Shown: piece by piece, positions 1 to 64,000 of the stretch
Position numbering within the stretch: the first letter of the stretch is position 1
Layout of the letters: each line of letters begins with the position of its first letter
NCBI RefSeq assembly: GCF_000755245.1
Contig: NZ_BBMP01000005.1
Span: 124,001 to 188,000 of the forward strand
Length of the DNA stretch: 64,000 nt
From: Halococcus sediminicola
GTDB taxonomy: Archaea > Halobacteriota > Halobacteria > Halobacteriales > Halococcaceae
Direction of reading: 5' to 3'
Translations under genes and position numbers: made by a program
The notes under the pieces: generated by a model
Told to the model about the DNA's origin: nothing
The model's input: only the letters and a program-made list of their open reading frames with translations
The model's database searches: none

Positions 1-524
1 ATGACGGTCGCAATCACTCCCGGATCGACGCTCGAGAGAATCGAATTGATTGCCAATCCTGCCACTAACGCAAGTCCAAATGTCAGAAACACCACTACCC
101 CGTCGGTGAGCTGATCGGCGAAGGTATTCGCTGATCCCGTCTCGTAAATATCCGAAAACGCGGTGTCGAGCCCACGAAAAATCCGGAGGGTTCCCCATAG
201 CAGCACTCCCAGCCCGAGGATCGAGAGTCCCGTGGATGTCCCGGCAGTTTCGAGTTGGCCGATGAGAATCCCACCAGTGCTTGGTGTGAGAACCCGTTTG
301 GCAAACGAGATGAACGCCGTTTCGAGACTTCGGTCCCCCACAGTCGAGATGATCGTCAGCACTAATACCAACAGTGGCAGCATCGACACGAACGCGTGGT
401 AGGCGATGCTGCCCGCCATGAACGTCACTTTCTCTGTGCGGAGTTCGTGCACGACTGCACGAAGAACGTCCATCGAACGGCCAAAACGGCTCATATCGAG
501 TCGGTCAGCGAGTGACTGCATCAT
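1..524 (-). CDS. YihY/BrkB-family membrane protein, cut by window edge
   Basis: Only the first 174 codons are present; the gene runs off the left edge. Reading leftwards from tandem ATG codons at 524 and 521, the protein shows the early hydrophobic signature AYHAFVSMLPLLVLVLT typical of the YihY/BrkB (UPF0761) family, then a second hydrophobic stretch around ILGLGVLLWGTLRIF and a third near GVVVFLTFGLALVAGL. Members are multi-pass inner-membrane proteins of about 250-300 residues once confused with ribonuclease BN; their function is not well established. The downstream neighbour is another membrane protein read in the same direction. The family call is from motif recognition; the missing C-terminus cannot be assessed. 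Confidence 0.82.
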   Translation of the reverse strand, partial: MMQSLADRLDMSRFGRSMDVLRAVVHELRTEKVTFMAGSIAYHAFVSMLPLLVLVLTIISTVGDRSLETAFISFAKRVLTPSTGGILIGQLETAGTSTGLSILGLGVLLWGTLRIFRGLDTAFSDIYETGSANTFADQLTDGVVVFLTFGLALVAGLAINSILSSVDPGVIATV

Positions 525-671
525 GGTTCCCGGCTTGTAGAACAGCCACAATAATACGACCGATTTCAACAGTGTGTCCGGCTGCTTCCGTGAAGTCTTC
601 GAATCGGGCGATTAGCTTTAGAGCCGTCCTCTAAAAGGGTCCGGGAACCCTTTGCTTTGTGTTCGATGCAG

Positions 672-1727
672 TCAGTCGTCCATCGATCCCGGTGACTCGA
701 AGCTATCGTCTGACTCGGTCTCCGAATCCTCGGCGACGTCCGACGCACTACTCCGCGCACTCGACATCCAGTCGTCGATGTTTGCGGCGACGTAGTCCTT
801 GCTGCCCCAACCGACGCCGATGCCGACCGCGAGCGCGAGTGCCACTCCAAGCGCACCGAAAAAGGCTGTAACGACCGTGGTGAACAGCGTCGTCAGCACG
901 TCCGTGTCGAATCCTACCGTATCCAACGCGATCGTGATCGTGATGTAGTAGACGAACAGCTTCACTGCGAGTCCCGCGAGAGTGGTCAGCCGGCTTGCAT
1001 CGGTGCTGGCGACAATGCCTTCGAGGAGATCCGCAACGAAAACCCCCACAACCAGAACAAGCAGTCCACCGATCAACGCCGGGGCGAAGGCAGCGAACTC
1101 GTTCAACAGTTGCGAGAGCGCTGGAATTCCAAGGGTATCCGCCGCTGCCAGGAGCGCGAGGAAGTACACGACGTACTCAACGAGTTTCCCGACTGCGTTT
1201 CCAACCCCACCCGTGGAGGTGGTGACGCCTTCCAGGGGCGTGCCACGGGCGTAGCCATCGAGCCCGAACCCACTGACGATATTCGCGATAATATCGCCGA
1301 GGTTCCGCCCAATCACGAACCCGATCACCAGAATGATGACCGCTGAGAAGATAATAGGGAGGAACGCACCGATGTCCGAGAGCAGTTGCGAAAGGATTGC
1401 GATCCCGAGTACGTCTGCCGCAGCAAGGAACGCATAGAAGTAGACAATATACGCGATCAGCGTCCCAATCGAACTCGCCACGCCGGTATCACTTTCGAGT
1501 GGTGTTCCGCGAGTGTAGTTCGAGAGTCCAATCTTTTCGAGAATGCGAGTTACGACACCACCAAGAACTCGGCCGAGAATCCAGCCGATCAGTAGAATGA
1601 CGATTGCACCGATAACCGCTGGTATGAACCCGATGATGTTTGCGACGGTATCTTGCAAGAAATTCGGAACTTGGGCCTGCAAGGCGGTACGACTTATGAG
1701 CGCGGGTGGAGTTATCATCGATTTCAT
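672..1727 (-). CDS. TM-helix repeat membrane channel (MscS-superfamily-like)
   Basis: A 351-residue membrane protein built from internal repeats. The unit beginning NIIGFIPAVIGAIVILLIGW (about residues 29-48) is echoed by LPIIFSAVIILVIGFVIGR (about 120-140) and by PALIGGLLVLVVGVF (about 210-225), and each of the first two is followed by a near-identical segment (YTRGTPLE and YARGTPLE). This is the 'conserved TM helix' repeat found in archaeal proteins related to small-conductance mechanosensitive channels. The C-terminal 45 residues are acidic and serine-rich, likely a cytoplasmic tail. It lacks the beta-domain of true MscS, unlike the MscS gene at 3325. An osmotic-release or regulatory role is inferred. 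Start chosen at the first ATG; ATG three codons later is an alternative. Confidence 0.78.
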   Translation of the reverse strand: MKSMITPPALISRTALQAQVPNFLQDTVANIIGFIPAVIGAIVILLIGWILGRVLGGVVTRILEKIGLSNYTRGTPLESDTGVASSIGTLIAYIVYFYAFLAAADVLGIAILSQLLSDIGAFLPIIFSAVIILVIGFVIGRNLGDIIANIVSGFGLDGYARGTPLEGVTTSTGGVGNAVGKLVEYVVYFLALLAAADTLGIPALSQLLNEFAAFAPALIGGLLVLVVGVFVADLLEGIVASTDASRLTTLAGLAVKLFVYYITITIALDTVGFDTDVLTTLFTTVVTAFFGALGVALALAVGIGVGWGSKDYVAANIDDWMSSARSSASDVAEDSETESDDSFESPGSMDD

Positions 1728-1880
1728 CTCCTCTCACATCCAATGGTTTTGAGAGCTATCCAGTGGATGCAACTCCGGGTTTGAACGCTTCTCTAATAAA
1801 ATAGTGTGGTAGTTTATAATTGAATGATAGGTGCGAGCACCGATTGTATTGTTCAACGATGGATTTGATACCGGTATTGT

Positions 1881-2669
1881 TCAATTCGAATCTGTCAACG
1901 ACTGTGTGATCCAGCCCCGTACTTGTTGTATTCTGTCGGCAGAGCTCGCAATTTCTGATAATACTGGATACGTGAAATCCTGTGAGTGATAGAGGTACTC
2001 GTCAAAAGTTCTCCCATCGAGATGCAGGTTGTCCGTTGGTGGACGTTCGTTGAGGAACGCTTGACGCTGATCAGCAAGCATGTCACAGTCATGTTCAAGC
2101 GCGTGGAGTCGATCACGAGCGGCGGTGAGATTTTCATCGGACCAGACTTCAAACGGTGAATCGGCAAGCTCGGAGACAGTGGCGGTAATCTTGCATAGTT
2201 GTTCGTCAGTCTCGACGAGCGATGTCGCTTCTCGATCGAGCCACATCGAGAATGCCCTGCGATCGCGATGGGCCTGCTTTGCGGCTTCGAGAATCGTCGT
2301 CTGGAGGTTTTGGGAGATGTCAACATTCTGCTTGAGGACGTGAGCAATACCCGGTCCGAGCTCTCCTGCAATGGCTTCGTGGATCGAGGCGTCGTTGTAC
2401 TCGTCGTCGTAATGGTCGGTATCCAGAAGCGTCTCCTGAAAGGCGTCCTCGATTCGCTCGATCGTCGCTCCACCGGGCTCCGTATCGGAGAGTGTGCGGA
2501 CTGGTTGCTGGGGTTGTCTCCACGCCCCGTTCTGGGAGTGACTGCATTCGATATTGGCAACGCGGGTATGAAATCGCTGGAATGCACGCTTTTCGACCTG
2601 TGTTCGGGCTTGCTCTCGCTCGACGCGCTCGCGCGCGTTACTGATAGGTTTGATCGCTTGTGGGGTCAT
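1881..2669 (-). CDS. DUF7260-type haloarchaeal protein of unknown function
   Basis: A 262-residue soluble, charged, largely helical protein with probable coiled-coil stretches (ARERVEREQARTQVEKRAFQRF near the N-terminus and a second helical block around residues 150-240). I recognise it as the haloarchaeal DUF7260 type: an N-terminal helix rich in E and R, a middle motif of the form YDDEYNDASIHEAIAGELGP, and a C-terminal EYLYHSQDFTYPVLSEI block. No catalytic motif is visible and function is unknown. A decayed paralogue lies at about 40.23-41.05 kb and aligns across the same middle and C-terminal blocks. Two small zinc-ribbon genes lie just upstream on the same strand, so the three may be co-transcribed. 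Confidence 0.7.
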   Translation of the reverse strand: MTPQAIKPISNARERVEREQARTQVEKRAFQRFHTRVANIECSHSQNGAWRQPQQPVRTLSDTEPGGATIERIEDAFQETLLDTDHYDDEYNDASIHEAIAGELGPGIAHVLKQNVDISQNLQTTILEAAKQAHRDRRAFSMWLDREATSLVETDEQLCKITATVSELADSPFEVWSDENLTAARDRLHALEHDCDMLADQRQAFLNERPPTDNLHLDGRTFDEYLYHSQDFTYPVLSEIASSADRIQQVRGWITQSLTDSN

Positions 2670-2789
2670 GATATATTTATTGCAAGACGTGTGCTACGGG
2701 GACATTCTCTTTCGACAGTAGTGCGTCTCTGAACAGCATCATCCGACTGCCAAGCAGTGTTGCGGTGGATCCTGTCGCGGAGTCGTTCA

Positions 2790-2943
2790 TCAGTGTCCCG
2801 GTGATCGGGCATCGCGGATGTCGGCCCCATCGCGAACTTCCCCGAGCAGTTCGGACAGCCGGTACGGTTTCCATTCCAGCAGGTGCGAACACTCGGACAT
2901 ACTGACCGGTGACGAACGCCTTGCAGTTCTGGCATTCAGGCAT
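2790..2943 (-). pseudogene. Small zinc-ribbon protein broken by two frameshifts
   Basis: Reading left from ATG 2943, the peptide begins MPECQNCKAFVTGQYVRVF and reaches GMETV, then the expected second zinc knuckle (GCPNCSGK) is found only in a different frame, and the expected ending (VRDGADIRDARSPGH, stop) only in the third frame. Joined, these give a roughly 50-residue two-CxxC zinc ribbon resembling the haloarchaeal family I know as DUF7563. Both shifts go in the same direction, as if two single bases had been lost. The gene overlaps the end of the 74-codon zinc-ribbon gene upstream by eight bases. Real decay or assembly error cannot be told apart here. Confidence 0.6.
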
Positions 2944-3133
2944 GTGAGGGGTGATCGCCGTGGAGAATAACCCGTACAAACTGGTCGTTGCCGCAACTCG
3001 GGCACTGAGTCGTGTTCATCGGAACCAGGCTTCCATCACTAGTGACTCTGGCAGGATACAGGTTGTTACACTGATCACAACAGAGAAACCTGCTGTCGCT
3101 TCTTTTCATCTTTTCACTTGATTGATCACTCAT
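2936..3133 (-). CDS. Small two-knuckle zinc-ribbon protein
   Basis: Short soluble protein with two CxxC pairs: CDQC in the first half and CPSCGNDQFVRVI in the second, separated by about 25 residues, the layout of a rubredoxin-like zinc ribbon. The start was placed at the ATG that begins MSDQSSEKMKR; nine more codons upstream are open from an earlier ATG at 3160. The end overlaps the next small zinc-ribbon gene, suggesting translation coupling. Haloarchaea carry many such micro-proteins and most are uncharacterised; nucleic-acid or protein binding is the usual guess, not shown here. Confidence 0.6.
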   Translation of the reverse strand: MSDQSSEKMKRSDSRFLCCDQCNNLYPARVTSDGSLVPMNTTQCPSCGNDQFVRVILHGDHPSHA

Positions 3134-3324
3134 GATTTTGTTTGCATAATAGCACCCCACACCATTGTTCCTTTCGGCTAGTTAGTCTCCTCTTCGAGGA
3201 GTTCGCTTTCGGTAAACGATTCGAAAAACATCTCCATCAGTTCTAATTTCCAACATTCTTCCACGGTACTACACAATAATCGCAACATTAATTACCAATA
3301 CGTCTATCTACTCAGGCGGGTTCT

Positions 3325-4221
3325 ATGATACCACTCCAGCAAGGGTTTTCACTCGACCCACAGTCGTTGCTCAATCAGTACGGACCAGCACTCGTCAGCG
3401 CTGCCGTGACGATCGTACTGTTCCTCGTCTCGTTCGTCATCATCTACTACGTCGGCAAGGCCATCGTGGTCCGGATGTTGAACGCCACGCTCGACAATCG
3501 TGACATTGATGAGACGATTGCAGGATTACTCGTGAGCACGGTAGTCGCGATCACGGCTGTGCTTGCAATCGTGATCGCAGCAACGATCGCAGGCGCTGGC
3601 GTCGTGCTCGCAGCATTTGCGACGCTCGCTGGTGCGCTCGCACTCGCGGTCGGGTTCGCTGCACAAGACATCATCTCGAACTTCGTCGCGGGAATCTTCA
3701 TCATTCAGGACGAGCCATTCAAGATCGGCGACTGGATCGAGTGGGATGATAACGTCGGTGTCGTCAGGGAAATCCAACTCCGAGTCACGAAACTCGATAC
3801 GTTCGACAATGAGGAAGTCACAGTGCCGAACAGTGACCTCGCCAGCGCCGTTGTGACCAACCCCACGGGCAACGACCAGCTCAGGGTCGGTGTCGACTTC
3901 GGCATCGAGTACGACGATAATATTGAAGACGCGCGTGCGGCAATTCTCGACGAGGCGCAGAAACTCGATGGAGCGCTCGCCGAACCCGAACCCGCCGCGC
4001 CCGTCACAAGCCTCGGCGATTCCGCAGTCGTGCTCTCGGGACGTGTCTGGATCGATCCGAACCGTACCGGCTACGCACCGACGGCCGCCGCGTTCACCGA
4101 AGCGGTCAAGAAACGCTTCGACGTCGAGGGCATCGGCATGCCGTACCCCTACACCGAACTCACCGGAAGCGTCGAGGCCGAAACTCTCGACGGGGCAGGA
4201 TACTCAGCAACGGACGACTAA
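3325..4221 (+). CDS. MscS-family mechanosensitive channel
   Basis: A 298-residue small-conductance mechanosensitive channel. Three hydrophobic segments are visible: about residues 18-45, 63-90 and 92-118. The third is the pore helix, rich in Ala and Gly, running into the family signature AVGFAAQDIISNFVAGIFI, followed by the start of the beta domain (FKIGDWIEWDDNVGVVREI). The rest matches the cytoplasmic vestibule, including the conserved VTVPNSDL turn. It would gate solute efflux on hypo-osmotic shock, relevant to a salt-in organism. An AT-rich stretch with TTAATTACC lies 40 bases upstream. It stands alone, transcribed away from the zinc-ribbon cluster. Confidence 0.9.
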   Translation: MIPLQQGFSLDPQSLLNQYGPALVSAAVTIVLFLVSFVIIYYVGKAIVVRMLNATLDNRDIDETIAGLLVSTVVAITAVLAIVIAATIAGAGVVLAAFATLAGALALAVGFAAQDIISNFVAGIFIIQDEPFKIGDWIEWDDNVGVVREIQLRVTKLDTFDNEEVTVPNSDLASAVVTNPTGNDQLRVGVDFGIEYDDNIEDARAAILDEAQKLDGALAEPEPAAPVTSLGDSAVVLSGRVWIDPNRTGYAPTAAAFTEAVKKRFDVEGIGMPYPYTELTGSVEAETLDGAGYSATDD

Positions 4222-4356
4222 CCACAGCCATTCCATCGGATTCGAACTCCGTATTTTTGACGGCAATCACACTGGTTCGTCGCGTAATCACTCGAAAAAC
4301 CGGTGATGGCCGTGTATTTCGGGTGTCGAAATCAAAGTCGATATCAGCGGGATCAT

Positions 4357-4735
4357 CTACGATTCTCGCTCATCACGACTCTCGGACGCGTCTGTCTGTG
4401 AGATCGAATGGAATGGAGAGATTGTTTCGGGCGGCAACTCTTCGATGAACTGTTCGAAGTCATCAATCTGCTTAAGCGTATCGGGGAACGTGAGATACTC
4501 CACCGTGACGAATGCACCGAGAGTAATGATGCGATAGCCGTCGCTGGTTTGTTCAGTCCAGTGTCTCTCGGGAAGTTCGTCCAGCGATGGTTGAAGGGCA
4601 CCTGCGAGAGTTACAAAGCGTCGGTGACATCTTCGAGCGGGGATGGTTCGTCACACAGGTGTTCAAGCAACCAGAGCAGTTCGGGATCCGCTGCAAGGAA
4701 CTGCTTTCAGATCTACGCTCCAGAACCTAGTCGCT
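4357..4735 (-). pseudogene. Decayed hypothetical gene, 5' truncated and frameshifted
   Basis: Two coding-like segments on the minus strand are offset by one frame. The first includes QFLAADPELLWLLEHL and EPSPLEDVTDA; the second continues with VTLAGALQPSLDELPERHW, then GYRIITLGAFVTVEYLTFP and IEELPPETISPF, ending at a TAG at 4357-4359. The shift lies near 4618, where one base appears to be missing. No start codon is seen before the coding signal fades at about 4735, just beside the IS4 remnant. I do not recognise the family. The codon pattern and amphipathic content argue that it was once a gene of over 120 residues. Confidence 0.45.
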
Positions 4736-4783
4736 GATACACTCTCACACCCCTCCAAGAGTCTAACTACTTGACTTCGCACG

Positions 4784-5382
4784 TTAGACGAACATCCCAT
4801 CGATCTGGTGCATCAGCTCGTCGGTGCTGCGGTCAGGACTGTTGAGTGCCCAAGAAAGCAGATTTTGAACGCTTTCACGGAAGGAACGCTTGACGTCGTT
4901 GCAAAGTGAACTCGCGTGTCCGAGAATCGTTCCAAGAGCGCTGTCTGCAGCACCGAGCTTGAGGAGGCTGTAGGCTAACATCAGCAGGTGCCAGTGTTTG
5001 ACTGGCACCTGCGGCATGTCGGAGCTCGCAGTCTCCCAAACCAAGGTCCTGCTTGGTGTCCCTGAAGAACGTCTCCACTCGCCATCTCATCGCGTACAAC
5101 TCGATGAGATGGCTCGCTGGCGCGTCGATTTTGTTCGAGACGATGTACTTCACGCTCCTTTCGTCGTCTTCGCTGTCGCTCGGTTCCTTCTCAGTGATCA
5201 GCAACTTCACCTTGCCGATACGGCTGACATCGCGCTTCTGGGTCCAGATATGGTAGGTTTGGTCATTGATCGTGCGCGGGACTGTGTCGATGCGCTTGCC
5301 GAGCGCACCGACACGGATCCGTTCACCACCGTAGCTCACGCGTGCATCGCTTTTGACCGCCGAAACCCACTCCTTCCTGACT
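4784..5382 (-). pseudogene. IS4-family transposase remnant
   Basis: C-terminal half of an IS4-type transposase. The segment YAMRWRVETFFRDTKQ carries the Y-(2)-R-(3)-E-(6)-K signature of the family, preceded by a DDE-domain strand region. Coding starts without an ATG at about 5382 (RKEWVSAVKSDARV), so the N-terminal half is gone. A frameshift near 5000 separates GDCELRHAAGAS from HWHLLMLAYSLLKLG; the reading frame then runs to a TAA at 4784. A 66-bp inverted-repeat unit (5405-5470) sits just beyond the broken end. The element cannot code for an active enzyme. Confidence 0.8.
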
Positions 5383-5404
5383 CACCCTCCAAACCCCCGA
5401 ACTC

Positions 5405-5470
5405 GCACTGTCTAGTTGAGAATCTCCTCAGCTGGCGTTCGTTCCTCAAGCCACCTCAACTAGACACTGG
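5405..5470. repeat. 66-bp unit with inverted transposon-like ends
   Basis: The left end reads GCACTGTCTAGTTGAGA and the right end is its near-perfect inverse (CTCAACTAGACACTGG). The same CACTGTCTAGTT core forms the ends of the repeat at 45977-46178 and of the solo end near 51256. This looks like either a tiny non-autonomous element or two abutting terminal inverted repeats left by deletion. Confidence 0.55.
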
Positions 5471-5568
5471 CGCTCTTAACGTGTTTTCATCATTCTGAAA
5501 TGGAATAAAAACTTAATAGTATGCGTTTTGAGAGGGTAGTGTGAGAAAATCACTCACGCAATAATAGT

Positions 5569-8421
5569 ATGAGCAACGATCAACACTACCACGAGGAGGC
5601 AGATCCGCACGATCCGACCAACCGATACACTGCCGAAGAGGCTGCAGAACTCGACGAAAACGCATTCGGAGACTCGATTGGCCGCCGCACGTTCCTGAGC
5701 ATCGCGGCCGCGACCGGGGCCGCGCTCGCCTTGCCCAGTACAGTATCAGCCGAGGTCACCGACGACGCGTTGACCGACATCGCCGAGTACGTTGTCAACG
5801 CGACGCCCGACGACTACGAGGCGACGCTCGTCCTCGAGTTCGCGGACAGAGACGCACTCGAAACGTTTGCCGACGCGTACGCGGAACCCAATTGGAACAT
5901 CGAGGAGGATTCGCTTCCCCCGAAGGCGGAGACGCGAGAGTCGCCGACTCCGGCGGCCCACGCATACCTCACCGCCGAGGAGCTCGATCAGGCACTAGAT
6001 ATTTCTGACGTTGAATTCGTCGATTTCTCACCAGGTGCGAACCCCTTCTGGAGGTTGGACAACCCCTACGGCGACCGCGTCTTCCCCGAGGTTAAGGATG
6101 CGCGTGATTTCGTCTCCCACAGCGAACTTGGCCAAGGACTCCAGTATCTGGAGGACGAGTACCCCGACCGCATCCGCGCTCACTCCATCGGCCAGGGACC
6201 AGGTTGGGAGAACCTGCGCACGGGCGAGGACCCCGACCGTAAGGACATCTATGTCGCGGCAGTGACGGCCGACGCTCAGGACGAAGAGTCCTTCCAAGAG
6301 AAGGACAAAGCTGTTTTTTCCCTTTCAATCCACGGGGACGAGCCCGCGGGCCGCGTGGGTGGCACACGCCTCCTTGAGGATGCAGTAAGAGGTGAGGCCG
6401 ATGCCATCAAGGACCTTCTTGACGACATCGTCGTTGTCTTCCTCTACGTCAATCCCGATGGTTGGGTCGTCCGAAAGCCACAGTACGAATTCGAGAGTTG
6501 GGGAGGAACGGAACGGTTCCGCTATCACCGCGGGAACGCAGCCATCGGGGACACTAACCGGCAGTACCCAACGATGGGCTGGGTCAACCCCGGGTACTGG
6601 CCAGCCGAGCCAGAGGACACCCCCGAGGTGCGTCCCGATGATCCCGAGGGGCGGGGCTACGAAGACGTGGTTCCGGATGCGCTGTCGGTCGTCGAGCATT
6701 TCCGGGGCTACGACAACGTCGAGTATCTCTGTGACTACCATGGGATGGACCTGTCGGATGCGATGACGTTAAATCTGGAGACGAACGCGCCGTTCGATCA
6801 CGACGGTACGCACAACCTCGACGAGGTGAACCGACGAATCGTGGACGCGCTGGACGACCAGTGGGGGAGCCCCGAGAGAATCGCCGAGGACACCATGCGC
6901 GCCGGCGAGGACATCCACGGCGTCGAAGGATACGTCCCCGACCGACTGATCGACTACGGCTCGATCTATGACTGCCTGGGCTACCAGATTACCGGCGGGT
7001 TGCTCGGCTGGGCAGGCCAGCCAGAGGAGTTCGGCGGTCTCGGTGCCATCACGGTCGCCCCCGAGATGATCCTCCGGGACGCCTACGACTTCAAGCCCTA
7101 CATCGAGCGCCACCTCGGCCTGGCCTACCGCCTATCGATGGAGGAGTTCTCCCAGTTGACCGCCGCAGACACTGACGCGACGATAGCCACTGGCGACCAA
7201 GACACCGCCTACGTCGCCTCCGATGTCCTCACGCGTTCATCCGCGAACCTTCCGTTCACCGACGAGGGAGACGACGGCCCCGGCAACGGACAGGGGCCGC
7301 CACCGCACGCCAGCGTCCGGCGCAGCCGAGGTCGATCGGATCATTCGGGCGGAGTGAGCGCTGAGTCCGGCGGATCAACCCACTCGTTGGCTGCGGAGTT
7401 CCACGCGGAGGGTATCAACGAGGGTGTCATCCAGCTCGTCAACCCCGGCGGGCAGGTCGTCCGCGAGGTCGACCTCGCGGACCCGACAACGGATAGCCAC
7501 AGCGCCTTCTACATCCCTGATCCGGACGACGGCAAGTGGATCGTCGAGTACGACGGCGACGCCGGCGTCGACGTCGAGACGATTCTCCTAGAGTCCGAGG
7601 ATGAGTACCCTAACCCCGAGGAGACGCTGGGCTATTCTCAGCGCGAGTACGAGGTCAACCCCATGCGGTTCTTCGAGGACTTGCGGCCCAACCTCGAAGA
7701 CGGGGAGATCGACGATATGAGCGTCCATCACGTGTCGGTCGGTCGGCTGCTCCGTGGTCGATCGGGCAAGCGCCACTACGACAACCTGGTGATCGCCCAC
7801 AACGATGGGATCGACAACTCAGAGTACGTCTCGGAAATCGAGAGGTTCGTCGAGGCCGGTGGCGACCTCGTACTCACCGACACCGGGCTGAACCTCCTCG
7901 CTGTCCTTGATGTCGGCGACATGGCGGCCATCTCCGCTGACGACATCAAGGAAACCTCGGTAGACATCGGCAACCTCAACAACCGCGACTTCGACCACCC
8001 GCTACTCACGGACATCCGGGAGATCCAACAAGAGGTCTGGAAGGGGTCACAGCTCGGCTACACCACCGGGGACGACTCGCCGGTCACGACCGTCGACACC
8101 GACGCGTTCGAGGCCGCTGGCGGTACCGTCGGCGGAACCATGGGCGGCGAAACGTACTGGGAGCAAGACGAGGACGGTAACTGGGAACAGATATCCGTTC
8201 CCGGCGAGGTCGGTGTCGGGACGCTGACGGTGGGCGACTCGGAAATCAACGTTTTAGGGTCGGTTCTCCCGCCGGCGAACCAGCGGGAATTGCATCCGTT
8301 CGGAATGGCTGACTATGCGGTGTCGTTCATGGGTCACACGCTCGTCTGTAACGCACTCGGGTTCGAACAGCGCCGCTACGTCAACGGTGAGCTCGTTGGG
8401 ACATGGGGTGAGATCCGGTAG
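5569..8421 (+). CDS. Tat-exported M14-family zinc carboxypeptidase
   Basis: A 950-residue secreted metallopeptidase. A twin-arginine signal (GRRTFLSIAAATGAALALP) sits near residues 38-56, after a long acidic leader, as is common in haloarchaeal exported proteins. The zinc motif HGDE is at residues 255-258, the third ligand is probably His391 in CDYHGMD, and an Arg-rich substrate segment lies between them. These are M14 carboxypeptidase hallmarks. The second half (about 540-950) has a low-complexity Gly/Pro/Asp linker near 565-580, a beta-sandwich-like stretch and a region resembling a type-1 glutamine amidotransferase fold (LVLTDTGLNLLAVL). It may degrade extracellular peptides together with the halolysin at 21.1 kb. 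No operon partners. Confidence 0.85.
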   Translation: MSNDQHYHEEADPHDPTNRYTAEEAAELDENAFGDSIGRRTFLSIAAATGAALALPSTVSAEVTDDALTDIAEYVVNATPDDYEATLVLEFADRDALETFADAYAEPNWNIEEDSLPPKAETRESPTPAAHAYLTAEELDQALDISDVEFVDFSPGANPFWRLDNPYGDRVFPEVKDARDFVSHSELGQGLQYLEDEYPDRIRAHSIGQGPGWENLRTGEDPDRKDIYVAAVTADAQDEESFQEKDKAVFSLSIHGDEPAGRVGGTRLLEDAVRGEADAIKDLLDDIVVVFLYVNPDGWVVRKPQYEFESWGGTERFRYHRGNAAIGDTNRQYPTMGWVNPGYWPAEPEDTPEVRPDDPEGRGYEDVVPDALSVVEHFRGYDNVEYLCDYHGMDLSDAMTLNLETNAPFDHDGTHNLDEVNRRIVDALDDQWGSPERIAEDTMRAGEDIHGVEGYVPDRLIDYGSIYDCLGYQITGGLLGWAGQPEEFGGLGAITVAPEMILRDAYDFKPYIERHLGLAYRLSMEEFSQLTAADTDATIATGDQDTAYVASDVLTRSSANLPFTDEGDDGPGNGQGPPPHASVRRSRGRSDHSGGVSAESGGSTHSLAAEFHAEGINEGVIQLVNPGGQVVREVDLADPTTDSHSAFYIPDPDDGKWIVEYDGDAGVDVETILLESEDEYPNPEETLGYSQREYEVNPMRFFEDLRPNLEDGEIDDMSVHHVSVGRLLRGRSGKRHYDNLVIAHNDGIDNSEYVSEIERFVEAGGDLVLTDTGLNLLAVLDVGDMAAISADDIKETSVDIGNLNNRDFDHPLLTDIREIQQEVWKGSQLGYTTGDDSPVTTVDTDAFEAAGGTVGGTMGGETYWEQDEDGNWEQISVPGEVGVGTLTVGDSEINVLGSVLPPANQRELHPFGMADYAVSFMGHTLVCNALGFEQRRYVNGELVGTWGEIR

Positions 8422-8764
8422 CGCCGCCAATCAATCCCATTCCATTCGTTCCGGCGGTGGTCCTTCGACTGAGAAAATCGACCCGACACGGATCGATGAG
8501 AGGTCAAAGAACGATCCGTTCTTTCCGCCCGATGTTCATTTCTCGCGCCTATTCTCGTTTCCCTACCCTTTCGAAGGAAGTAGTTTGGAACGGTAAAAAC
8601 TCAGCAGACGCGTTTCTCGCGCGGTATTGAGACGCGACCGCGACAGCACCGCTGAAGAATCCTCTCCCCACCCACCAACGATAGATAGAAGCTGTAGCGG
8701 CTCTCCAGTTGCATTCCTCCTCCACATCACCAAAGCTCAGCCGCAGATCGACACTACACTTGTG
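8422..8764. other. Intergenic stretch without a convincing gene
   Basis: About 340 bases between the carboxypeptidase and the TnpB element. Open frames here have no recognisable content and unfavourable residue composition. No strong hairpin or promoter pair was noticed. Confidence 0.5.
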
Positions 8765-8778
8765 AGTGCAGTGAACTA

Positions 8779-8900
8779 CTCCGCCCTACTTCGCGCTGAC
8801 GCGCTCGTTGAGGGCGGAGCTTCCTGCCTCTATGACGCGCTTTGCAGATACGGCTGTATCCACAGGGAGCGCAGTCTCCACAGGCGTTGATTCGGGGTGT
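8779..8900 (-). ncRNA. Candidate omega RNA at the 3' end of tnpB
   Basis: The 3' end of tnpB and the sequence after it can fold: CTCCGCCCT pairs perfectly with AGGGCGGAG around a loop holding a second short GC stem. In characterised TnpB systems the guide RNA scaffold overlaps the 3' end of tnpB and ends at the right boundary, with the guide taken from flanking DNA. That placement fits here, but transcription is inferred. Confidence 0.4.
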
Positions 8901-10021
8901 CCCACCCCTATACGTTCGAGGCCGCGAGAAAGAATGTTCCATGCAGCGTTCGCGTCCCTGTCCGCCGTGAAACCGCACGAGGGACAGGCGTGTTCGCGGA
9001 CCCACAGCGGCTTGTCGGACGAAACTCCACAGGCAGCGCACTCTTTGGTTGTCCCCGCCGGTTCGACCGGAACGTAGTGTGTGCCTTCGCGCTCGCATTT
9101 GTATTCGAGCATGGAGAGGAACGTCCGCCATGCCGCTGACGCGGTGTTGCGGCTGTTCGACGGGCTTTCGAGCATCCCGCGAACGTTCAAGTCCTCCACC
9201 GCCACGAGGTCGTACTCGCGGGCGTAGTAGTTCGACAGTTTGTGCAGGAAGTCTCGGCGCTTCCGTTTCAGGTCGGCGTGACACTCCGCGACTCGCCGAC
9301 GTTGGCGGTCGTAGTTGGCCGACCCGTGTTCCTTCCGTGAGAGAGCGCGTTGTTCGCGTTCAAGCCGCTCACGTTCGTCCGTCAGGTCGAGAGATTCGAC
9401 CGCCGCGCCGTCGGTGTCGTGAGCGTACTTCAGAATACCTACGTCGATACCGACCACCTTTTCGGGGCCGGTCGGTGGTTCGGGTGGTGCTCGGTCGAAC
9501 TCAACGCCGAACGTGGCAAACCACTCGCCCGTTGGTTCCTTCTTGAGCGTGACCTGCTTCACCGTCGCGTCGTCGGGGATGGCGCGGTGGAGCCGTATCG
9601 GTATATCCGCAAGTTTTGAGAGTGACAGAACAGTCTGACCGCCCTTCTTGTCGAGCTTGAAGCCAGACTGACTGTACGTGAAACTGCGGAACGCCCGAGG
9701 CGGCTTCCACTTGAGGCGACCGACGCCGTAGCCGTTCTCCTTGAGTTTGGAGAGGCCTTTGATGTTCTGCTCTATCCGCATGACTGCTGTTTGCAGAACT
9801 GTCGAGTACACGTCCGAGAGACCACCCCACCAGTCTTTCAAGGACGGGAGTTCATCTCGGATGGACCGAACACGCTGATTGAGCGTGCCTGCATCCTCGG
9901 GGATTTGGTTGAATCGGTAGAGAGCGTGATTGTACAGTTGCCTACAAATGTCTCGGTGGCGGTCCAACTCCTCGCGGTGAGTGTCGGACGGTTCAAGACG
10001 ATATTTGTAGGCGTAGTACAT
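8786..10021 (-). CDS. tnpB: TnpB RNA-guided endonuclease, apparently intact
   Basis: A full-length 411-residue TnpB. The RuvC-like triad is visible: Asp193 in GIDVGILKYA, Glu276 in VAVEDLNVRG and Asp356 in DRDANAAWN. Between the last two is the zinc finger CAACG..CPSCG. The N-terminal part has the usual Tyr/Arg-rich helical region (LYNHALYRF). Start at the ATG 3 bases after the stop of the short upstream gene. TnpB proteins cut DNA guided by an RNA from the element's right end and help keep the transposon at its donor site. Unlike the three other TnpB copies or fragments in this window, this one has no frameshift, and its sequence belongs to a different subgroup. Confidence 0.92.
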   Translation of the reverse strand: MYYAYKYRLEPSDTHREELDRHRDICRQLYNHALYRFNQIPEDAGTLNQRVRSIRDELPSLKDWWGGLSDVYSTVLQTAVMRIEQNIKGLSKLKENGYGVGRLKWKPPRAFRSFTYSQSGFKLDKKGGQTVLSLSKLADIPIRLHRAIPDDATVKQVTLKKEPTGEWFATFGVEFDRAPPEPPTGPEKVVGIDVGILKYAHDTDGAAVESLDLTDERERLEREQRALSRKEHGSANYDRQRRRVAECHADLKRKRRDFLHKLSNYYAREYDLVAVEDLNVRGMLESPSNSRNTASAAWRTFLSMLEYKCEREGTHYVPVEPAGTTKECAACGVSSDKPLWVREHACPSCGFTADRDANAAWNILSRGLERIGVGHPESTPVETALPVDTAVSAKRVIEAGSSALNERVSAK

Positions 10022-10024
10022 CTG

Positions 10025-10144
10025 CTACTCGCGTTCCTCGATTAGTTCGTCGAGTTGGTCGCGGATGAACGAGGAGAGGTTGAGGTGCTGTTCCTCAATC
10101 CACTCGTCTTGATCTTCGCGGATGGTGATTGTCTTCCGTTTCAC
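10025..10144 (-). CDS. Short ribbon-helix-helix-like protein upstream of tnpB
   Basis: A 39-codon gene on the same strand, three bases from the tnpB start. From the GTG at 10144 it reads VKRKTITIREDQDEWIEEQ followed by LNLSSFIRDQLDELIEERE: a short beta strand, then two helices with the SSFIRDQL motif typical of ribbon-helix-helix DNA-binding proteins. In-frame GTG codons at 10153 and 10162 are alternative starts. The tight spacing suggests co-transcription and possible autoregulation of the element. A candidate TATA region (GTTTATACG) lies about 25 bases ahead of the starts. Confidence 0.65.
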   Translation of the reverse strand: MKRKTITIREDQDEWIEEQHLNLSSFIRDQLDELIEERE

Positions 10145-10300
10145 CGTATGCACACTATGCACACAAAACGTATAAACCCACTGGTAAGCAGAAACGACGT
10201 ATGGTCAGATGATGACGGGCGCTGTATCCCCTCCCTGCTCGCGCCTTCGGCGCTCGCGGAGGAAGGGGGATTAGCGCCCTGCGGATTCAGCTAAACACCA

Positions 10301-11368
10301 CTATTTCGAGGCAACCTGGCGAGCCCACTTCGATCGCCAACGGTCCGCGTTTTTGCGGAGTTCGTCCACGCTATATTGAATTGTCTCCTTAGGCTCCTTA
10401 GCATGTGGCTGGTATTTTTTCGGTAGCGATGCATTTTCGACAGCCGGAAAGCCGACATTCAGAACTGCCGTCCGGCGTTGTGTTTCGGGTTCAAGCAAAA
10501 ACTGGGCGAACGTATCGACCATATCGCCATGATCAGTGTCAGCGAACTTCCCGATGCCGCTGACGTAAGCATAGCCCGTGTCGTTCGGGAAACCGATACG
10601 GTGTTTGGCAAGCGGTTTGCCCTCGTTCGTTGCGTAGATCTGGTCAGTCGAGAAAGACACGACCATTGGAGCCTCGCCGCTTTCGTAGGCGCTGTACGCA
10701 CTATTCCATGATTTGACAGCACGTACATTGTTTTTCAAGAGCCGCTGCCAGTAATCGAGATAACTGTCTCGCCCCTTCTCATGGATGGTCCAAAGAAGGA
10801 AATCGAGACCCGTGACCGTCGTCTGTGGATTCGCCAGCAACAACCCACCTGAATATTCCGAAGTAAGCAGCGCATCAAACGAAGTGGGTTCAGACACCTT
10901 TCGGCCATTGTAGACGATACAGACATAGGAGGCACCTGTCGGGACGATCCGTTTCTGTGGATCGAACCAGTACTCATCGACAACAGATCCGGTGTCAATC
11001 GCATCCAACGGCGAGAACAGCGCGGTATCGTCGTCAAGCACGCGCTCGGCACGCACAATATCGGTGGGGGTAACGCCAACATAGGCGTCGGCATCAAGCG
11101 GTGCACCCTCGTTGCGGCGCTGGATGAAGTCGTTCATCCCTTGCTCTTTGATTACCCATTCTATCGTCGTTCCGTGGCGTTTTTCGAACTGCTTTTTCAC
11201 CCACTCGCCGGCGCTGGTACTGACAGCGTTGACGTACGCCTCACGTGCGCCAACACGGAGAGTGTCGGGACTTGACCCAGCCGAAGAGGTACAACCTGCG
11301 AGGACACCGAGAGTTCCCACGCTCGCCCCAGCGAGATAGTCGCGCCGTGTAACATTCCCTCGCATCAT
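10301..11368 (-). CDS. Thiamine-type ABC transporter substrate-binding lipoprotein
   Basis: A 355-residue exported binding protein. The N-terminus combines a twin-arginine motif (TRRDYLAGASVG) with a lipobox (GVLAGC), so it is probably Tat-exported and lipid-anchored. The mature part resembles the TbpA/ThiB thiamine-binding family: TLRVGAREAYV at the start, TSFDALLTSEYSGGLLLANP and the SWNSAYSAYESGEAPMVVS hinge region, and the late motif NVGFPAVENASLP. The gene start overlaps the stop of the MTH1187-like gene by four bases (ATGA), so the two are translationally coupled. Permease and ATPase genes are not in the window, so they must lie elsewhere or are lost. Substrate assignment is by family resemblance and by the neighbour. 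Confidence 0.82.
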   Translation of the reverse strand: MMRGNVTRRDYLAGASVGTLGVLAGCTSSAGSSPDTLRVGAREAYVNAVSTSAGEWVKKQFEKRHGTTIEWVIKEQGMNDFIQRRNEGAPLDADAYVGVTPTDIVRAERVLDDDTALFSPLDAIDTGSVVDEYWFDPQKRIVPTGASYVCIVYNGRKVSEPTSFDALLTSEYSGGLLLANPQTTVTGLDFLLWTIHEKGRDSYLDYWQRLLKNNVRAVKSWNSAYSAYESGEAPMVVSFSTDQIYATNEGKPLAKHRIGFPNDTGYAYVSGIGKFADTDHGDMVDTFAQFLLEPETQRRTAVLNVGFPAVENASLPKKYQPHAKEPKETIQYSVDELRKNADRWRSKWARQVASK

Positions 11369-11679
11369 TGCGAGCGTGCTTCGCCATCAAGATATTCTTC
11401 GACGCGATCAACTTTCTCGTCGACGGAGAGCGAGTCCTCTCGATAGTGGTCGATTTTGAGCGTGGTAGAGACACGGCGGGCATCGACAGCTTCGGTCGCA
11501 GTCTGCGCGGCGGTGAACACCGCCTCAAGGCTCTCAGCCTCAAGCGTGGTCTCCATCGGATGGGTCTCATAGCGCACATCACAGTCTTCAAGCGCATCGA
11601 TAGCGGCGGCAACCTCGGCATCAAAGTCCACATCTGGGTCATCGACTGGCGAAACCGCAAGGCTAGCAGTGACTGTCAT
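11365..11679 (-). CDS. MTH1187-family thiamine-binding protein
   Basis: About 104 residues with a ferredoxin-like alternation: MTVTASLAVSPV strand, EVAAAIDALEDCDVRYETHP with the typical 'YETHPMETTLEA' turn, then AVFTAAQTATEAVDARRVST and KIDHYRED. This is the pattern of the MTH1187/YkoF-type family (DUF77), several members of which bind thiamine. Start set at the ATG giving MTVTAS; the longer frame to 11715 adds a leader with no family support. It overlaps the downstream thiamine-binding lipoprotein gene by four bases, which supports a joint role in thiamine salvage. Confidence 0.8.
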   Translation of the reverse strand: MTVTASLAVSPVDDPDVDFDAEVAAAIDALEDCDVRYETHPMETTLEAESLEAVFTAAQTATEAVDARRVSTTLKIDHYREDSLSVDEKVDRVEEYLDGEARSQ

Positions 11680-11798
11680 CATTCGCGATACCAACCACTC
11701 CGTGATATAACTCACGAATCGCCAGTCAGATAGTCACCATCACTCCACACGTCAACCGATAGCCGTAATGCTGTACCACAGTCAGTATCCGGCTGAAC

Positions 11799-12074
11799 GT
11801 GACTCACTCACCATCTGATCGACCACTTGCCGATCTCGCAGACCTCGTTGCCAAGCATTTCAGCGACTATCGACACTCTGACGAGTTCAACGAACTCTCA
11901 CTCGTCATCGATAACAGCGACCCGGAGCACTCGACACTCATCGTCCACATCGACCGTCAGCAGCCTACCGACCTCGCCCAGCGCGTCGAGGCTTTCCTCC
12001 GTAACAATGGCGCACGGACCGAACGCGAGCGCCACGATGACACCGACATCCGCGTTCTCGCCACCATCGAGTAG
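11799..12074 (+). CDS. Small acidic hypothetical protein
   Basis: A 91-codon frame from a GTG start. The product is soluble and strongly acidic with alternating strand and helix segments (NELSLVIDNSDPEHSTLIVHI, shown shortened here as LSLVIDNSD and STLIVHID; then QRVEAFLRNNGARTE). Composition fits a haloarchaeal protein, but I do not recognise a family. It is read away from the thiamine pair and has no operon partner. Confidence 0.5.
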   Translation: MTHSPSDRPLADLADLVAKHFSDYRHSDEFNELSLVIDNSDPEHSTLIVHIDRQQPTDLAQRVEAFLRNNGARTERERHDDTDIRVLATIE

Positions 12075-12182
12075 TTTCTCACCTATCGCTCTCCATCAGA
12101 ATACTCGGCAACAGCGAGGAATGCCATGCAATCGAGTTCAGATCCAGTACGGGACGGATATCGGACAGAGAGATGCCGCTGG

Positions 12183-12344
12183 CTATCCGCGACTCAAGAC
12201 ATTCGTACTCTCACACTCCGGACACTGCGTCATCGTCCCGAGCGGAGGAGCCTCGACGTGCTCCCATTCGTCACTACCGGCAGCCGCTTTGAACCCGCAT
12301 TCCAGACACCGCGACGGCAACGCAGTCGATTCACGCTGGCTCAT
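12183..12344 (-). CDS. Small zinc-ribbon protein
   Basis: A 53-residue protein starting MSQRESTALPSRCLECGF and ending with CPECESTNVLSRG. Two CxxC knuckles 35 residues apart make a compact zinc ribbon. The start was placed at the internal ATG because the upstream extension from 12407 has no family-like content. Conserved in haloarchaea as far as I recall, function unknown. It is one of at least six such micro-proteins in this window. Confidence 0.6.
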   Translation of the reverse strand: MSQRESTALPSRCLECGFKAAAGSDEWEHVEAPPLGTMTQCPECESTNVLSRG

Positions 12345-12643
12345 GTCGATTTCCCGGTCGTGGAAGCGACCCCAGTGCTTCGATTTCCGACTCCGGGTCG
12401 TCGTCAATCTGTATCAGCCTCGATAACATACTGTTACCCACCACACTGGACGTCCTAAAGGTTGGCCTCGTCTCTCTTCTTCCGCCCGCCACGAAGTCGA
12501 TTGAGAAGACCTCGCGGCGAGCGCGCCGGAACATGGCTTTCGTTGGCGGTTGTAGACGTGAGTATCTCGGATGCAAGCCGAGATCAGAGCCGCCAGGCAC
12601 CCGCCGACGCACTCGCTGTCGCGGTCCCTTCGACCGGGCGCTC

Positions 12644-12960
12644 TCAGCGCACGGTTACGTCAGTTTCGCCCTCGTACTCGATATCGACGACGCGGGTGCT
12701 GAGTATCTCGGCCAATTTCGAGATCAATGTCTGGTGTTCGACGGCTTCGGTGAGTGCGGGAGCAACACCTGCGTGAACTCGAACAAGGCTTCGACCACAC
12801 TGACACGCGTGTTCTCAAGCAAAGTCGGCGATGTCATCGACGGGGTCCTCCCCGTAGAACTTGCCGTCCGGCCGGGTTTGTACGATTGGCTCGTACGCAT
12901 GACTCCCTCAAAGCCGTGGACTGGAACACGCACACGTCAGTCACGCGATGCCACTCCCGA
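12644..12960 (-). pseudogene. Decayed hypothetical gene with in-frame stop
   Basis: A minus-strand coding signal without an intact frame. In one frame it reads AYEPIVQTRPDGKFYGEDP, continues VDDIADFA, meets TGA at 12814-12816, then carries on in the same frame as EHACQCGRSLVRVHAGVAPA and ends after ILSTRVVDIEYEGETDVTVR at 12644. Immediately upstream, VRVPVHGFEGVMR is in another frame, so there is also a frameshift near 12898. The family is not recognised. The TGA most simply replaces an Arg codon (CGA); selenocysteine is not expected in this group. Confidence 0.45.
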
Positions 12961-13196
12961 CGCTCTCGACGGACAGCACCGGAAATCGATTCGAACAAGT
13001 GACGTGCGTGCTTGATCTTCCACCGTCGCTCATGTGTAGCGTAGCGGAATGATTTCTGAATCCGAGATCAATTGATTCTATCGAAACAGTATCGTCTTAT
13101 AGAGAGTGATAATATCACGAGAGGAAAGCTCTGAACGCCCTTGATACAAGCAATAGATAGGTCACACAATTCTCGTGGACGGACGGTGAATCTTAG

Positions 13197-13808
13197 ATGG
13201 ATACGATGAGTCCCGTCGACCCGCGCTGTCCGGAATGCGGCGAGCCCATCGGGATGACGTCCGCCTTCTGCATACACTGTTCAGCTGATCTGACCGATTA
13301 CTCCGAAGACACGATCCTCGGCACTGGCGAACAGCGCGGCGACATGCAGCGATCGTCACCGTCGCACGCATCGACGCCATCCGAAAACTCCACCACTGAC
13401 AAAGCATTGCTCGATCCCGATAGATTGACCGACACGTTCTTGACCGCCGCGGTGGGTCTCGTCGGTGGTTTCATTGTCGGTGTCTTGCTGTTGGTCTTCG
13501 TAACCGGAATGCTGTCGGCTGCGCTCGGCGTTGCTACCGGCTTCCTCGTGTGGCTTGGGACGACGATTTATTTCGCCCGACGACGGACCGTCCAGGAGGC
13601 CGTCTCGAAAGCTGCCTATGGAATCGCACTTTCCCTCCTACTGTACTCGCTGATCCCGTTCAGTTCGACGTGGGAAGCGAACAGCCTGACCACTCGTTTG
13701 ACTGATTTCGTCGTTTTACTCGTCATTGTCTCCATTCCCGTCGCCATCATCGCGGGTGTCGGACACCTCGCTAGACGATTCGCCCCAGATGACGACACCC
13801 GGACGTGA
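13197..13808 (+). CDS. Zinc-ribbon membrane protein
   Basis: A 203-residue protein with an N-terminal zinc ribbon (CPECGEPIG..FCIHCSADL), an acidic/Ser/Thr linker, then four hydrophobic segments: about residues 83-105, 106-123, 138-156 and 165-187. This layout, a cytoplasmic or surface zinc ribbon tethered to a four-helix membrane domain, is frequent in haloarchaeal proteins of unknown function. An ATG three codons in (13206) is an alternative start. It stands alone. Confidence 0.65.
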   Translation: MDTMSPVDPRCPECGEPIGMTSAFCIHCSADLTDYSEDTILGTGEQRGDMQRSSPSHASTPSENSTTDKALLDPDRLTDTFLTAAVGLVGGFIVGVLLLVFVTGMLSAALGVATGFLVWLGTTIYFARRRTVQEAVSKAAYGIALSLLLYSLIPFSSTWEANSLTTRLTDFVVLLVIVSIPVAIIAGVGHLARRFAPDDDTRT

Positions 13809-13965
13809 CGCAACGATAATCGACCCCCAGCGGGCACATCACACTCTACAATTCCTCAGAAAGTCGAGCAGATCCACTTCGGCCATACCGACTTCCATGG
13901 CTTCATTCTTACCGATATGACGGTCTATCTCGCCGCCCTACCCCTATTCAACGCAGCACTCTGCA

Positions 13966-14220
13966 TTACTTTGCAGCTATCGGCTCTGTACGATCATCAT
14001 CGTGGCCGCCACTATCTTCTTCAAGCGTACCGATGATTGACTCCGAAAGCGCAAACACCGCCTCCTTATGCTCTTCTTTCCGCTCGTAGACCTGATAAGG
14101 CGTAATATCCAGTGACTCATACTCCTCGAACGCCTCACCATCAACCTCATACTCTGCTATAGCATGCTGCTGCAGTATGTGGAGCAGCGAATGGATCTGA
14201 AGTATCTCTTTTTTCTTCAT
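13966..14220 (-). CDS. UPF0058-family protein
   Basis: An 84-residue helical protein starting MKKKEILQIHSLLHILQQH, with later motifs YEVDGEAFEEYESLDITPY and AVFALSESIIGTL. This is the UPF0058 pattern: an N-terminal helix with an H-x-L-L motif followed by a short acidic loop. Function unknown; small and widespread in haloarchaea, often in several copies. No operon partner visible. Confidence 0.75.
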   Translation of the reverse strand: MKKKEILQIHSLLHILQQHAIAEYEVDGEAFEEYESLDITPYQVYERKEEHKEAVFALSESIIGTLEEDSGGHDDDRTEPIAAK

Positions 14221-14331
14221 AGTGGTGTATGTACGTACTGAAGATACTCAACTATTTCGGCTGGGAAAATCCAGAGAAGTGGAATATTTCTCAAAAACGG
14301 TCCGACTGCAACCCGCTATCCAATTTCGAAA

Positions 14332-14475
14332 CTATGAGAGCGTGACCTCAGTCATCGGTTCGATATGCGAGGCGTGGCCGGTGTCATGCGTGTGCGTTTC
14401 AGCCTGTGTTTCTGCGCCGACCCGTGATGGGTGAAAGCCGTACTCTCCACACGTCTCACAAATGATCTTGTACAT
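14332..14475 (-). CDS. 47-residue zinc-knuckle micro-protein, copy 1
   Basis: Reading left from ATG 14475: MYKIICETCGEYGFHPSRVG, then a Glu/Thr/His-rich stretch with THTHDTGH, ending TEVTLS. One CxxC pair and clustered histidines could form a single zinc site. A copy at 20357-20500 encodes the same protein with one difference near the C-terminus (TEATLS). DNA differences between the copies are mostly silent, which supports coding. A TATA-like stretch (GTATATGATAATGG) lies about 25 bases before the ATG in both copies. Too short for routine gene callers. Confidence 0.6.
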   Translation of the reverse strand: MYKIICETCGEYGFHPSRVGAETQAETHTHDTGHASHIEPMTEVTLS

Positions 14476-14580
14476 GGGTTGTTTGCTCGCGACCCACCAT
14501 TATCATATACAACTATTAAGGTTTGGCCATGCTTACTGACACTGGATCGTGTCCGAGTCACTGGCCGAGCAAACTGAGTT
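14332..14580. repeat. Direct repeat shared with 20357-20605
   Basis: About 245 bases are shared with 20357-20605 in the same orientation at high identity. The repeat covers the micro-protein gene, its promoter region and about 100 bases beyond (the shared segment CTTACTGACACTGGATCGT is exact). It is a duplication about 6 kb apart. Confidence 0.75.
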
Positions 14581-14767
14581 CAAGCACCATGCTGAACCCG
14601 TCGCCTTGCCAACCGCAGCATCGGTGCAACCGGCGTGTGATCCACCACAGCAACCGACGAACCAGTATGAGTGGCTGTACGTCAACTGCCAATCACGCCC
14701 ACTTTCAACTGCCCAACTGGGTAACCGATGATATCACTCCAGCCGGTGAACTCCCGATCAGACGTGA
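14573..14767. repeat. Repeat unit, uninterrupted version of 23222-24140
   Basis: This stretch matches 23222-23369 and then, across a gap, 24092-24140. Here the sequence runs straight through (CCCACTTTCAACTGCCCAAC, then GGTAACCGATGATATCA). In the other copy a 722-bp TnpB element splits it. It is therefore an empty-site reference. The repeat itself shows no convincing gene, though a 60-codon frame crosses it. Confidence 0.7.
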
Positions 14768-14902
14768 ATCGGTGCTCCGGAGCGCGAACAGATTCCCGAC
14801 GACCAGTCTGCCGTAGCCACAGTCTTCTGCGTAGCCGATACACCGCCGTATTGTCGGATCGTCAGTGGTTGCATGCCGTACTCGGGTTCAGTATGATGAA
14901 CG

Positions 14903-15535
14903 CTACTGCGGGCTTCTCGTCGTCTCACGTTCGCCAGAGCTGGTACCGATAGTCGCCATCCAACTCAAAAGCGAAAGGTCACTCAAACGGCTAACGACCG
15001 TTTCCAACACTGCTTCAGCTTTATCTCGAGTTCGTATCCCCGTAATCACCAGTTTCCCCGTTCCGAACAGCAACACCACTCCATTGGATTCGTCGGGCCG
15101 ATAAATCAGACCGGGGAACTGCTCGGGTTCGTATTCGACATCTTCAAGGCCTAACCCAATCGCAATCGCCTCCAGATTCAGCGCCTCGCCGAGATCGGCG
15201 TCCAACACCACGTTCTGGACCGTTATATCTATTCTCTCGGCGTCGATGCCGAGCTTTCGTAAAGCATCTACAGTCGCCTGAATCGTCTCGTGGGCTGCTT
15301 CGGCGCTTCGTCCTCCCGTGCAAGTGACCTTCCCCGAGCGGAAAATCAGACAGGTCGCTTCTGCGGTCTTGGGCCGGTAGATCAATCCCGGGAACCGGTC
15401 TGGATCGAACTCTGCATCGCTGAGATCAGCGGCAACTGATGCGAGGTCAATCTCCTGATCGAGCGCTGACGAAGCAATGACGTTCTGAACCGTGAGTGAT
15501 GCATACGGATCAGCGACTATGTTTTTAGTATCCAT
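14903..15535 (-). CDS. tbp: TATA-box-binding protein paralogue
   Basis: A 210-residue TBP with the two-fold repeat. Repeat 1 holds LTVQNVIASSALDQEIDL and FPGLIYRPKTAEATCLIF; repeat 2 holds ITVQNVVLDADLGEALNL and FPGLIYRPDESNGVVLLF. Both FPGLIYR DNA-contact strands are intact. The last 20 residues (after SRLSDLSLLSW) are not TBP-like: basic and Ser/Thr-rich in place of the usual short acidic tail, so the 3' end may have been altered by a frameshift or recombination. Haloarchaea carry several TBPs that pair with different TFBs to direct subsets of promoters; a plasmid-type extra copy is common. Confidence 0.9.
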   Translation of the reverse strand: MDTKNIVADPYASLTVQNVIASSALDQEIDLASVAADLSDAEFDPDRFPGLIYRPKTAEATCLIFRSGKVTCTGGRSAEAAHETIQATVDALRKLGIDAERIDITVQNVVLDADLGEALNLEAIAIGLGLEDVEYEPEQFPGLIYRPDESNGVVLLFGTGKLVITGIRTRDKAEAVLETVVSRLSDLSLLSWMATIGTSSGERETTRSPQ

Positions 15536-15731
15536 CTGAGAGATTCACCATTGATACTTTCTGAACAATATAGAGAAGAGATGGTCTTAAATCATTAGGC
15601 CAGTTAGTCATTGCTCACCTTTCTCTCCCCTCCCCTTTGGCTCACTCTCAGAAGGTTCAGATCAGAGACCTCCGGCGAAATCGATGTCTGCGTTCTCGTC
15701 CCTCTCGAGGTCATTCGACCCGCTCCACTGG

Positions 15732-16562
15732 TTAGGCCGAAACTGCCGACAGTAGCTCACGAGCGACGCTCACCAACTCCTCAGCATCCGCCTCGCCCAG
15801 GCGCTCGTCACCGACTAGTAAGCGCAATCGGGGCCGGCCCACATCGAGTGGTACTTTCTCGGTCTCGAGCAATCCTCGCTCTTCGAGGTGAGTCTTCGTC
15901 CGTGAGAACGTCGCTTTGCTTGCGACACCCACATCCTCACCCCATCGCGAGATGTCGTACAGCAGCTGTTCGTGTTTGGCTGCCAGCAGCAGGCTCAACC
16001 CTACTTCATCTAATCCGCCGTCATCGGCCATGCTCTCAACCGATGCCAGAGCTGTCCGAAAGTCCGCCTCCATCTCCGAGCTGAACCTCTCAGCGAGCGA
16101 GTCCAGGACACGCGTGTACGCCGGCGTCCGTAGATCGAACTCCTCGCCACCCTCCCAGAGGTCGTTCCGCTGCTTACGAGCCGCCGCAACGAACTCCTCG
16201 TCGTCAGTCACCAGCGCGGCGCTGTGCTCGTCCGATGTGAGCAGCGAAATGACCCTCTCCCCGGTCACCATCAACGCACCATCTAACTGATCGGTGGCCG
16301 CCCGTACTTCCAAGGTATCCGCTTCAAGCAAATCCGCCGCCGTGCTCGCTAATATGAAATTATCGCGCACCCATTTCAGCACGTCTTCTTCGACAAGCAG
16401 ACGCGCTTTCGGTGGCTCGTCACTCTCGGCGAGTATCTCGACGAACTCGCGCGTCGAATCCTCGTCGAAACCAATAGCCATGATCTCTCCGCTCTCCTCG
16501 GCAAGGATCGTCCGAAAGTTTTCACCTACCGATGTTCCCACGTGGTTCGAAGTGATTGTCAT
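15732..16562 (-). CDS. tbsP: TbsP-like (DUF5821) transcription regulator
   Basis: A 276-residue protein. The N-terminal two thirds resemble the DUF5821 regulators, with the sensor-like segment ARLLVEEDVLKWVRDNF and the late YTRVLDSLAERFSSEM, and the C-terminal third is a winged helix-turn-helix (LLYDISRWGEDVGVASKATF, then SRTKTHLEERGLLETEKVP). In Haloferax a homologue called TbsP acts with TrmB on glycolytic and gluconeogenic genes. The adjacent tbp gene lies downstream on the same strand about 200 bases away; co-transcription is possible. The specific target here is unknown. Confidence 0.72.
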   Translation of the reverse strand: MTITSNHVGTSVGENFRTILAEESGEIMAIGFDEDSTREFVEILAESDEPPKARLLVEEDVLKWVRDNFILASTAADLLEADTLEVRAATDQLDGALMVTGERVISLLTSDEHSAALVTDDEEFVAAARKQRNDLWEGGEEFDLRTPAYTRVLDSLAERFSSEMEADFRTALASVESMADDGGLDEVGLSLLLAAKHEQLLYDISRWGEDVGVASKATFSRTKTHLEERGLLETEKVPLDVGRPRLRLLVGDERLGEADAEELVSVARELLSAVSA

Positions 16563-16740
16563 AGAATATCTATCGGTATTGAAGCCATATCTACCTTCTG
16601 TGTTATATTAGTGTTTGTCCACGTGAATGAATATGATAGGGAAGCTCACACGCCTATTTTCGGACGAACGCTTCGAAGTGAAAATCAGCAGCGCACAACC
16701 GCTGAACCAACTGACGAGATGAAGAATCCATACTCTCGTC

Positions 16741-16836
16741 TCAACTGTGTTCTGGCTGTGTCTCGAACGAACTCGCCGGCGAGAACTCGGTCAACTCCTC
16801 AATCTCTTGGAGAAAATCGTCATCTTCCGGGCTATC
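16741..16836 (-). pseudogene. C-terminal stub of the repeated unknown protein (copy A)
   Basis: About 32 codons read DSPEDDDFLQEIEELTEFSP then ASSFETQPEHS and stop. The stub matches the C-terminus of the long unknown protein at 24146-25163 (EIEELTEFSPASSFDEQAER). Everything upstream is missing. It lies just after the small protein gene at 16912, in the same order as the intact cassette at 24-26 kb. Confidence 0.55.
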
Positions 16837-16911
16837 TCATCGTCGTCGAGCCGACTGAACGCTGTCGGCGATGGTGGAGAGCTGATGCGATCTTCCTCTC
16901 CCTTCAGGCGA

Positions 16912-17139
16912 TCAGTCGTCGGGCGGGGTGATGAACACTCGCTCGTCGACGAAATAGATGTACCCCCGACTCTGCAACACCTCAAGCGTGTGCTCCGCGT
17001 CGCCTTCCGTACATCGCTCGTCACTCACCAACACAGCGTTCGCCTCGTCTTTGGGCAGGCCCGCACCCTCATCAACTGTCTCCCGCAACACCCCAAGAGC
17101 GTCCTCAGCGAACGGTGGTATCCGCCGCTTATCGATCAT
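16912..17139 (-). CDS. Small acidic winged-helix-like protein, paralogue 1
   Basis: A 75-residue protein starting MIDKRRIPPFAEDALGVL and ending GYIYFVDERVFITPPDD. It aligns along its length with the product at 25604-25834: both have RRIPPF-EDxLxxL, a variable acidic centre with SDER or DDER, then LExLQ-RGYIYxVxExVxIT. The helix-helix-strand-turn-strand pattern suggests a small winged helix. Family unknown. The downstream neighbour is the stub of the large unknown protein, so this is the decayed copy of the cassette at 24-26 kb. Confidence 0.6.
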   Translation of the reverse strand: MIDKRRIPPFAEDALGVLRETVDEGAGLPKDEANAVLVSDERCTEGDAEHTLEVLQSRGYIYFVDERVFITPPDD

Positions 17140-17203
17140 GCTGTAGATTGTGATCGAGCCCAGATATTACTCCGGACGACCAGCAGCAGGCAGCTACACT
17201 GGC

Positions 17204-17595
17204 TCATTCGTAGTCGTCGAGTCCAGTATCCTCGGACGACTCCTCCGAGTTCGAAGAATCGTCAGGACTGATCTCCTCGCCCTCACTCTGGACGGGTTCG
17301 TTACTCACGTCACTCTCCTCGCTTTCGGCGGGGGAGCGATCATCCGCGTCGGCCTGATCGCTGTCGGCAGTAGCGGGCGAATCGCCAGTCGAACTGTCCG
17401 ATTCTGCCCCGTTTGTGGTGGCAGTTGATGGTGTGTCGGCGACATCGAGGCTTTCCAGTGCTTCGATGACCGCCTCTTGATACGGACTGAGCCGCTCACC
17501 GTACTCCTCGAAAGGAGGGTGGAAGTGAAGTAAACCGAGCCAACGCTTTCGCTACCACAGATCAGGCGTTTCGGCCCGCGAGCGACGATTATCAT
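17204..17595 (-). pseudogene. Frameshifted gene for protein with long acidic tail
   Basis: From ATG 17595 the frame reads MIIVARGPKRLICGSESVGS and VYFTSTLL, then the coding signal moves by one frame near 17506 and continues EEYGERLSPYQEAVIEALES, followed by a tail of about 75 residues made almost only of Asp, Glu, Ser, Ala and Thr, ending LDDYE before TGA. Highly acidic Ser-rich tails are normal in haloarchaea. The family is not recognised. Because the two halves are both coding-like and adjacent, a single frameshift is the simplest reading. Confidence 0.42.
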
Positions 17596-17670
17596 GCTCG
17601 CGATCGCTGGCTCTGTGTCCTCTTTCAAAATCCGCACCCCTCAGAGAGGGGAAGGGCCAACATCAGTGTG

Positions 17671-17865
17671 TCACGCACTGGACGGCGTCGGTGACGGATC
17701 GTCTCCGCCGTTCAGGATACGGTTGATTACCTCGTTGAGGTCTGGTGCTCTCCCCTTACTGGGCCGATCTGCCCAGAGTTGTCGTAGAGGCATGAGTAGT
17801 TCCTCCAAATAGGAATTATAGCCCCAGCGGAATAACGGTTGGGCCGACACCCTCCAATCCTGCAA
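17671..17865 (-). CDS. Possible small hypothetical protein
   Basis: A 64-codon open frame. Its second half (MPLRQLWADRPSKGRAPDL, NEVINRILNGGDD) has a helical, coding-like composition; the first half is less convincing. An internal ATG would give 40 residues. It lies upstream of the acidic-tail pseudogene on the same strand and could be part of the same decayed locus. Family not recognised. Confidence 0.28.
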   Translation of the reverse strand: MQDWRVSAQPLFRWGYNSYLEELLMPLRQLWADRPSKGRAPDLNEVINRILNGGDDPSPTPSSA

Positions 17866-17972
17866 ATCCCGTGCTCGGCAAACTGATCCCCGTGAGATGA
17901 AAGCAAGTGCTGTATAATGGCATCCGCTCGACAGTGACAGGATTTCAGCGAAAACGATGCAGCCAACTCAGC

Positions 17973-18331
17973 TCAGCCAGACTCTGCCTGCGTCTCAAAC
18001 GCACTACCCGGTGAGAACTCGGTTAGCTCCTTGATCTCCTGTTCCAACCGCTCGACTTCCTGACGGAGTACGACTGCCTCGGAATCGTCGCTGACTGCCA
18101 GCCGGTCTTTGAGTCCCTGTAAGCACGTCTCTTTGCGCTCTTCGTCCACCTCGGCTTTGCGAACGTATTCGCTCTCGCTCACGTCGTACACGTCTGACTC
18201 GGATACTGGAACAACATCCAGCGCTTCCTCGACCTTGCTCCGGTCGACACCGAGCAGTTGCTCGCGGTCGATGCCGGTCTCGGCGAACGCGTCGAGCACT
18301 TCCTCGTCGTCTTTCAGCGAGCCATGACATT
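17973..18331 (-). pseudogene. 5'-truncated copy of the repeated unknown protein (copy B)
   Basis: From SLKDDEEVLDAFAETGIDRE onward this frame matches the C-terminal third of the protein at 24146-25163 at about 80% identity, through VVPVSESDVYDVSESEYVRK to a proper end (EFSPGSAFETQAESG, stop). Upstream of codon SLKDD the similarity stops abruptly at 18331 and unrelated sequence follows, so the first 220 or so residues are missing. The ending confirms how the longer copy should end, since that copy has a frameshift there. No start codon of its own is convincing. Confidence 0.65.
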
Positions 18332-18498
18332 TGGGGGCACAGACGCTATGGCAAAGGACAGACACCGGATTGCAAACAACACATTTAGGGAACCAGCAGT
18401 GGTATCATATTACTGTCTGGATGCTTCGCAAGTCCTGATCGGACACCAATAGCGGCAGGACAGTTGGACAGCGGAAAAGTCAGATTTCACAAAAAATC

Positions 18499-19773
18499 AT
18501 GTCAGGAACCACCTCATCGTATCGAGAACAACTTCGAGACACGGCATCGGGATTCTTCCAACAGTACGGGCTGGCGTTCGTGATGGTCGCCAGCTACTTC
18601 GGCTCCGGGTCGATCTTCATCGCCAGTTCGGCGGGCGTCCGCTTCGGCTACGCACTCCTCTGGGCGGTCGTCGGCGCGGCGCTGCTCGGCTTTATGGCCC
18701 AGGACATGAGCGCGCGGCTCGGCATCTTTGGCGAACCGCTGATGGTGTTTATCAGGCGGAAGATCGGCAGGCGGCTGGCGACCGCTCTCGCGCTCGTCCT
18801 GTCGAGCGGCTGTCTGCTGTGGGCACTTGAACTGACTGCCGCGGTCGCCAAGGGAGTCTCCCTGCTGCTCGGCGGCGCAATCGGCTGGATGCCGCTGGCC
18901 TTTATCGTCGGGCTGGCCGCCGTCGTCGTCGGCGTGCTCAACTACGAAGGCATCGAGCAGCTGATGACCGCGATGATGATCGGTCTCCTCGTCGTCTATC
19001 TCGCCGTCACCGGCACGACCGCGCCGCCGCTGTCGTCGGTCGTCGGCGGGTTCGTCCCGAGCGTGCCGAACGTCGGCGCGCTCACGCTCGTCGCGTCGAT
19101 CCTCGGCACGACCGCGCTCTGGCCGAACTTCTTCCTCGAATCGAACCTCGTCTCCGAGAAGGGTTGGACGGGGATTTCGGACGTCGCGCCGATGCGCCGC
19201 GACCTCTCCATCGGCTACGCCGTCGGCGGCGTGACGACAATCGCCATCCTCGTCCTCGCGGCGGCCGTACTCCGACCGGCGGGCTACACCGAACTCGAAA
19301 CGTTCCTCACGCCGGGGCTCGCACTCGGGGAAGTGCTCGGCGAGTGGGCGCGCACCGTCTTTCTGGTCGGGGCAGTCGCGGCGGCGTTCAACAGCATCAT
19401 CCCCATCATGTGGACGCCGTCGTATCTCATCCAGCACGCCCGCGGGAAGGAGGCCGACTCCGCGAACCGGAGTTTCAAGGCCATCTACGCCGTGCTGGTC
19501 ACGATCAGCGGCCTCTCGCCGCTCATTACGATGTTCTTCGGTCTCGGCATCATCGACATGATCCTACTCTTTCCGGCCTACAACGCCATCGTCGGACTGC
19601 CGATCACGGCCGTCTTCCTCTTCTGGGCGGTCAACGATTCCGACGTGATGGGCGAACACCGCAACACGCGGACGCTCTCGGCGCTGAATGCGGCACTGGT
19701 GGTACTGGCCATCGTCTCGGCGGCGACATCACTGCCGGGCGTCTTCGATGCGCTCACCTCAGGCGGTCTCTGA
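18499..19773 (+). CDS. Nramp-family-like metal ion transporter
   Basis: A 424-residue membrane protein with about 11 hydrophobic helices and the Nramp fold pattern (SYFGSGSIFIASSAGVRFGY in helix 1, ALWPNFFLESNLVSEKGW in helix 6). In typical Nramp proteins helix 1 carries Asp-Pro-Gly-Asn and helix 6 Met-Pro-His, which bind Mn or Fe. Here the helix 1 motif is GSGS and helix 6 has WPNFF. The acid and the Met that select transition metals are both absent, so substrate is uncertain: magnesium, another cation, or something else. Base composition is richer in GC than in flanking repeats. It stands alone, about 50 bases after the last repeat remnant. Confidence 0.8.
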   Translation: MSGTTSSYREQLRDTASGFFQQYGLAFVMVASYFGSGSIFIASSAGVRFGYALLWAVVGAALLGFMAQDMSARLGIFGEPLMVFIRRKIGRRLATALALVLSSGCLLWALELTAAVAKGVSLLLGGAIGWMPLAFIVGLAAVVVGVLNYEGIEQLMTAMMIGLLVVYLAVTGTTAPPLSSVVGGFVPSVPNVGALTLVASILGTTALWPNFFLESNLVSEKGWTGISDVAPMRRDLSIGYAVGGVTTIAILVLAAAVLRPAGYTELETFLTPGLALGEVLGEWARTVFLVGAVAAAFNSIIPIMWTPSYLIQHARGKEADSANRSFKAIYAVLVTISGLSPLITMFFGLGIIDMILLFPAYNAIVGLPITAVFLFWAVNDSDVMGEHRNTRTLSALNAALVVLAIVSAATSLPGVFDALTSGGL

Positions 19774-20051
19774 GGGGTCGCGGACGCGCGCCTGTTCGAG
19801 TGAGGTGGTATGAAGATTCTACCATCGGCGTATCAAGACGAGCGAGCGCGCACTGCAGGAGTCGGTGGCGGAGTGATTCACCGGTGTCAGAGTTCGTATC
19901 GTCGTCTTGGTCGTGAAGAGGGGTATTGGTCATCGCCCGGTCAGGGTAACGACTGGAACAATATGAACCCTAGGAAACACCAGAATATCTCGATAAATAC
20001 TGCTCCCTTCGGTTGAAAAAGCTACAGACTCTCAGAGACACCGGATCAGTT
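19774..20051. other. Intergenic stretch without a convincing gene
   Basis: Roughly 280 bases between the transporter and the TRAM remnant. The long frame crossing it is a continuation of an out-of-frame reading of the transporter. Nothing further seen. Confidence 0.45.
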
Positions 20052-20167
20052 TCAGGTTTCTGCGAACGCGACGTTCTGACGCATTTCGGTGATCTCGACG
20101 GTCACTTCGTCGCCGGGACGCCCTCCCGGAACGATCAGCACATACCCACGATCGATCTCGCGATCCC
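20052..20167 (-). pseudogene. TRAM-domain protein, C-terminal fragment
   Basis: About 38 codons read GDREIDRGYVLIVPGGRPGD, EVTVEITEMRQNVAFAET and stop. The motif G-Y-V-x-(I/V)-P-G-x-x-P-G-D-x-V followed by V-x-x-N-V-A-F-A is the core of a TRAM RNA-binding domain, common at protein C-termini in archaea. An in-frame TGA lies immediately upstream and no start is present, so this is the tail of a lost gene. Confidence 0.55.
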
Positions 20168-20356
20168 CTCACCTCAATCGCCTACCGACTCGATCATTAC
20201 CTCCCGAAATACACGGACAAGCCATATTCCACGGCATAATCGACACGCCCACAGGCGAGTTGCGATTCGTGAAATGAGTCCACCCGAGATACGAAGGCAT
20301 CGCTGGAGATGAGTACTCCCTCAAGAGCTGAAGTCAGCGCTCATCCGCGTTCGAGA

Positions 20357-20500
20357 CTATGAGAGCGTGGCCTCAGTCATCGGTTCGATATGCGAGGCGT
20401 GGCCGGTGTCATGCGTGTGCGTTTCAGCTTGTGTTTCTGCGCCGACCCGTGATGGGTGAAAGCCGTACTCTCCACACGTCTCACAGATGATCTTGTACAT
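20357..20500 (-). CDS. 47-residue zinc-knuckle micro-protein, copy 2
   Basis: Same protein as at 14332-14475, beginning MYKIICETCGEYGFHPSRVG and ending TEATLS. Compared with copy 1 the DNA has a few changes, most of them silent. The TATA-like element upstream is also conserved. It sits within the 245-bp direct repeat. Confidence 0.6.
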   Translation of the reverse strand: MYKIICETCGEYGFHPSRVGAETQAETHTHDTGHASHIEPMTEATLS

Positions 20501-20605
20501 GGGTTGTTTGCTCGCGACTCACCATTATCATATACAACCATTAATATTTTGGCCGTGCTTACTGACACTGGATCGTATCCGACTCACTCGGCCGAGCAAA
20601 CTGAT
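20357..20605. repeat. Direct repeat shared with 14332-14580
   Basis: Second copy of the 245-bp repeat. The upstream portion differs slightly (AACCATTAATATTTTGGCC here against AACTATTAAGGTTTGGCC in copy 1). Confidence 0.75.
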
Positions 20606-20669
20606 AGGGATTCTCAGACTAAACCCATAGTTTTGCACGAGTCTTCTCCAGTAGTTGGGGGATACAGCG

Positions 20670-20696
20670 TGTAAGATACAAAGCGCGTATCTTGCA
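20670..20696. promoter_or_regulatory. Near-perfect palindrome in a long gene-free stretch
   Basis: TGTAAGATAC, a 7-base spacer, then GTATCTTGCA: nine of ten positions are complementary. It lies in a stretch of about 580 bases (20501-21082) where I see no convincing gene. A second weaker dyad (CACATCA..TGATGTG) is at about 20823-20853. The first could be an operator, or an old transposon junction. Confidence 0.3.
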
Positions 20697-21082
20697 CATC
20701 GGCTCATCAAAGATGTCCTGCTTGGGGTGACTCACCGCTCATTTACCGGACCCAGCTTCCAAATCCTCTCCCGTTAGTCATCTCTCAGGACGAAATCAGC
20801 GTCTGACCCGCTCAACATTACACATCAGATTGGGGAATTCGGCTATTTGATGTGCAAAATGAGGACCGGTGAGAGACCTCGACGCGCAACCCCGTGTGGT
20901 CGCACCGAAACAGATCTCGCTGATCTTTGATCCTCCCCTCGCCCTAAAGATGAGTCAAAATGCGTCACGCTATCTGGAACACGATCTCATAGAAATTCTG
21001 GCGACACCATAACCCGCGATCACTTCTTTCATGATTGTATGAGAAGATTTAAGGAATAGCGTGTTGGTTGTAGGTCTGGAAC

Positions 21083-22660
21083 ATGGTTGAAAAACCCACT
21101 CCAGATCGACGATCAGTCCTGAAAGCAATTGGTGCAGGGACGCTGTTCGGCGGACTGAGCGGCGTCGCATCGGCGACACCCGGCCGCCAACCCGGCCCAA
21201 AAAAGGACGAAATCCTCGTTGGGGTGTCGGCGTCGGCAGCCGACATGGATCAGGCGGTCAAGCAGGCCGTCCCCGGTAACGCGGAGATCGTCCACCGAAA
21301 CGAGACGCTGAGTTACGTCGCGGTGAAGTTTCCCAGTCAAGCTACAGACCGTGCGAAGGAGAACTTCATTGACGCAATTACCAAAAAGGACCACATCAAG
21401 TACGCTGAGCCGAACGCAACCCATCAGGTATTCTACAATCCTAGCGATCCGCGCTTCGGCGACCAATACGCCCCGAAGCAGGTCAAATCCGACCAAGCGT
21501 GGGACACCACGCTGGGCGATTCGTCAGTAACCATCGCGGTTGTCGATACCGGCGCGCAGTACGATCATCCTGACCTCCAGGCGAACTACAAGTCCGATCC
21601 CGGGAAGGACTTCGCTGACGACGATTCGGATCCGTATCCAGATGTAGCGAGCGACGAGTACCATGGTACCCACGTCTCGGGCTGTGCGGCTGCCGTGATT
21701 GACAACGGCACCGGCGTTGCCGGCCAGGGCAATTCTTCGCTGATCAATGGCCGTGCGCTCGATGAAGGCGGGAGTGGCTCAACGTCGGACATCGCTGACG
21801 CCATTGAGTGGGCAGCCGACCAAGGGGCTGACGTCATCAACCTCTCGCTTGGTGGTGGTGGGTACACGAGCACGATGAAAAACGCCGTGAGCTACGCGAC
21901 CGACAACGGCGCACTCGTGATCGCCGCCGCAGGGAACAACGGCTCCAGTTCCGTCAGCTATCCCGCTGCCTACAGCGAGTGCGTCGCGATCTCGGCGGTC
22001 GATAGCAACGAGCAGCTGGCGAGCTTCAGCCAGTACGGCGAGAAGGTTGAGCTGTGTGCGCCAGGCGTTGACGTTCTCTCGACGACTACCGAGACGCGCG
22101 GCTCCTACGAACGACTCTCGGGCACGTCGATGGCAACCCCGGTGACCTCCGGCGTCGCCGGGCTCACGCTTGCAAAGTGGGACCTCACTAACTCCGAGCT
22201 CCGGACTCATCTGAAGAACACCGCAGAAGATATCGGTCTCCCCGAGAACGAGCAGGGTAGTGGTCAGGTTGATGCCCTCGCGGCTGTCACTACTGATCCT
22301 TCAGATGGCGGCGGCGGTGGTGGCGGTGGCGGCGGTGGCGAATCCACGTCTGGAAATGTCAGCGGCACGCTATACAGTTCCTCGGACTACGACGACTACA
22401 CGTGGTCATGGACGTATTCCTCGCCGAGCCAGGTCGTCGTCGAACTCGATGGACCGACTAACGCCGACTTCGACCTCTACGTCAACACGGGTACGACTCA
22501 GAGCGCCTCACCGAACAACTACGACTACACCTCTCGGTCGACCAATAGCCAAGAGACAGTCACTATCGACAGCCCCGACGACTCGACAGCCATGCAGATC
22601 GATGTCGATTCGTACAGCGGTTCCGGTGACTACACGCTGACAATCACTGAAACGAAGTAA
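21083..22660 (+). CDS. Halolysin-type secreted subtilase
   Basis: A 525-residue S8 serine protease. Twin-arginine signal DRRSVLKAIGAGTLFGGL, then an inhibitor-like propeptide (about 40-115), then the catalytic domain with Asp155 (VVDTGAQYDHPDL), His197 (EYHGTHVSGCAAAV) and Ser349 (LSGTSMATPVTSG). A glycine run of about 12 (near residue 415) links it to a C-terminal pre-peptidase (PPC-like) domain rich in Ser, Tyr and Asp. This is the layout of haloarchaeal halolysins, secreted folded through Tat and matured outside. A TATA-like AAGATTTAAGG lies about 30 bases before the ATG. Likely works with the M14 peptidase at 5.6 kb and the peptide transporter at 46-51 kb on extracellular protein. Confidence 0.93.
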   Translation: MVEKPTPDRRSVLKAIGAGTLFGGLSGVASATPGRQPGPKKDEILVGVSASAADMDQAVKQAVPGNAEIVHRNETLSYVAVKFPSQATDRAKENFIDAITKKDHIKYAEPNATHQVFYNPSDPRFGDQYAPKQVKSDQAWDTTLGDSSVTIAVVDTGAQYDHPDLQANYKSDPGKDFADDDSDPYPDVASDEYHGTHVSGCAAAVIDNGTGVAGQGNSSLINGRALDEGGSGSTSDIADAIEWAADQGADVINLSLGGGGYTSTMKNAVSYATDNGALVIAAAGNNGSSSVSYPAAYSECVAISAVDSNEQLASFSQYGEKVELCAPGVDVLSTTTETRGSYERLSGTSMATPVTSGVAGLTLAKWDLTNSELRTHLKNTAEDIGLPENEQGSGQVDALAAVTTDPSDGGGGGGGGGGGESTSGNVSGTLYSSSDYDDYTWSWTYSSPSQVVVELDGPTNADFDLYVNTGTTQSASPNNYDYTSRSTNSQETVTIDSPDDSTAMQIDVDSYSGSGDYTLTITETK

Positions 22661-22734
22661 GTCATGCCCGCGCTCTCGGAGCAATCATTCGAAAACCCGA
22701 CCGACGTGTTCGTCGAGCAGAATCTTCGCCCGGG

Positions 22735-23010
22735 TTACTGCACGGTTTCTTTGGGTTTCACCGAAGATTCTCGAACCCGCTCAAACGCCGCTTCGTTCTC
22801 TGCTTCGAGTTCACGCATCTTGTCAATGTGAGCGTAGTAGTAGTAGAGCGCTTCGTACACGTCTGCGATGGAGATGTCGAACTGGTCCGCGACGTGAGCG
22901 GGAGATTGCCTGCTGTCAATCACCCGCGCGGCAACGTGGCGAACGCTAATACGCGTTCCATCGATTCGCGGCTCGCCACCGAGTACGTCTTCATCACGGG
23001 AGAGACTCAT
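22735..23010 (-). CDS. DUF433 / VapB-like antitoxin without visible partner
   Basis: About 91 residues starting MSLSRDEDVLGGEPRIDGTR, the hallmark of DUF433 proteins (GGxPRI-x-GTRI), then HVAARVIDSRQSPAHVADQF and a YEALYYYYAH helix. These small HTH proteins usually precede a PIN-like (DUF5615) toxin. Downstream on the same strand there is only the end of the oppositely read halolysin gene, so the partner is absent. Start set at the ATG before SLSRDED; the frame is open further upstream without family support. Confidence 0.75.
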   Translation of the reverse strand: MSLSRDEDVLGGEPRIDGTRISVRHVAARVIDSRQSPAHVADQFDISIADVYEALYYYYAHIDKMRELEAENEAAFERVRESSVKPKETVQ

Positions 23011-23369
23011 ACGCTCTGGGAGACGCTCTCGTCGGTTATATCTTTCCGGCAAGCAACCCTTTCTGACTCCGCAATACGCACAGCCACCTCTCAGCTGTTT
23101 CATTGATGAGAATATAAACGAAACGACCTCCACTTGCTGCATACACCCTCTCTATCTCGCACACCGATTTCAACAAGTCGAATACCTGTGATGTGAAAAT
23201 CCCGAGGATCAGTGCTAATCCCTGTGAGTTTAAGCGCCATGATGACGCGTCGCCTTGCCAACCACAGCACCTGTGCAACCAGCGTGTCATCCACCACAGC
23301 AGCCGACGAACCAGTGTGAGTGGCTGCACGTCAACTACCAATCACGCCCACTTTCAACTGCTCAACAAG

Positions 23370-24091
23370 TTGACATCCTCCCTGCCGTGAACGGCGAGAA
23401 TTCCCAGTTGGGATATTAAGGTTCGCGGGTCGCCTGTTCTGGCGGGAGGAAACCTCCTCGCGTTTTGTCGAACAAACGAACCGCTGGCTGTGCCAACCAG
23501 TCGGTACTCCTATCCTCGTGAGAGGACTCAGAGGTACTTTTCTGCCTGATGTTCTCCGCGCCGTTCGTGTCGGCATTCGCCACGGTCCCGCACTCCTCGC
23601 AGACGTACAAGCCACGCTCGACGCGCTGGCTGTCCGCTTTCGTTTCGCATACGGAGCAGGTTTTCGACGTGTTCCGTCCGGAGACGGTTTCGACGGCGAT
23701 ACCCTGCATCTCCGCTTTGTACGTGAGCATCTTCGTGAAGCGGTCGAACGCCCACCCGTGGAGGTCGAGATTCCCGTGCCGGCCCCAATTTTTCGGGCCG
23801 TCGTCGCCGTCACGGATGCCGCCGAGGTTGCCAACGAATACCGTTCCAACACCACGTTCGGCGCACTTTGCTACAATTTCTTTTGAGAGCGTGTGGAAAA
23901 GTGCGTGCGATGGTCGGTGCGCGTGACCGTACGATCCGCCATACGTAACCTATGACGGTATACAAATCTAAGCGTTCCGATGGAATATCCAAACGGCCAC
24001 CACCGCGTTGTTGGCGGTTGCGACCATCCGAGACAAAGCGGACGGCACGTATCCCCGCCCTAAAGGGCGAGGCTTTGCGCCTGTCTTTCAC
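23370..24091 (-). mobile_element. IS200/IS605-type element with exact ends defined
   Basis: A 722-bp insert splits a repeat whose uninterrupted copy is at 14573-14767. On the element's coding strand the left end begins directly after TTAC and the right end finishes with GGAGGATGTCAA, that is, after TCAA. These are the same target and cleavage tetranucleotides as IS608. A hairpin (GCCGTTCACGGC) lies just before the right end and another (GCCTCGCCCTTTAGGGCGGG) near the left end. The enclosed tnpB is truncated. Confidence 0.8.
23416..23949 (-). pseudogene. tnpB: TnpB, C-terminal half only
   Basis: The frame starts after a TAG with no ATG and reads VTYGGSYGHAHRPSHALFHT, then VFVGNLGGIRDGDD, and the zinc finger CSVCETKADSQ..CEECG followed by ADTNGAENIRQK. 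The first catalytic Asp region is gone, and the usual Glu position of the second motif is Gly-Asn in VGNLGG. The last catalytic Asp (ANADTNGAEN) remains. So this copy is inactive. The same subgroup's middle part survives as a fragment at 44851-45015 and its tail at 30762-30990. Confidence 0.75.
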
Positions 24092-24145
24092 GTAACCGAT
24101 GATATCAATCCAGCCGGTGAAACCCCGATCAGGTGAGTCGACGTC

Positions 24146-25163
24146 TCAGCCGCGTTCGGCCTGCTCATCGAACGAACTCGCCGGCGAAAACTCGGTTAGC
24201 TCTTCGATCTCCTGCTCTAAGCGCTCGACTTCCTGGCGTAGGATATCCGCCTCGGGATCGTCGCTAAACTGTTAACCGATCTTTGAGCCCCTGCAAGCGC
24301 GTCTCCTTGCGCTCTTCGTCGACCTCGGCCTTGCGTACGTACTCGCTTTCGCTCACGTCGTAGACGTCTTCTTCGGACACTGGGACGACATCCAGCACTT
24401 CCTCGACCTTGCTCTGATCGACACCGAGCAGTTGCTCGTGGCCGATGCCAGTCTTCGCGAACGCCTCGAGCACTTCTTTGTCGTCTTTCAGTGAGCGGTT
24501 CCGCCGCGTCGTTCGCTGGACCGACCCATACTGACCATGTAGCGGCCGGTCGTGGCAAACCCGCTCTAAGAGAACGTCCGTCACGTCCTTGCGGAGGTCG
24601 TTCGCGTTACGCTGGACATCCGACAGCAGCGTGTAGAGGTTGACCAGCATGGGTGTGTCGACGCTTTCGAGAGCAGTCATGTTCTCACGTTCGAGCGCGT
24701 CGATCAGCAAGAGCATGTCCGAGTAGGCGTCGATCTCGGGCTCCTCGCGGGAACTATCCTGTTGATTGTCTGTACCCGCAGTCGTCGACAGGTGGGGTGC
24801 ATCATCCAACACCGCGCTCTCGTCAGCCTCGTCAAGCTCGGTTAACGTGTTCTCGCGTTCGTCGAGCACGTAGCGCGGGTGGAGAGCGAGCACTGCTGCG
24901 TACGGTTCGGCTTTCGGTGGGAGGCGTTCGAGTTCGTAGCCCTCGCTTGCCTTGCGTGTATGCTCTGCGAGTGCTTCGAACTGCTCGCGTTGGAGTGGTT
25001 GTGTCTCGCCCGAATCGACGTCTTCGATAACGATTCGGTGATCTTGGACGTCGGTAACGCGGAACCGCTTCGACGCCAGCGGCGTGATCAGCGTCGCCTC
25101 TACAGGGAGTTCCTCGCAATGCTCGATCAGCGTCCCCCACGCCGCGTCGAACGGAATCGTCAT
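24146..25163 (-). pseudogene. Large unknown protein of the repeated cassette (copy C), late frameshift
   Basis: The longest copy. It begins MTIPFDAAWGTLIEHCEELP and has a small beta-rich N-terminal domain (LITPLASKRFRVTDVQDHRI), a middle segment, a helical block (SDMLLLIDALERENMTALES) and a C-terminal region around VEEVLDVVPVSEEDVYDVS. At DRLTV the frame meets a stop at 24264, but one extra T there restores SDDPEADILRQEVERLEQEI, EELTEFSPASSFDEQAERG and a stop at 24146, matching copies A and B. So the gene would be about 340 residues with one inserted base. Heptad-like spacing in the last 40 residues suggests a coiled coil. Family unknown. Upstream on the same strand are a zinc ribbon and a small winged-helix-like gene. 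Confidence 0.6.
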
Positions 25164-25303
25164 GCCACTACTCAGAGAGGCGCTGTCTAAAGAACCGTGG
25201 CCCACACACCTGTTTCCGAGTGTAAGTCCGGCTTCTTCCGTATTCCGAGTCCATCAACCGCTGATTGGGATGCTCCTCCTGTTCGGCTAAGAAGTTACTC
25301 AGT

Positions 25304-25453
25304 TCATGGATCGACCTCGTAGTATGCGATCTCAGTCGAGGCGCAGAGTGGGCATGACTCAGTCTCCGGTTCGACGTTCGCCCCGCAGTTGCGGCACTCA
25401 ACGACGGACTCCTGTGTCGAGCGTGAGAGCATCCGTTTGACTGTCTGTATCAT
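25304..25453 (-). CDS. 49-residue zinc-ribbon micro-protein
   Basis: From ATG 25453: MIQTVKRMLSRSTQESVVEC, then RNCGANVEPETESCPLCAST and EIAYYEVDP before TGA. Two CxxC knuckles 16 residues apart form a zinc ribbon; the basic N-terminal helix may contact nucleic acid or membrane. It lies between the two other cassette genes on the same strand and is likely co-transcribed with them. The decayed cassette at 16.7-17.1 kb lacks this gene. Confidence 0.6.
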   Translation of the reverse strand: MIQTVKRMLSRSTQESVVECRNCGANVEPETESCPLCASTEIAYYEVDP

Positions 25454-25603
25454 GAAAGGGAAAGAGAGCGTGTGACAGCGCTCTTTCGAGGTCCAGACTG
25501 TGGTCCTCGGCGTGGATAGCTCCCAACCAGTTATAGACCCTTTCCAAGCGGGCTGAAAGTGAAATATCGCAAGAATCTTCTGCCGATTGCGGCGAGTCGC
25601 TGC

Positions 25604-25834
25604 TCAGTCGTTGGTCGGCGTGATCCGGACGTTCTCTTCGACGTAATAGATATATCCACGGTTCTGCAGCGACTCGAGCGCTGCTTCGGCGTCGGCTTTG
25701 TCGAAGCGCTCGTCGTCAGTGATCACTCCGATGACCTCGTCTCGCGGGAGGCCTTCGCCGGTCCCGCCAGCTGCTTCGGTCAACAGCGCAAGCGTGTCCT
25801 CAACGAACGGCGGTATTCGCCGCCTTTCATCCAT
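25604..25834 (-). CDS. Small acidic winged-helix-like protein, paralogue 2
   Basis: A 76-residue protein starting MDERRRIPPFVEDTLALLTE and ending GYIYYVEENVRITPTND. Start placed to match paralogue 1 at 16912-17139. The two are about half identical. It is the first gene of the cassette (this protein, zinc ribbon, large unknown protein). Predicted order helix-helix-strand-turn-strand suggests DNA or protein binding. Function unknown. Confidence 0.62.
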   Translation of the reverse strand: MDERRRIPPFVEDTLALLTEAAGGTGEGLPRDEVIGVITDDERFDKADAEAALESLQNRGYIYYVEENVRITPTND

Positions 25835-26006
25835 ACACGTTCTTCCCAACCAGCCGTATATGAATCTTCAGCCGTGAGAGCCGCACCCTTTGGGGAACTA
25901 TTCTACTGCTTCGAGATACACCACTCGGGTCCACATCCCAAACTGGAGACGCCCACTCGCACCATCAGTGTGAGACGTGACCGACCAGCGGCTCGTCCGC
26001 GTCGGT

Positions 26007-26045
26007 CTTTAAGTGCTTCTAGCGACAAGGTATAGATACGAGAGA
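26007..26045 (+). promoter_or_regulatory. 39-bp repeat, candidate promoter of the epsilon gene
   Basis: CTTTAAGTGCTTCTAGCGAC followed by AAGGTATAGATACGAGAGA lies about 80 bases before the epsilon-like gene. The same sequence, with one change, is at 28001-28039 just beyond the IS630 element. TTTAAG and TATAGATA are possible TATA-like elements. The second copy has no gene behind it. Confidence 0.5.
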
Positions 26046-26123
26046 GGTTCGGTGGATTCTGCGTGCCATCGTATTCGACACAGACGCATCTTTCAACTCT
26101 TCGCAGCCATTACCGTCTAAGCC

Positions 26124-26837
26124 ATGCCCAACGGTGGAACCGCTCCACGCCCGACTTCCGTCCCACCCGATGAGGAAGAAGTCGGTCAATTGAGTCGCCA
26201 GCCCGGTGATAGTACTGTCTCACGAGCCGATCTCCAGCGCGACGAAACTACCCGCCGCTGGGGACTGGTCACGCCGAGCGCGACTCGCATTGGCCGTGCG
26301 GACTCGCCCGATGGCGACCTCAGTGACAACATCCGTCGGCTTCACGAAGAGCGCCACCCCGCCATGGAAGGCTACAGCAAGCGCGCTCACCGCCTCGAAA
26401 AGTTGCGTCTCACCCACGCGCTCTGTGGCAGCCTCGGCCTGACCCCCTGGCAACGCGATCGCGCCATCGGTACGATGGTCAAACTCGATCTCACCGCCTT
26501 CGGTAGTCAGCGCGCTATCCCCAAGGTCGCGCTTGTCGTGATTCGCCACGTCGTCGACCGCGAGCGCGAACACCATCTCGGACTTCACGATGAGGAGTGG
26601 ATCGCCGACCAGCCGCCCGAACGGCTTGCCGATCTCTACGAGCAGTTCCACTCGATCACTGACGATGAGCAGTTCTCCGCCCTCTGCGAACAGCACGACC
26701 TCGACGTGACGAACCTCAATCGCCTCCGCCGAACCCTGACTGACCAACTCGATGAACAGGACCTCCACGATGCAGTCTACGGCCGCAATCCCTATCGTGA
26801 TCCGAGTCTGCCGGAACTGACTGTCGGTTCGGCCTGA
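26124..26837 (+). CDS. rpoeps: RNA polymerase epsilon-like subunit
   Basis: A 237-residue protein. The central region LRLTHALCGSLGLTPWQRDR, then LDLTAFGSQRAIPKVALVVI and RHVVDREREHHLGLHDEEWI, and the ending VYGRNPYRDPSLPEL match the haloarchaeal 'DNA-directed RNA polymerase subunit epsilon' proteins. Its job in transcription is not established; it is a Halobacteria-specific associate that may fold like a cyclin-box helical protein. The N-terminal 60 residues are charged and probably disordered. It is followed directly (one base) by the IS630 element. A chromosomal copy probably exists, making this an accessory paralogue. Confidence 0.82.
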   Translation: MPNGGTAPRPTSVPPDEEEVGQLSRQPGDSTVSRADLQRDETTRRWGLVTPSATRIGRADSPDGDLSDNIRRLHEERHPAMEGYSKRAHRLEKLRLTHALCGSLGLTPWQRDRAIGTMVKLDLTAFGSQRAIPKVALVVIRHVVDREREHHLGLHDEEWIADQPPERLADLYEQFHSITDDEQFSALCEQHDLDVTNLNRLRRTLTDQLDEQDLHDAVYGRNPYRDPSLPELTVGSA

Positions 26838-26839
26838 TA

Positions 26840-27968
26840 GGGTCGGCTAAAGATCTTTACCGACCTAGACAGTAGCCCGATGTAATGGGTCGGCTCGACG
26901 ATATCACTCTGGAAGAACTCCACGAGGTGCGTGAGCAAACGGAAGGTGAGAAGCCGCGAGAACGCGTTCTCGCGGCGATCGGCCGCAAGCAGGGCGCTCA
27001 GATCGACACCCTTGCTGAGCGTCACGGCGTTGTTGAGAAAACCATCCGCAACTGGCTGGATCGGTTTGTCGAGCAACCGATCGAGCAGGCTCCCTACGAC
27101 GCTCCTCGCCCCGGCGGCCCCTCAAAACTCACTACAGAACAGCGTGAGCACCTCGAAGAGGTGCTCCACGATTCACCTACTGAATTGGGCTACGACCAAC
27201 AGGCCTGGTCGCCGAAGATTCTGCTCCACTACGTTGCCAGAAAGTACGACGTTGAGTACAGCAAGCGCCATGCACGCTATCTGTTGACTGAGGCCGGGCT
27301 GTCCTGGCGGACAGCGCGGCCTCGCAATCACGAAGCCGATCCTGAAGACGAAGCGAAGTTCCAAGCGACGGTCGAAAAAAACGCCCCGAACTAGCCGAGA
27401 AGACGGTCGTTGTCGTCGACCAGTTTACCAAGCGCGTCGGCACCGTCCAGCGGCATGGATGGTACCCGATTGGGTCCGATCCAACGGTCGAGACATCGAA
27501 CTCCTGGGACAAGGTGACAGTGCTTGGCGCTGTCACCGGCGACGGTGACAGCTTCTACTGCTGGACGGAAGAAAACCTCACACGATACCACGGAATTCGC
27601 TTGTTAGAAGCACTCCAAAAGGAGTTTGGCGAAGAGTTGGTGGTGTTTCTTGATCGTGCAGGTTACTTCTATGCGAGGGATCTCTGGGAGTTCGTGAGTG
27701 GTGAGCGCGAGACCGAAACTGTCGGGGACAGTTCGGTCTCGTGCGTGCGCGGAGAGAAGCTGGCGGTCTGGTACTTCCCATCGAAACTCCCCGAACTCAA
27801 CCCAGTGGAAGGATGCTGGAATCAGCTCTACGAGTGGTTCAAGCACCGGCTGATTCCGGATCTATCGACACTGAAAGACTCCATTCCGAGTGGAATCGAT
27901 GCAATCGATGAACCAAACATCTGGAACTATCTTTGCTCAACCGATGGGTAAAGATTCGTCACCGACCC
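26840..27968 (+). mobile_element. IS630-family element with TA target duplication
   Basis: Ends are GGGTCGGCTAAAGATCTTTAC on the left (written here in part as GGGTCGG) and its imperfect inverse CCGACCC on the right, each flanked by TA, the IS630 target duplication. Length about 1.13 kb. The insertion lies immediately after the stop of the epsilon-like gene. Both transposase frames are complete, so the element may still be active. Confidence 0.85.
26885..27951 (+). CDS. IS630 transposase in two frames joined by -1 slippage
   Basis: ORF A (26885-27394) codes the N-terminal HTH part (GVVEKTIRNWLDRFVEQPIE) and a linker. ORF B continues in the -1 frame as KRPELAEKTVVVVDQFTKRV and ends at 27951 with the DDE catalytic domain: Asp in VVVVDQF, Asp in VVFLDRAGYFYA, Glu in ELNPVEGCWNQL. 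At the junction (27376-27382) the DNA is A AAA AAC in the zero frame, the canonical -1 slippery heptamer, seven bases before ORF A runs into CCGAAC and its stop. The fusion protein would be about 355 residues, normal for the family. Programmed frameshifting is known for several insertion sequences. Confidence 0.8.
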
Positions 27969-28000
27969 TATGATTGATGAATCGAGAGCCTTCGTCTGTT

Positions 28001-28039
28001 CTTTAAGTGCTTCTGGCGACAAGGTATAGATACGAGAGA
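28001..28039 (+). repeat. Second copy of the 39-bp promoter-like repeat
   Basis: Matches 26007-26045 at 38 of 39 positions, same orientation. The two copies bracket the epsilon-like gene and the IS630 element. Confidence 0.7.
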
Positions 28040-28085
28040 CCCTACTTGCGTGCAAGCGCGTCTTTCTAGTCGGTCAGCTTTCGAG

Positions 28086-28202
28086 TCACGACGAATCGAT
28101 GCGTTTCATGAGTCGCCGACACTCCGGACAGGACCGTGACGCTCCTTCATCGCCGCTGAGTTGATGATCGCAGTTGACGCACTCGTAGATGAACGACTCC
28201 AT
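28086..28202 (-). CDS. 38-residue zinc-ribbon micro-protein
   Basis: From ATG 28202: MESFIYECVNCDHQLSGDEG, then ASRSCPECRRLMKRIDSS and TGA. Two CxxC knuckles 18 residues apart form a minimal zinc ribbon. Very short but with coding-like composition. It lies downstream of the ParA partner gene on the same strand, separated by about 90 bases. Role unknown. Confidence 0.5.
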   Translation of the reverse strand: MESFIYECVNCDHQLSGDEGASRSCPECRRLMKRIDSS

Positions 28203-28293
28203 GAACGGGTGGGTGACAAATATTGCGCGCAGTTATATGAGCTTGTTCACCACACATCGAACGTGCCACTACTCTTGATCAGTCTCTCGCATG

Positions 28294-28668
28294 TTAATCG
28301 AAGTATCCGTACCCGATACGCTGCATCTCTGCGAGAAAGCTTTCATCGCTGAGGTCAGAACGGAACGCAGCAAGATACACATCCAGTCGGTGTACTTTTT
28401 CGTCAAAGTTCGACTCCGCAACGGTGTGCAGTTCACGAAGGCGCTGCAGGTCCTCGGCAGCATCCAGGTAGAATGTTTTCGCCTTTCGCCCGTCCTTCGG
28501 ACTATCGTACCGTACACGGTGTGGGATTTCCTCCAAGCTCTCCGTCGATTTTGCTGAACTCGGTGAATCGTCAAGCGTGCTGGTTTCGGCCTGTGTCTGT
28601 ACCGATGAGGAGCTACTGTCGAAATCGTCGTCGGCACCGTCCATATCGTAGCGATCAGATTTTCCCAT
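28294..28668 (-). CDS. ParA partner protein (candidate centromere-binding protein)
   Basis: A 124-residue protein with an acidic, disordered first half (DDDFDSSSSSVQTQAE) and a folded helical second half (KAKTFYLDAAEDLQRLRELH, FDEKVHRLDVYLAAFRSDLS). Its ATG overlaps the ParA stop (TAATG), the classic arrangement of a small partition adaptor after ParA. It has no ParB-type motifs. KTFYLDAAEDLQRLREL resembles a ribbon-helix-helix start, so it may bind the repeats upstream of parA. That is inference from gene order. Confidence 0.6.
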   Translation of the reverse strand: MGKSDRYDMDGADDDFDSSSSSVQTQAETSTLDDSPSSAKSTESLEEIPHRVRYDSPKDGRKAKTFYLDAAEDLQRLRELHTVAESNFDEKVHRLDVYLAAFRSDLSDESFLAEMQRIGYGYFD

Positions 28669-29600
28669 TAGGCTTCAGCCTCCTGCTCCATTTTGGTGTC
28701 AAGCAGTTTCTCGGGTGTCGCATCACCCATCTCAGAGTCTTTTACCGTATCCCACTGCGCAACAGCTTCATTGTAACTGTAGTCACCGGTCATCCATCGG
28801 CCGATAACCTTGAACGCGAGTGGGACATGCTCTTCATAAGGCCGGAGTTCACGGGTATCCGATGATTCAATGAAGGAGAACAGATCCATTTGTTCGCTCC
28901 ACGTGTATCGAAGGAGGGAGTGTTCCGGGATGGAAAACGGACTAAGTGGAACACCGCGGTCGCTCATGGTGTCGCGATAGTCTTCGAAGATTTTTGCGTT
29001 GCCGACGCGGGTAGGAACGGTGCCTTTGATCACTACATCGACACCCATTTTAGAGAATCCGGAGTCCATTGCCTCGACAGTGGATTCAAGACCTTGTTGG
29101 GAAGCATCCCCTTTCGGCGAAAGTTCGATTGGGACCATGATGTTCCGGGCAGCGATGATGGCGTTGTCCACGAGTTTGTTTAGCGTGGCCTGGACGTCAA
29201 GGATGAATACGTCATAGTCGCTGCTGAGGTCTTCAAGCAGTTCACGGATAACCCAGTATTCATCCATGCCGCGTTTCCCGGCATTGCTGAGGCTGGATTC
29301 GAAGTTGGCGAGGTCTTCGTGGCCGGGAACTAGATCGAAGTGTGGAGTCTCGACAATGATATCGTGCACGTCGGTGTCTCCGAAGAACACATTCATGATG
29401 GTGGGTTCAACAGTGTTCTCGGCGGTGTCGTGATCAAGGTGGTCGTAACCAGCGTAGTGAGTGAGTGCACCCCGTTGTGGGTCAAGGTCGAGCGCAAGGA
29501 CATCGTAGCCATCGCGACCAATGGCGGCAGCGGTTTGCATTGTATTCGTGGTTTTTCCGGGCCCTCCGGATTCCGACCACCAAACGAACGCTTTGGTCAT
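28668..29600 (-). CDS. parA: ParA-family partition ATPase
   Basis: A 310-residue P-loop ATPase. The deviant Walker A is SESGGPGKTTNTMQ with the catalytic GKTT intact but Ser-Glu where most ParA proteins have Lys-Gly; Walker A' is LALDLDPQRGALTHY, and the Walker B region is DYDVFILDVQATLNKL. Product length and order match archaeal ParA/Soj-like proteins that segregate plasmids. The gene starts a two-gene operon with the small partner. An array of 12-bp-spaced repeats lies 60-130 bases before the start. The missing signature Lys of Walker A (KGGxGK) is worth noting: it suggests a ParA subgroup with altered dimer contact. Confidence 0.88.
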   Translation of the reverse strand: MTKAFVWWSESGGPGKTTNTMQTAAAIGRDGYDVLALDLDPQRGALTHYAGYDHLDHDTAENTVEPTIMNVFFGDTDVHDIIVETPHFDLVPGHEDLANFESSLSNAGKRGMDEYWVIRELLEDLSSDYDVFILDVQATLNKLVDNAIIAARNIMVPIELSPKGDASQQGLESTVEAMDSGFSKMGVDVVIKGTVPTRVGNAKIFEDYRDTMSDRGVPLSPFSIPEHSLLRYTWSEQMDLFSFIESSDTRELRPYEEHVPLAFKVIGRWMTGDYSYNEAVAQWDTVKDSEMGDATPEKLLDTKMEQEAEA

Positions 29601-29660
29601 AAGGGTAGCTGGAACACGAGGGGGCTTAAAGATGCGTCAGACATATGTCCCGCTGTATTG

Positions 29661-29728
29661 CTAGACAGTTTACTGGCTAGTTTGCCAGCTAGTTTACTAG
29701 ACTACTGCTTAGTTTACTGGCTAGATTG
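29661..29728. repeat. Iterated AGTTTACTGGCTAG repeats, candidate parS/operator
   Basis: Units start at 29667 (AGTTTACTGGCTAG), 29679 (AGTTTGCCAGCTAG), 29691 (AGTTTACTAG) and 29711 (AGTTTACTGGCTAG). The first three are exactly 12 bases apart. They sit in the stretch before parA. Iterated sites here are typical of a centromere and autoregulatory operator of a ParA module. Confidence 0.65.
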
Positions 29729-30013
29729 CTGTTGGGATTCTTCTACAGTTGACGAGTTATCGGGGTGCTTAGCACGTCGCCAAGTCTCGACCGACTAGCT
29801 CAGAAACCTCGAGGCGATCGGTTTTCACTCACCAGTCGACGCTTGCGAGCGTACTTAGGCTGCAATAGTTGGAGATTGGCACGCAAACGAGCGCACCGGC
29901 CGTGAGAATGGTCCTGACCGCGATGTCGAAGAGCGTATGCCCTCGATATGCACTAACGGACGGATCCCTGAGCCGAGGAATAGGTTCATTCGTTTAGCGG
30001 GAGTGTTTCGATT

Positions 30014-30724
30014 GTGGACGATTCGATCGGCGATCTCGACGGGACGGTGGCACTCGTTACGGGCGCATCCTCGGGCATTGGCGCAGCAACGGCCAGAGCG
30101 CTCGCGACGGCGGGAGCCAGCGTGGCGCTCGCCGCACGGCGGGCCGATCGTCTCGAAGCGCTTGCAGCGGAAATCGAGGACGTTGGCAGCGCGGCGTTAT
30201 CGATACCCACAGACATCACTGACGAGACAGACGTCGAGGAAATGGTCGGGCGGACGACCGAGACGTTCGGCGGGCTCGACGCGCTTATCAACAGCGCCGG
30301 AGTGATGCTGCCCGCGCCGGTCGAACGCGCCGACCCAGACGACTGGCGACGGATGGTCGAGGTCAACCTGCTCGGCACGATGGTCACGCGCGCTGCACTC
30401 CCCGCGCTCCGGGCGGGCGACGGTGGACACGTCATCACCCTCTCGTCCGACGCTATCCAGAACCCGGGCGCGCGCTTCGGCGCATACGCGGCCACGAAAG
30501 CCGGCGTCGTGGCATTTGCTGACTCGCTTCGTTCCGAGGTCGCTGACGATGGCGTTCGCGTGACTGTCCTCAAACCCGGTGTGACCGATACTGAACTTCC
30601 GGAACAGATTACGGATGAGGGAATGAAGGCGAATATCGAAACGCTCGTCGCGTCGATGCGAGCGCTCGACGGCGAGGACATCGCGGCAGCCGTTCAATAC
30701 GCACTCACACAGCCCGCCACGTAA
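30014..30724 (+). CDS. SDR-family oxidoreductase
   Basis: A 236-residue classical short-chain dehydrogenase/reductase from a GTG start. The cofactor motif TGASSGIGAATARALA is at residues 16-31, with ARRADRL after strand 2 (basic residues there favour NADPH). NSAG follows, then the active-site Ser in HVITLSSDA and the YAATK motif. The PGVTDTELPE segment is the flexible substrate lid. Substrate cannot be told. It stands alone; the remnant of a TnpB element begins 37 bases after its stop. Confidence 0.9.
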   Translation: MDDSIGDLDGTVALVTGASSGIGAATARALATAGASVALAARRADRLEALAAEIEDVGSAALSIPTDITDETDVEEMVGRTTETFGGLDALINSAGVMLPAPVERADPDDWRRMVEVNLLGTMVTRAALPALRAGDGGHVITLSSDAIQNPGARFGAYAATKAGVVAFADSLRSEVADDGVRVTVLKPGVTDTELPEQITDEGMKANIETLVASMRALDGEDIAAAVQYALTQPAT

Positions 30725-30761
30725 ACGTCGAACAACTGATCGTCCGGCCGACCGATGCAGG

Positions 30762-30990
30762 TTGACATCCTCCCCGCCGTGAACGGCGAGGATTCCCGAC
30801 CGCAATTGGGATATTAAGGTTCGCGGGTCGCCTGTTGACGCAGGGAGAACGTTCCTCGCGTTTTGTTGAACAGACGAACCGCTGGCTATGCCAACCAGCC
30901 GGTACTCCTATCCTCGTGAGAGGACTCGGAGGTACTTTTCTGCCGGATGTTCTCCGCGCCATTACAGTCGGCAGGTCGAACACGGTGTAA
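30762..30990 (-). mobile_element. Right-end remnant of a TnpB element
   Basis: About 225 bases match the right end of the element at 23370-24091, including the closing GGGGAGGATGTCAA, the GCCGTTCACGGC hairpin and the region AGGTTCGCGGGTCGCCTGTT. The coding remains read GAENIRQKSTSESSHEDRST, then an in-frame TAG, then PAVRLFNKTRG. Similarity stops at about 30985. Confidence 0.7.
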
Positions 30991-31202
30991 TTGCAAATTG
31001 CAGACACCAGAAGTAACCGATGGATCCGAACTTCGGCATGGGACCATGCATTGGGAGTACCACTCTCAACATCCACGCGACGGTGAAAGATGAGACTACA
31101 GCAGGGATAGAGGGGCTAGAATGGGCGATTTTAAACGAATAGTGGTTTCGACCGCCGCCAAATCAGATCCAATAGGCCGATTCCTACTCCCGCAAGGTTA
31201 AG

Positions 31203-31221
31203 GTAATACACCGAGTATTAC
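31203..31221. promoter_or_regulatory. Palindromic operator at the AbrB/PIN module
   Basis: GTAATAC, five bases (ACCGA), then GTATTAC, a perfect inverted repeat with 7-base arms, ending five bases before the ATG of the antitoxin-like gene. In a leaderless haloarchaeal transcript this would cover the start site, so binding there would block the gene. Autoregulation by the AbrB-type product is likely. Confidence 0.6.
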
Positions 31222-31226
31222 TGAGT

Positions 31227-31487
31227 ATGAGCAAATCGACACGTGTCACGGAGAAGGGACAGACAACGATCCCGAAGAACCTTCGCGAAAAGTACGACTT
31301 AGAGCCCGGTGACGAGGTCGTCTGGTCGGATACAGATGAAGGCATCGTCGTAAAAAAGCGTACTCACACCAGTGGGCGCGGGATGCTCGTGCCCGACGAT
31401 ACCTCCGAGGGGAAGCGTGAGGAGATCGCCGAGGAGTTGGAGCACCGCGTCCGCAAGCGTCGAGATCACAACTACGAGGAAGCCTGA
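31227..31487 (+). CDS. AbrB/SpoVT-type antitoxin (VapB-like)
   Basis: An 86-residue protein. The first half is a swapped-hairpin AbrB domain: TRVTEKGQTTIPKNLREKYD, LEPGDEVVWSDTDEGIVVKK. The charged C-terminal half (EEIAEELEHRVRKRRDHNYE) would bind the toxin. Stop and the next start touch (TGAATG), so the pair is co-translated. The palindrome at 31203-31221 is its probable operator. Confidence 0.88.
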   Translation: MSKSTRVTEKGQTTIPKNLREKYDLEPGDEVVWSDTDEGIVVKKRTHTSGRGMLVPDDTSEGKREEIAEELEHRVRKRRDHNYEEA

Positions 31488-31895
31488 ATGGCGACGTACA
31501 CCGCTGACGCCGTCTCCCTCCTTGTCTACCTCGTTGATGCGCTCCCAGGAAAGGCTGACCAGATCTTCGCCGAAGCCGAAGCCGCGAAAACGATTATCCA
31601 GGCGCCGAGCACGGCGCTCGCTGAAGTGCTGTACTCGGTCTCCCGCGACAAAGACATCCGAGGCATCACCCTTACAGGGACGCCAGAGGATGCTCGAGAG
31701 GCGCTGGTTGGAAACGGACCTATCGCTGTCGCACCGATCAACGACGCGGAACTGGTTGAGTATGCACAGGTGGTTGACGAGCTCAGCATCCACGACGCCC
31801 TGATGGTCAGTAGTCACCGGGCACAGGATACGGACGCGATCATCACTACAGACGGTGTTATCCACGACGCCGGCTACGAGACCGTTTGGGACTGA
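31488..31895 (+). CDS. PIN-domain toxin (VapC-like)
   Basis: A 135-residue PIN nuclease-like protein. MATYTADAVSLLVYLVDALP carries the first acidic residue (Asp6), APSTALAEVLYS the conserved Glu, SIHDALMVSSHRA the third acid and AIITTDGVI the fourth. These fit VapC-type ribonucleases. It directly follows the AbrB-type antitoxin with one base between stop and start. Stabilisation of the replicon or stress response is the expected role. Confidence 0.85.
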   Translation: MATYTADAVSLLVYLVDALPGKADQIFAEAEAAKTIIQAPSTALAEVLYSVSRDKDIRGITLTGTPEDAREALVGNGPIAVAPINDAELVEYAQVVDELSIHDALMVSSHRAQDTDAIITTDGVIHDAGYETVWD

Positions 31896-32119
31896 TATAA
31901 GCGACACAACGGATCGCAAACCGTTTTTCATTCACTCATCGAAGACGGCTACGTGTACGTTCGGCGGCACTAGCAGTAGGTCGCGTCCGTTGTTAGTTAG
32001 GCGAACCTAGTTCCATACTGCTTCATGCATTGAGAGTACTGATCTCAACTTCTAAGCGGCAGTAGTCAAATATCTGTGCGCACCAAACATATATTGCGAA
32101 GCGATGTGTATTCCACTCT

Positions 32120-32656
32120 GTGACTGATTTCGACCCCACTCCATCCGACGGCGAGACCAACGCGGTGCGCCAGCGTTGGTCCGAAAACACGGATACGTTC
32201 GGGCGTGTCTACAATACTCTCCTCGGCATTACCGAGCCGACGACCTATTCCACCATCGCAGAGATAGCCGACTGCTCGCCCAACGCCGCGAAAAAGCACC
32301 TCGAACGCCTTGCAGAGATGGGAGTCGGACGAGTTGATCGACAGAGCCGTCCCGCTCGCTACGAACGCAACGACGGATATCTCGAATGGCAGGACGCGAG
32401 CCGTCTCGCCGACGAGCTCACTGTCGAGGAGATCATCGATCGAGTCCACCAGCTCGAAGACCGCCGGGAGGAGTTCGAACAGCGCTTCGAGACGAGTGAT
32501 CCCTCCTCGATCTCAGTGTTCGATCACGACAACCACGACGCGATTCACGAGCGAATGAACGCCATTAGCGACTGGCAATCCCTTGAGCGCGACATCCGTC
32601 TCTACGAACTCGCACGACAGCTCTCCCAGAACGACGGCCACCTTCTGCCAGCATAG
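32120..32656 (+). CDS. DUF7342-type HTH protein (candidate antitoxin)
   Basis: A 178-residue protein from a GTG start. A winged helix-turn-helix occupies about residues 35-90 (TYSTIAEIADCSPNAAKKHL, then ERLAEMGVGRVDRQ), followed by a helical dimerisation block (LTVEEIIDRVHQLEDRREEF). It matches the haloarchaeal family I know as DUF7342, which often precedes a small protein like the next gene. Stop and next start abut (TAGATG). The pair resembles a toxin-antitoxin unit of the TumA-TumE kind, but this is an inference. Confidence 0.72.
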   Translation: MTDFDPTPSDGETNAVRQRWSENTDTFGRVYNTLLGITEPTTYSTIAEIADCSPNAAKKHLERLAEMGVGRVDRQSRPARYERNDGYLEWQDASRLADELTVEEIIDRVHQLEDRREEFEQRFETSDPSSISVFDHDNHDAIHERMNAISDWQSLERDIRLYELARQLSQNDGHLLPA

Positions 32657-33106
32657 ATGACTCCATCTTCGAGTGGTGAGCCATCATCAACCGGACCGCC
32701 GGATCGCCAGACGCTCAGGCTTATTGAGACTCGCTTAGCGGACGAGCCGATAGTCGACACAACCACGTTTGAACCCGATAGCTACGAGCCTCGTATCCTT
32801 CATGTACTGTGTGAGGAAAGCCGGTATCCAGCGGCAGTCGAGACCGCTCGGCTGGACATCCGCTGGTTCACCAGTGGTGATTTCTCCCTACACTACGTCG
32901 AGACGATGGCCGCCGACCGATGGGAGTGCCGCTGGGACCGCCATCCGAACCCGCATAATGCACACCTCCATTTCCATCAGCCACCGGATGGAGACGATAT
33001 CGTCGATCTCACGTGGTCGTCGCTCCACCCAATCGATGTACTCTCGACAGTGATTGCTGCAGTCGAACAACGGATCGACCAGCACTGGTCATCCGGTAGA
33101 TCATAA
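32657..33106 (+). CDS. TumE/DUF6516-like small protein (candidate toxin)
   Basis: A 149-residue protein with the line LDIRWFTSGDFSLHYVETMA, WECRWDRHPNPHNAHLHFHQ and LHPIDVLSTVIAAVEQRI. The HPNPHNAHLHFH histidine cluster and the strand pattern are shared with small proteins that follow DUF7342 genes, and recall the TumE fold (DUF6516). It begins immediately after the stop of the HTH gene. No biochemical activity is known to me for this haloarchaeal group. Confidence 0.6.
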   Translation: MTPSSSGEPSSTGPPDRQTLRLIETRLADEPIVDTTTFEPDSYEPRILHVLCEESRYPAAVETARLDIRWFTSGDFSLHYVETMAADRWECRWDRHPNPHNAHLHFHQPPDGDDIVDLTWSSLHPIDVLSTVIAAVEQRIDQHWSSGRS

Positions 33107-33277
33107 GTCTGCACTCATCTCAGATGGATCGTAGCTATATCTTTGTCATTTCGAGTACTCTAATTAATGACTATCACTACTATATCGACTTAGTTGAAAA
33201 TTGTCGAATTGGCATATCTGAGTTATATAGAATTTCTATCATTGATACTTTAGTAGTTTGTAGACTCATCGCATAGT

Positions 33278-34816
33278 ATGGGATACGTTGTCAAGATGCC
33301 GAAACTAGGACTGGAGATGGAAGAGGGGACAATCCTGGACTGGTACGTAGAAGAAGAGGACACGGTTGAGGAAGGTGAAGCGATTGCTGAAATTGAATCC
33401 GAAAAGACTGTTGCTGAGATTGATGCCCGTGAGGGAGGTGTTCTCCGCTTGCTTGAGGTTGAAGAGGGTGCGACTGTTCCACCAGGAACACCTATTGGTA
33501 TCATTGCGGATGCGGACGAAGATATTGCTGATCTCGAATCCGAATTCGAAACAGAGAATTCTCTAGAATCAACTGAATCCCAGGCAGCTACAGATGATAC
33601 GATCGAAGAATCACCGAAGTCTGCTGAAGAACAAGTAGATACAGCCGGTGGAGGAAGTACTAATATAAAATCTTCACCAAAAGCAGAACGCCGTGCCGAG
33701 GAACTCGGTGTTGATTTGGCTGAAGTGGATGGATCGGGACCTCAAGGAGCAATTACCGCAGATGATGTTGAAGCTGCCACAGATACACAAGCAGAAAGCG
33801 AACAAATAAGAGCTTCTCCCCGGGCAGAACAGCGTGCCGAGGAACTCGGTGTTGACCTTGCCGAAGTAAGTGGTTCAGGTCCACAAAGTGCGATCACCGT
33901 TGATGATGTCGAGGCTATGGATGCTGAAGAAGAGCAGGTGAGCGACCGTATCTTCGCCGCACCGCGTGTTCGACAGCTTGCGCGCGAGCATGGTCTTGAT
34001 ATCAATACTCTCTCTGGATCGGGTGCGAACGGACGCATTACCGAATCAGACGTTCGGATGGCGGCTGACGAGAGTGAGATTACAGTGGGGGAGAGCGAGA
34101 CTCCCGAGACCCAATCAACAGGCCGTACCATCAGGGAAGAGAAGTCGTTCGACGGAATGCGTCGTACCATCGCGAACCGACTCAGTCAGAGCTATCAAAA
34201 TGCCGTTCACGTCACTGAGCACCGTGAAGTTGACGTCGAAGCATTTCTCGAAGCCGTCGAAGCTGCTTCAGATGCACTTGAGACTGACGTCTCAATGCCT
34301 GATCTGCTGTTGCTTGCTATCTCTGCCAGTCTCTCTGAACATCCCGATTTTAACGCCACCTTCGAAGATGATTTGCATCGTCTCTATGAAGAACATAATG
34401 TCTGTGTTGCTGTCGACGTTGAAGCAGGACTGATCACCCCGGTGTTACGGGAAGTCAACACCAAATCGATTGAGAGAATAGCAACTGAGCGCCGAGAACT
34501 CACAGAGAAAGCGCTTTCCGGCGAGTATACGATGGATGATCTCCAAGGGGGCACATTCACTGTGACGAATCTCGGGCTGTTAGGTGTCGAATCGTTCGAT
34601 CCAATAATCAATCCACCCCAAGTTGCCATTCTTGGTGTCAACGCGATACAGCAGCGGCCAGTCCCTGACGGGGAGGGAGTAGCCTTCAGAAGACAGTTGC
34701 CACTCGATCTTTCATTCGATCATCGGGTTGTGGACGGAGCAGACGCAGCACGGTTTCTCGCAACACTCACAGAACACATCGAAAACCCACTGCCGTTGCT
34801 TTTTGACTCTCTGTAA
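33278..34816 (+). CDS. acoC: Dihydrolipoamide acyltransferase (E2) with three E3-binding domains
   Basis: A 512-residue E2 core of a 2-oxoacid or acetoin dehydrogenase. The lipoyl domain is at 1-80 with the modified Lys43 in ESEKTVAEI. Three peripheral subunit-binding domains follow, at about 131-167 (SSPKAERRAEELGVDLAEV), 178-213 (ASPRAEQRAEELGVDLAEV) and 226-262 (AAPRVRQLAREHGLDINTL). Most E2 proteins have one. The catalytic domain has the DHRVVDG motif with His482 and Asp486. The gene is divergent from the other aco genes and lies next to them. Codon use is more AT-rich than in neighbours, hinting at transfer. No E3 gene is in the window. Confidence 0.9.
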   Translation: MGYVVKMPKLGLEMEEGTILDWYVEEEDTVEEGEAIAEIESEKTVAEIDAREGGVLRLLEVEEGATVPPGTPIGIIADADEDIADLESEFETENSLESTESQAATDDTIEESPKSAEEQVDTAGGGSTNIKSSPKAERRAEELGVDLAEVDGSGPQGAITADDVEAATDTQAESEQIRASPRAEQRAEELGVDLAEVSGSGPQSAITVDDVEAMDAEEEQVSDRIFAAPRVRQLAREHGLDINTLSGSGANGRITESDVRMAADESEITVGESETPETQSTGRTIREEKSFDGMRRTIANRLSQSYQNAVHVTEHREVDVEAFLEAVEAASDALETDVSMPDLLLLAISASLSEHPDFNATFEDDLHRLYEEHNVCVAVDVEAGLITPVLREVNTKSIERIATERRELTEKALSGEYTMDDLQGGTFTVTNLGLLGVESFDPIINPPQVAILGVNAIQQRPVPDGEGVAFRRQLPLDLSFDHRVVDGADAARFLATLTEHIENPLPLLFDSL

Positions 34817-34856
34817 AACAGTACAGAGCGGTTGTAATCGACAACTGTCCTCTGAA

Positions 34857-35375
34857 TTATCTCGGATAGGTTTCGTCCGGTTCGGGCATTGACTCTAAAT
34901 TCGTCGCAGTCTCGAATATCATGCCGTTCAGTTGCTCTTGCGTGTCGAGATACCAATACGGGGTGTCGACAAACGTTCCACTCTGAAGTACTTCCATTCC
35001 TGCCTCTTCGAACTGCTGGACGGTTTCCTCGGTATTTTCGAATGCAAAGCACGCAACATGGTGGAGGCCCTCACCATGCTCCTCTAAGTGTTCAGTATAG
35101 ATACTCTTTCCCTCTGTGGGTTCAATCAGTTCGACCATCATCCCAGCGAGATCAGCAAGTGCGAGTGTCATGGTATAATCGTGATCCTCCCCACGATAGG
35201 TTGTTTCCGACAGTTTTGGAGGCTCAAATCGATAAACCTCCCACGGGCTAATGCCCAAAATTGAATCAAAACGTTCCATCCCGTCCTCTATATCTTCGAC
35301 TACAATTCCGACTTGCGTAATTTCTGGAATTTCGACCCCTGCGTCTGGTATGGTATCAATAGCCATAGACGACAA
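34857..35375 (-). CDS. VOC-family (glyoxalase-like) protein
   Basis: A 172-residue protein with two beta-alpha-beta-beta-beta modules: ITQVGIVVEDIEDGMERFDS in the first, LHHVACFAFENTEETVQQFE in the second. Metal ligands are less clear: VGIVV lacks the usual His, while HHVACF and IFETAT offer His and Glu. It resembles methylmalonyl-CoA epimerase and lactoylglutathione lyase relatives but cannot be assigned. It lies between the E2 gene and AcoX-like gene and may act on a metabolite of the same pathway. Confidence 0.72.
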   Translation of the reverse strand: MSSMAIDTIPDAGVEIPEITQVGIVVEDIEDGMERFDSILGISPWEVYRFEPPKLSETTYRGEDHDYTMTLALADLAGMMVELIEPTEGKSIYTEHLEEHGEGLHHVACFAFENTEETVQQFEEAGMEVLQSGTFVDTPYWYLDTQEQLNGMIFETATNLESMPEPDETYPR

Positions 35376-35466
35376 GCAACGTCATTTCACTTATATCTTC
35401 GTTCCAATTGCTTACTGTATCAATACAGTAGCTATTCTATAATGCCTAAGTTCGCATGCGACACCC

Positions 35467-36456
35467 TCAACCATCCGTGAGAACGCCAGTGTGTGCTGCA
35501 GACTCGAACACTGCTTCGTGTGAGATGAGTCGTGGACCGTCAGGTACCGAATGAAACTCAACGGTTTCGTTAACAACTTCGAGTTCACGTTCGCCATCAG
35601 CACCGAGCACACCATCGTCAACCTCGACAACCATTGACTCCTGATCCGATAGGCGGTGATGTTCCTCGACTCCAACTCTGGTCGTCACGCCGGGAGCGAC
35701 GATCGCCCTCACTGTCTGGTTGGACATTCCGGCATCGGCGAGTCGTAACGCAATTGCGCCCGGTTCGTCGGGCGCAAGCGAATCGAGTGCACCCGCAACA
35801 CTACTCAGACCGATTTCCGACGGATTCGCTCGGGAGACGATTCCACCCAACATCTCGTCGGGATCAAGCAATGCACGAGTTCCGATGAACGAACGGTCCG
35901 AGAGTTCGACTGCCGCTATCCCTGTCACGGACTCACCTGATTCGGTTCGTGCTTCGACCATCTCATGACGATAGGTGGTTTCCTCGTTGTCGACAGTACC
36001 GCTCGCAACGAGCGCAACTGCGGCTCCAGCAACGGTTCCATCGACCGCCGACGGAACGACATTGTTCGTCCCAGTCGACACCGAAAGGAGAGGAAGGTCA
36101 TCGCAGCCAAGCGCTGCGTCGCGGGTCGTTCCGTCCCCTCCGAGAACGACGAGTGCATCGGCTTCTGTTTGGAAGCGTTCGGCTGCCCGTCGGGTGTCTG
36201 CTGCCTCTCCAGTAAGAGTCATGTCGAGCAATTCCACAGAAACATCGTCCGGAGCGTCCTCGACAACGTTCGCAGCGATTCCCGATGTGTCGGGCATCAG
36301 TGTTACGTCTGGCGTAGCAGACGGGACAGTGACTCCGGAGAGAACACATTCGGTAACACGTCGCTTCGCGTAGTTGTCCACAACACTTGCGCCACCGGTT
36401 AGCCGCCTGATATCACGTCCGGCGGCTGGATTGACTATGACACCGATATGAGACAC
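35467..36456 (-). CDS. acoX: AcoX-like ATP-NAD kinase-family protein
   Basis: A 329-residue protein of the NAD-kinase/diacylglycerol-kinase superfamily: N-terminal HIGVIVNPAAGRDIRRLTGG, nucleotide-binding ALVVLGGDGTTRDAALG, and SVSTGTNNVVPSAVDGT. In acetoin gene clusters such a protein is called AcoX; its reaction has not been established. It lies 13 bases after the stop of the E1 beta gene on the same strand, so it ends the operon acoA-acoB-acoX-VOC. Confidence 0.82.
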   Translation of the reverse strand: MSHIGVIVNPAAGRDIRRLTGGASVVDNYAKRRVTECVLSGVTVPSATPDVTLMPDTSGIAANVVEDAPDDVSVELLDMTLTGEAADTRRAAERFQTEADALVVLGGDGTTRDAALGCDDLPLLSVSTGTNNVVPSAVDGTVAGAAVALVASGTVDNEETTYRHEMVEARTESGESVTGIAAVELSDRSFIGTRALLDPDEMLGGIVSRANPSEIGLSSVAGALDSLAPDEPGAIALRLADAGMSNQTVRAIVAPGVTTRVGVEEHHRLSDQESMVVEVDDGVLGADGERELEVVNETVEFHSVPDGPRLISHEAVFESAAHTGVLTDG

Positions 36457-36468
36457 GAATCGCCAACC

Positions 36469-37470
36469 TCAGGCGATCCGTTCGATAGCGTTGCGAACGT
36501 CGTCTGCGTCCGGCAGGACTTCGCTTTCCAGTACTGGGCTGAACGGGATATGCGTGTCCGGGACGCCGACACGTTGAATTGGCGCATCGAGACTGTAGAA
36601 GGCGTTTTCAACAGCTCGCGATACTACTTCGGCTTGCGCTCCATACGAGAGGGGGCTCTCTCCAGCGACGACCATCCGTCCCGTTTTATCGAGACTCTCG
36701 ACAATAGTGTCCGTATCGAGCGGGTACAGCGAGCGGAGATCGATCACTTCGACATCGACATCACCATCGAGTTCGTCAGCGACTGATAGTGATTCGCCAA
36801 CGAGGCGCTGCGTCGCCACGACTGTGACATCGTCTCCTTCTCGCTCAACGTTTGCCTCACCTAGTGGAATCGTGAAGTCTTCATCCACCGGCACTTCACC
36901 TGACTGTTCGTAGATCATCTTGTTCTCGAAGAAGAATACAGGATCGTCGGAACGAATCGCTGATCGCAGCAATCCTTTCGCGGCTTCAGGTGTGCCGGGT
37001 GTCACAGCCATCAGGCCTGGGAAGTGAGCAATCATCGAGTGAACGGTTCCAGAGTGCTGGCTTGCTGCGCCCATACCACCACCCTCGGTGGCACGCACAG
37101 TTACCGGCATTTCGATCTTGCCGCCAAACATATAGCGCATTTTCGCCATCTGATTCATCGTCTGTTCCATTGCGACACCGATGAAATCCGAGAACATGAG
37201 TTCAGCGACAGGCCGTGAACCGGTCGCTGCTGCACCCGTTGCCGCACCAATGATCCCCGCTTCCGAAATCGGCGTGTCACGCACACGCTCGGGACCGAAG
37301 TCATGGTAGAGGTCTCCCGTTACATCGAGAACCCCTTCCATTACGCCGATGTCCTCGCCGATGAGGAAGACGTCGTCATCACGGTTCAGCTCCTCGCGCA
37401 TTGTCTCTCTGATGGCCTCCCGAATGGTCATCGTCTGGGTCTCTCGACCTTCGAGTTCTGCGCTCGCCAT
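36469..37470 (-). CDS. acoB: Acetoin/2-oxoacid dehydrogenase E1 beta subunit
   Basis: A 333-residue E1 beta protein. Recognisable segments are EDIGVMEGVLDVTGDLYHDF, DTPISEAGIIGAATGAAATG, PVAELMFSDFIGVAMEQTMN and the C-terminal YGAQAEVVSRAVENAFYSLD. With E1 alpha it makes the thiamine-diphosphate-dependent heterotetramer that attacks acetoin or a 2-oxoacid and passes the acyl group to lipoyl-E2. Its ATG overlaps the E1 alpha stop region at a single base (37470), so the two are coupled. Confidence 0.93.
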   Translation of the reverse strand: MASAELEGRETQTMTIREAIRETMREELNRDDDVFLIGEDIGVMEGVLDVTGDLYHDFGPERVRDTPISEAGIIGAATGAAATGSRPVAELMFSDFIGVAMEQTMNQMAKMRYMFGGKIEMPVTVRATEGGGMGAASQHSGTVHSMIAHFPGLMAVTPGTPEAAKGLLRSAIRSDDPVFFFENKMIYEQSGEVPVDEDFTIPLGEANVEREGDDVTVVATQRLVGESLSVADELDGDVDVEVIDLRSLYPLDTDTIVESLDKTGRMVVAGESPLSYGAQAEVVSRAVENAFYSLDAPIQRVGVPDTHIPFSPVLESEVLPDADDVRNAIERIA

Positions 37471-38519
37471 CAGAACTCACCTCCTCTGGTGCCGCCATCA
37501 GCGCGAGCATTCGCCTGTTCTACGAAGAGATCGATGTCCGGCACTCTCTGAGAGAACATATCCTCGTAGGCCTCTTCCGGTGTGGGCTCGTCCGCATTTT
37601 TCGCGTACTCGATGGCGTCCTCGATCTCCGCTTCGATGTTTGCTCGCATCTCTTCTAACTCCTCTTCGGAGAGTTCGTCGCGTTCGATGAGCCGCTCGGA
37701 AAAGTCATCGATGGGGTCGCGCTTTCGCCACTCTTCGACCTCCTCTTCATCCCGATAGAGTTCCTGATCGCCCTCAAAATGACCGTGGAAGCGGTAGGTC
37801 TCGGCTTCGATAAACGTCGGGCCATCGCCGTTACGAGCGCGTTTGCGTGCCTCAATGACAGCCTCGTTCACTGCCGTGATGTCCATTCCATCGACATTGA
37901 TTCCTGGAATGTCGTATGCGGAAGATGTGTCGCTGAGGTTTTTGGCGTTGTGTTGGTCACTGACTGCCGTTCCTTCCCCGTACTGGTTGTTTTCCACGAG
38001 GAATATGACTGGCAAATCCCATGCCGATGCAAGGTTCACTGCCTCGTGAACTTGGCCCTGAGCGACGGCACCATCTCCCAAGAAAGACAGAGCAATCCGA
38101 TCCTCGCCTTTTTGCTTTATGCTGAGTGCTGCACCCGCCCCAAGCGGTGGACCCGCGCCGACGATTCCATTTGCACCGAGCATGTTAGAGTCCACGTCGG
38201 CGATGTGCATCGATCCACCTTTGCCATTGCAATATCCCTCCCGTCTCCCATATATTTCGGACATCATGAGTTTCGGATCGAGACCCTTTGCGATACAGTG
38301 GCCGTGTCCACGATGAGTGCTGGTGATGTAGTCGTCTTCTTCTAAGGCAGCACAGGCTCCTACCCCGATAGCTTCTTCTCCAACATAGAGATGAACGAAC
38401 CCCGGAATTTCACCGTCTGCGAAGCGTTCGCCTGCCCTCGTATCGAACTCACGAATCGTGAGCATTCGCCGTAGCGCTTCTGTTCGCCCTTCCTCTGTTT
38501 CGAGATCGATTGCTGGCAT
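37470..38519 (-). CDS. acoA: Acetoin/2-oxoacid dehydrogenase E1 alpha subunit
   Basis: A 349-residue E1 alpha protein. The ThDP motif runs from LGDGAVAQGQVHEAVNLASA to FLVENNQYGEG. STHRGHGHCIAKG and the KGGSMHIADV segment are typical of acetoin and pyruvate dehydrogenases. The set with an AcoX-like protein favours acetoin, but branched-chain or pyruvate substrates cannot be ruled out. First gene of its operon; the 318-bp gap to the divergent lplB gene must hold both promoters. Confidence 0.93.
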   Translation of the reverse strand: MPAIDLETEEGRTEALRRMLTIREFDTRAGERFADGEIPGFVHLYVGEEAIGVGACAALEEDDYITSTHRGHGHCIAKGLDPKLMMSEIYGRREGYCNGKGGSMHIADVDSNMLGANGIVGAGPPLGAGAALSIKQKGEDRIALSFLGDGAVAQGQVHEAVNLASAWDLPVIFLVENNQYGEGTAVSDQHNAKNLSDTSSAYDIPGINVDGMDITAVNEAVIEARKRARNGDGPTFIEAETYRFHGHFEGDQELYRDEEEVEEWRKRDPIDDFSERLIERDELSEEELEEMRANIEAEIEDAIEYAKNADEPTPEEAYEDMFSQRVPDIDLFVEQANARADGGTRGGEF

Positions 38520-38837
38520 TTGCGGCTACACGAACGTAACGGAAGATAATAGTTGTTGTGGGTGGGTACCACAACTCATGAGAGTGGCAGAGAATATTAT
38601 TGAAATTTTGGATGCTGTCTTAGTTGATTTTCTTTCCACTTACTGATTAGACAATCATCAAGCTACGGAGTTGACGAATCCGATCGAGCACGCTTCGACT
38701 CATACGACAATATTTCGAGAAGTGATCAACACTATTACAGTTGAATCGCTATAGAGGTATAGAACCGAGAATTGTTCAAAAATCGGGCGAACACGATCAG
38801 GGCCAGATATTCACTCTGTCCGACCGTCCGAGTAGAT

Positions 38838-39110
38838 ATGGAACGCACTGGATCAGTGAAGGTACCGAACGGAAAGCTCGTTAACGTGGCTGCAACCTAC
38901 GAAGACACCATCGAATCGGTGACGATCACCGGTGATTTCTTTCTCGAACCACCCGAGGCACGGGCGAATCTCGAACGGGTGATTGAGGGACAACCGACAG
39001 AGACTTCGAAACAGGAATTGGTCGACGCAATCAAGACAATCGATGCACGGCTGATCGGCTTTTCGGCCGACCATCTCGCTGAGGCTGTTCGGAAGGCGGT
39101 CAATCAATGA
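38838..39110 (+). CDS. lplB: Lipoate ligase accessory (C-terminal) subunit
   Basis: A 90-residue protein starting MERTGSVKVPNGKLVNVAAT, then VTITGDFFLEPPEARANLER and LIGFSADHLAEAVRKAV. This is the small domain that in bacteria is fused to lipoate-protein ligase A and in archaea is a separate protein needed for lipoate adenylation. Start set at 38838; upstream codons in frame lack family support. The stop overlaps the lplA start (ATGA). Both would lipoylate Lys43 of the neighbouring E2. Confidence 0.85.
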   Translation: MERTGSVKVPNGKLVNVAATYEDTIESVTITGDFFLEPPEARANLERVIEGQPTETSKQELVDAIKTIDARLIGFSADHLAEAVRKAVNQ

Positions 39111-39880
39111 ACAATCTCGACGCCACCCTCGACGAAAGCTGGCGGATCATTGATGACGGAGTCTACGACGAGCCGACCCACCACGCGCTCGATGAAGTGT
39201 TGATCGGTCGTCTCAACAATAACGAGATAACACCCACGATTCGGTTTTGGTACCGGACGGGACCAGCAGTACCTCTCGGTCGCTTTCAAGCATACGCCGA
39301 CGAAGTACAGGACGAGTACGTCCGTGACCAGGGAATCGATGTCGTGCGACGGATCACCGGCGGTGGCGCGATGTATGCTGAGCCCGGCGCGGTGATCACC
39401 TACTCAATGTACCTCCCCTGTGAGATGGTCTCTGATGACATCGAACGAAGCTATGAACAACTCAACCAATGGGCCATCGACGCACTCTGCAACCTCGGAC
39501 TCGCAGCCTTTCACGAACCGCTCAACGACATCGCTCACGAGGACGGAAAGATCGGCGGTGCGGCCCAGCTCCGGCGCTCGAATGCAGTGTTGCACCACGT
39601 CACGATGAGCTACGCGCTCGACATCGAAGCGATGCTCCGAGCGCTTCGTATCGGCAAAGAGAAACTCTCCGATAAGGCTGTCAAATCGGCCGAGAAACGC
39701 GTCACCCGTATTGCGGACTACGTCAACGGGGACCGAAAGACTGTGATCGAACGACTCAAAGATGAATTTTACGACAATTACGGCGGCGTGAGGGGTTCAT
39801 TGACGGACAATGAAGTGATGGCGGCGGAACGACTTGCCGAGACAAAGTTCAGGACGGACGAGTGGAACAAGCGTCTGTAG
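39107..39880 (+). CDS. lplA: Lipoate-protein ligase, catalytic subunit
   Basis: A 257-residue ligase. The signature VRRITGGGAMYAEPGAVITY gives the RRxTGGG lipoyl-AMP loop; GKIGGAAQLRRSNAVLHHVT contains the catalytic Lys (DGKIGG) and the GAAQ motif. It lacks the C-terminal accessory domain, which is the separate upstream gene, a known archaeal two-piece arrangement. Its place beside the E1/E2 genes fits a self-contained lipoylation set. Confidence 0.9.
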   Translation: MNNLDATLDESWRIIDDGVYDEPTHHALDEVLIGRLNNNEITPTIRFWYRTGPAVPLGRFQAYADEVQDEYVRDQGIDVVRRITGGGAMYAEPGAVITYSMYLPCEMVSDDIERSYEQLNQWAIDALCNLGLAAFHEPLNDIAHEDGKIGGAAQLRRSNAVLHHVTMSYALDIEAMLRALRIGKEKLSDKAVKSAEKRVTRIADYVNGDRKTVIERLKDEFYDNYGGVRGSLTDNEVMAAERLAETKFRTDEWNKRL

Positions 39881-40225
39881 TTTCTCCTCTCTCACGTTCA
39901 GTTATATGATCCCCTATAGAGGTCGATATCAAGAAAAATGACAGAGTACGATAGGTGCGCTTTATCCCTCGGTGGCTAAAGACGGATGAGTCGATTTCCT
40001 TCTTTTCCTTCTACATCGTGCGCTATTTTCCTGAATGGATTGGCTATTGGGCGAGACGAATTCTATGAAACGCTCTCATCTATGGAATAAGTTCGGAGGG
40101 CTATTCTACCCGGCGATTAAGAACAAGACGAATCCACGAAATGAGTCGGTTGTGCCGTCTCTTCATTCGGCGAATAGAACTATAGCATTCTGCATCGTAT
40201 TAGTAATAATACCACTCGTTTCGTC
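39881..40225. other. Intergenic stretch without a convincing gene
   Basis: About 345 bases, AT-richer than coding DNA. An open frame from 40035 runs into the next pseudogene out of frame and has no family-like content. Confidence 0.45.
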
Positions 40226-41052
40226 CCGACCACTACGCGGTCCGCAAGAGGGATCGTCGAGACGGATCAGCAATGGACTCTCGACGAGCGCGATGCGTTC
40301 GCGTCATTCGCTGATTGCCTCGGCGATCTCGACATTGATGTGGTTGGCCCATCAACCGACGGATTTCAGCAGCCATCGACACAGCTGTTGATCGCACCGC
40401 CTCACGCATCGAACACAGCAATCTCACTTGAGGAAATCTGCGACATCTACCGTGAGACGGTCATGAGTGTTGATCACTACACTGATCTCTACGGCGATAC
40501 GTTAGAGGAAAGCCTTGCTCAGGAGTTCGGACCGGAAGTCGCGACTACCATGACAACCAGCGACCAGCTCACACCACAGCTCCGTGACCGGCTCGTCAAT
40601 TGTAGCCAACAGGCGCGTGAAAGCCGTCAGTCCCTTCTACAGGGCCTCAAAAGCGAACACACTGCTCTTGAGGCTGCCGATGAGAAACTGACGCGCTTAG
40701 GTGCTGATCTCGATGACGTTGTGGGGGGCGCTCGTTCGACAACTGGACCGAGACGAAACTCGCTGATGTCGACGAACGTCTCCGCTCGCGCAAACGAGAC
40801 TGCGAGCAGCTACTCGCTAATCGACAGGCCACTCTCAACGAACAGCGCGTTCCCAGTACCCATCGTATTGATCACGAATTCAGCGAGTATCTCTATGAGT
40901 CGCTCTCGGTGACCTATCCTGTGGTGACGGACGCGATCAGTCTCATTGACACGCTCCGTACCGCCCACCAGAGTGTTGAACAGGCACTCTCCAGCCGAGA
41001 GCTTGACTTCAACGAAGAATTAACTACTGCACCCTACCGAAAATGCCATTAA
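40226..41052 (+). pseudogene. DUF7260-type gene, truncated and frameshifted
   Basis: Without a start codon, the coding signal begins TRSARGIVETDQQWTLDERD and continues VDHYTDLYGDTLEESLAQEF, GPEVATTMTTSDQLTPQLRD and LQGLKSEHTALEAADEKLTR. Near 40725 it shifts frame and proceeds as LRSRKRDCEQLLANRQATLN, HEFSEYLYESLSVTYPVVTD, ending at a TAA at 41050-41052. The middle and end align with the intact paralogue at 1881-2669 (for example EYLYESLSVTYPVV against EYLYHSQDFTYPVL). Confidence 0.65.
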
Positions 41053-41300
41053 AAGCATGAAGTCGCTCGTCGATAATTGGGTACTCAACCTCAGTTTCTG
41101 AAAGTGAAAATGTCGCAAACAGGACGTTCGATACCGAAGAGCTGCTGTTCATCCATTGAAGACACTAACCTTGGTATATATCAAGATGCAGAGATTCGTG
41201 AGAACCGATCAGAGATAGTGTTTTAACCGGACACACCGCTCTTCGAGTCATCGTAATCAGATGAGCGAAGTATTTTCTCATCGGTCGCGGATCACTATAC

Positions 41301-41891
41301 ATGGCTGCTATCGTCAAGCTCCGTGCGGCGACATTCATCCCCCTTGTTTGGCTCGACTCACCACGCGAGGGCGAGGAGAATCTCCAGTTCCGTGGAGACG
41401 ATCGTGATTTTACACCACATACCGTCAATACTGGTCGTTCACGCGTCGAGCAGGAAGTTGTGATCGACTTCGCGCGCGAGGAAGTGCAGACTCATGCAGA
41501 CACCGGTCGTTCGAAAGAGCGCATAGAACGACCGGATGGTACTACAGAAATCCACGAGGGAAAAGCTGACACGTCGAATGTCACGGTTACCGATATCGTC
41601 TGGGGCGAGGGATGCGAACTCCTCATGCGTGCAGAAGCCGCAAATCCATTAGTTGAAGCAGCCGCTCCAGTGATCTATGAGACACACGCGACGGTCAAAT
41701 CCGACGGTGGCATTCGCCTCGCGGGTGTTCACGATGCATTTCCCTGCTTCGAATTCTACGCTCAGACCGACTTCAAACCGTTCAGTACGCTGTATACGTA
41801 TGATTATCGTGAAGTCGGTGGATCTCCGCTAGATCTCGCAGGACCGCCCGAATGTGAGTTCGATATCACCACCCCATGTTCCCCTGATTGA
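41301..41891 (+). CDS. DUF3238-type protein
   Basis: A 196-residue protein starting MAAIVKLRAATFIPLVWLDS, with FRGDDRDFTPHTVNTGRSRV, EQEVVIDFAREEVQTHADTG and AGVHDAFPCFEFYAQTDFKP. This pattern fits the DUF3238 family of bacterial and archaeal proteins, beta-rich, unknown in function. No signal peptide. It stands alone between two decayed genes. Confidence 0.6.
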   Translation: MAAIVKLRAATFIPLVWLDSPREGEENLQFRGDDRDFTPHTVNTGRSRVEQEVVIDFAREEVQTHADTGRSKERIERPDGTTEIHEGKADTSNVTVTDIVWGEGCELLMRAEAANPLVEAAAPVIYETHATVKSDGGIRLAGVHDAFPCFEFYAQTDFKPFSTLYTYDYREVGGSPLDLAGPPECEFDITTPCSPD

Positions 41892-41926
41892 ACTCATCAT
41901 GGTACTGCTGCAAAGCGGTCTTCATA

Positions 41927-42369
41927 TCAGCTCGTCTCGTAGGATTCAGTGAGACAATCCCAGACTGCCTGTGCGTAGGCAGCCGATCCCTGCTGCTCGT
42001 CCGCGAACGCCTCCCAGTCGAAGACGTCGCCCGAGAGCGCACGGAATTTCCACGTACCGGTATACTCGTCGAACCCGCGACCGAAGCCGAACGGCCTAGC
42101 GAGGATGATATTGCTGGCGAACGCACGCGTCGTGTAGCCGGTCTCGCTGAGTTGCTCCGCGATCACGGGCTCCGGGCAGTCGAGCGTCTGATTGTCGACG
42201 TGGATGCCGAGTTCGCTTGGATACTTCCCGGCGAACAGCGAGGCGTGAACGGGGACGGTCCAGTGACTCGTCGCCCACGTATTCGTGAACCGAATCCCCG
42301 GCAGCCAGTCGAACTGTTCGTGGAAGGCATCGAAGCGCAGCGTATCCAAACGACGAGTGCGACGTTCAT
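41927..42369 (-). pseudogene. Sulfatase-family gene, frameshifted and truncated
   Basis: From ATG 42369 the frame begins MNVALVV, then one base is missing near 42347; the next frame continues LDTLRFDAFHEQFDWLPGI, FTNTWATSHWTVPVHASLFA, YPSELGIHVDNQTLDCPEPV and AFASNIILARPFGFGRGFDE. This is the start of a sulfatase/alkaline-phosphatase-fold protein. The frame ends at 41927 after about 147 residues, where family members have over 400. The nucleophile motif (C/S-x-P-S-R) is replaced by TVPVHAS, as in some haloarchaeal relatives. Confidence 0.65.
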
Positions 42370-43035
42370 CGGCGGCGCTACCCGCGGGGTGCGTATTACT
42401 GTTCGCCGGACGAAGGCCGGCAGCGGCGGACAAACGGTGTAGTGGCCCGGTGCGAGAGGACCCTGTTCGACAAACCGTGGGTCCGCCTGTCGTACAACGT
42501 GGTGGTCGGTTCCGGTGTGCTTCCGCAGGCAACCGAGACTATCGCCGAACTCCCCACCAGTTGCCCGATTTGATCCTTCTCGGGTGCACAGCGTGCGATG
42601 TGGGCTTCCGCCGGTAAGGAAAGAGTGAACGCTGTCCCTGAGCTCTCAGCTACTCTATACCACCTTCTCGCCACTCTCAACTAGCGTCTCGATGTATTCG
42701 TACGCTCCAGAGTATGTCACTATCCTGCTTTGGCAGTTATCTAACGAGAAACGTTGGCAGCGATACCGACGGTGTCGGCAGAAGCTCTTCTACCGCGGCT
42801 GCCTTATGTAACAAGCGAAGATCAGCAGGCTATCGAACGTTACACAAGGTCGAACCGCCAACACTCGCGAGGAGAGGACATTGCAGGGGAACATTACGGT
42901 CCGCAATTGCCGCTTCAGCTGTTTTCTACCTGCGTCTCAAACGAACTCAACAGCAAGAGCTGGGGTAATCTCTCGATCTTCAGACCCTGGAAGTCACCGA
43001 CAGCGCTGTATTCCTTTCCTAATCCATGTCTTCAA
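42370..43035 (-). other. Gene-poor stretch with a stub of the repeated unknown protein
   Basis: At 42915-42985 the minus strand reads ERLPQLLLLSSFETQVENS then stop, a degraded match to the ending EELTEFSPASSFDEQAERG of the repeated unknown protein (copy D). The rest, about 590 bases, shows no convincing gene. Confidence 0.4.
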
Positions 43036-44307
43036 CTACAACATGTTCTTCACGTCAGATATATCGATCAAATCTTCAACAATATCGTTGATACGGCTAT
43101 CCTCCCCAAGGATGTCGAGAGTAGCCTCAAGATCCGTTTTCAGTTCGAATCGATAGTGAGACCCTCCCTGAATACCTTTGTTCCGTGTTTCAACGAGAAG
43201 GAACCCCTGCATTCCGAGACTTTGAAGATGATCACGAACGCGCCGTTCGACGAGTTGGTTGCCGTTGAGTCGGTCAACAATTGATTTGTATTTTTGGAAT
43301 ACTTGTCGTGTCCGTGCTGGAGTCTCTTCGTCGATCTCGAGTGCGACGATAGAAAGAAGCGCAAATTGATCTTGGGTAGTCAGACTACGCATTCCTTCTT
43401 CGATCCGTTTCCGTTCAAGGATGTCGCGAGCTTCACGGACGTGTTGTTCGAATATGATCTCCTCGTCGCGATTGAGTGCCAATTCGCCTGCCTTATACAG
43501 AAGACGAATAGCCTGACGAGCGCTCCCTTCGTCCTGAGCAGCGAATGCTGAGCAGAGCGGAATAACATCGTCGTCAAGGGCACCTTCGACGAATGCGCGT
43601 TCCGCACGCCGTTCTAAAATAGTCGTCAACTGATCAGCATTGTAGGGGGCAAATTCGATTTCGGAATCATAGAGAGAGTCTTTGACCTTGGGCGAAAGAT
43701 TATCACGAAACTGAAGATTGTTGCTGATCCCGATTACACTTACCCATTGTTCCTCAATGTGTCCGTTCTTTCGTGCTCTCGGAAGTTCATACAGGAGTTC
43801 ATCGTTACTTCCGATTGCATCGATCTCGTCGATAACGATGATGACTGTTTTTTCGAGATTACTGATCTCATGATATAGAAGATCAAACATAGACTGTTGG
43901 TCGATTCCGCTGGGCTTCTTCGTCTTGCCTCGAATTTCTTTGATGAGATGAGCACAGAGTTGATAGCTAGTTGTTTGATTGTTCGCGCTTGTTTTGATGA
44001 CACTCAGGTCAAGATCGTTTTCACTATCGGCATACTCCTGTAGTAACTCAACCTCGTGGTCGATTGCTACTGTTTTTCCTTGCCCCGTTTTTCCGTAGAG
44101 AAACAAATTGTGAGCGTTAACTCCTCTTGTGGCGGGTGCGAGAGCATTTCTGATCTCCTCAAGTTCGGATTCTCGCTCAGGGAGTTGCTCGGGTTGCCAA
44201 TCTTCCTTCAAAACGCTCTCGTCAGCGAATACTTCAAGAGATTTTCCGTACGGATTGCTGTTGAGTGTGCTGTAAGGATTCTCGGAATCCGTATCTTCAC
44301 CCACCAT
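43036..44307 (-). CDS. orc1: Orc1/Cdc6 replication initiator A
   Basis: A 423-residue AAA+ initiator. Walker A is LFLYGKTGQGKTVAI, Walker B VIIVIDEIDAIGS; sensor 1 lies in VSVIGISNNLQFRDNL and sensor 2 in DEGSARQAIRLLYKAGEL. The C-terminal 100 residues form the winged helix (LLSIVALEIDEETPARTRQV) that contacts origin boxes. The gene is read away from a cluster of G-rich repeats at 44394-44748, its likely origin. Codon use is AT-richer than the average of the window. It differs strongly from the second Orc1 at 58.3 kb, so two distinct replicators are present. Confidence 0.93.
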   Translation of the reverse strand: MVGEDTDSENPYSTLNSNPYGKSLEVFADESVLKEDWQPEQLPERESELEEIRNALAPATRGVNAHNLFLYGKTGQGKTVAIDHEVELLQEYADSENDLDLSVIKTSANNQTTSYQLCAHLIKEIRGKTKKPSGIDQQSMFDLLYHEISNLEKTVIIVIDEIDAIGSNDELLYELPRARKNGHIEEQWVSVIGISNNLQFRDNLSPKVKDSLYDSEIEFAPYNADQLTTILERRAERAFVEGALDDDVIPLCSAFAAQDEGSARQAIRLLYKAGELALNRDEEIIFEQHVREARDILERKRIEEGMRSLTTQDQFALLSIVALEIDEETPARTRQVFQKYKSIVDRLNGNQLVERRVRDHLQSLGMQGFLLVETRNKGIQGGSHYRFELKTDLEATLDILGEDSRINDIVEDLIDISDVKNML

Positions 44308-44393
44308 CCTGTTTTCCTGTTCGAACCCAATAGAGTGCTACCACATAAAACCCCCTCGTCCGGAGCGTCCTCTGTGTCCGCATAGTTTCTACC

Positions 44394-44748
44394 CGCTCCC
44401 CCCACCACGTCCGCATAATTCTGAAAGAAATGCAGAGTCCGAGATCAGACGACCAATTTGGAGGGAAATCTATAAGTGATGGGTGGTCTACCTAGACCGT
44501 AGTATTCAGGTTCGGATAACCTACAGCACTAGTCGTGTCTAGTTTGTAGAGTTTGCGTGTCTCTTCGAGGATTGTAGCAGTGGGTATCTAGACGGATTAT
44601 GCGGACATGGTGGGGGGAGGGGATTCTACTAATTATCTTCTCTTAGGTGCTAAGACCTCTCCAGAACAGTAATCGGAGAAAGCGCGAGTCGGTTGGGAAG
44701 TGCTCGCTGCTACTCAACAAATTATCCGGACGGAGTGGGGGGTGTCCC
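44394..44748. other. Candidate replication origin A with inverted G-rich boxes
   Basis: Three copies of a box ATTATGCGGACNTGGTGGGG extended by more G are seen: 44394-44419 on the minus strand, 44596-44621 and 44721-44748 on the plus strand (the last reads ATTATCCGGACGGAGTGGGG). A partial copy (TGTCCGCATAGT) is at 44375-44386. The first two face each other across 175 AT-rich bases. Box, AT-rich spacer, inverted box, next to orc1, is the standard haloarchaeal origin layout. Confidence 0.75.
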
Positions 44749-44850
44749 CCAATAATGTCTTATATGAATTGTCGTTCTCATCGAGGGTTAATTGTCACAC
44801 AAGGTAAGACCCGTTACAGACAAAGCACGTCGATCAGTGGCGTTGTACCT

Positions 44851-45015
44851 TCAAACTGAGCAAGCCGCCGACCAGAACGCGCCGGTCGACGTGACCGCCA
44901 CGTTCTTGATTCCGAGGTCCACGCCAAGGACCGTCGGGTGCTCGGCGGGTTCGGGTTCGTCCACGTCCGCTGTTGTACAGAGGTGAAGATAGAACGCACC
45001 GTCGCGGTGGTGAAG
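44851..45015 (-). pseudogene. tnpB: TnpB fragment with first catalytic region
   Basis: About 54 codons read HHRDGAFYLHLCTTADVDEP, EHPTVLGVDLGIKNVAVTST and GAFWSAACSV then stop. GVDLGIKN is the first RuvC-like motif with its Asp. Both flanking parts of the protein are missing. It is the part that the truncated copy at 23416-23949 lacks. Confidence 0.65.
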
Positions 45016-45046
45016 GGTCCGCGCCCTTGACCGAGTACTTCGGGCT

Positions 45047-45682
45047 TCAGGACGGGATTCCCTCGCTGTTTAAAGAATGGCTCGTGAGGATATTTGAGAG
45101 CGCGCGTCGCAAGCGTTCGGAGGCAGCTTGATTGGAGATGTCGAACTGTGTGGCGAGTTCATTCATTGTGATATTGCGTGGAATATCAAAGTAGCCGCCT
45201 TCGATAGCTGCTTTGAGCAAGCTGGACTGTGGTGCAGTCAATTGGCTCTTTTCAGGAGATGCACCCCTGTTGAGGCTCTCTAATCCGAAGTCGATGCCTC
45301 GTTCTTTGCAATGCTTACGATAGGCGGTCAACGCCTCGCGGTCCGGGCACCGCATCCGAAGTGTCCATCCGCTTTGCGTACCTTCCCCTTCAAGGAGGAT
45401 ACCTCCGAGACTAGCCCATGACCAGTAAGTAGTCTCTGTGGCGGGAAGATGTACTTGGTAGAGCGTTCGCTCATCAGCTTGTGCGTTTAGCACGGTTACG
45501 TTTCTCACCAAATCGGATTGTCGAAGCACGACCTCGTAGCTCTCGGGACCACTACATGTCGCCCAGAACGATGCCGAGACGGTTTCCGGGTCACAGGCTA
45601 CTATCTGTTCGAGTGTGAGTTGTACGCCGGGAACCTCTCTCAGCAGCTCTTGATGGGTTGGTGGTTTGATCGTGAATTCCAT
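45047..45682 (-). CDS. HTH-10 (bacterio-opsin-activator-like) regulator
   Basis: About 211 residues starting MEFTIKPPTHQELLREVPGV. The N-terminal part has the beta-rich pattern of the haloarchaeal Bat/HTH-10 regulators, and the C-terminus is the HTH-10 domain: LTAPQSSLLKAAIEGGYFDI, PRNITMNELATQFDISNQAA, SERLRRALSNIL. The frame is open up to 45760, but MEFTI is the typical start of the family. Target genes are unknown; the divergent dipeptide transporter is separated by a mobile repeat. Confidence 0.82.
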   Translation of the reverse strand: MEFTIKPPTHQELLREVPGVQLTLEQIVACDPETVSASFWATCSGPESYEVVLRQSDLVRNVTVLNAQADERTLYQVHLPATETTYWSWASLGGILLEGEGTQSGWTLRMRCPDREALTAYRKHCKERGIDFGLESLNRGASPEKSQLTAPQSSLLKAAIEGGYFDIPRNITMNELATQFDISNQAASERLRRALSNILTSHSLNSEGIPS

Positions 45683-45976
45683 GGTGAAACTCGTGATTTC
45701 TTCCTCTCCATCTCCTGATTCGGTCGGCTGTCTGCAGGTCGGTTCCATTGTTGGGTGCACCCTTTGTCCGGATCATGCCTGTCAGAGGGTTTGTCTGTGC
45801 AGCGAAACCGGTTATCCCATTATGGCACCAACTCAACGGCTTTTGGAACATGACCCGTGTATACATAGAACATAGCATAGGTTAAAACATACATTGTTTG
45901 ATGTCATAGAATTCAAGCGTATCAGATACCATGTTGTCTGATGTTATTACCAAATTGACTTATGAAAAATCATTTT

Positions 45977-46178
45977 GGCACTGTCTAGTTAAGACGGATC
46001 GGACGATTTCGGGGGTTTGAGAGGTCGGAGTGAGAGATGGAAAGAGACGAGAGCTGATTCGGCGGGTGATGAGCTAGAGAGGCGATCAGCCGGTTGATCA
46101 AGAATCTTCGTCTGAACTCGAAGGAATTCTCCAGAGAGCTACACTCACTCACCCGAACTCGCTTATCTAGACAGTGCC
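45977..46178. repeat. 202-bp MITE-like element
   Basis: Ends are GGCACTGTCTAGTTAAG and the inverse of GGCACTGTCTAGATAAG (15 of 17 positions agree). There is no gene inside. The ends are related to those at 5405-5470 and to the solo end near 51256. It lies just before the ABC transporter gene block. Confidence 0.75.
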
Positions 46179-46241
46179 GGTCAGGCGCTACTATCGTAAA
46201 TAAAAAAGGAGTTTGTTTGAACACAACGGCTCAGAAGCTAC

Positions 46242-47207
46242 TCACTCGCTACTCGTTGCCTCGATTCGCGGGTCGATCATCCGGTATGCGATATCCTGAA
46301 AAAGATTGCCACCGATACCGAAAAAGACGAGCACTAGTGTCGTCCCGAGGATGAGAGGCAAATCCCGGTTTTGAATCGCCCCATAGCTCAACTGCCCGAG
46401 GCCCGGAATCCCAAACACGACCTCGATGACGTAGATGTTGAGCGCCAGTATGATGAGCAGGTCGGCGAAAAACAGCGAGAGCAGCGGAATCGCCGCGTTG
46501 CGGAGAAGATGGCGGGCAACGGCCCATCCACTTGCGCCTTTCGCGCGCAGGAGTTTCACGAACTCAGCGTTGACGTACTCGCTGGATTCAGCCCGCGCGT
46601 AGCGGGCCTGACCAGCCAGCAAGCTGGTGCCCAACACTAGACTTGGGAGGACAACGGTCTTGAGTACCGGCCAGTATGCGATAGTCGCCTCGCCGTACTG
46701 GCCGAGCGGCACAGTAAACACGAACAGCAGTATCCCGGCGAGCCAGAAGTTCGGGACACCGAGACCAATGTACGCGACTCCAGCTCCTATACGGGCGAGA
46801 ATCGTCCCCTGCTGAGTCGCCGAATACAGCCCGATACCGATACCGCCGACGAGCGCGAATCCCATCGCGGGAACGACATACGCCAGCGTCTGCGGCAACG
46901 CCTTCGCTATCAGCGCTGTTACCGGTGCATTCTGACTGAACGACGTGCCCCAGTCGAGCGTTGTCATATCGACGAGCCAGCGCACGTACCGCTCGGCCAG
47001 CGGGTCGTCGAGATTTCTTGCCTCGCGGTACTCAGCGAGCGCTGCTTGGGCCGCATCCTCTCCCTGCGTTGTGGCCGCTTCCCAAGCGATGGCCCCCTGA
47101 TTCGGATCGCCCGTAAGCGTGACGAATCCGAACGTGACAGTCAGAACCAGATAGATGGCAACGATCGCGAAAACGGTGCGGCGGACGAGTTGCCACCGAA
47201 AACTCAT
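46242..47207 (-). CDS. dppB: Dipeptide/oligopeptide ABC permease, DppB type
   Basis: A 321-residue permease with six predicted helices. The N-terminal helix (VFAIVAIYLVLTVTFGFVTL), the SLVLGTSLLAGQARYARAES loop and the EAA-like YVNAEFVKLLRAKGASGWAV coupling loop are typical of the first permease of nickel/peptide transporters. The gene is divergent from dppC, dppD and dppF. In most operons the two permeases are adjacent and co-directional, so an inversion may have occurred here. Confidence 0.9.
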   Translation of the reverse strand: MSFRWQLVRRTVFAIVAIYLVLTVTFGFVTLTGDPNQGAIAWEAATTQGEDAAQAALAEYREARNLDDPLAERYVRWLVDMTTLDWGTSFSQNAPVTALIAKALPQTLAYVVPAMGFALVGGIGIGLYSATQQGTILARIGAGVAYIGLGVPNFWLAGILLFVFTVPLGQYGEATIAYWPVLKTVVLPSLVLGTSLLAGQARYARAESSEYVNAEFVKLLRAKGASGWAVARHLLRNAAIPLLSLFFADLLIILALNIYVIEVVFGIPGLGQLSYGAIQNRDLPLILGTTLVLVFFGIGGNLFQDIAYRMIDPRIEATSSE

Positions 47208-47510
47208 GGGTCGGTGTATGAGCTTTCGGTTGCAGTCACTGTTTCACCTCTGTCACTGCGAAGGACGCCGCGAGATCGTGCGTCACAATTAGCCACACGA
47301 TACCAATCCTGTGATTTGATAGATAATAAATTTTCGGCTGCTGAGCTGTGCAGACTTTCTCATATGCATTGAGGCCGCTCATGGCCCGCTTCGGAAATTA
47401 CGTCTCGCTTTCGAGCGAGCACAGTCCCATGCTCCCCGTTCGACGGCGATGATTCCGTACGCACGAAAACTTATGTCACACCCGAAGTGATTAAGAAAAA
47501 GATTGCAACG
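47208..47510. promoter_or_regulatory. Divergent intergenic region dppB / dppC
   Basis: About 300 bases that must drive both halves of the transporter. An AT-rich stretch (GATAGATAATAAATTTTCGG) lies near the centre. No substrate-binding protein gene is present. Confidence 0.4.
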
Positions 47511-48719
47511 ATGGCGACTGGTACTGACTCCACTGCCAACGCCGAGTTCGAATCCATTGACTGGAACGAATTGAGTGCGAGGAAACCCCTAGTGAGCCGA
47601 CGAACAGCTGTATTCCTTTTTTCGATTGGAGTTCTGGGTGTGCTCTTTTGCTACGATCGGTTTGTCGTTCCGAGTAATGAACCGACGCTCGGAACACGAG
47701 GCGTCTTCAACTGGGATGTCACCCAACTCGACTGGCTGTTCGTCCTTTCGCTGCTCGCACTCATCTCGTATATCGTTGTTCCGTTGGCTCAGAATCGCCA
47801 GCAAACCAAGCAGTACTGGCTGCGTCTTCGGTCGAACAGGCTTGCTGTCGGAAGCCTCCTGTATCTGGCTGGATTTCTCGTCGTCGGCACGGCTGGCCCG
47901 CTCGTCCTTGGGAAGCCGGAGGTTGACGTCCTCGCCAAATACCAGCCACCGATGTTCTTCACGACCGATGCAGGAAGCGTCGCCTTGAACTGCATCGGCG
48001 AGGTGACACAGGCTGGAACGGATAGCCGGTGTCACGGCACTCTGCAGTATCCACTCGGAACGACGAGAAGCGGCGGCGATATGCTCACGGTCGCGGTTGC
48101 CGGAATGCGGGTAAGCCTGCAAGTCGCGTTGATCACCTCGGTGATCATCATTCCCATCGCAACAGCCGTCGGAACGCTCGCCGGCTACGTGGGTGGACTC
48201 GTCGACGAACTGCTGATGCGATACGTCGACGTTCAGCAAGCTGTGCCAGCGTTTCTCGTCTATCTCATCCTGACGTTCGTTCTCGGCCGGAGTCTGTTCC
48301 TCATCGTCCTCGTTTTTGGACTACTGAGCTGGGGTGGGGTTGCCCGACTCGTCCGGAGCGAAACGCTCCAGCGACGGGAGGAGGGATACGTCATGGCGGC
48401 CGAAAACGCCGGTGTGGGCCGTCTTCAAATCCTTCGGCGACATCTCCTTCCGAACGTATCGAATACCATTATCACGGCTACGACCCATCTGATTCCATTA
48501 CTAATTCTCGCCGAGGCGGCCCTTGCGTTCCTGGAGTTGGGTGTCATCGCCCTGCCGTCGTGGGGACAGACGGTTGCTCGGGGATTCCAAGGCGACTATT
48601 TCCTGCAAGCGTGGTGGGTGTGGCTGCTACCGCTGCTCCTGTTGATCGGGACCGTCGTTTCGTTTAGCGTTCTCGGTGATGCGCTACGCGACGTGCTCGA
48701 CCCGCGGGGGGAACCATGA
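47511..48719 (+). CDS. dppC: Dipeptide/oligopeptide ABC permease, DppC type
   Basis: About 402 residues. Start placed at the ATG giving MATGTDSTANAEFES; eight codons further upstream are open. Six or more helices; the coupling loop is VRSETLQRREEGYVMAAENA followed by GVGRLQILRRHLLPN. The first 100 residues hold two extra hydrophobic segments, common in haloarchaeal DppC proteins. Its stop overlaps the dppD start by four bases (ATGA). Confidence 0.9.
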   Translation: MATGTDSTANAEFESIDWNELSARKPLVSRRTAVFLFSIGVLGVLFCYDRFVVPSNEPTLGTRGVFNWDVTQLDWLFVLSLLALISYIVVPLAQNRQQTKQYWLRLRSNRLAVGSLLYLAGFLVVGTAGPLVLGKPEVDVLAKYQPPMFFTTDAGSVALNCIGEVTQAGTDSRCHGTLQYPLGTTRSGGDMLTVAVAGMRVSLQVALITSVIIIPIATAVGTLAGYVGGLVDELLMRYVDVQQAVPAFLVYLILTFVLGRSLFLIVLVFGLLSWGGVARLVRSETLQRREEGYVMAAENAGVGRLQILRRHLLPNVSNTIITATTHLIPLLILAEAALAFLELGVIALPSWGQTVARGFQGDYFLQAWWVWLLPLLLLIGTVVSFSVLGDALRDVLDPRGEP

Positions 48720-49792
48720 CCGACCCGCTTCTCTCGGTACACGACCTTCGAACCCACTTTCAGACGAGCGAGGGCACCGTCCGAGCGGTCGATGGCATCG
48801 ATTTCGATATCCATTCGGGCGAGACGGTCTGTCTGGTTGGCGAGAGCGGTTCGGGGAAAACCGTGGCTTGCGAGTCGATCACCAGGCTAGTCCCGACGCC
48901 GCCGGGCGATATTACCGGAGCGATACGCTTCGACGGCGGTGATCTCACCGAAATGCGGACGAAAACCCTCCGACGATACCGCGGCGACCGTATCGCTCAT
49001 ATCTTCCAGAACCCGCAGGACGCACTCGATCCCGTATATACCGTTGGAACACAGCTTGCCGAAGCGATCCAGTTCCACCGTGACGAGTCGAAGTCAACGG
49101 TACAACAGCGCGCCGTCGAACTACTCGACCGGGTCGGTATTCCGGAGGCGACATCCCGTATCGACGAATATCCCCACGAGTTCTCCGGCGGGATGAAGCA
49201 GCGCGTCGTAATTGCGATGGCGCTCGCCGCCGACCCCGACATGCTCATTGCCGACGAACCGACGACGGCACTCGACGTCACGACGCAGGCGCGTATCCTC
49301 GACCTACTGAACGAACTCAAACGCGAACGCGATATGGCGATTCTGTTCGTCACCCACGACCTCGGAGTGGTCGCAGAGATGGCCGACCGTGTGCTCGTCC
49401 TCTATGCGGGGAAAGTGATGGAACGTGGGCACGTCTACGACGTATTCGAGAGCCCAGCCCATCCCTATACGCAAGCACTATTTCGGTCGCTCCCGCGTCG
49501 AAACACCCAGCCCGAGCCCATCGGTGGAACGCTTCCCAGTTTGGTTGACCCGCCCGATGGCTGTCGGTTCCACCCGCGCTGCCCGCACGCAATCGGAGAC
49601 TGTACGGCGGGGAGTCAGCCGCCGCTCGAAGCGGTCAGCGACGACTCTGACCGGGGGGCCTCATGCGTGTTTTACGATGACGACCACGACCAATCCGTCG
49701 TCGATGAGGAGGTCCGTACGAGTGCGACAATGGGTGGTGCACGAAGCGACCGTCAAGTCGAATCCGAGCGAATCGACGGGAGCAATCAATGA
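48716..49792 (+). CDS. dppD: Peptide ABC transporter ATPase, DppD type
   Basis: A 358-residue ATPase. Walker A VGESGSGKTVAC, Q-loop HIFQNPQDALDP, ABC signature EFSGGMKQRVVIA, Walker B MLIADEPTTALD and H-loop FVTHDLGVVAEM are all intact. The C-terminal peptide-transporter extension has the Cys-rich end GCRFHPRCPHAIGDC. Coupled by 4-bp overlaps to dppC and dppF. Confidence 0.95.
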   Translation: MTDPLLSVHDLRTHFQTSEGTVRAVDGIDFDIHSGETVCLVGESGSGKTVACESITRLVPTPPGDITGAIRFDGGDLTEMRTKTLRRYRGDRIAHIFQNPQDALDPVYTVGTQLAEAIQFHRDESKSTVQQRAVELLDRVGIPEATSRIDEYPHEFSGGMKQRVVIAMALAADPDMLIADEPTTALDVTTQARILDLLNELKRERDMAILFVTHDLGVVAEMADRVLVLYAGKVMERGHVYDVFESPAHPYTQALFRSLPRRNTQPEPIGGTLPSLVDPPDGCRFHPRCPHAIGDCTAGSQPPLEAVSDDSDRGASCVFYDDDHDQSVVDEEVRTSATMGGARSDRQVESERIDGSNQ

Positions 49793-51105
49793 CCGACGAA
49801 CCGCTGCTTTCGGTCTGCGGGCTGAAAAAGCATTACCCGATCACCGAAGGCCTCCTCAACCGCGAGACCGGGCGCGTACGCGCCGTCGATGGTATCGACT
49901 TCGACATCCATCGCGGCGAAACGCTCGGACTCGTCGGCGAGTCCGGTTGCGGGAAATCGACCGCGGCGAGAGTACTGCTTCGACTCGAAGAGCCAACCGC
50001 TGGGACGGTTGCGATCGATGGCGAGAACATCGGCGAGTACGACCGAACTGCCCTCAAGCGACTACGCCGGCACGTCCAGATGGTCTTTCAGGACCCGTCA
50101 TCGACGTTCGACCCGCGGCTGACCATCGGCGAAGCAGTCGCCGAACCCCTAACAACGCATGGATTGCGCGATTCCGAGCGCCGTCGAGAGGTAGTCGAGG
50201 GCGCGCTCGAACGTGTCGGACTATCCGGAGGAGATTACAACCGCTATCCCCACGAGTTCTCCGGTGGGCAGAAACAGCGCATTGCGCTCGCGCGAGCGTT
50301 GGTACTGAATCCCGATCTCCTCGTGGCTGACGAACCCGTGAGCGCGCTCGATGTCTCGGTGCAGGCCGAAATTCTCGGACTGCTTTCGGACCTACAGCGG
50401 GAGTTCGACCTCTCGATGCTCGTCATCAGCCACGACATGGGTATCGTCAATCAGGTCTGTGACCGGATCGCGGTAATGTATCTCGGCGAAATCGTCGAAA
50501 TCGGACCGACAAGCGAGGTATTCGATGACCCTCAGCACCCCTACACGCGGTCGCTACTCTCGTCGGTGCCCACATTGGACCCATACGCGCGCGGACAGGC
50601 CGGCGGACTCTCCGGCGATGTCCCGGACCCGGCGGACCCACCAAGCGGCTGTCGGTTCCATACGCGCTGTCCCGCGGTGATTCAGCCGGAGGAGTACACT
50701 TTCGAGCAGGAGCACTGGCGGAGTGTGTTGGATTTGCGTGTAGACGTGACGAACGGGCGAATCGACCTCGATACCCACCGGGAGGTCCTCGTCGCGGAGG
50801 GTGAGGCCGCAACCACCGAGCAAGTGACAGACGAGCAGTTGCGGACGGCATTTCGTCAGGAGTACGATATTCCGGTCTCGGTGGCTGATGATGACGCCGA
50901 AGCAACCCTCTCAGCAGCTCTCGACGAGATTGTGGCTGGCGATGTGGATGCTGCTGAGAGCCGCCTCACCAGAGAATTTGCATCCGTCTGTGAACAAGAG
51001 CACCCAGCACCACAGGAAACGGATGCGGGCCATCCGGCAGCGTGCCACCTTCACGATGAAATGAAGAGGACAGCAATAGCCGACTCATCTCTACCTATAG
51101 ATTGA
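49789..51105 (+). CDS. dppF: Peptide ABC transporter ATPase, DppF type
   Basis: A 438-residue ATPase. Walker A VGESGCGKSTAA, signature EFSGGQKQRIALA, Walker B LLVADEPVSALD and the H-loop VISHDMGIVNQV are intact. After the oligopeptide C-terminal motif GCRFHTRCPAVIQ, a haloarchaea-type insertion of about 110 residues precedes the final Cys-His (AACHLHDE). Last gene of the operon; the solo transposon end begins about 50 bases further on. Confidence 0.94.
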   Translation: MTDEPLLSVCGLKKHYPITEGLLNRETGRVRAVDGIDFDIHRGETLGLVGESGCGKSTAARVLLRLEEPTAGTVAIDGENIGEYDRTALKRLRRHVQMVFQDPSSTFDPRLTIGEAVAEPLTTHGLRDSERRREVVEGALERVGLSGGDYNRYPHEFSGGQKQRIALARALVLNPDLLVADEPVSALDVSVQAEILGLLSDLQREFDLSMLVISHDMGIVNQVCDRIAVMYLGEIVEIGPTSEVFDDPQHPYTRSLLSSVPTLDPYARGQAGGLSGDVPDPADPPSGCRFHTRCPAVIQPEEYTFEQEHWRSVLDLRVDVTNGRIDLDTHREVLVAEGEAATTEQVTDEQLRTAFRQEYDIPVSVADDDAEATLSAALDEIVAGDVDAAESRLTREFASVCEQEHPAPQETDAGHPAACHLHDEMKRTAIADSSLPID

Positions 51106-51159
51106 TCTCTCAGCCGATGTCCTACCGGCCTGAAAAACAGAATAGAATCGTCTCTCTGA

Positions 51160-51256
51160 CTCACCAGTGGTTGTTTCAGTTCTTGGCATCGATTCTTGAT
51201 CAACCCGATTTCTTAACCCGCCGAAATCAACTGATCTGTCTTAACTAGACCGTGCC
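51160..51256 (-). repeat. Solo end related to the 45977-46178 element
   Basis: Read on the minus strand from 51256: GGCACGGTCTAGTTAAGACA, then a stretch including GTTGATCAAGAATC that also occurs inside the 45977 element. It faces back towards that element, so the transporter genes lie between inward-facing related ends. Confidence 0.6.
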
Positions 51257-51271
51257 CGCTATTGAATATCA

Positions 51272-52918
51272 TCAGAAGTCTGCCAAACGGCGCTGACTTT
51301 GCTCATCAATTGACTGTCCGTCTTCTACGCTCTTGTTTTCGGCTTCATTGCTCATGTGTCGGCGACGGTCTTGGGAAAGCGACGCGCGGCGACGGGTCTC
51401 GGGATCATCAAGTGCCGCGCGAGCCTGGTCAGCGAACTGGCTGAACTGCTCGCGAGCTATAGTTGCCTCACGTTCAAAGTCAACAATTGGATAGGGGTAG
51501 TCAGCATCTGATACATTGCCAATTGTGACGCCGCACTCGTGCTGGACGTGAATCGGCGCTCGCTCGGAGCGAGCGAGGAACTCCTCGGGAAGATCGCGAA
51601 GTTCGGGAACGTACTCGCGGATAAACTCGCCAGTGGGATCGTTCTCGCGAGCTTGTTTCCACGGATTGTAGATCCGATTCGGGTGGCAGCCAACAAGGCC
51701 ACATTGCATCTGCCACTGAGCGTAGTTGATCGCTGGATCTGCGTCGATCAGATGGTAGTACATGAAATCTGCACCGATGCGCCACCATTGTTTCAAGATG
51801 TAGCCGAAAAACGAGGCGACCATCGCCCGCATTCGGAAGTTCAGCCAGCCGGTTTCAGTGAGGGCGCGCATCGATGCATCGACCATCGGAAATCCAGTCT
51901 GTCCCTCCTTCCACGCGGTGATGAGTTCCGAATCACGCTCGTCGCTATCCGCATAGAGTCCCCGGAGTACAGGGTTGACGGCTTCTTTTGTGAGTGTGGG
52001 GTTGTCAGCAAGCTTCTGGCGGAAATGGCGGTTCCAGTACAATCGCGATTCGAAGAGGTCACGGGCGCGCTCGGCTCCGCCACGTTCGATGCCCGCCTGA
52101 TAGATCTGCCGAACCGAGAGCACGCCGAATCGGAGATACGGCGAGAGCCGTGAGGTTCGTTGTTCGGCTTCGGCTGGTGGTGAAATCCCACCGGGGTACT
52201 GATCCATGGTTTTCGCACGAGTGAACCAATCGAGACGACGGTGGGCCGCGCGATGGCTACCACGAGGGACGTCTCGTTTTGCAGAGCTGATATCGTGTTG
52301 GGCTTCGATCTCGTCAATAGTGACATCGCTTGTGCAAGCATCCGCTTTGGAAACGAGGAGATCTGAATCAGGCGACGAATGACATTCGCTACTCAGATAT
52401 GTCTCACACTGCTCAGCCCATCTTTCGCGCGAGTCGATTCCTCGCTTTTGGGCATCGAAGACGATTGCTCCCTCCGGAACCGCCTCGGTTTTGATGTTGC
52501 CGTCTCGCTGGTTTTCGGCCCGAACCAAATCAGTGATCCGTGCTTCGAACTCATCGTCACGCCGGGCACCGTAGCGGGCAGTCGGATGGCGGGTGTGGCA
52601 GAGATACATCCTCTCGGCATTCGAGTCACTGAGAAGAGTAGCAAGCCGCTCAGCAGGGGCGCCATATAGAAACGCGAGCTCCGATCCACGTTCACGGTAC
52701 TGCTCGCGAAGGCTGGAGAGACATTCGTGAAGAAATGCGATCCGTCCGTCACAGGCGAGCGAATCCGTACCGTAGAACTGAGGGTCGAAGACGAAGACGG
52801 GTTGGACTGTCGCCTCTTCATCGCGGGCGCGTGCAGCGGCTCGGTTGAGTGCTGGATTGTCTTCGACCCGGAGGTCCGTCCGGTGCCAAACAACGATTGT
52901 CTCGTCGCTGGTAGTCAC
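51272..52918 (-). CDS. phr: DNA photolyase (cryptochrome/photolyase family)
   Basis: A 548-residue photolyase. N-terminal alpha/beta domain with VVWHRTDLRVEDNPALNRAA; FAD-binding helical domain with RLSPYLRFGVLSVRQIYQAG, MVDASMRALTETGWLNFRMR, and DADPAINYAQWQMQCGLVGC. The Trp residues of the electron-transfer chain are plausible (QWWRIGADFMYYH). It repairs UV-made cyclobutane dimers using blue light. The last 45 residues are an unconserved charged tail. The start overlaps the SWIM gene by four bases, and the SWIM gene follows the RadA paralogue by 18 bases, giving one repair operon. Confidence 0.93.
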   Translation of the reverse strand: MTTSDETIVVWHRTDLRVEDNPALNRAAARARDEEATVQPVFVFDPQFYGTDSLACDGRIAFLHECLSSLREQYRERGSELAFLYGAPAERLATLLSDSNAERMYLCHTRHPTARYGARRDDEFEARITDLVRAENQRDGNIKTEAVPEGAIVFDAQKRGIDSRERWAEQCETYLSSECHSSPDSDLLVSKADACTSDVTIDEIEAQHDISSAKRDVPRGSHRAAHRRLDWFTRAKTMDQYPGGISPPAEAEQRTSRLSPYLRFGVLSVRQIYQAGIERGGAERARDLFESRLYWNRHFRQKLADNPTLTKEAVNPVLRGLYADSDERDSELITAWKEGQTGFPMVDASMRALTETGWLNFRMRAMVASFFGYILKQWWRIGADFMYYHLIDADPAINYAQWQMQCGLVGCHPNRIYNPWKQARENDPTGEFIREYVPELRDLPEEFLARSERAPIHVQHECGVTIGNVSDADYPYPIVDFEREATIAREQFSQFADQARAALDDPETRRRASLSQDRRRHMSNEAENKSVEDGQSIDEQSQRRLADF

Positions 52919-53319
52919 GGTGAGGGAGATTTACTCTCTTTGAATCGGTTGAGATCGCGCTGGAGGCTGACGAGTTCGGCGCGCTGGGCTGCGAGATTAG
53001 CGATGTGTTCATCAAGCTTACCGAGGGCCTCCTGAACCTCCTCATCGAGCGAGTCGAGGTCACGGCTGCCGGCTTCGATGCGGGCGCGGCGAATGTGCTT
53101 GCAATCCGCTTCCCGATACATGAAGTCCGGACACGTACAGGAGGGCGTTCGGATATCGACGAGATACTCGATTCCCTCTTCACTGTAGACTTGGTAGATA
53201 TCCGGGCCGTATTCGATGACAGTCAGCCGTTCGGTGAGTGCCCGGCGGTCGCGCTTGTCGATTGCGTGTTTGAACGGTTGCGTTGCGAGCGCTTCGTCGT
53301 ACGATGTGGATGTACTCAT
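52915..53319 (-). CDS. SWIM zinc-finger protein
   Basis: A 134-residue protein. The SWIM motif is SCTCPDFMYREADCKHIRRA: C-x-C, 11-12 residues, C-x-H, then Ala. The region before it (YGPDIYQVYSEEGIEYLVDI) is the beta part of SWIM domains; the C-terminal third is a likely coiled coil (EEVQEALGKLDEHIANLAAQ). Set between radA paralogue and photolyase with tight spacing. In eukaryotes the SWIM protein SWS1/Shu2 pairs with RAD51 paralogues, so a recombination accessory role is a fair inference. Confidence 0.85.
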   Translation of the reverse strand: MSTSTSYDEALATQPFKHAIDKRDRRALTERLTVIEYGPDIYQVYSEEGIEYLVDIRTPSCTCPDFMYREADCKHIRRARIEAGSRDLDSLDEEVQEALGKLDEHIANLAAQRAELVSLQRDLNRFKESKSPSP

Positions 53320-53337
53320 GAATCTAGCTCCAGGTGG

Positions 53338-54372
53338 TCATTCAGGCATCAGTCCCTCAGTCTCGACCCGCATCACCGCCTCGCCGTCAGGGAGGCTCGG
53401 AGCGTCGACGAGTCGAACGATACGTTTCGTGCCCTTCGAGTTCTTGAGATACAGGCGAACGGTCGACTTGTGGCCGAGGATATTTCCACCGATGGGCTTG
53501 GTGGGATCGCCGAAGTACGAATCGGGGTTGCTCTGGACCTGATTCGTCACCAGTACTGCGGTATTGTAGAGGTCGGCCAACCGCGAGAGGTCGTGGAGAT
53601 GGCGGTTGAGCTTCTGCTGGCGCTGGGCGAGCTCGCCACGGCCGACGTACTCCGCGCGAAAGTGGGCGGTCAGCGAATCGACGCAGACCGCCTGCACTGG
53701 CCACTCCGAACCCTCGTACTCGGCAGCGATGTCTTGGGCCTTCTCGGCGAGGAGCATCTGATGGTTCGAGTTGAACGCTTTAGCCACGTGAATCCGCTCG
53801 AGGACGGATTCGAGCAGCGCATCCATCGCTGCCTCGTCGGTCGGCCCACCGTCGATGGCTCGCTGGTTCATCGTCGCGGCGAGCACCTCATCGGGGAGCC
53901 CACGAACCATCTGCCCGATGCGTTCGGGACGGAAGCAGTCCTCGGTATCGATGAACACTGCGCGTCCCTCAAGTCCACCGTGCTCGGTCGGGAGTTGGAC
54001 ATTTACTGCGAGTTGGTGGGTTATTTGGGATTTGCCGACCCCGAATTCGCCGTAGACTTCGGTGATCGACTGCGTTTCGACACCACCGCCAAGAAGTTCA
54101 TCAACTTTGTCGACCCGCCAGCCGAGCTTACCGATCTCGTTACGGCGGCTGAGAACGTCCGTTCCGCTTTCGAATCCACCAATGTCAGCTTCATCACGAG
54201 CGGCGGTAATGATGTCCGCTGCAGTGCTTTCGCCGATGTCAGCTGTGTTCGAAAGCTCACCGGGACTAGCGACCGCGATGCCCTGATAGGAGTCGAAGCC
54301 CGAATCGATGAGTTTGTCAGCGGTCGCTGGCCCAACCCCCGGGAGGCTCTCGAAGTCTATGGTTGCTGCCAT
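53338..54372 (-). CDS. RadA recombinase paralogue
   Basis: A 344-residue RecA/Rad51-fold protein. The N-terminal helix-hairpin-helix domain is [20 protein letters not shown]; Walker A is [14 protein letters not shown]; Walker B lies in [16 protein letters not shown] loops include [14 protein letters not shown]. It is close to canonical haloarchaeal RadA in length and layout, with substitutions throughout (for instance FGVGKS where RadA has FGAGKS), so it is likely an accessory copy rather than the main recombinase. It heads the radA-SWIM-phr operon. Confidence 0.9.
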
Positions 54373-54638
54373 ACATTAGAGAACGGCCTCTTGAGGGATA
54401 AGTCGGCGTTAACAGCATTGTGAAAGTGGAGCCGCTCCCATTGAAACAGCCGAAATCGCGGAGCAGTAGCTTTGAGTCGGATGTCAGGAATACATTCACT
54501 CGACTTGCACCCGTCGAATCCTACCGTGGTGAGATATGATTCAAGATCGGCGGGCGTGTGGGCTCGTACGTCCATAGTTTCCTCGGCGACAGCTGTGTCA
54601 CCGGTCTCATAGCAATCTCCGTTCAGCGCGGATACCAC
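54357..54638 (-). pseudogene. Possible 3' remnant of a methyltransferase-like gene
   Basis: A 93-codon frame with the segment EETMDVRAHTPADLESYLTT and VGFDGCKSSECIPDIRLKAT, which recalls the C-terminal part of a class I methyltransferase (acidic helix then 'GF'). The last 20 codons run into the start of the RadA paralogue gene and are unlikely to be coding. The upstream side stops at the left end of the TnpB element. Weak call. Confidence 0.25.
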
Positions 54639-54692
54639 GCCGTTTACGGCGTGGAGGAGCGCGCAATTCTTCGCAACCGCTACACGGTGACG

Positions 54693-54827
54693 TTACTGCT
54701 CGCCGGAATCCAACCGCTTCGCGCCTTCGAGCATCATTCCCTTCCATGTGTAGCCGCGCTCGTCTTTCAGCGCCGCGAGCTGTTCGTGCTGTTCGTCGCT
54801 TAGGGTGAATCGGACTTCTTTCCCCAT
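54693..54827 (-). CDS. 44-residue helical protein divergent from tnpB
   Basis: From ATG 54827: MGKEVRFTLSDEQHEQLAAL, then KDERGYTWKGMMLEGAKRLD and SGEQ. Strand-helix-helix order resembles a ribbon-helix-helix protein, similar in style to the short gene before the other tnpB at 10025. Read away from tnpB; the two starts are about 60 bases apart and may share control. Confidence 0.55.
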   Translation of the reverse strand: MGKEVRFTLSDEQHEQLAALKDERGYTWKGMMLEGAKRLDSGEQ

Positions 54828-54885
54828 GCATTGTGTTATCCGTGAGTCCTATGTGTGTTGCGGTCGTATCCGGTACTGTCGGAGA

Positions 54886-56123
54886 ATGACCGCCACAGCC
54901 ACCAAGACCCTCGAAGCCACGCTCGTCACACCCACCACGGGCAAAGAGCGCGGGCTTCAGCGAACAGTGGCGAACTACCGGCGAGCGCTCCGCAAATCGT
55001 TCGGCGCACGGGCGACCACGCAAGCAGCGGTCAACGACGTTGTGACGCCGTACACGCTCACTTCGTATGCGAAGGACGCGCTCAAGAGCTACGTCCCGAA
55101 GCTTCGGGACACCTACGGCGCGTCCGAACTCGCCGACGACCACCCCGTTCGGTTTACGAACCGCGGGTTCCGTCTCGACCACTCCGCCGACCGCGAAGCC
55201 GAGTTCTGCTGGTACGTTCCGCAGGCCGGTCGTGGCAACGGGTTCTGGATGCCGTTGCACATCAATCCCGAACAACGCGGTCTGTGGTTCGGTTTGCTTG
55301 ATGGCGACCTCTCCGCTGGCGAGTTCCGGCTTCAGGAACGCCGAACGCGGTGGGTTCTCCACGTCATCGTCGAGCGCGAGGTTCCCGAACCCGGCAAGAT
55401 GGACGAACCCACCCACGTCGGCTTCGACATCGGCGAATCCAAGCTCTTGGCGGGCTGTGCCTGCCGAGACGACGGTACTCCGGTTCGTCCGATGTTCGTT
55501 GACGGCGGTCGGGCGCGACACCTCCGCAAAGAGATGTACACCACGCTCAAGCGATTCAAGAGCGCGATGCCGCCGAGTGGCGCACCGACGAACGGTCCGA
55601 CCACTACCAGAACGCGCTCACCGACATCGTTGAGAAGGCATCCCGGCGGGCCGTCGAGTACGCCGAGTCCTTCGAGCACCCGGTTATCGCCCTCGAAGAC
55701 CTCTCGTACATCCGCGAACGGTTCGATTATGGCGCGTATATGAACCGACGGTTGCACTCATGGGCATTCGCCCGGCTTCAGGACCGGATCGAGGACAAAG
55801 CCCGCGAAGCCGGTATCGCCGTCGAGTTCGTCGCCCCGGCGTACACGAGCCAGACGTGCCACGCCTGCGGCCACATTGGCCGGCGGAGCGAGCAGGCGGA
55901 GTTCCGCTGTACGAACACCGACTGTTGGGTATCGGAGTACCAAGCGGATTTGAACGCGGCCAGCAACATCGCCAGTCGCGTTGACCCGTGGGGAGAGAGC
56001 CTGCCGTTGAAATCGGCGGGCGATGACTCGCCACAGGACGGGAGTGCCCTTGACAGCACCACAGCCCACCGAAAGACGAGCCGGACATCCCGGCAGATGA
56101 CGCTTTCGACCTTCGCGGGCTGA
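54886..56123 (+). pseudogene. tnpB: TnpB with one frameshift
   Basis: The first frame starts MTATATKTLEATLVTPTTGK and contains the first RuvC-like Asp in VGFDIGESKLLAG. Near 55566 the frame must move by one base to continue as DAAEWRTDERSDHYQNALTD, then VIALEDLSYIRERF (catalytic Glu), the zinc finger CHACGHIGR..CTNTDC and YQADLNAASN (last Asp), ending at 56123. All catalytic residues are present, so a single missing base inactivates it. Total about 412 residues if repaired. It is a different subgroup from the tnpB at 8786. Confidence 0.8.
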
Positions 56124-56196
56124 AACCTCTCCGGGAGACCGGATTCCCACCGTGTGGGATTCCCCGACCTTCAGGCCGGGGGAGGATGTCAAAACG

Positions 56197-56556
56197 ATGG
56201 AAGACGTGCTCGAGGAGATCGTCGGCGAGATACTGGTCGGTGACGAGGAACACCCAATCGAGTTCGTCAGCGACGATACCGTCCTAGTGAATGGCTCGGT
56301 CAACATCCACGAAGTCAACGAGGCTCTCGGCATCGTATTGCCGGAGGGCGAAGAGTTCGAGACTATCGCGGGGTTCATGTTCAACCGTGCGGGCCGTCTC
56401 ATCGAGCAAGGCGAGACGTTTGACTATGAGAACGTGGCGCTGCGGGCCGAGCAGGTCGAAGACACTCGTATCCAGAAAGTTCAGGTGAGCGTCGATCGCA
56501 CTACCACCGAACTGGTCGAAGAGGAATCACTGACCAGTGAGGATGAATCCGATTGA
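56197..56556 (+). pseudogene. C-terminal part of a CorC/HlyC (CNNM)-family protein
   Basis: Reads TMEDVLEEIVGEILVGDEEH, then VNGSVNIHEVNEALGIVLPE and GFMFNRAGRLIEQGETFDYE before an acidic tail. TMEDVLEEIVGEI is the last CBS-domain helix and the rest is the transporter-associated CorC_HlyC domain of hemolysin-family membrane proteins. The membrane domain and first CBS domain are missing: the TnpB element ends four bases upstream. The other half is not found on the far side of the element, so flanking DNA was also lost. An ATG is present and a short peptide could still be made. Confidence 0.75.
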
Positions 56557-56750
56557 CGGGCAGCGTTTCAGCGGCTGTGTCGTGTGGGCATTGTTTTCGG
56601 TAACTCTGTTCTGTCGTTGAGACTCGGTCGATCAGTTCACGGAGACGTGCGACCGTGCAATCAGTTGTTCACACTTCTACAGTTGGAAGCTATTCCCATC
56701 GAGAAACGGGTGAAAACCATTAGGGAGTCGGAAACCCACCCCTACCTACG

Positions 56751-57620
56751 ATGTATGAGAATATCCTGCTCCCGTTCGACGATAGCGAGGGCGCAGCGGA
56801 GGTACTCCATCACGCCAGCGAGATCGCCCACTGGGCCAACGCGACTATCCACGTGCTTTACGTCGCCGACATAAAGCGTGACAGTGTTACGGTGGTCGAG
56901 GGCCATACTGTCGATGCCCTGGTGCAGGAGGGTGAGGACATCGTCGACGAGGCCGCGAAAACACTAGAGACGCTCGGAGTTTCGTACGAGACGGATGTCG
57001 TCCAAGGTAATCCCGCCCCGACGGTCGTCGACTACGCCCAGCGATACGACCAAGATTTGATCGTGATGCCAACCCACGGCCGTGAAGGGATTTCACGATA
57101 CCTCATCGGAAGCGTTTCGGAGAAGGTCGTTCGTCTCTCGTCAACTCCCGTGCTCACAGTCCGCATGCAACCCGATGAACAATTGACGTTCCCCTATGAG
57201 AGCATCCTCCTCCCAACTGATGGGAGTACTGCGGCGACGCACGCCGCGAAGTATCTTACCCGGCTTGCGGCAGCCCTAGATGCAACTGTGCATGTGCTGT
57301 CCGTCGTCGAAGACTCCACGTTCGGGCCGGACGTCCGGTCGGCGGATTTCGGGAAAGAAACCAAACAAGCCGCAGCCGACGCCGTAGAGACCGTCGTCTC
57401 TGAGGCCGAAACGTGTGGGGTGGCCAATACCGTCCGTCATATCGAACACGGGTCGCCCGTCGAGGAAATTCTCGACAGTATCGAATCGAACGACATACAC
57501 GCCGTTGGAATGGGAACGACAGGAAAGCGTGGCACGGATCGTATTTTGCTCGGTAGTGTGGCTGAAAAGACTGTTCGCTCGGCACCAGTTCCCGTCATAA
57601 CTGTCACCCAGCCAGAGTAA
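56751..57620 (+). CDS. Tandem universal stress protein (two UspA domains)
   Basis: A 289-residue protein made of two UspA domains. Domain 1 starts MYENILLPFDDSEGAAEVLH and ends with IVMPTHGREGISRYLIGSVS; domain 2 starts YESILLPTDGSTAATHAAKY and ends with GMGTTGKRGTDRILLGSVAE. Both keep the ATP-binding G-2x-G-9x-G-(S/T) loop. Such proteins respond to stress in haloarchaea; the exact role is unknown. A start codon follows a TATA-poor leader; no partner gene. Confidence 0.92.
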   Translation: MYENILLPFDDSEGAAEVLHHASEIAHWANATIHVLYVADIKRDSVTVVEGHTVDALVQEGEDIVDEAAKTLETLGVSYETDVVQGNPAPTVVDYAQRYDQDLIVMPTHGREGISRYLIGSVSEKVVRLSSTPVLTVRMQPDEQLTFPYESILLPTDGSTAATHAAKYLTRLAAALDATVHVLSVVEDSTFGPDVRSADFGKETKQAAADAVETVVSEAETCGVANTVRHIEHGSPVEEILDSIESNDIHAVGMGTTGKRGTDRILLGSVAEKTVRSAPVPVITVTQPE

Positions 57621-57796
57621 CCCTGACGGTCGACCAAACCAATCATGTCATGAGTACCTGGTGACCAAGCGCCTCGGAGAGTCCAAGAAGCCATCAGATA
57701 TTCAATGGGGCGAGGCGTCCGGCCGATAATTGGGTAAGACCGACAGCAAACTCATCTGGCGTGAGCGATTGCGTTGACGAGCGTGCGTTGCCCAAG

Positions 57797-57979
57797 TCAG
57801 AGCAGTGCTTCGGCCAACACGTACGGCGAGCACTGACCCGGCTTGTCGCCGAGTGTTGCCGTCGCCCGACGGACGAACTTGCGACGCTCGTCGGTGTCGA
57901 GGGCGGTGAAGCCCTTCGGCTCGGCGTGGTAATATATGACACGCGGTAGCACGCCGTAAGAACTGCCCTCGATAACCAA
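57797..57979 (-). CDS. Possible small hypothetical protein
   Basis: A 60-codon frame MVIEGSSYGVLPRVIYYHAE, GFTALDTDERRKFVRRATAT, LGDKPGQCSPYVLAEALL. Composition is coding-like and acidic-basic balanced, but no family is recognised. It lies in a 400-base stretch between the stress protein and the small membrane protein. Confidence 0.33.
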   Translation of the reverse strand: MVIEGSSYGVLPRVIYYHAEPKGFTALDTDERRKFVRRATATLGDKPGQCSPYVLAEALL

Positions 57980-58015
57980 GGTTTCGAGACTGATACCACC
58001 TCAATACCTTCTTGG

Positions 58016-58183
58016 ATGGATTCGCGAACGTCATTAACCTTCGAGGCAATGGGCCTGCTGTGCGTCGTCGCGACAGGAATCCTCGACTGGATACTGTCCA
58101 ATCTATTTCTTTTAGGTGGCGGTGTCTTCTCCGTTGTCTTCTCTATCGCGACGCTGGTCGCACAGCACAACTACAAGTCATGA
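58016..58183 (+). CDS. 55-residue membrane protein
   Basis: From ATG 58016: MDSRTSLTFEAMGLLCVVAT, then GILDWILSNLFLLGGGVFSV and VFSIATLVAQHNYKS. Two hydrophobic helices with a short charged loop (DW) and a basic end. Too short for routine annotation. The other long frame over this stretch has poor composition, which favours this one. Function unknown. Confidence 0.45.
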   Translation: MDSRTSLTFEAMGLLCVVATGILDWILSNLFLLGGGVFSVVFSIATLVAQHNYKS

Positions 58184-58230
58184 TTCTGGTCTGTAGCTGA
58201 AATGTTGTTACTTGCCTTACTTTTTGTCGC

Positions 58231-58285
58231 TCACTCGGTGCGAGGTGTGTCCAGTAGATAGCTGCTCACTCGGTACGAGGTGTGA
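58231..58285 (+). repeat. Two origin-recognition-like boxes at the 3' end of orc1
   Basis: TCACTCGGTGCGAGGTGTGT at 58231-58250 and TCACTCGGTACGAGGTGTGA at 58266-58285, 35 bases apart. The second includes the stop codon of the orc1 gene. They match the boxes at 59513-59808. Confidence 0.75.
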
Positions 58286-59477
58286 GCTCAGAGGAGTCCT
58301 CAAGAGCCTCCAGGACGACTTCCGGCTCGGTGATGAGTGTGTGTTCGAGATAAGCTCCCTCGTAATCTCCCCCTCCTGTATGGTTCGCTTCCAAGAGGCC
58401 GAGAAATGCTTGCTCTTTCAGAAGTCGATAAACACGGTCCTGTGAGATTGTATCCATTCCCTCCCGATCTATGAGACGCTGATAGAAGTCGTAAATCGCT
58501 GAAGTTCGAAAGGCTGTGCTGTTCTGACTTTTAGTAAGTAGCGCCAGTGCTTGGAGGATGTATTTCACATGAGGTGGAGAACCACTGATGAGCTGTTTCA
58601 CTCGGTTGACCTCAGCTCTCGTCAATGCTGCGTCGATATGAGATTCGGTTACTGTCGATGCTGTCTCCTTTTCTGCGAGCCGTCCAGCTTCGTAGAGCAT
58701 GTCGACTGCTTTTCGTGCATCTCCATGCTCTCGTCCGGCGAGAGCTGCAGTTTTTGGTATCACGCCATCTTCTAAAACACCGCTCTGGAATGCTGCACGA
58801 CGACTGTCTAGAATTGCCCGAAGTTGCTCTGGGTCATAAGGGTTGAAGATGAGTTCGTTGTCCTGCAGACTCGAGTGAATCCGCTCGTCGAGTCGCTCTT
58901 TGTACTCAACTTTGTTGCTGATACAAATTACACCAATATGGCAGTCTGCTTTCCCGCTTTCTTTGGCTCGAGAGAGACTACGAAGGAGCTCATCATCGTC
59001 TAGCTTATCAATTTCATCGAGAATAGCGACAAACGCGTCCACCTTGTACTCATTGAGGATTTCCCAAGCAATGTCTCGATAGGTAGCTGCTCCGATCCCT
59101 TTTCGCGGGACATCTCGATCTGCCTCGACGTTTTGTCCAAGCTGGTATGTCAATTCTCGACTTGCTTGTGTCTCGGTTGTGTAATCAGAGCAATCTATGT
59201 AGGCGTGTCGGAGGACAACTCCGTTTTCTTCTGCTTTTCGCTGAGCTTCCCGTGTTGTGCACCGTGATACGAGTGATTTACCAGTTCCTGTTTTTCCATA
59301 TATAATCACTGAATCAGGAGGCCCTCCGCGAGTTCCTGGACCGAGAGCTTGTCCCATCTCAGTGACTTCGCTATCTCGTCCTACGACTCGATCCAGTCCA
59401 GGTACATGCCCTACCCGAAGAAGCTCGCGGCGGTTGAAGATATCTCCTCCACCAAAGATGTCGTCAGTGTCAACCAT
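58266..59477 (-). CDS. orc1: Orc1/Cdc6 replication initiator B
   Basis: About 403 residues starting MVDTDDIFGGGDIFNRRELL. Walker A VIIYGKTGTGKSLVSR, Walker B DAFVAILDEIDKLDDD, sensor 1 IGVICISNKVEYKERLD, sensor 2 GDARKAVDMLYEAGRLA, then the C-terminal winged helix. The frame is open to 59540, but the codons before 59477 encode VTRCEV from an origin box, so the later ATG is the better start. Boxes of the same sequence flank the gene on both sides. It is the initiator of origin B. Confidence 0.93.
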   Translation of the reverse strand: MVDTDDIFGGGDIFNRRELLRVGHVPGLDRVVGRDSEVTEMGQALGPGTRGGPPDSVIIYGKTGTGKSLVSRCTTREAQRKAEENGVVLRHAYIDCSDYTTETQASRELTYQLGQNVEADRDVPRKGIGAATYRDIAWEILNEYKVDAFVAILDEIDKLDDDELLRSLSRAKESGKADCHIGVICISNKVEYKERLDERIHSSLQDNELIFNPYDPEQLRAILDSRRAAFQSGVLEDGVIPKTAALAGREHGDARKAVDMLYEAGRLAEKETASTVTESHIDAALTRAEVNRVKQLISGSPPHVKYILQALALLTKSQNSTAFRTSAIYDFYQRLIDREGMDTISQDRVYRLLKEQAFLGLLEANHTGGGDYEGAYLEHTLITEPEVVLEALEDSSELTPRTE

Positions 59478-59512
59478 ACGCACTCCCTCTATTCCCAGCC
59501 AGTTAAGCATAG

Positions 59513-59808
59513 CGACCTCGCACCGAGTGACCTTCAACAATCACACTTGTGAGGCTCTAATGGTTCTTATTTTCTACCTTTATATACTACTACTGCGAGA
59601 GACACACACCTCGCACCGAGTGAGAATCATACTATGTAGAGCCATGGATTTCTAATTCCCAATATAAATCTTTGTATAGGGGTAAAATTGTAGCGAAACT
59701 CTGTCGCTAGAAGGTTTGTATTCTCTTTCCATCCGAAACCACTCTTCTCTTTATACGGTCGGATCTACACGGACTCATCTGAGGCAACTCACTCGGTGCG
59801 AGGTGTGT
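59513..59808. other. Candidate replication origin B with inverted boxes
   Basis: Boxes lie at 59513-59530 and 59604-59623 on the minus strand (ACACACCTCGCACCGAGTGA) and 59789-59808 on the plus strand (TCACTCGGTGCGAGGTGTGT). The last two face apart across 165 AT-rich bases, including AATATAAATC and TTTATACGG. This is the usual origin layout: orc1, box, AT-rich unwinding region, inverted box. Confidence 0.85.
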
Positions 59809-59822
59809 CTGTGTGGCTTCGA

Positions 59823-60008
59823 TCAAAACCAAGAATCCCTCAGATTGGTCAGGTACCCCGATCCGTCCCGCTCGCGCTTGAGTACTTCCATTGAGCGCGA
59901 GACTTCCTGTTTCCGTGATTCAAGTTTGAGCCCCAGTGGGATTTCACAGTTAGTCAATTCATTGAGTGGCCGTGAGACTACAGCGAACACGAGCTCAATA
60001 CTCTTCAT
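59823..60008 (-). CDS. Possible small basic protein near origin B
   Basis: A 61-codon frame: MKSIELVFAVVSRPLNELTN, then GLKLESRKQEVSRSMEVLKR and DGSGYLTNLRDSWF. Helical in the middle. It lies between the outer origin box and the large replicon-type gene. No family recognised; may be chance. Confidence 0.28.
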   Translation of the reverse strand: MKSIELVFAVVSRPLNELTNCEIPLGLKLESRKQEVSRSMEVLKRERDGSGYLTNLRDSWF

Positions 60009-60217
60009 TATCTATTTTTGAATATTTGAGGATAAAAATGGGGAGATCATTTGCCGCTCACAGCACCTTATGTACGCAACTCCCTTTTCAAATGGGTCGA
60101 TTGTTACACAAGGTATGGCACCAAGTTGGGAGACTGTGCACGGCGATCATTGGTATTTGTATTCTCAAAAGTGCTCGTGCGTCTTTCAGGTCAGTCCTAC
60201 CATTGAGGCCCGAAGCG

Positions 60218-62977
60218 TCATCTATCTCCTCTAGCAGCCGCCACAATGCTCACTTGATCGGTTTCGGCGCCAATCACGGCTATCGAGTCAGTACGGTAAA
60301 ATGGAGACTTATTGGCCGCAGACACACGACTCGAATCGGCGTCGACCAATATTTCGACCGCCGATATCCACGGATCGAGCCACTCCCACGCTTCTTGCAG
60401 TGCTGGGATTCGCTCTCCAGGCTTGGCAAACAATCCCCCTACAGGGTCGTCGGCATTTGCGTATTGCCCCGCATCAAGCAAGTCGTAGACTGCCTCAGCG
60501 ACCACCTCTCGGACGAGCGTATCCTGTTCTCGGTCGGCTTCAGAAGATGAGACGAACCAGGGATAGATCGTCTTGCCACGCTCCTCGTCGGTATGGAATG
60601 GCAGCGCGAACCGCCATCCTCCGTCAGTTTGGCGGATAAAATCGAACGCTGCGAGGCGCTCGATATGCTTGCGGATCCAGCGTGCTGAGACGTCGGCCCT
60701 GTCTGCAAGTTCGCTCTGTATGAGGGGTGACTCCGCTACCAGTAGCGTGTGGATGGTTCTTGAGAGCGCTGGCTTCGACATTTCTGGCAGTATCCGCTCA
60801 GCAGTGAGCGTCGAGAGCGCAAAGCGCACTTCGTCGAGACGAATCTCCCGGTTCGGTGCTTTCGTCTCCGACTCTAAGCTGTGAACTGCTCTCGCTACAT
60901 CGTAGGGCGTTCCAGCGAGCGCTGCGAACAGCGAGATCGCTGTACGAGTCGATCTGAGGTTTTTCTGGCGACACGCCACGGTCATCGTAGCGGCAGTGTG
61001 TCGTCGTTCTGTGGCGGTTTCGACGGACACACGAATCGCAAACTCCGGTGCATCGTCGTGTGGTTCCCAATTCGAGAGGCGTCGCCGAAGGCGGTCAGCG
61101 ATGCTCTCGACGCTCTTGCCGACGAGGACGAACGACCCGATGAGTTCGCCGAACGGGTCGTCAGCATCGACTGTCGGCGAGAACGTACTCTCGCGTTTTT
61201 GCTTCCGCAGTTCGAACAGCTGGCGGTGGGCGGCGAATTCACCATATCGGGATTGAATCGACGCGCCGATACAGAGCGTTTTGGCGAGGTCCGCTTTCTG
61301 GTCAGCCTTGAAATCCTTCGAGTAGCGGGGAATGCGTGCTTCTCGAACCACGTCGATGTCGGCGAGATCTAGCAGGTGAACCATGGTTCCGGCGAGCCCG
61401 AGCGCTTCGCGAGTGATCTCACCACGAAAGCGTGATTCGTTCTCGTAGTTGCCATCGCGGTAGTGTTTCGTGAGCTTCCGAAGGTCTTCGGCGGCCTCGA
61501 TGAGTGCCTCTGTATAGGCTTCGGGTGTCGCATCGACGTCTTTGAGATAGCCGAGACAGCGGAGATCTCGCAGGAGGTCGGTATGGTTGGCGAGCAGATC
61601 GCCGAGTTTCCCCGATTCGAAACGCTCGTGGGTGAGAGCGTGGCGGAACGTACGAGTACTGGTTAACGCCAGTGCAATACACACCCACCACTGCATGGGG
61701 TTATCGTATTCGGCACCGACCAGCAGCCGATCAGCCTCGTGGTCGTAGTAGTGATGTGGCTCGCCCCGATCGGATTTCTCTGCAATCGGGTAGTCACAGA
61801 GCGTCATCGCTCCTTCGGAAGCACAGCCAGCGGCAGCCGCGTAGCGATGGCGTGCAGCCGACCGAACTTGGTGTGAAAACGGCAGGCGATTGCGGTCAGC
61901 ATCTGTGCCAGCACCGTCCGATTCCGCGACAGCTTCTTCCTCCGCCTCCGCCGATGGGCGGTGACGGCCCTCGTGTGCGGGCGGGGTTACACGGCTATCG
62001 TCGGAGAGATTTCCGGTCGCGTTAACGCAGTCGTCAAGCTGGCTCTGGACGCCGATTTCGCTGTCGAGAGCGGCCAAGAACTCACGACCAACGTGCGAGA
62101 GCGAGACGTGAGTAGTGCCGCGATGATCGAAGCGCTCGACGAGTGCGTGCGGGACGAGTCGCTGCGAGACGTGGTTGCGGATCGTCCCACGGCCGACGTT
62201 CATCGCGTCGGCGAGCGCGCTATAGGTGGTCGTTTCGCTAGTTTCGTCGGCAATCGCTCGAAGAATCGCGATGGGTTTGGAATCGGGATCGAACGCCTCA
62301 CGGGCGTCCTCAACGCGACTCTCGACGGCGGCTGGCATTGCTTGCTCTCCCAGGCGCGGCTTGCAGTCGTCTTTAACGCTGGCGGGAAGTTCCTCGCGAT
62401 GCTTTCGCCAGAGGAACGTTCGCTCGATCGGGCTGGCCACGAGCACGACGCGACAGCCACGCGCGTAGGCACGGACGAGTGCGAGAACCGCTTGGCGCTG
62501 ATCACTGCGCACGCTCGTGAACCCGTCCAGTGAAATGGCGATGGTGGGCGTCACGCTCTGGGCAGCGGCGAACAGTGCGGGGTCACCGCTATCGATATCT
62601 TCGAGACTCGTCCGGACGTCGTGGCTCGTCTGGCCACCCAACTGACGAGTGGTGCGAACGAGTTCGTGTCTGAGACCGTCTCTCCCCTTCGCAATTTCGA
62701 CGGCAAGATCAGCGTACCCACCGTCGAGCGCATCGACATCGTTGCGTTCGAGGATGGCGTAGAGCTTCTCGATCGAGGCGGCCTGCCGTCCGATTGCTCG
62801 GACGCTCTCGTATAGGCGGTCGGCAAGCTGGCTCCCGTCAGTATCGAAGAGCTCTCGATGGAGCTTCGTCGGTGCCCACGTACTGTTCTCGCCGGGTCGG
62901 ACTACCACGTCCGCCTCGGCGGGGTACTGGCCGGTAACCGCGATGCCGGGTTCTGGATTGGAGCCAGAGCCGGTCAT
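60218..62977 (-). CDS. 919-residue multi-HTH replicon-type protein
   Basis: A large soluble protein. About residues 90-200 look like a degenerate P-loop-type core without Walker A: TPTIAISLDGFTSVRSDQRQ (Walker-B-like strand) then CRVVLVASPIERTFLWRKHR. A winged helix follows at about 240-300 (TYSALADAMNVGRGTIRNHV), then an acidic linker, a conserved-looking middle (WWVCIALALTSTRTFRHALT), and a second HTH near 770-830 (SELADRADVSARWIRKHIER). It ends close to origin B and is read towards it. Large proteins of this style occur on haloarchaeal plasmids, some called RepH; homology to RepH is not shown here. Its start overlaps the upstream small gene (ATGA). Confidence 0.7.
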   Translation of the reverse strand: MTGSGSNPEPGIAVTGQYPAEADVVVRPGENSTWAPTKLHRELFDTDGSQLADRLYESVRAIGRQAASIEKLYAILERNDVDALDGGYADLAVEIAKGRDGLRHELVRTTRQLGGQTSHDVRTSLEDIDSGDPALFAAAQSVTPTIAISLDGFTSVRSDQRQAVLALVRAYARGCRVVLVASPIERTFLWRKHREELPASVKDDCKPRLGEQAMPAAVESRVEDAREAFDPDSKPIAILRAIADETSETTTYSALADAMNVGRGTIRNHVSQRLVPHALVERFDHRGTTHVSLSHVGREFLAALDSEIGVQSQLDDCVNATGNLSDDSRVTPPAHEGRHRPSAEAEEEAVAESDGAGTDADRNRLPFSHQVRSAARHRYAAAAGCASEGAMTLCDYPIAEKSDRGEPHHYYDHEADRLLVGAEYDNPMQWWVCIALALTSTRTFRHALTHERFESGKLGDLLANHTDLLRDLRCLGYLKDVDATPEAYTEALIEAAEDLRKLTKHYRDGNYENESRFRGEITREALGLAGTMVHLLDLADIDVVREARIPRYSKDFKADQKADLAKTLCIGASIQSRYGEFAAHRQLFELRKQKRESTFSPTVDADDPFGELIGSFVLVGKSVESIADRLRRRLSNWEPHDDAPEFAIRVSVETATERRHTAATMTVACRQKNLRSTRTAISLFAALAGTPYDVARAVHSLESETKAPNREIRLDEVRFALSTLTAERILPEMSKPALSRTIHTLLVAESPLIQSELADRADVSARWIRKHIERLAAFDFIRQTDGGWRFALPFHTDEERGKTIYPWFVSSSEADREQDTLVREVVAEAVYDLLDAGQYANADDPVGGLFAKPGERIPALQEAWEWLDPWISAVEILVDADSSRVSAANKSPFYRTDSIAVIGAETDQVSIVAAARGDR

Positions 62978-63159
62978 CGACCGTCGCTCCCGATCGTCTG
63001 CAGGAACTCACAGGCCTCCCTGTGGCCGCCATTGCTCTGATAGCACCCGGCGCGGGCAGTGCTCTTTCTGGCGCTGTCTGCCCCGCTCTCGGTGCGACAG
63101 AGCACGCACGGCTCGCGAGCGTCATCACTGATCGTGGGGGTGAAACCGACAGCCGCCAT
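62974..63159 (-). CDS. Small Cys-rich protein, coupled to the 919-residue gene
   Basis: A 61-residue protein MAAVGFTPTISDDAREPCVL, CRTESGADSARKSTARAGCY, QSNGGHREACEFLQ. A CVLC pair plus later Cys, His and Cys could form a treble-clef-like zinc site (C-x2-C, C-x6-H-x3-C). The stop overlaps the next start by four bases, so it is translationally coupled to the large protein. Confidence 0.58.
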   Translation of the reverse strand: MAAVGFTPTISDDAREPCVLCRTESGADSARKSTARAGCYQSNGGHREACEFLQTIGSDGR

Positions 63160-63242
63160 CTTGGCTTACCCCCAGCCTCCTGCTCGAGAAATTTCGGCTG
63201 TTACAGCGGAAATCCGGTGTGGGTTCGTCGCCGTGAAACCGT

Positions 63243-63539
63243 TCATACGCGACTCTCCACTGTTTCGACTGGTGTCTCGGACTGCTCGCGCGTAGCGAGA
63301 TGGACGGCGAGATCGCGGTCGCCGAAGACAGGACCGATACGGCGGTACCCACCGCTGTCGTGGTCAACGATCGTGCCGGTGGCTGGACAGCCCTCAGCCT
63401 GGCACTGGTAGTTGTGGTAGGCGATGCCCTCGCCTTGCCACGCGCTCGACAGGCGGTCGGCAGTGCCGCGACAGACCGCACACTGGATCGCCGTGGGGAC
63501 ATCAGCGTCGACGATCCGCCCGAAGGCGTCGATTTCCAT
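63243..63539 (-). CDS. Zinc-finger-like small protein
   Basis: A 98-residue protein with CAVCRG near residue 20 and CQAEGCPATGTIVDHDSGGY near 46-65, that is C-x2-C and C-x4-C. The rest is beta-rich. Its start overlaps the upstream stop (TGATG). Second gene of the operon that ends with the 919-residue protein. Function unknown. Confidence 0.6.
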   Translation of the reverse strand: MEIDAFGRIVDADVPTAIQCAVCRGTADRLSSAWQGEGIAYHNYQCQAEGCPATGTIVDHDSGGYRRIGPVFGDRDLAVHLATREQSETPVETVESRV

Positions 63540-63775
63540 CAGGCGATCTCCCCCTGTCGGTCGCCGCTTCCAGGGCCAGTACGTTGGTCGTCATCGGCAG
63601 CGAGCGTCGCCTGCTCGCAATGGCGATACCGTGTGGCCTCTTTCGAGCGGTACAGTCGCGCCCGGGCTTGTCGAGCGCGGTCGCGGTCGCTGTGGTGGTC
63701 GGCTGACTGTTTGTGGCAGTCGGCTGGCTGTACGCCCTCACGTCGGTGGGTATGTGTGCTGTCGCGTGTGGCCAT
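63539..63775 (-). CDS. Small charged protein, first of the replicon operon
   Basis: About 78 residues from MATRDSTHTHRREGVQPADC, followed by RDRARQARARLYRSKEATRY and HCEQATLAADDDQRTG. Basic in the middle, acidic at the end. The frame is open back to 63874, but upstream codons are basic and low-complexity and less likely coding. Overlaps the next gene (TGATG). No family recognised. Confidence 0.42.
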   Translation of the reverse strand: MATRDSTHTHRREGVQPADCHKQSADHHSDRDRARQARARLYRSKEATRYRHCEQATLAADDDQRTGPGSGDRQGEIA

Positions 63776-64000
63776 TCTACGGCCCGTGATTGGAGTGCTG
63801 ACGGCCGGGAGAGCCGTCGTACCCGCGGCTGTCGATGCTCGTCGCCGAGTTGCCCGCCCAACGTGAGACAGCAACGCCTCTGCGCGTAGGGCGAAAGCTA
63901 TATTTGCCGTGGGCCGCGAAGGAAAAGTGTCCAGCCTCCTTCGTCGACACTGATTCGGTAGCCCCTGCTTTAGGCTGACAGTGCAACGGTTGGTATTTAG
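63776..64000 (-). promoter_or_regulatory. Upstream region of the replicon operon, to window end
   Basis: About 225 bases with no convincing gene. On the minus strand an AT-rich TATAGCTTT-like element lies near 63895-63905 and CTAAATACC at the very end. The promoter of the four-gene operon probably lies here. Confidence 0.35.

Follow-up and report, generated by a model that had tools for sequence, protein, structure and literature searches.

A defective TnpB-only element of Halococcus sediminicola with IS608-type ends, and guide/cleavage-site covariation among its relatives

The window, a 64,000-nt stretch of contig NZ_BBMP01000005.1 of Halococcus sediminicola, contains two copies of a repeat of ~200 bp, one uninterrupted and the other split by an element read on the minus strand. 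The element carries a remnant of tnpB, a hairpin near each end, and an omegaRNA region at its right end (Table 1). Segmental duplications of ~200 bp, 6.0-6.2 kb apart, also occur at 14318-14524/20343-20549 (95% identity) and 18094-18322/24268-24496 (86%). There being several of these, this stretch of the window is a mosaic of repeats.

Table 1. Features of the element, its flanks and the uninterrupted repeat copy (window positions)
Feature	Position	Strand	Basis or remark
Whole element, deletion derivative of a ~1470-bp IS1341-type (TnpB-only) element	23370..24091	-	Best-scoring filled/empty alignment; L070 in genome G007 is a full-length relative at 90% identity
Target-repeat half, right-end side of the element	23222..23369	.	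Alignment to the empty copy
Target-repeat half, left-end side of the element	24092..24140	.	Alignment to the empty copy
Uninterrupted (empty) copy	14573..14767	.	Insertion point between 14720 and 14721; TTAC on the minus strand, 14721-14724
Left cleavage/target site TTAC, in the flank	24092..24095	-	Seen in the filled and empty copies
Left guide AAAG, element positions +16..+19	24073..24076	-	Position of IS608 A+16/A+17; covaries with the left cleavage site
Left-end hairpin CCTCGCCC TTTA GGGCGGGG	24053..24072	-	Single-stranded DNA fold; conserved in relatives
Right-end hairpin TCTCGCCG TTCA CGGCAGGG	23380..23399	-	Weakened by two changes against the family form CCTCGCCG/CGGCGGGG
Right guide GAAT	23400..23403	-	Identical to the IS608 right guide; covaries with the right cleavage site
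Right cleavage site TCAA, final four bases of the element	23370..23373	-	Filled/empty alignment; relatives
Deletion junction	23917..23922	-	Single GCGCAC left; in L070 one copy lies on each side of the 741 bp lost here
tnpB remnant, start region joined to C-terminal part	23416..23942	-	~247 codons lost, then a 1-nt frameshift; alignment to L070
omegaRNA region, Rfam sot0042	23379..23539	-	E=7.4e-21 across the full model (1-174); score 84.3 bits, slightly short of the gathering cut-off, 88
Flank, would-be omegaRNA guide CTTGTTGAGCAGTTGAAAGT	23350..23369	-	3' of the right end; analogy with the ISDra2 reRNA (PMC8612924)

The first-pass annotation had proposed that the split copy is interrupted by 722 bases, with the left end of the element directly after TTAC and the right end at TCAA. 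The length is correct. To place the junction, 1,680 combinations of shifted left and right ends were scored, covering about 20 bases each way. The proposed ends are the single optimum (score 295, next best 291), which rules out a chance junction or one shifted by several bases. When the element is removed, the split copy aligns to the uninterrupted copy at ~88-90% identity over ~200 bp and joins without a gap. Both repeat halves are homologous to the empty copy and in register with it, at 93% identity over 41 bp and 91% over 122 bp, and a 251-bp query around 14573-14767 matches, in the genome, itself and two pieces, 23225-23366 and 24092-24140. On the coding (minus) strand, with a caret marking each junction, the filled site reads GGTTAC^GTGAAAG...GGATGTCAA^CTTGTTGAG, its left end continuing at greater length as GGTTAC^GTGAAAGACAGGCGC, and the empty site reads GGTTAC^CCAGTTGGG. 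Comparison of the two shows that there is no target duplication.

Both ends have an ordered layout. On the left, TTAC is followed by 15 nt, the guide AAAG, the hairpin CCTCGCCC-TTTA-GGGCGGGG and AT; on the right, GAAT is followed by the 20-nt hairpin, AGGATG and the terminal TCAA. These are the sequences of IS608, in which the left and right cleavage sites (CL and CR) are TTAC and TCAA, the left and right guides (GL and GR) are AAAG and GAAT, and A+16 and A+17 pair with T-3 and T-4 (PMC5934647). The left TTAC is expected to double as the predicted target-adjacent motif of TnpB. The empty site has the context TTAC^C, the one that IS608 prefers (PMC5934647), and C directly follows the target in nine of 14 complete elements at distinct sites, relative to a background of 29% after TTAC in the window (p=0.007). 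The window sequence at 24044-24082 places the left guide inside an internal loop, with an outer closing stem, GGCGC/GYGCC, that is conserved in most left ends of the element group.

Dozens of copies were found in a search of 18 genomes of the family, and 14 complete elements were delimited and their joined flanks searched for empty sites. The first-pass annotation had suggested looking for further empty sites in related genomes, and at least eight Halococcus insertion sites have one that breaks at the same point. The break falls at the exact position for L001, L036, L070, L071 (three relatives), L074, L079 and L083, while for L075 the exact position is tied with a one-base shift. L081 differs from its empty relative by a 1-nt indel right at the junction, which makes its placement ambiguous; the junction could not be placed for L071 against L320 and L327-L329, which are too diverged, or for L072 against L333, where one side is too short. 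Since related genomes show these ends and junctions again at unrelated sites, the arrangement in the window is not a product of chance. A scan of 294 genomes across the class with the left-end pattern gave matches confined to Halococcus, plus one in G196. The latter is a chance match in coding sequence, with neither hairpin nor TTAC, and serves as a negative control. At L325 (G004:C1:373105-373764), compared with L085, an element at TTAT, genome G004 has a coding segment of ~413 bp flanked by CTGTTATGG repeats; this segment is missing from the filled genome. L326 (G003:C105) is a different tnpB element in the opposite orientation, with left flank TGAC and guide GAAG, 17 bases from the L079 site; its empty site is present in relatives, and the site misfits IS608 pairing at position 2.

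The relatives do not all carry the same tetranucleotides. Left ends combine cleavage site and guide as TTAC/AAAG, TTAT/AAAA or CTAC/AGAG. Right ends, searched with the hairpin fixed and both guide and cleavage site free, combine guide and site as GAAT/TCAA (81), GAAG/TCAC (18), GAAA/TCAT (4) and GAAC/TCAG (1). In counts that take in related copies rather than independent events, and with shuffle tests that overstate independence, 21 of 24 distinct left-end contexts fit the pairings CL1:GL2, CL2:GL1 and CL4:GL4 (shuffle mean 9.6, maximum 18 in 20,000), and GR4:CR4 is complementary in 105 of 111 right ends (shuffle mean 67, maximum 81), where each of the four Watson-Crick pairs occurs. The three left-end failures are one chance coding match, one TTAC shifted by one base, and L073. 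The last had looked like a code exception (TAAT/AAAG), but its own empty site (CCCCTTAC^ACATG) identifies TTAC as the actual left site, so that the exception disappears. Right-end matches that break the code (AAAG, AAAA or CAAG with TCAA) are mostly single-hairpin remnants with the matching left site upstream. Covariation of guide and site at the positions paired in IS608 argues that a Y1 transposase recognizes the ends. It is what the same recognition chemistry would predict, and a chance tetranucleotide match predicts none. The suggestion in the first-pass annotation that the element uses IS608 chemistry thus gains support: each guide lies at the foot of its hairpin, the left guide as far from the end as in IS608, and guides and sites covary, although the chemistry is read from comparison. 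In the open literature that we searched, which did not extend to subscription papers, natural guide/cleavage covariation in TnpB-only elements was not found, and we make no claim of priority.

Such remnants are widespread. In the same genome, L007 (G000:C23:26812-26851, also L040) reads TTAC^GTGAAAGATAGGTGC AAAG hairpin AGGATG TCAA^, a left end fused to a right end, and fits the definition of a PATE. The code predicts that L007 cannot be excised, since its left guide is combined with the right cleavage site. Single-hairpin remnants with TTAC/AAAG or TTAT/AAAA occur across many haloarchaea (L132, L139, L142, L154, L171, L174, L178, L196-L198, L211, L243 and others), and similar ones with TGAC/CAAG in further contigs that seem to be bacterial or viral (L220, L264, L270, L277, L284).

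The absence of a Y1 transposase, as first annotated, holds for the element but not for the genome, which has four Y1 genes. One of these, C23:153200-153538, encodes an intact HUH protein of 123 residues that in structure databases is closest to archaeal IS200-like transposases and ISHp608 TnpA (E 7e-17). It lies inside a 1860-bp tnpA-tnpB element with the same type of left hairpin and CTAC/AGAG at the left end, and GAAT/TCAA at the right end. On the strength of these shared ends, it is a candidate Y1 donor for the window element. A 71% identical homologue is the sole Y1 in the single-contig genome G004. That genome also has three TnpB-only elements, 98.1-99.7% identical to each other, at three different TTAT sites. 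Elements that encode no transposase have recently amplified here, where the one Y1 present is of the matching type, and the simplest reading is that the TnpB-only elements were moved in trans by that Y1. Counting against the Y1 assignment, the left hairpin of the G004 Y1 element is interrupted. The element in question, L084 (G004:C1:46914-48863), is the only Y1-bearing one in G004. The interruption is a short palindrome-rich insertion, which recalls small mobile repeats that target such palindromes in Haloquadratum.

It had not been stated in the first-pass annotation that tnpB in the window copy is a C-terminal remnant only. Compared with L070, which is 1470 bp long and 90% identical, 741 bp are gone in frame, and an additional 1-nt deletion shifts the reading frame of tnpB. 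Pfam Cas12f1-like_TNB matches 23416-23730 (3.8e-19), and this C-terminal TNB domain is the only one left. The flank that would act as omegaRNA guide mismatches the paralogous empty copy at three positions. With its right hairpin damaged, the window copy is probably now immobile. There is a weak Rfam match to HgcC at 23357-23481 (E=0.0029), overlapping the right end of the element, which suggests that HgcC RNAs may be transcribed from the right ends of IS605-type elements.

Taken together, the window element is very probably a defective TnpB-only (IS1341-type) member of the IS200/IS605 family in Halococcus, with single-strand ends of the IS608 kind that would be served by a Y1 in trans. A Y1 (HUH) transposase supplied in trans would bind the subterminal hairpins, and the 4-nt guide at the foot of each would pair with its cleavage site, TTAC in the left flank and TCAA at the right end of the element. 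One strand would then leave the donor as a circle and integrate 3' of another TTAC, producing no target duplication. One of two diverged copies of the ~200-bp repeat would have received the parent element, and most of tnpB would have been lost at some point by deletion between 6-bp direct repeats. The likeness of TTAC and TCAA to IS608 could still be coincidental, with movement by TnpB-driven repair copying only or by an unrelated transposase, given that the element encodes no Y1 and that TnpB is able to bring copies back where a site has been resealed (PMC8612924). However, guides, hairpins, distances and covariation all fit the Y1 code, and TnpB copying cannot account for the near-identical copies at new sites in G004; we regard coincidence as very improbable.

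The history of the two repeat copies is a separate matter. IS608-type excision seals the donor exactly, so that a resealed site looks the same as a naive one (PMC5934647), and the empty copy at 14.7 kb could be a donor site resealed by precise excision after the repeat had been duplicated with the element inside. Nothing specific indicates excision here, and orthologous empty sites at other loci in several species favor simple insertion as the common event. We therefore find a resealed donor unlikely; the ends are identical either way. It is also conceivable that the element was mobile in its 722-bp form, as a non-autonomous, PATE-like mini-element, instead of decaying in place, as deleted and terminal-only forms are described as strain-specific insertions in Haloquadratum (PMC3119063). 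However, the 722-bp form was found once only across its own genome and the 18 family genomes searched, and we give its independent movement little credence. Insertion of a longer parent that was at some point deleted internally is our preferred account.

Exact ends are now fixed for a group of haloarchaeal TnpB-only elements, a candidate Y1 donor is named for trans mobilization of IS1341-type elements, and TTAC and TTAT are the predicted target-adjacent motifs of their TnpBs. The comparative evidence indicates that the IS608 guide code is at work in archaea and that paired substitutions alter it in nature. It may be, although we hold this at somewhat less than an even chance, that there is one haloarchaeal Y1 lineage in which the 4-nt guide drifts but the hairpin does not, one transposase serving in trans several TnpB-only groups with different targets (left TTAC, TTAT, CTAC; right TCAA, TCAC, TCAT, TCAG). 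If so, the target-adjacent motif of each TnpB must change in step, and these elements would document, in nature, the sort of guide reprogramming that engineering of IS608 has shown.

Among known systems, the window element belongs to the IS200/IS605 family, IS1341 group, with IS608-type ends. It has TnpB sequence without a transposase, the full-length relatives matching OrfB_IS605 as well as TNB; it has subterminal hairpins in place of terminal inverted repeats, the right one weakened in this copy; and it lies 3' to a short target without duplication. All four IS608 tetranucleotides are present, and that guide pairing sets the cleavage site is borne out by covariation, which is comparative evidence only. 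By analogy, Y1 catalysis, a single-strand circle and a lagging-strand bias are predicted. IS608 itself (ISHp608, Helicobacter pylori, IS605 group) is alike in cleavage sites, guides, the left guide at +16..+19, subterminal hairpins, lack of target duplication and the +1 C, but it has its own tnpA, while the window element has only a tnpB remnant and an archaeal host. Haloarchaeal IS605- and IS1341-type elements have been described from Natronomonas, Haloquadratum and Halobacterium (ISNph5-22, ISHwa17-29), together with their targeting oligonucleotides and deletion products. They are likewise TnpB-only with near-terminal palindromes and a 'terminal oligonucleotide' as targeting sequence; unlike here, the available part of the report on them gives targeting sequences of 4-6 bp and does not describe guide/cleavage covariation (PMC3119063). 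Core deletions between palindromes are described there as leaving terminal-only forms of ~52 bp (PMC3119063). The window element is not a PATE, which is too short to code and consists of fused ends only: it has 722 bp with a tnpB remnant, and its deletion is internal, between GCGCAC repeats, not between palindromes. The IS605 elements of Halanaerobium hydrogeniformans resemble this group in having many intact-ended copies, one intact tnpA and a proposal of trans mobilization, but they are bacterial, and the accessible portion of that account does not describe guide covariation (PMC7290912). ISDra2 with its TnpB-omegaRNA differs in its five-base TTGAT site and in having both TnpB and TnpA intact; like the window element, it has a right-end omegaRNA with the flank as guide, and its cleavage site is the TnpB target-adjacent motif (PMC8612924).

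Follow-up and report, generated by a model that had tools for sequence, protein, structure and literature searches.

Conservation of a seven-A junction points to programmed recoding of an IS630 transposase in haloarchaea

Introduction

In an insertion sequence of Halococcus sediminicola, the DNA-binding and catalytic halves of an IS630 transposase are encoded in different reading frames that meet at a run of seven A's. Is this break a defect, or is the reading frame changed here as part of normal expression, and if so, is it changed by the ribosome or by RNA polymerase? The original prediction, made from the DNA letters, was programmed -1 frameshifting at a canonical slippery heptamer, a process that it called poorly documented in haloarchaea. 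For experiments this description holds: a 2021 review lists a single proven case of -1 frameshifting in archaea, from Saccharolobus (PMC8211752). It fits annotation less well, since two haloarchaeal IS630 elements, ISNpe3 and ISNma7, already stand as single coding sequences (CDS).

Frameshifting of IS630 elements has been described in bacteria, where the GeneTack clusters HTH_Tnp_IS630 count 495 cases at -1 and 185 at +1 (PMC3711429). For the halovirus HCTV-2 the reported shift site is A_AAA_AAC, and -1 sites are also reported in HCTV-1, HCTV-5, and HVTV-1 (PMC5009743). Frameshifts in haloviruses and haloarchaeal plasmids are treated in PMC5974055 and PMC7230728. The passages on archaeal IS630 in PMC2246112 and PMC8563766 mention the family but not recoding. 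Our literature search, which reached few subscription papers, returned no paper on haloarchaeal IS630 recoding.

Results

We analyzed a 64,000-nucleotide stretch of H. sediminicola DNA, here called the window. It carries a 1129-bp IS630-family insertion sequence on the forward strand (positions 26840 to 27968) with two open reading frames (ORFs). The element has the short inverted ends of the family, beginning GGGTCGG, and is flanked by the predicted TA duplication (26838-26839 on the left and 27969-27970 on the right). It begins directly past the stop codon of an upstream ORF (26124-26837), the DNA of which was matched in 10 of 10 searched genomes of the genus. The element boundaries are supported by two relatives with an 87% identical flank, since both have the same gene end with no insertion at this place; a single ancestral TA is not visible in them. 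A repeat of ~40 nt lies on either side of the upstream ORF (26006-26045 and 27999-28039), with the element located between that ORF and the right repeat copy. The same repeat matches around the homologous gene in other searched Halococcus genomes, often on both sides. A second copy of the element, L002, is found in the same genome (C12:4145-5217). It shares ~90% DNA identity and the same ends with the window copy and is structurally complete, but it has lost one A of the run and, with six A's, would need a +1 shift. The original prediction also described the element as apparently active. This is borne out for its structure, with the reservation that L002 is one A short.

The first ORF (26885 to 27394) runs in frame 0 from an ATG at 26885 to a TAG at 27392-27394 and encodes 169 amino acids. 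It matches the Pfam helix-turn-helix (HTH) families HTH_33, HTH_32, and HTH_29 and positions 4-135 of the IS630 profile NF033545. The second half is read in the -1 frame, which is free of stops from 27346 to a TAA at 27949-27951; after the slip it comprises 189 codons and the stop (27382 to 27951) and matches DDE_3 over profile positions 2-146 of 146. NF033545 scores 99.8 and 85 bits for the two halves, against a cutoff of 100 that was set for the whole. The catalytic residues claimed by the original prediction could be located at D 27418, D 27652, and E 27808, which we take to be the catalytic residues of IS630. A search for solved relatives of the DDE half returned none up to an E value of 0.1. 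The zero frame reads GTC GAA AAA AAC at 27371-27382. Hence, as predicted, an X_XXY_YYZ heptamer, A_AAA_AAC (27376 to 27382), lies in the zero frame within the overlap of the two coding frames, at the 3' end of the seven-A run (27375-27381) and with its C at 27382. The zero-frame stop follows three codons past this site and arises from the -1-frame codons CTA GCC. The run is the only one of exactly seven A's on the forward strand of the window, where runs of seven T's are absent. The string AAAAAAC by itself is not above chance (3 occurrences on both strands of the window versus 3.5 expected); its weight comes from its position between two domains and its conservation in relatives.

We compared the junctions of related elements. 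A motif search over all collected related loci gave 44 unique matches, from which we left out one chance match (on the minus strand of L063), four sister-group rows ending in G, and L051, a degraded -1 copy with six A's followed by G. A -1 shift is required in 27 of the remaining 38 distinct junctions, and in 26 of these 27 the heptamer A_AAA_AAC is in phase (the run has seven A's in 24 of them, eight in one, and 10 in one), which answers the question of whether relatives keep the heptamer. The exception, L069, reads A_AAA_ACG (A6CGGG), with its frames open. All 26 heptamer-bearing junctions have a zero-frame stop exactly three codons past the AAC. Among the other 11 junctions, eight require a +1 shift (seven with six A's and one with nine), and three are in a single frame (A8, A8, and A11). 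Single-frame relatives had been named as the sign of a simple homopolymer error; those that exist are isolated tips carrying a relic of the stop. Such a relic is retained in all 11 departures and in L069. The departures correspond to 11 separate changes on the tree, all of them single tips, so that no lineage with more than one sampled copy descends from any of them. Since the departures keep the stop relic, the sampled group most likely started from the split arrangement, from which the continuous and +1 copies were derived. Both halves are intact in 18 of the 27 -1 copies versus 3 of the 11 others (Fisher P = 0.037); phylogenetically independent pairs showed the same trend more weakly (median P = 0.0625). 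Two copies that require +1, L002 and L088, are structurally intact, which speaks against a -1 shift by the ribosome.

We then examined codon choice at the junction in 17 intact rows, with L069 left out. The stop varies among TAG, TGA, and TAA yet is kept at one offset. It is built from a Leu codon and the following codon of the -1 frame (CTA GCC, CTG AGC, CTG ACC, CTA ACC, and a few others), an arrangement that requires CTA or CTG (once TTG) plus the correct following base. The conserved Leu column at the stop has CTA or CTG in 17 of 17 rows and is the sole column of this kind among 32 conserved Leu columns, although Leu codon use in the intact genes is 40% CTC and 5% CTA. Where the next residue is Ala, CTA is the only CTN codon that retains the stop, and it is used in all six such rows. 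In all 17 rows both slip-site codons have A as their third base, whereas only 1 of 42 other conserved Glu, Lys, or Gln columns is all-A. The -1 site and its direction are thus conserved beyond what the protein requires. The two halves have dN/dS values of 0.031/0.43 and 0.012/0.29 between the window copy and L011, another -1 copy, and of 0.035/0.41 and 0.023/0.49 between the window copy and L002. On these substitution rates, both halves are under purifying selection. We concluded that the related copies show, at the level of their sequences, selection and not error.

The pattern extends to other haloarchaeal IS630 elements. An order-wide HTH_33 search, taking the best places per genome, gave 30 loci, at least three of them shared with the earlier set. 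Exactly seven A's followed by a DDE half in the -1 frame were found in 23 of the 30. In 20 of the 23 the run is in a different phase, behind a pyrimidine-ending codon and as a rule as AAA AAA AGC; the other three have GAA AAA AAG TAG at the junction. Two further haloarchaeal IS630 groups also combine a run of exactly seven A's with a -1 arrangement, one of them in the other phase. We also collected 40 further regions, mostly copies from multicopy genomes. Seven A's, the -1 shift, and both open frames were retained in 34 of them; of the remaining six, five are disrupted and one has A6CGGG. Several copies are identical within each set over ~950 nt (four in genome G242, three plus one in G207, and six plus three in G064); these identities indicate that split elements have transposed recently. 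A RefSeq entry on a Halobacterium noricense plasmid (L184, 402-1401) has one CDS across a six-A junction, with a span of 1000 nt (remainder 1); this six-A state contrasts with the window's group, in which six-A copies are isolated departures.

These comparisons bear on whether the split is real and used. A homopolymer sequencing error in the assembly could produce such a break, and the two copies in this genome do differ by one A, but the seven-A run with its -1 frame recurs in complete plasmid records and many independent assemblies, which already contradicts an error and leaves it barely credible. Random indel decay of a dead copy is a highly improbable source of the break. Some copies, such as L026, L091, and L092, are dead and have indels in the run, but diverged copies from many genera share the identical break, phase, and stop, both halves have low dN/dS, and there are multicopy sets of identical elements; the junction comparison had already contradicted decay. 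Alternatively, the two ORFs could yield two separate proteins, with the DDE half starting on its own or by reinitiation near the stop, and RefSeq gives related copies two CDS, for example with a 4-nt overlap. In the window copy, however, the earliest ATG, GTG, or TTG of the DDE frame is the GTG at 27514, past the first catalytic Asp. In 22 of 26 relatives these codons are likewise absent ahead of the first Asp. A start in the overlap would have to be CTG, or CTA in the window copy. Separate translation of the DDE half is thus unlikely, and strongly so.

The alternative that deserves most weight places the change in transcription: RNA polymerase would add one A by programmed slippage, so that part of the mRNA has eight A's and one continuous frame. 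The relatives L039 and L063, with eight A's, are indeed continuous. Exactly seven A's are common to three haloarchaeal IS630 groups in two phases, and in the sister group's phase, C AAA AAA AGC, a tandem shift re-pairs poorly. Run length 7 as a feature common to the groups is also predicted by RNA polymerase slippage, and it counts against a ribosomal reading. Slippage is the preferred explanation for bacterial IS630 clusters, which show both directions (PMC3711429), and has been proposed for Deinococcus radiodurans IS elements with eight or nine A's (PMC1088944). Deinococcus relatives within IS630 (L177-L182) have seven to nine A's and annotated spans that fit both shift directions. However, the run here has seven A's in 24 of 26 junctions, short of the ~8-9 or more A's or T's associated with slippage (usually nine, eight in some bacteria, according to PMC1088944), a bacterial threshold that may differ in haloarchaea. 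Slippage should also let copies with six or nine A's found lineages, giving lineages in both directions; in the window's group all such copies are tips, and the +1 copies (8 of 38) occur solely as single tips. We regard slippage as possible but doubtful.

Programmed recoding at the IS630 junction, by whichever route, is near certain on the comparative evidence. Ribosomal -1 frameshifting at A_AAA_AAC, giving two products from one mRNA, is the mechanism that we consider probable, because the canonical heptamer is in phase, one direction dominates, the run is below the usual slippage length, and the same heptamer is reported for HCTV-2. The near-constant direction points to the ribosome if judged as in Antonov et al. 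2013 (PMC3711429). Thus, the recoding part of the original prediction is strongly supported, with the run, phase, -1 direction, and stop kept in relatives, and ribosomal frameshifting is the likelier route, with slippage on the seven A's as the less likely one. In ribosomal frameshifting, most ribosomes would terminate at the TAG at 27392 and release the 169-amino-acid DNA-binding protein. A minority would slip one base back on A_AAA_AAC, with tRNA-Lys and tRNA-Asn re-pairing on AAA AAA, and would resume reading at CGC CCC GAA to make the full HTH-DDE transposase. Such a shift would keep the transposase level low. This analysis itself shows the frames, the site and its retention by relatives, and purifying selection on both halves. 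That the ribosome shifts at this site, at what rate, and with what role for the short product is what we infer.

A stimulatory structure 5-9 nt downstream is usual, although not obligatory, at such sites; none was found at this distance. Windows starting 2-20 nt past the site showed no unusual RNA structure in the 26 junctions (mean z scores of +0.6 to -1.35). We rejected a downstream stem-loop or pseudoknot, as the folding windows past the site gave no consistent structure. Rfam gave zero matches up to an E value of 0.5 in 26700-28100.

Folding of the coding region did reveal hairpins elsewhere. Five places in the gene are more stable than in synonymous shuffles of the 17 intact elements, four with mean z scores of about -3 to -4.3 and H1 with -1.8. 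In the window copy, on the forward strand, H1 (26953 to 26976) is a perfect 10-bp stem; H2 (27055 to 27086) is imperfect but reaches 13 bp of perfect pairing in relatives; H3 (27290 to 27323) has 15 positions with one mismatch and ends 52 nt upstream of the heptamer; H4 (27513 to 27537) has an alternative pairing at 27528-27551; and H5 (27705 to 27744) has 18 pairs and a bulged A. Conserved residues have a codon diversity of 0.137 within the hairpins versus 0.420 elsewhere (54 versus 212 columns in 16 intact elements, L077 excluded), a comparison whose P value is descriptive only because the hairpin places were picked from the same sequences. From codon use and folding together, the five hairpins are under synonymous constraint. 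Their stems are mostly conserved letter for letter, with two-sided changes at three pairs. G-U cells outnumber A-C cells in the stems by 32 to 12, and two pairs contribute most of the G-U cells. L077, an intact divergent element, does not have these hairpins. Sister groups have perfect stems of other letters at corresponding places, for example ~80 nt upstream of the run.

We counted perfect stems of at least 10 bp with loops of 3-10 nt. The window's group has 2.47 per element (16 of 17 elements with one), the sister group 2.89 (27 of 28), the third group 2.5 (2 of 2), and Deinococcus IS630 2.0 (6 of 6). The IS630 controls gave 0.025-0.05 per element in synonymous shuffles and a single stem in 36,090 nt of other long ORFs of the window. 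In Halococcus genomes, 29 IS4/IS5-type ORFs contain 91 stems, with one or more in 27 of them (0.048 per ORF in shuffles), and four IS1595 ORFs contain 11 stems, with one or more in three of them. Enrichment over synonymous shuffles is ~50- to 100-fold across haloarchaeal IS630, IS4/IS5-type, and IS1595 elements and Deinococcus IS630. In E. coli K-12, five transposase CDS (IS1, IS30, and IS5) and 10 other CDS have zero perfect stems, and E. coli IS5, used as a search bridge to high-GC bacteria, gave no lead. We rejected frameshift stimulation as the main role of the hairpins: the heptamer lies 52 nt from the end of the closest upstream hairpin and 131 nt from the start of the closest strong one downstream, and other transposase families have hairpins too. 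The hairpins could conceivably throttle translation or transcription, cause a pause between folding domains, or control mRNA decay.

Discussion

The elements closest in design to the window copy are ISNpe3 of Natrinema pellirubrum and ISNma7 of Natrialba magadii, in which HTH and DDE halves are likewise joined by a -1 shift at seven A's. They belong to a different IS630 group (~35% identity in the DDE half), and their run reads C AAA AAA AGC, not A_AAA_AAC. In RefSeq plasmids each is a single CDS of 1001 nt (remainder 2) across both halves. To judge from this span, with the joins hidden in the table, each appears to be annotated as one -1-shifted CDS. For copies of the window's own group the annotation gives two genes; one of these copies has nine A's.

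The bacterial HTH_Tnp_IS630 clusters also have an IS630 transposase split at an A run, but there both directions are common and slippage is preferred, whereas one direction dominates in the haloarchaeal group (PMC3711429). HCTV-2 has the same heptamer in a haloarchaeal host, in viral tail assembly genes and not in a transposase (PMC5009743). The fucA1 gene of Saccharolobus solfataricus resembles the window copy in its archaeal -1 shift at an A-rich heptamer; it encodes an enzyme on the chromosome, its product is proven, and a stem-loop has been proposed for it (PMC8211752), whereas the case for the IS630 element is made from sequence and a downstream stem-loop was not found.

The split looks like a deliberate brake on jumping and not like a broken gene, insofar as this can be read from the conserved junctions. 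The hairpins raise a separate question, since perfect stems occur in several transposase families and not in other nearby genes. Known hairpins of bacterial insertion sequences include ones at the 5' end. We tentatively suggest, while regarding this as somewhat less than an even bet, that the coding-region hairpins of haloarchaeal IS630, IS4/IS5-type, and IS1595 elements and Deinococcus IS630, which in IS630 are at fixed places under synonymous selection, may act with A7 recoding in IS630 as a layered RNA-level brake on the transposase, unlike the bacterial 5'-end hairpins.

The IS630 family supplies many natural variants of one site, with 6 to 11 A's and three motif types. Some sister copies have runs that differ in length by a single A, so that simple tests can tell a ribosomal from a transcriptional mechanism. 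Since the window's group is split into two genes in public annotation, such transposases are likely undercounted. If hairpins and A7 recoding do form such a brake, haloarchaeal IS630 would constitute a widespread and testable archaeal -1 recoding system.
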